Source: an uncultured Porphyromonadaceae bacterium
GTDB lineage: Bacteria; Bacteroidota; Bacteroidia; Bacteroidales; Muribaculaceae
Length of the DNA stretch: 10,514 nt
Assembly (NCBI GenBank): GCA_947174735.1
Contig: CAMWKC010000058.1
Span: 1 to 10,514, forward strand
Direction of reading: 5' to 3'
This document shows, one piece after another, positions 1 through 10,514 of the stretch; the first letter of the stretch is position 1, and the number at the start of each line of letters is the position of its first letter. Made by a program: the position numbers and the translations under genes. The notes under the pieces are model-generated. The model did no database searches. It had not been told where the DNA came from and saw only the letters and a program-made list of their open reading frames with translations.

Positions 1-49
1 ATTTTACCAACACTTGTATTTTTTTGAAGACTTTTTTCTATATTTTGTC

Positions 50-81
50 TTTGTATGAAATAATACATTGTTATAGCTTTG
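50..81 (+). promoter_or_regulatory. Bacteroidales-type promoter of the transposase gene
   Basis: A -33 element TTTG (50-53) and a -7 element TAGCTTTG (74-81) are separated by 20 bp, matching the TTTG-N19-21-TAnnTTTG pattern of Bacteroidales sigma-ABfr promoters. The -7 box runs into the small palindrome CTTTG-TTA-CAAAG (77-89), which could be an operator or part of the left-end structure. Transcription would start at about 86-89, so the transposase must start at 135 and not at the in-frame ATG at 24. Confidence 0.6.
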
Positions 82-134
82 TTACAAAGATAATAAAAAT
101 ATTAGATATATGCAATATAACTAATTATTATTTT

Positions 135-539
135 ATGACAACAAAGAATAGATTTACATCAAGCAGTACCTGTGTATACAATCTCGGTTTTCATCTTATA
201 TGGTGCACCAAGTATCGCAGAAAGGTGCTGACTCCTCAAATAGAGGCGCGTCTTAAAGACCTTTTAAAAGAAAAGGCTGAGGAACTTGAAATAGAAATTG
301 TGGAAATGGAAACAGTGCCAGACCATGTTCATCTATTTGTCAAAACAAAACCAACATACGCTCCTCATTTCATTGTTCAGCAATTCAAGGGATATACCTC
401 GCGGATATTGCGTGAAGAATTTGCGGAACTAAGGTCAAGACTGCCCTCTTTGTGGACTCGTTCATATTTCTGTGAGTCTGTCGGCTGTATATCGGCAGAT
501 ACAATCATACGATATATTGAAAACCAAAAGAATCATTAA
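135..539 (+). CDS. tnpA: IS200/IS605-family TnpA transposase (Y1 HUH)
   Basis: This is a single-strand DNA transposase that cuts and rejoins hairpin ends through a 5'-phosphotyrosine. The start at 135 (MTTKNRF) gives 134 residues, close to the usual 130-155. An upstream in-frame ATG at 24 would add 37 residues of AT-rich sequence with no family resemblance and lies upstream of the predicted transcription start. Visible signatures are the N-terminal 'HLIWCTKYRRKVL' strand (20-32), the HUH motif H64-V-H66 within 'PDHVHLFVK', and the C-terminal helix with catalytic Y127 and Q131 in 'IIRYIENQ'. These positions match my recollection of the IS608 TnpA active site. All key residues are intact and the frame is unbroken, so the enzyme is probably active. 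The gene lies just upstream of, and in the same direction as, the tape measure gene. Confidence 0.93.
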   Translation: MTTKNRFTSSSTCVYNLGFHLIWCTKYRRKVLTPQIEARLKDLLKEKAEELEIEIVEMETVPDHVHLFVKTKPTYAPHFIVQQFKGYTSRILREEFAELRSRLPSLWTRSYFCESVGCISADTIIRYIENQKNH

Positions 540-552
540 ACGCTTTCATCCA

Positions 553-567
553 CCGACTAAAGTTCGG
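553..567 (+). repeat. Right-end imperfect hairpin of the IS element
   Basis: CCGAC (553-557), loop TAAA (558-561), then GTTCGG (562-567) forms a five-pair stem with one bulged T at 563 or 564. Subterminal hairpins with an unpaired T are what IS200/IS605 TnpA recognises on single-stranded DNA. The hairpin starts 14 bp after the tnpA stop, where a right end is expected. Confidence 0.65.
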
Positions 568-655
568 GGGCTTTCTCGCTTTATTTTCGTAAGGCGGAGC
601 TGTATTTTTTTGTACGTGGTGATACTGACTACCTTCGGCCAAAAAATTACACCTA

Positions 656-3600
656 ATGGCCAGAAATGTAATATCAAACGCAACAGTCAATCTTAATGTC
701 AACGGTGCACAGGCCGCACAGCAACTTGACCGCCTTCGCCAGCGTGCAGGTCAGCTTAAAGCCGAAATACAGGCTATGGAGACCGGAGCTGTGCCGATGG
801 ATCGGCGCCGGCTATCACAACTCTATCAGGATTTTCGAAACGTATCACGTCAGATTTCGCAGTGTCAATCCGAAATCGGACGTGTTAACGACGTTATGCG
901 CCGCCTTAACACGGCATCGCCGAAGGAGCTTATGTCAGCGATGCGGACATTGCGTGCACAGCTTAACGCAATGGATAGGGGTTCCGAGGCGTGGGAAAAT
1001 CACAGGCGCAAAATACAATTACTCCGTCAGGAGTTACAGAGGGTTAATTCTACGCTCACAGTCTCGGAAAGTAAATGGCAGCAAATCAAAAACTTTTTAG
1101 GGGATATCCAAAATCAGATACTCGGAATTGTTGCCGGCATTACAGGATTAATAGCAGTTGGCAGAGATGCTGTAAGCAGTTATACCCAAATGGGCGAGTC
1201 ATTGGCAGACACTCAAAAATTTACAGGACTGTCAGAGGCAGAAGTAAGAAAGCTTAACGACGCTTTCAAGGAGATTGACACCCGCAACACACGCGAGCAA
1301 CTTAACGCTTTGGCTTCCGAAGCTGGTAGATTAGGCAAAAATACGTCGGAGGCTGTAAAAGGCTACGTCGAGGCAGGCCAGATTATCAAGGTAGCTCTTG
1401 ATGATCTTGGCGATGGGGCTACACAGACGATAGCCAAGTTATCCAATATTTTTAACGTCGAGCAAAAGTTAGGTACAAAACAAGCGATGATGGCGATTGG
1501 CTCTACTGTTAACGAGCTGTCGCAAAACTGTACTGCAGGCGCTAACTATCTGGTAGAATTTACTCAGCGCATGGCCGGCATTGGTGCACAAGCCGGAATG
1601 ACAATTCCGCAGCTAATGGCGTTTGCCGCAGTATTGGATTCAAACGGTCAGGCTTGCGAGATGTCAGCAACAGCCGTACAACAGGTTATCATGCAACTCG
1701 CCAATAAAAACAAAGAGTTTGCAAAGATATTGGGACTTGATGCCGAAGAACTTGCAAAGACTCTTAAAACGTCGGCAAAAGACGGTATAATGATGTACCT
1801 TGAGGCTATCAAAAGGTTATCGGATAAGACATCGGCAAGTAACGCAACTGTCGCCATTGCTCCGCTATTTAAGGATATGGGACTTGATGCCGCCCGTCTG
1901 TCGGCTGTGTTATCGACATTAGCTAACAAAATCGAGGACCTAAAGTGGCAATTCGGAGAGGCTGACAAAGCTTTTAACGAGGCTGTATCAGTCAATAACG
2001 AGTATAATATCTTCAATTCCACTAAACAGGCGGAAATAGACAAGGCTAAAAACAAGATGCACGAATTGTCGGTGGAACTCGGCGAAAAACTGTATCCTGT
2101 CATGACTCATGTATATTCTTCGTCGTCGCTGATGCTTAAAGCGATGATGGAGATTATAACATTTGCCGAAAAGCACAAGTGGGCAATCATCACACTGACT
2201 ACGACAATCGTAGCCTACACAGCCGCTATCTACGCTACTACCATTAAATCTCATGCACTGACAATAGCGACAAAAGCGCTGGCAGCAGCTAAAGCAATGT
2301 ATGCAGCCAGCGTAAGAACCGCACACGCACTCACTATCGGTTTTAACGGTGTTGTCGCTCTGCTGACAGGTAATATCGGCAGGGCACGCGCCGCCATGCG
2401 TGCGATGACAGCCGCAATGGGTGTAACTCCCTGGGCTGTGTTGGCCGCCGCAGTAGCAGCACTGACAGTGACTATAATCAGAGCCGCCACAAAATCCGAC
2501 GAATTTGCCAAAAAAATACGTGATTTATCGCGTATCGGTGCCGAATATCGGGCAGAAGCAGTCAAAGAGCAACAGCAGATTGATAAATTGATTGGTACAC
2601 TAAAAGGTGCATCGGAAGGCACAAAAGAATATCGTGACGCCAAAGAGACTATTATCAGACAATATGGTAAGTATCTCGGAGGACTGATAGACGAAAAAGG
2701 CCAGATAATCGATCTCGCACAGGCTTACGATATTCTGTCGGAGGCCGTATCGAGGTCTATGCGTAAGCGTGCTATTGCCGCCCAAGAACAAAAAATCGAA
2801 GAAGCGTATTTGGAGAATGTCGGCGAAAAACTGTCGAAACTCGAAATATCGCTTAAATCATACGGCGCAACACCGTTGCAGGTACAGACGGTTATAGCCG
2901 CCATGAACGAGGCAGCAGCAAAAGGTCAGAAGCTATCCGGAGAAGCTGCAACCATAATCCGGGAATTGTCGAAAAATACTGCTACTCTTGATAATAAGAC
3001 AGGCAAAAAGCTGTCATTAGGTCAGGCTACATGGGCAGCCAAGACCGGTATATCTTTTGCTGACGTAGAATCGCCGATAAAGATAATCAAAGATATTCTG
3101 CACGATTACGACACAAGATCTAAGGGTGTGGAGACAGTAAGAGCGATGGATCCTGACAAAAAGCTTCCGGGGCAAAACGGATCAATAATGGTTGACAGCA
3201 AGGTACAGCTTGACGCGGTGCTTGCAAAACTCGATAAGATTATTGAGACCGGCGAAGAATCGGCTGTCGCTTTGCCAAAAGACTTCAGGCCGGAACAGCA
3301 GAAACAGGAGAAACCGGCAGAAAACAAATTTTTACAGACAGGCGCACAGCCGGCGCTTTTGGGAGCGGGTGCTCCCGGCAAATCTCTTACAGAGATTGCC
3401 ACCGAAAGCGTTAAATCTGTCTCCGTACAGAGTGACAACGGTATGATCACAGTCACACCGAAGCAGGCCGAGGAAATTAAAAACAAAATCGTTCGGGAAA
3501 TGCGGCTGCAGGGCATGATGCCGCACACAGAGGCAGAACCGGATAAGCCGACCGGCGAGGATTTTAAATACGTATCGGAAAAAGAGGCACAAGCCCAGGC

Positions 3601-5572
3601 ACGCAAAGAAGCTGCTGAAGCCCGCAAAGAGGCGATTAAAGCCCATACGGACTATCGTCAGGGACTCGAGGCTTTAAAGGCTGAGTACAGTCAGGCAGAT
3701 GCAGATATTATAGCCAAATATGCCGCCGGAGAAATCGACTATGTTGCATACCTAACTAAGCGTATGGAGGCCGAACAGTCGTATTGCGACAAGTCTCGTC
3801 AGTACATGGAGCGCCATTTGTCAGCTATAAAAGGCATCGATGTGACAGAGGATAAGGATTATCAGGCCATGATGCAACGACGTGAAGCTGCAACGGCAAA
3901 ATATACCGACAAGATTATTGATTTTCAGGACAAATCAATTTCGCGTCGGGAAGCCGCAGAACTCGACCGGGTAAAAAAAGACGAAGCACTTAACGTCCGC
4001 CATGCCCAAAACACACTTTCGGCAGAACTCAAACGGCAGGACGAAATCACACGTATAACTGTCGAGGCGCTGGAAAAACGTCTTGCCTTATATGCTAAAG
4101 GCTCCGAAAAGTGGGAACAAATCGTGCAGGAAATCGAGCAAAAATATCTCGACGGAAAGGCGGCTAAGAATCGTGCATACGAAGAAAAGGCGCTGGAGCT
4201 ACGCAAGCAGTACGAAAAGGTTTCCGCCGCTGACCGTTTCCGCATGGAATCAACTCTTTTAAGCCAGCTTTTTGCAGCACGCAAAATATCATACACTGAG
4301 TTTTTGGAGTGGAGACGTAAGCTACAAGAAAAATACCGCGACGAATTGCCGGGGAATGTGCCTGAGTCTATCTCCACAAAGCGGAAGAAAGCGGAAGAGG
4401 AAATGAATAATCGCATAAGAGAGATTGACAACGCCCAGAAAGCTGGTCTTATAACAGAAAAAGAGGCTGAAAGCAGAAAAAAATCTCTTTTACCCGACGC
4501 CATCAGCGAGAGTATGACCGGGGCTGCCGAAAAATTCGGAACATCATGGCTATCTACCATTGCTCAAGTAGCTACGTCGTTTTACGACCTTTGGCAGTCG
4601 GCAGGCGACGGCGCCATGTCATTTGCCGACAAAATGCAGATGTTGGGCAATGCAGCCGCAGCGACATTTGCGGCAGTGTCGGAAGGCATGAGACTCGCTT
4701 CGGAATTTGCACAGGCAAACGCTGAAATCGAAATTGCAAAAGTCGAAAAACGATACGAGCGCGAAAAAGAGCTTGCTCAGGGCAATAATGCCATCACAAC
4801 GGCATTAGAGCAAGACAAGCAGGCCAAGATAGCCGAAATCAAAAATAAGGCACAGGAGGCCGCTTTTTCGATGCAGGTTATACAGGCAGTAGGTCAATCG
4901 GTAACAGGCGCTATCAATGCATATACATCGACGGCTGCTATACCGGTTGTCGGTCCGGCGCTGGCTCCGGCTGCTGCTGCTGTAGCATTGGCTGCCGGCA
5001 TGGCAAATGTAGCATTGCTCAAAAAACAGGCCGAGGCGTCAAAGGCTCAAGGTTATTCCGAGGGTGGTTTTACTCCGAAGGGCCGCAGAGACGATGTAGC
5101 CGGCGTAGTACATGCAGGAGAATGGGTAGCATCACAGGATTTGGTTAACAATCCGGAGGCCGCCGCAGTCATCACACTGCTTGAGCGTGCACAGCGATCT
5201 GGCGATGTGTCGTTGCTCAAACCGCTGGCAGCCGCCGCAGGTCTGGCACGACAAAATAATTACGTAGGATCAATAACTTTTGACGATGCTTCGCGTGTCG
5301 TCGCTACCGTATCGGCGGCACGGGCCGCCAGAGCTTCGGAGGCTGTAGTATCAGGAGTGAGGACAGTTAACAGTACCATTGCGAGTGCTCCGGCAACGGT
5401 TCCAGAGGCAGCCAACTCGGAGGATAGCCGACTTACAGATGTGTTAGAAAGACTTTCCAAACGTCTTGATGAGCCGTTTGTTACTATCAACTCAGTTACA
5501 GGGCCAAACGGCATAAATAATGCTTATAGCAACTATAACAGGATTATTAATAATAAGAAAAAATACAAATGA
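656..5572 (+). CDS. phage tail tape measure protein, TP901-like
   Basis: This 1638-residue protein would set the length of a phage tail tube and help DNA entry into the cell. The N-terminus 'ATVNLNVNGAQAAQQLDRLR' followed by about 130 residues of heptad-like helix resembles tape measure proteins of Bacteroidales prophages. A TP901-type core spans about 175-480 ('LADTQKFTGLSEAEV', repeated Ala/Gly-rich helices). Hydrophobic segments lie near 157-170, 509-530, 592-612 and 1422-1452. A Pro/Gln-rich linker falls at about 871-915, and Lys/Glu-rich coiled coil runs from about 980 to 1400. Near 1466-1493 is the Gly-rich segment 'GGFTPKGRRDDVAGVVHAGE', a pattern common near tape measure C-termini. 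By the known ratio of roughly 1.5 angstrom per residue, the tail would be about 240 nm (inference). The start is the first ATG of the open frame; no Shine-Dalgarno is seen. The stop overlaps the next gene by 4 bp. Long antisense open frames inside it are shadows. Confidence 0.93.
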   Translation: MARNVISNATVNLNVNGAQAAQQLDRLRQRAGQLKAEIQAMETGAVPMDRRRLSQLYQDFRNVSRQISQCQSEIGRVNDVMRRLNTASPKELMSAMRTLRAQLNAMDRGSEAWENHRRKIQLLRQELQRVNSTLTVSESKWQQIKNFLGDIQNQILGIVAGITGLIAVGRDAVSSYTQMGESLADTQKFTGLSEAEVRKLNDAFKEIDTRNTREQLNALASEAGRLGKNTSEAVKGYVEAGQIIKVALDDLGDGATQTIAKLSNIFNVEQKLGTKQAMMAIGSTVNELSQNCTAGANYLVEFTQRMAGIGAQAGMTIPQLMAFAAVLDSNGQACEMSATAVQQVIMQLANKNKEFAKILGLDAEELAKTLKTSAKDGIMMYLEAIKRLSDKTSASNATVAIAPLFKDMGLDAARLSAVLSTLANKIEDLKWQFGEADKAFNEAVSVNNEYNIFNSTKQAEIDKAKNKMHELSVELGEKLYPVMTHVYSSSSLMLKAMMEIITFAEKHKWAIITLTTTIVAYTAAIYATTIKSHALTIATKALAAAKAMYAASVRTAHALTIGFNGVVALLTGNIGRARAAMRAMTAAMGVTPWAVLAAAVAALTVTIIRAATKSDEFAKKIRDLSRIGAEYRAEAVKEQQQIDKLIGTLKGASEGTKEYRDAKETIIRQYGKYLGGLIDEKGQIIDLAQAYDILSEAVSRSMRKRAIAAQEQKIEEAYLENVGEKLSKLEISLKSYGATPLQVQTVIAAMNEAAAKGQKLSGEAATIIRELSKNTATLDNKTGKKLSLGQATWAAKTGISFADVESPIKIIKDILHDYDTRSKGVETVRAMDPDKKLPGQNGSIMVDSKVQLDAVLAKLDKIIETGEESAVALPKDFRPEQQKQEKPAENKFLQTGAQPALLGAGAPGKSLTEIATESVKSVSVQSDNGMITVTPKQAEEIKNKIVREMRLQGMMPHTEAEPDKPTGEDFKYVSEKEAQAQARKEAAEARKEAIKAHTDYRQGLEALKAEYSQADADIIAKYAAGEIDYVAYLTKRMEAEQSYCDKSRQYMERHLSAIKGIDVTEDKDYQAMMQRREAATAKYTDKIIDFQDKSISRREAAELDRVKKDEALNVRHAQNTLSAELKRQDEITRITVEALEKRLALYAKGSEKWEQIVQEIEQKYLDGKAAKNRAYEEKALELRKQYEKVSAADRFRMESTLLSQLFAARKISYTEFLEWRRKLQEKYRDELPGNVPESISTKRKKAEEEMNNRIREIDNAQKAGLITEKEAESRKKSLLPDAISESMTGAAEKFGTSWLSTIAQVATSFYDLWQSAGDGAMSFADKMQMLGNAAAATFAAVSEGMRLASEFAQANAEIEIAKVEKRYEREKELAQGNNAITTALEQDKQAKIAEIKNKAQEAAFSMQVIQAVGQSVTGAINAYTSTAAIPVVGPALAPAAAAVALAAGMANVALLKKQAEASKAQGYSEGGFTPKGRRDDVAGVVHAGEWVASQDLVNNPEAAAVITLLERAQRSGDVSLLKPLAAAAGLARQNNYVGSITFDDASRVVATVSAARAARASEAVVSGVRTVNSTIASAPATVPEAANSEDSRLTDVLERLSKRLDEPFVTINSVTGPNGINNAYSNYNRIINNKKKYK

Positions 5573-7386
5573 TTACAGTCATAATAGAGGGTCAGGAGGC
5601 TTGCTTAGAGGATAAGACTACATTTGATTTTGTCACAGAATCGAGACTATTCTCAGACTCGGACGGATATACATTTAACATGACTTTTCCGTTGCGAGGC
5701 TGTCAGCAGAATATAGATATCTTCGGATATATTCACCGCGCAGACATACATAAGCAGCCGAGGCTGATGCAGTGCCATATCATAGCGCCGGAATTTAGCC
5801 GTTCCGGAGCGCTGGTAATCACTTCGGCTGACGAGTCAGCCGTAACAGCACAGTTTATCGTCAATGCTACGCCTGACGGTACAGATTCACCGCTCGATAC
5901 TCTTTATATTGACGAGTTGGATTTAGGCAGGTACCCGGAAACCGACCCGTCTAAGATTAAGCCTTCGCAGGCGATTAACGGCAGCTCGGACAGCGGACCG
6001 TTAGATGCAGTGTGTCTGCCGTGGCGAACAGAGCAGTATGATGTAGTCAATAACCGTTTTGTTGACCTTGGACACTGGCACGATGAGACAAGGCGCCTGT
6101 CATGGCAGCCGAAACTGATATATATACTCCAGCGGGTAGCACTGATGGCCGGCTATACATCGGATTTCCGACGTATAGCAGTAATAGACAAATGGCGTAA
6201 GGCAATAATCTGTAATACTCTGCCGGGAGTGTGGGGTATTACAGATTTTGCCGCAGCGCTCCCACATTGGACCGTAAGAGAGTTTTACGAGCAAATGGGC
6301 CTGTTTATGCAGGGGGTTTTCCGTATCGACGAGCAAGCAAAGGCCATAACATTTGATACATACACACATATTCTGTCAGGGGCCGGCGTCACAGTGCTTA
6401 ACAGAGTCGTAGACGAGTATTCTTCGGAGATAGACCGGGAGGCAGAGGATAGTGATTTTTTGCCGACAAAGCGCGTAAAATACACGGATAATTCGGCCAC
6501 AATCTGGAAATATTGGGTGTGTCCCTGGGTATTTAAGTCAAAATCGCCCGTATGGGCACCCGGACGAGTCGAGACCGTAGAACAACTGTCAGGAGATATG
6601 CACTATGGAGACAGCGACGGCCATCGGCATGTTATAGGCGGAGGATCCGGTAATTTGGTGTATTGTGCGGAAATTGATACGTGGTTTTCGCCACGTACAG
6701 TAATTATATATTCCGCAGGTCACACAGACGATGCCACCGCCCAACAATATCCGTATGCAAAGTTTATACAGTGGGAGCCGGTCAACATCTTTGCACCGAA
6801 GGATTACAACGAAAACGATAATTATACGACGCTGGACGTATGTCCGGCAACAGTCGATTATGACCTTACGGGCAAAGTCATCTGGCTGCCTCTGTCATCA
6901 GGCGATGACAGTACTTCCAGAACTCTCGATACAGGATATTTCGAGCAGACAGAACGCCCGAAAGGATTACGACTGCCGAACGGTGTGTGGCTGTCATCGG
7001 AAATCGTGATGTCGTATGACCGGGCACAACACGATATTGAGATACATTCGGAGGATAATTCGTCGGAATTCTATTCGCAAATCTTTATCGCCTTCCAAAA
7101 TCCGGACGTTGACAAACGTCCGTGGCCGTTGGTAGATGTCGATGTAGCCGGCAAAATATATTCTACAGAAAGGTTTTGCCGACTCGATGGGCAGCTTTCC
7201 GATTATATCGACCCTAAGGTTAAGTACACGTTTCAGTTTATCGCAGACAGTATTCCGGACGTCGAAAGCCTATTCTATGTACACGGCCAACCGTACATCT
7301 GCCGAAAAATTACAGTATCTCTGTCGGCATCGTCAGGCATGGGTAAGGTCATGACAGGGGAGTTTTACAGGGTGGTCAAAATATAA
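5569..7386 (+). CDS. putative phage tail-tip / baseplate hub protein
   Basis: This 605-residue protein follows the tape measure gene with an ATGA overlap, so the two are almost certainly translationally coupled. In tailed phages this slot usually holds the distal tail or hub protein, which closes the tail tube and anchors receptor-binding parts. The sequence is rich in beta strands, has no signal peptide or membrane segment, and contains many aromatic and acidic residues. The N-terminal part (about 1-110) is a beta-rich domain. Near 230-262 is 'LPHWTVREFYEQMGLFMQ' followed by a strand-turn-strand, a segment I associate with uncharacterised Bacteroidales prophage proteins in this position. The C-terminus 'PYICRKITVSLSASSGMGKV...GEFYRVVK' also looks like a conserved terminal domain. 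The name rests on position and overall character, not on a recognised catalytic motif; Dit or a tail-fibre adaptor is an alternative. It is the last gene of the operon. Confidence 0.6.
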   Translation: MITVIIEGQEACLEDKTTFDFVTESRLFSDSDGYTFNMTFPLRGCQQNIDIFGYIHRADIHKQPRLMQCHIIAPEFSRSGALVITSADESAVTAQFIVNATPDGTDSPLDTLYIDELDLGRYPETDPSKIKPSQAINGSSDSGPLDAVCLPWRTEQYDVVNNRFVDLGHWHDETRRLSWQPKLIYILQRVALMAGYTSDFRRIAVIDKWRKAIICNTLPGVWGITDFAAALPHWTVREFYEQMGLFMQGVFRIDEQAKAITFDTYTHILSGAGVTVLNRVVDEYSSEIDREAEDSDFLPTKRVKYTDNSATIWKYWVCPWVFKSKSPVWAPGRVETVEQLSGDMHYGDSDGHRHVIGGGSGNLVYCAEIDTWFSPRTVIIYSAGHTDDATAQQYPYAKFIQWEPVNIFAPKDYNENDNYTTLDVCPATVDYDLTGKVIWLPLSSGDDSTSRTLDTGYFEQTERPKGLRLPNGVWLSSEIVMSYDRAQHDIEIHSEDNSSEFYSQIFIAFQNPDVDKRPWPLVDVDVAGKIYSTERFCRLDGQLSDYIDPKVKYTFQFIADSIPDVESLFYVHGQPYICRKITVSLSASSGMGKVMTGEFYRVVKI

Positions 7387-7471
7387 CATGACTTTGTTAT
7401 GTATAATTAACTGTTAACTTATAAAACGATTTTTTATTAACAAATTTTAACGCGCCCCAAAGATTTCTACC

Positions 7472-7496
7472 CTCAGGCCGGGTGGCCGAGTTTTTT
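7472..7496 (+). terminator. Rho-independent terminator of the tail operon
   Basis: The stem CTC(A)GGCC (7472-7479, A7475 bulged) pairs with GGCCGAG (7484-7490) around the loop GGGT, and six T residues follow directly (7491-7496). It lies 85 bp after the stop of the hub gene and separates the late phage operon from the replication region. Confidence 0.8.
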
Positions 7497-7525
7497 GCTT
7501 TGCTCTTTTTTGCCTTACTTTGTCG

Positions 7526-7578
7526 GGACTTTTAAAGTAATGCAGCTCGCTACGCTCACTGCATTACTTTAAAAGTCC
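7526..7578. repeat. Perfect 20-bp inverted repeat upstream of the iterons
   Basis: GGACTTTTAAAGTAATGCAG (7526-7545) and its exact reverse complement (7559-7578) enclose a 13-nt loop (7546-7558, CTCGCTACGCTCA). The loop is itself a mirror repeat around TA. No T-run follows on the plus strand, so it is not an obvious terminator. It could be a second transcription barrier, a single-strand origin or a cruciform structure beside the replication origin. Confidence 0.85.
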
Positions 7579-7581
7579 TAC

Positions 7582-7598
7582 ATGCTTATCTAAAGCAT
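7582..7598. repeat. Small hairpin in the AT-rich origin segment
   Basis: ATGCTT (7582-7587) and AAGCAT (7593-7598) flank the loop ATCTA. It lies between the long inverted repeat and the iterons. The role is unknown and the short stem could be chance. Confidence 0.35.
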
Positions 7599-7660
7599 AA
7601 GATATAATATGCTATCGGTTAAGTCATTTTAAAGATATTCAATAAATTGCAAAGGCGAAA

Positions 7661-7733
7661 CCGGACATTTATAGTACATAACCGGACATTTATAGTACAT
7701 TTTAAGCTATGAAATCGGACATTTATAGTACAT
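7661..7733 (+). repeat. Three 19-bp Rep iterons
   Basis: CCGGACATTTATAGTACAT occurs at 7661-7679 and 7682-7700, and again with a single change at the first base (TCGG...) at 7715-7733. Start-to-start distances are 21 and 33 bp, close to two and three helical turns, so Rep would load on roughly one face of the DNA. All three point the same way as rep. Confidence 0.92.
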
Positions 7734-7742
7734 ATAAAAATT

Positions 7743-7775
7743 AAGTCGGACAACCGTTTTGCAGTTGTCCGATTT
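7743..7775. promoter_or_regulatory. Inverted partial iterons: probable Rep operator
   Basis: TCGGACAAC (7746-7754) and GTTGTCCGA (7764-7772) form a perfect 9-bp inverted repeat, extended by two A-T pairs and a G-T pair. The arms share the iteron core TCGGACA. The -33 element of the rep promoter lies in the loop, and the right arm lies between -33 and -7. In Rep_3 plasmids such inverted half-iterons bind Rep dimers and repress rep. Confidence 0.8.
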
Positions 7776-7789
7776 AATTATTAACTTTG
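7758..7789 (+). promoter_or_regulatory. rep promoter
   Basis: TTTG (7758-7761) and TAACTTTG (7782-7789) are 20 bp apart, an excellent match to the Bacteroidales promoter pattern. Transcription would start near 7795, leaving a leader of about 20 nt before the ATG at 7816. Confidence 0.8.
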
Positions 7790-7815
7790 CAAAGTCATTT
7801 AAAAATTAGAGTATT

Positions 7816-8925
7816 ATGGACAAATCAAGAGCTAATAGTAAGGTCATTAAAATTACTTCTCCTGAAGAAGCATCAAGGGTAATACAGACCTATATACTGA
7901 CTACTGCAAAATACGATTTCTCGGTTTTCGAGAAACGTATTCTTTACTACTGTGTGTATGTTGCTCAGGAGTGTTTACAAGGTGAAAAATTAGAGGGATT
8001 GACTTTCGATAAACTACGGAAAAAACCGAAGAAAGAAATAACTATGCCGATAAAGTATATACTTCAGGGAGAAGAAGACCATAATCACATGGCTGTTAAA
8101 AATGCGTTATTGGCTCTGATGGATAAAAAGATTGTTTTCGAAAACAGTAGTATATGGGGTGCAATGCATCTTATATCAGATCCGATAATAAAGAAATATG
8201 ATAAGGTTGTAACTTTTGAAGTAAGCAATATTATATGGCGTTGTATTCTTGATTTTTCAAGGGGCTTCCATGCTTTTGAATTGCAGGTAGCAATGAAATT
8301 CAAAAGCGTTTATTCAATGAGATTTTATGAATACGTAAGTAATCCCAAAAAAGAATTTCATCCTACACTCGCAATAGATGACATAAAAAGATGGTTCTGT
8401 ATCGAAGACAAATATAAGGAGACAAAAGACTTTATAAAAAGAGTTATAGAGCCGGCAAAAAAAGATCTTGACGAAAAAGCTCCATGGTCTTTTGACTATG
8501 AAAAAATCAAGTTACCGGGAAATAGAAAATATACTCATATTAAGATAATACCGAAAAGATGTCCACAAAACGAAAATAAAAAATTACAAGCATCATTAGA
8601 GGAAAGGAGAACAAATTTCTCATGGACAGTAAAGGACAAAGAAGTGAGATTATACCTTACAGATATAATAGGATTTACACAAACAGAACTAAAAAATACA
8701 CGTGATATATGGGGAGATGCTTACAGCATATTCGGACAGGAACTAAGAACGATATTACAGGACAAGCTAATAGTAGCTCGTCAGCTACAATCGGAAGGAC
8801 GACTTAAGAAAGATATAAAAAGCTATATCGTAGGTGCCATTAAAAGTATGGTGGAGGCGGTCAAAAAAACTAATCCGGTAAACGATATGGCAGATAAAAT
8901 TGTAGATAAGCTGGCAAATAAATAA
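7816..8925 (+). CDS. Rep_3-family plasmid replication initiator
   Basis: This 369-residue protein should bind the adjacent iterons as monomers to open the origin and bind the inverted half-iterons as dimers to repress its own gene. It shows the two winged-helix domains of the Rep_3 (RepB/Initiator replication protein) family. WH1 includes 'SVFEKRILYYCVYVA' (36-50). WH2 starts around the hallmark 'SVYSMRFYEYV' (164-174) and continues through 'IDDIKRWFCIEDKYKETKDFIKRVIEPAKKDL' (187-218, the DNA-reading helix region) to 'KYTHIKIIPK' (238-247). Residues 263-369 form an extra helical tail ('IVGAIKSMVEAVKK' near 338-351) beyond the usual core, a feature I associate with Bacteroidales Rep proteins. 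The start is the ATG about 20 nt after the predicted transcription start. Base composition is markedly more AT-rich than in the tail genes upstream, suggesting a separate origin for this module. Confidence 0.92.
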   Translation: MDKSRANSKVIKITSPEEASRVIQTYILTTAKYDFSVFEKRILYYCVYVAQECLQGEKLEGLTFDKLRKKPKKEITMPIKYILQGEEDHNHMAVKNALLALMDKKIVFENSSIWGAMHLISDPIIKKYDKVVTFEVSNIIWRCILDFSRGFHAFELQVAMKFKSVYSMRFYEYVSNPKKEFHPTLAIDDIKRWFCIEDKYKETKDFIKRVIEPAKKDLDEKAPWSFDYEKIKLPGNRKYTHIKIIPKRCPQNENKKLQASLEERRTNFSWTVKDKEVRLYLTDIIGFTQTELKNTRDIWGDAYSIFGQELRTILQDKLIVARQLQSEGRLKKDIKSYIVGAIKSMVEAVKKTNPVNDMADKIVDKLANK

Positions 8926-9064
8926 CCTAAGTCGGAACAACTGTAATCCAACATAAGCAGCCAATAGTATTAAAATTGTTGGAGTTGGAAATCACAAGAT
9001 ATTAGCTGTCAACATTATATTATGTAAGCTGTCAACATTGTTTTCTTTAGTTGACAGCTTATCA
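8926..9064. other. Intergenic region between rep and the minus-strand antitoxin gene
   Basis: No gene is seen. It begins with AAGTCGGAACAAC (8929-8941), which matches the Rep operator arm AAGTCGGACAAC with one extra base. A loose inverted repeat TCCAAC (8947-8952) / GTTGGA (8978-8983 or 8984-8989) could weakly terminate rep. The rest holds the TTGACAGCT repeats described separately. Confidence 0.6.
9004..9061. repeat. Triple AGCTGTCAA repeat with 12-bp hairpin
   Basis: AGCTGTCAACATT occurs at 9004-9016 and 9027-9039, a direct repeat with a 23-bp period. The second copy extends to TAAGCTGTCAAC (9025-9036), which is perfectly inverted as GTTGACAGCTTA (9050-9061) around a 13-nt loop. The hairpin sits 3 bp beyond the stop of the minus-strand gene and so may serve as its terminator, but no clear U-run follows. 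The third copy makes a protein-binding role equally possible. Confidence 0.75.
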
Positions 9065-9253
9065 TCACAGAGAGTCGAAGAATAAATCAAGTTCTTCAGT
9101 AGTGCTGCATGACACACAGAGACCTTCACGACATGCAGCCTCAGCTTCATCGATACGCTTTTGTAAGGCAGGAGTTATCGTTAGATCCTCCGGAGCATGG
9201 TCAAACGATGCCGCGAGATCATTGCGGAAATCTCTTATTGATAATGCGTCCAT
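9065..9253 (-). CDS. Shortened Phd/YefM-like antitoxin, no cognate toxin
   Basis: The 62-residue product starts 'MDALSIRDFRNDLAASFDHA' and continues 'PEDLTITPALQKRIDEAEA', ending '...STTEELDLFFDSL'. The beginning resembles the first helix of Phd/YefM (prevent-host-death) antitoxins, and the rest resembles the acidic, toxin-neutralising tail of Bacteroidales antitoxins that pair with YoeB-like toxins. The beta-strand segment that normally joins them, roughly 20-30 residues, seems to be missing without a frame change (inference from the family pattern). Start at 9253: the longer in-frame starts at 9307 and 9274 lie upstream of, or overlap, the predicted -7 box (9276-9283), so the message would begin after them. 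No toxin gene follows on this strand before rep ends at 8925. It may be a remnant, a regulator of the divergent module, or an anti-addiction protein against a host toxin. Confidence 0.65.
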   Translation of the reverse strand: MDALSIRDFRNDLAASFDHAPEDLTITPALQKRIDEAEAACREGLCVSCSTTEELDLFFDSL

Positions 9254-9275
9254 ATCTCTTGTTTTTAATTTCATG

Positions 9276-9308
9276 CAAAGATAACTATTATGTAACATAC
9301 ATAACAAA
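9276..9308 (-). promoter_or_regulatory. Promoter of the minus-strand antitoxin-like gene
   Basis: Read on the minus strand, TTTG (9308-9305) and TATCTTTG (9283-9276) are 21 bp apart, a good Bacteroidales promoter. The predicted start near 9271 supports translation from the ATG at 9253. Confidence 0.65.
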
Positions 9309-9313
9309 TTTGT

Positions 9314-9321
9314 TATCTTTG
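9314..9321 (+). promoter_or_regulatory. -7 element of the toxin-antitoxin operon promoter
   Basis: TATCTTTG (9314-9321) fits TAnnTTTG and lies 38 bp before the antitoxin start. The expected -33 position (about 9289-9293) reads TATG/ATGT, a poor match, so this side may be weaker than the divergent promoter or need activation. Confidence 0.5.
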
Positions 9322-9359
9322 CAAAAGGTAATTAACTAATAAAGCAAAAAATTAAACAC

Positions 9360-9599
9360 ATGGAAAAGACAATTAAACAGTTACGCAGTAAGAATATACT
9401 GCAAAAGCCGGTGAGAACCGCAAGGGGAGCCAGCGGTAAGACACAGGGAAGGAAGGTAAGGACAATGTGTAATAAACTGATGGAGAAAGAGAGAATAAAA
9501 AGGGATTTTGAAGCTGAACTAAGAGAGGCTTTCCGAGAAATAAGATTGCATCAGGAAGGGCAGTTAGAACTGCCAAATGCTAAAGATATTTTTGATTGA
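9360..9599 (+). CDS. putative antitoxin of a RelE/HigB-type module
   Basis: This 79-residue protein is encoded 3 bp upstream of a RelE-like toxin gene, the usual antitoxin-first order of type II modules. The N-terminal half is very basic (several Lys/Arg clusters in residues 1-46), suggesting DNA contact. The C-terminal half is a charged helix, 'DFEAELREAFREIRLHQEG' (49-67), ending 'LPNAKDIFD', which resembles the toxin-wrapping tails of small Bacteroidales antitoxins. I see no standard helix-turn-helix or ribbon-helix-helix signature, so the fold class is uncertain. The start at 9360 lies about 35 nt after the predicted transcription start. It should neutralise the downstream toxin and repress the operon through the palindromes at 9274-9323 (inference). 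Confidence 0.7.
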   Translation: MEKTIKQLRSKNILQKPVRTARGASGKTQGRKVRTMCNKLMEKERIKRDFEAELREAFREIRLHQEGQLELPNAKDIFD

Positions 9600-9602
9600 C
9601 TA

Positions 9603-9935
9603 ATGGAAGTCAAGCCTACATTAAACTTTATAAGAGCGGCAAAGCCACTTGAAAAAAAATACCGTAGTTTTAAACAGGACTACGAGCATTTTATAGAGGA
9701 TTTAGAAAAGAATCCGGAGATGGGTACCGATTTAGGAGGCGGAATACGTAAAGTCAGAATGGCTATAACTTCTAAAGGGAAAGGTAAATCAGGAGGAGCA
9801 AGAATTATCACATTTAATACAATCCAAAAAAACGGTATTCTGTACCTTATATCTATATATGATAAGTCAGAATATGACTCCGTGAAGGTAGAAGTTATTA
9901 AAAAAATAGTCAAAGAAGAAGAAGGGTTATTATAA
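9603..9935 (+). CDS. RelE/HigB-family toxin
   Basis: The 110-residue product fits small ribosome-dependent mRNA interferases of the RelE superfamily, which cut mRNA at the ribosomal A site when the antitoxin is lost. Signatures are the N-terminal two-helix hairpin (about 10-36), the 'GGGIRKVRMA' strand (45-54), the loop and strand 'GKGKSGGARIITF' (59-71), and 'ILYLISIYDKSEYDSV' (79-94). The GKSGG.R pattern is typical of the HigB2-like branch. The basic residues K60, K62, R67 and K88 are candidates for RNA binding or catalysis (inference by pattern). It starts 3 bp after the antitoxin stop, so translation is likely coupled. On an episome it would act as a plasmid-addiction gene next to rep. 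It is full length and intact. The nearby antitoxin-like gene on the minus strand is not its direct partner by arrangement. Confidence 0.88.
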   Translation: MEVKPTLNFIRAAKPLEKKYRSFKQDYEHFIEDLEKNPEMGTDLGGGIRKVRMAITSKGKGKSGGARIITFNTIQKNGILYLISIYDKSEYDSVKVEVIKKIVKEEEGLL

Positions 9936-9955
9936 GATAAAACCAAAGCTTCTTA

Positions 9956-10010
9956 CACGCCGGGCAACACGCTCGGCGTGCTAATTATCTCACATTTATC
10001 ATAATTAGCA
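9956..10010 (+). terminator. Two overlapping hairpins behind the toxin gene
   Basis: Hairpin A: CACGCCG (9956-9962) pairs with CGGCGTG (9974-9980), extended inwards by G-T, G-C and C-G pairs to a 5-nt loop. Hairpin B: TGCTAATTAT (9979-9988) pairs with ATAATTAGCA (10001-10010). They share bases 9979-9980, so both cannot form completely at once. A T-rich stretch follows, ending in eight T residues (10022-10029). This most likely terminates the toxin-antitoxin transcript. Confidence 0.6.
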
Positions 10011-10082
10011 TTATTATTTCGTTTTTTTTCGTAAGATTTTCCGTTTTTCCGTTTTTTTAGTACGCTTTATTACAGCAACTTA

Positions 10083-10400
10083 CTCCAAAAAAATCGAAAA
10101 ATCGAAAAATCGAAAATATTTTTTATTGTTTTCCGAGACTAAAAACACTCTTTTCACTGTGCCTTTGTGCCCGCCTTTATAAACTATTAAATTTCATATA
10201 TTTAACGGGCACACTTCTATTAAAAACAGTTTGTGCCCGCTATCGGGCACTGTACCCGAAATATAAAAAAATGATTTGTGCCCGCTAATTAATTGATTAT
10301 CAGAGAGGGAACACGGGCACAAATGTTTTCCGTTTCGTGGGACTCAAGAAAAAACAAAGAAATTATTTTTTCGATTTTTCGATTTTTTCGATTTTTTGAG
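10083..10400. other. Large dyad-symmetric, site-rich noncoding region
   Basis: Inverted arms flank a cluster of short binding-site-like repeats. The left arm (10083-10118) contains TCGA at 10094, 10102 and 10110 in the unit TCGAAAAA, introduced by CTCC and seven A. The right arm (10363-10400) is its inverse, with TCGA at 10371, 10379 and 10388, ending in six T and GAG. The arms agree except for a few one-base gaps and A/T changes. Their midpoint, 10241.5, is exactly the centre of the palindrome at 10233-10250. No believable gene lies here. A partition centromere, a second replication origin or a multi-site operator would all fit. Confidence 0.75.
10164..10323. repeat. Six TTTGTGCCCGC-type sites in alternating orientation
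   Basis: Forward copies of TTTGTGCCCGC are at 10164-10174, 10230-10240 and 10275-10285 (all identical). Inverse copies are CGGGCACA at 10206-10213, CGGGCAC at 10244-10250 and CGGGCACAAA at 10314-10323. Orientation alternates strictly: forward, inverse, three times. The middle pair forms the hairpin GTGCCCGctatCGGGCAC (10233-10250). A degenerate half-site GTACCCG follows at 10252-10258. The motif is unrelated to the rep iterons, so a different protein is expected to bind. Confidence 0.88.
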
Positions 10401-10424
10401 TTTAATATATTGATTACTATACAA

Positions 10425-10471
10425 ATAAAAAATCGTAAAGAAAGATTTTTCTTTTCTTTACGATTTTTTAT
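10425..10471. terminator. 19-bp AT-rich hairpin, possible bidirectional terminator
   Basis: ATAAAAAATCGTAAAGAAA (10425-10443) and its exact reverse complement (10453-10471) enclose a 9-nt loop, which a G-T pair narrows to 7. The A-run before and the T-run after make it readable as a terminator on either strand, though only three stem pairs besides A-T are G-C. No gene ends nearby inside the window, so it may serve a leftward gene beyond 10514. Confidence 0.55.
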
Positions 10472-10514
10472 CTGAAAAAGAAATCATAAATAACTGTAAC
10501 GTATTGATTAATAC

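Follow-up and report, generated by a model that had tools for sequence, protein, structure and literature searches.

An alternating six-site array between inverted AT-rich arms, next to plasmid maintenance genes of a Bacteroidales contig with phage tail genes: a tentative centromere-like site

The window analyzed here is a 10,514-nt stretch of DNA that makes up one entire contig (C58) of a host assembly of 388 contigs that is 72% complete; its plasmid and protein relatives point to a Bacteroidales-like host. From left to right it carries an IS200-type transposase, a tape measure gene, a gene for a 605-aa protein, iterons, an operator-like inverted repeat, rep, toxin–antitoxin genes, and the stretch that contains the dyad described below (Table 1). 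The transposase lies at the left contig end (1–113), and positions 34–113 recur at 94% on contig C176. The dyad sits in a 579-bp stretch (9936–10514) whose sole internal open reading frame of at least 60 aa is a mechanical 60-aa frame at 10293–10475. The contig ends at 10514, only about 115 bp beyond the right arm of the dyad.

Table 1. Coordinates of the genes and sequence features in the window
Feature	Position	Strand	Basis or remark
Phage tail tape measure protein	656–5572	+	Family matches
605-aa protein, tail protein by position	5569–7386	+	Adjoins tape measure gene; no family match
Three iterons (GGACATTTATAGTACAT), spacing 21 and 33, likely ordinary Rep origin	7657–7734	+	Repeat analysis
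Inverted repeat with iteron core CGGACA, likely rep operator	7735–7783		Core at 7747 and 7766
Rep_3-family replication initiator, 369 aa	7816–8925	+	PF01051 E 9.7e-16; PF21205 E 2.6e-14
Antitoxin-like protein	9065–9307	-	Related to proteins encoded beside YoeB-family toxins on Bacteroides plasmids
79-aa protein, likely antitoxin partner of RelE-like gene	9360–9599	+	Position; no Pfam match over cut-off
RelE-like toxin	9603–9935	+	PF06296 28.8 bits (cut-off 27)
Left AT-rich arm, (AAAAATCG)n	10086–10132		47-nt inverted repeat with 10352–10398, 79% complementary
Weak candidate Bacteroidota-type promoter: TTTG, 20 bp, TAAATTTC	10164–10195	+	One mismatch to consensus; chance level
Site 1, GTGCCCG (within TTTGTGCCCG)	10167–10173	+	Word count
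Site 2, GTGCCCG (reads AGTGTGCCCG)	10206–10212	-	Word count
Site 3, GTGCCCG (within TTTGTGCCCG)	10233–10239	+	Word count
Site 4, GTGCCCG (reads ACAGTGCCCG)	10244–10250	-	With site 3, forms central palindrome GTGCCCGctatCGGGCAC
Degenerate seventh copy, GTACCCG	10252–10258	+	One mismatch
Site 5, GTGCCCG (within TTTGTGCCCG)	10278–10284	+	Word count
Site 6, GTGCCCG (within TTTGTGCCCG)	10314–10320	-	Word count
Right AT-rich arm, inverted copy of left arm	10352–10398		87% identity in gapped match
19-bp perfect hairpin with A/T flanks, possible two-way terminator	10425–10471		Inverted-repeat analysis

Relatives of the 605-aa protein occur in 131 of 397 family genomes (own genome counted), and in genome G016 such a relative follows a 1611-aa open reading frame that occupies the tape measure position. 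The same protein matches a single phage record (26% identity over 51%) and accounts for the one distant relative returned in total by the protein scans of viral contigs, where a piece of the tape measure protein used as query gave no match. GC content is 48% in the tail genes and 32–36% in the plasmid part, with the drop at about 7.4 kb, so the histories of the two parts probably differ. Near this drop, between the tail gene and the iterons, lies a hairpin with 20-bp perfect arms (7526–7578) that could be a terminator or mark a junction. The presence of tail genes here makes a phage-plasmid plausible, and these genes and the plasmid module, joined in one assembled contig, likely belong to one such element; the GC drop, together with the lack of any match to the 605-aa protein among plasmid records, keeps this from being proven.

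The replication initiator belongs to a group that is common on plasmids, with 291 matching records (the best among the matches listed is 40.7% identical) and 13 closer relatives at 44–62% identity. It also matches phrog_4402, a family of replication initiation proteins (E 3.9e-43), so phages with related Reps exist; a tblastn search of Rep against phage records gave no match. In Rep_3 replicons a core common to the iterons and the rep operator is expected, and an iteron origin of this type has a DnaA box beside the iterons. In the window, CGGACA is found in the iterons at 7662, 7683, and 7716 and in the operator-like repeat. The repeats upstream of rep on four plasmids (L034, L036, L041, and L044) likewise include spacings of 21 and 33; L042 has the same 21/33 spacing but no annotated Rep, and L040 has 22 and 21. 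The window contains no exact DnaA box (TTATNCACA), and the only one-mismatch box right of 7300 is at 8901. The likely Rep sites thus lie upstream of rep, at 7657–7783, and CGGACA has no exact copy in the dyad, which argues that the dyad is not the ordinary Rep_3 iteron origin.

Downstream of rep, the RelE-like toxin is 54.7% identical to RelE from a Bacteroides ovatus plasmid and matches 93 records. No toxin partner was found beside the antitoxin-like gene on the minus strand, and its product has no match among phage records. An exact TTTG-21-TATCTTTG promoter match (9308–9276, minus strand) overlaps the 5' end of this gene. A genome of the same genus (G045) holds a syntenic, decayed copy of window positions 8865–9803 (78% DNA identity), which stops short of the dyad. 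This copy of the rep–antitoxin–relE module occupies 527–1607 of contig C49, where a 20-bp perfect palindrome (209–249) also lies ahead of an ATPase-like frame.

The heptamer GTGCCCG occurs in six exact copies within 10167–10320, in strictly alternating orientation (+-+-+-), and four of the six (sites 1, 3, 5, and 6) extend to the longer word given in Table 1. The sites form three inverted pairs with spans of 46, 18, and 43 bp and spacers of 32, 4, and 29 bp. Site-to-site spacing (39, 27, 11, 34, and 36 bp) is not helically regular. The null model for the sites used 2000 dinucleotide shuffles of 9936–10514 and 7-mers with at least five G/C. Such a 7-mer was present six times in none of the 2000 shuffles and three times per strand in none, with a mean best count of 1.4. 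Without the GC filter the commonest 7-mer is the AT-rich AAAAATC, whose nine copies are equaled by 350 of the 2000 shuffles. Strict alternation is expected by chance in about 3% of cases (668 of 20,000).

Flanking the sites are arms of the TCGAAAAA type whose complementarity is 79–87% across some 47 bp. Perfect inverted pairing within them extends for at most 22 nt (10088–10109 and 10367–10388, 257 nt apart), a length reached by none of 500 dinucleotide shuffles (maximum 16). The alternating six-site array with inverted arms is therefore real, with 0 of 2000 shuffles reaching the sites and 0 of 500 the arms, and the shuffled-sequence control that the earlier note had asked for has left both standing. 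That note had also placed the arms and the central palindrome on an exact common center. The palindrome is centered at 10241.5 and the arm midpoints, from inverted 14-mers, are 10238, 10242, and 10242.5; the claim holds to about 1 bp in two arm registers and is 3.5 bp off for the 22-nt perfect arm. The other two site pairs have midpoints of 10243.5 and 10245. The common axis of sites and arms is good to about 1–4 bp.

Placements as symmetric as the observed one arise at random in 679 of 20,000 cases (about 3%), given alternation and fixed outer sites, and in 159 of 20,000 when orientation is also randomized. The inner halves of the dyad, aligned with each other with the motifs kept, score better than 1000 of 1000 shuffles; once the motifs are hidden by masking, an equally good alignment is seen in 129 of 1000. 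Masked inner halves at chance level mean that the nested symmetry is one of sites and arms and not of the whole 320 bp. Of the three nested levels of symmetry proposed earlier, sites and arms do share a near-common axis, and the spacers are not mirrored once the motifs are masked. The idea of a large decayed palindrome was rejected on the same count.

Several known classes of site were considered and set aside. Chromosomal parS is a TGTTNCACGTGAAACA-like 16-mer, and the sole match within four mismatches is at 1449. The central bases of a telomere resolvase site (telRL) are self-complementary, which the dyad center GCTATC is not. A serine resolvase res site has three dimer subsites of about 25–34 bp, a pattern that does not agree with the spans of the three inverted pairs. 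A MITE was rejected on the finding that outside the window only 16–26-bp stretches match on other contigs. All eight matches to Rfam RNA families listed in 7380–10514 fall below the gathering score. The nearest one-mismatch match to a XerD half-site, at 9994, is outside the dyad.

No relative carrying the dyad region was found among the genomes, plasmids, phages, and viral contigs searched. The paired GTGCCCG motif has no other occurrence in the host assembly, 396 other family genomes lack the three-site pattern, and blastn of the dyad region against phages and plasmids gave only short, low-scoring matches. One DNA-pattern scan of a viral collection matched 14 contigs, with at most three GTGCCCG sites within 350 bp, and two other pattern scans matched no contig; the array as such was not found in that collection. 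One viral contig has 12 copies of GTGGATAA/TTATCCAC on both strands over about 300 bp (8664–8967), resembling DnaA boxes. The genome collection gave one match, on a Saccharothrix contig with a different layout: six GCGTGCCC sites that span 90 bp (4995–5083) as two groups of three. The plasmid comparison set comprised 11 records (L034–L044, 2.9–20.7 kb) drawn from the 291 Rep-matching and 93 RelE-like-matching records, and none of the 11 has a six-site alternating array. Under a looser filter, three of them (L034, L036, and L044) show one word at six or seven sites, with both strands represented; these sites are iterons plus outlying inverted copies and do not alternate. A further record matched by the RelE-like protein, MT836206, was dropped after its array scan was null and no Rep was seen by eye in its list of open reading frames. 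In the literature searched there was no match to GTGCCCG as a whole word in either orientation, and none of the titles listed by topic searches pointed to a Bacteroidales site of this kind.

The nearest likeness in other genomes is on an approximately 4.6-kb Rep plasmid of genome G155 (contig C23), assembled as a tandem. Its array of TGTGCC/GGCACA at 4164–4330 is mostly alternating (+-++-+-), with seven sites in 153 bp, and is flanked by the inverted words TTTCAGCA/TGCTGAAA. Like the dyad, it is intergenic, and it lies apart from the 21-bp repeats before rep. It differs in having TGTGCCA where the dyad has TGTGCCCG, in its other spacing, and in a Rep from another branch. No par gene was seen in the plasmid's list of open reading frames, read by eye without a family search. 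A three-site TGTGCC pattern was found in 28 of 374 order genomes (own included) versus 7 of 374 for the reversed control. Of the 30 loci returned, duplicates and the window included, 20 lie inside frames of at least 100 codons; among the intergenic ones, that of G781 resembles a tandem repeat, that of G637 precedes an ATPase-like frame, and G527 also has an array. Because such arrays, on this wider search, also occur outside plasmids, little weight is placed on the G155 likeness, which may be a coincidence.

A possible link to ATPase genes was also followed. Long perfect palindromes (arms of 32, 17, and 20 bp) lie directly upstream of AAA-type ATPase frames at two loci of the own genome (L124 and L133) and at the G045 locus. 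Among 15 AAA_14 loci in the own genome, four of them below the family cut-off and several with less than 160 bp of upstream DNA, two have perfect inverted arms of at least 17 bp upstream. This link did not explain the dyad.

The layout of the dyad is a variant of known multi-site loci. With the extrachromosomal prophage of mycobacteriophage RedRock it shares a short repeated motif in a prophage-type element, 8 bp in eight copies per parS there and 7 bp in six copies here. Mycobacteriophages Miko and Rachaly, which use RepA and also form such prophages, have an additional parS locus of five direct repeats immediately downstream of repA (PMC7157519). The dyad similarly lies downstream of rep, a likeness of gene order. 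All three mycobacteriophage loci have direct repeats and linked parA and parB genes, in contrast to the strict alternation and the absence of visible par genes here. The type Ib parH centromere of plasmid TP228 has repeats with AT-rich spacers (PMC5016525) and, like the dyad, places them in both orientations; a small ribbon-helix-helix binder and an operon are known there, and neither was found here. P1 parS, also from a phage-plasmid, resembles the dyad in its heptamer sites and irregular spacing; it combines heptamer A-boxes with hexamer B-boxes around an IHF site, whereas the dyad has a single kind of box in a near-symmetric layout. The Rep_3 iteron origins of Bacteroides plasmids are represented on the contig itself, with a related Rep and similar iteron spacing, and from these the dyad is set apart by its location away from the window's own origin, its other sites, and their alternating order.

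The reading that fits best is a centromere-like, protein-loading maintenance site. It is tentative, with less than an even chance, and both binding and an effect on stability are predictions. It draws on the maintenance location, the identical sites in AT-rich spacers, and the absence of the array from plasmid records. Array and arms exceed chance and follow rep and the toxin–antitoxin genes in the maintenance module, and a Rep_3 initiator that has its own separate iterons, accompanied by toxin–antitoxin genes, favors a maintenance site over an ordinary iteron origin. Phage-plasmids rely on partition systems and may carry toxin–antitoxin genes (PMC12977533). An array that serves a larger, low-copy element would also be expected to be missing from the 11 plasmids, none of which has six alternating sites. 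One protein, perhaps a site-bridging dimer, would bind all six heptamers, with the AT-rich spacers helping it to load. The complex might then act in partition, with a motor protein or the host chromosome as its pairing partner, so that the element is passed on at division. The gene for the binder could be located right of 10514 or elsewhere on the element.

The observation in the earlier note that the window offers no obvious binder was borne out, as none of the seven window proteins scanned matches a ParA or ParB family and no regulator was seen. The whole assembly, searched with PF13614 and PF02195, has three matches to the former and one to the latter; a ParA-like and a ParB-like gene occur together on the chromosomal-looking contig C22, and the other two PF13614 matches are in frames of 385 and 796 aa. 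The missing plasmid-type ParA/ParB counts against a centromere-like site and is not decisive, given the incomplete assembly and the contig end so close to the right arm. Also counted against it are the nonhelical spacing, the similar array on the small G155 plasmid with no visible par gene, and the same-word sites on both strands of L034, L036, and L044.

The main rival is an operator bank, which is somewhat improbable. A repressor- or antitoxin-like regulator would act on the heptamers, with several sites looped, and control a promoter in or right of the dyad, either for a lysogeny switch or for an untranslated RNA that stops at the terminator-like hairpin. The 7-4-7 architecture of the central palindrome resembles a repressor dimer site, the region has no clear gene, and the hairpin is close to its right end. 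The 32- and 29-bp spacers, however, are unsuited to one rigid dimer site, and no regulator gene is visible next to the dyad up to the contig end. The Bacteroidota-type promoter consensus is TTTG-N19-21-TAnnTTTG, and the one promoter-like match has its -33 word overlapping site 1 and site 2 after its -7 word. Shuffling 10083–10400 yields an equal or higher number of matches in 236 of 500 cases, so this match carries no weight by itself; only one of the six sites overlaps it, and a sigma-70 scan gave no excess (4 versus 5.4 expected in 8900–10514). Behind the operator bank, in third place, come a second origin or a locus of single-strand hairpins. A second, bidirectional lytic origin, at which an initiator would bind the inverted sites while the AT-rich arm on either side melts, is unlikely. 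The inverted sites are indeed flanked on both sides by AT-rich repeats, and the 100-bp segment that starts at 10393, immediately to the right of the dyad, ranks second among the least stable segments listed for the contig; yet that segment only touches the end of the right arm, and no listed least-stable segment begins in the left arm. CGGGCA, found within the sites, is one substitution away from the six-base Rep core CGGACA, which makes a diverged second Rep conceivable, whereas the window's own Rep has its sites elsewhere, purely direct iterons of the usual pattern are absent, and the nearest approach to a DnaA box is the one-mismatch copy already mentioned.

Single-stranded DNA hairpins working in priming, nicking, or transfer, or a structured RNA, are a still weaker prospect. 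Folded as single-stranded DNA, 10163–10324 forms hairpins between sites 1 and 2, 3 and 4, and 5 and 6 (z -5.6, with none of 200 shuffles as good), and the whole dyad folds with z -9.0, or -8.8 and -8.6 as RNA of the two strands. Inverted sites give such folds regardless of function, no Rfam family scores above gathering, and there is no relaxase among the window proteins scanned. Hardly to be expected at all is an invertible segment or recombination site at which the arms act as crossover sites for inversion of the intervening 257 bp. The 22-nt perfect inverted arms would suit such a role, but the arms are simple AT-rich repeats, and the only recombinase among the proteins scanned is the IS200-type transposase at the left end. 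The earlier note had named a centromere, a second origin, and an operator bank as candidate roles; the array is nonrandom and the plasmid context is real, and the three roles are not separable on a contig that ends at 10514.

The dyad is a real, nonrandom, previously uncharacterized cis-acting site in a plausible maintenance context, and its function is what we infer from that context. A wider proposal is a long shot: that mirror arrays, in which half-sites with a TGTGCC core alternate and are enclosed by inverted arms, form a new class of cis-acting maintenance element, on unrelated Rep_3 plasmids and phage-plasmids of Bacteroidales-like hosts, that would be bound by a host protein and need no Par operon of its own. 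The maintenance of Bacteroidales phage-plasmids at cell division did not come up as a topic among the titles listed in the literature searches. With its six identical heptamers in a compact 160 bp, the site lends itself to identification of its binder. If the dyad is a centromere that has no Par operon linked to it, it would have implications for the segregation of such elements and may offer a stability tag for vectors of these bacteria.
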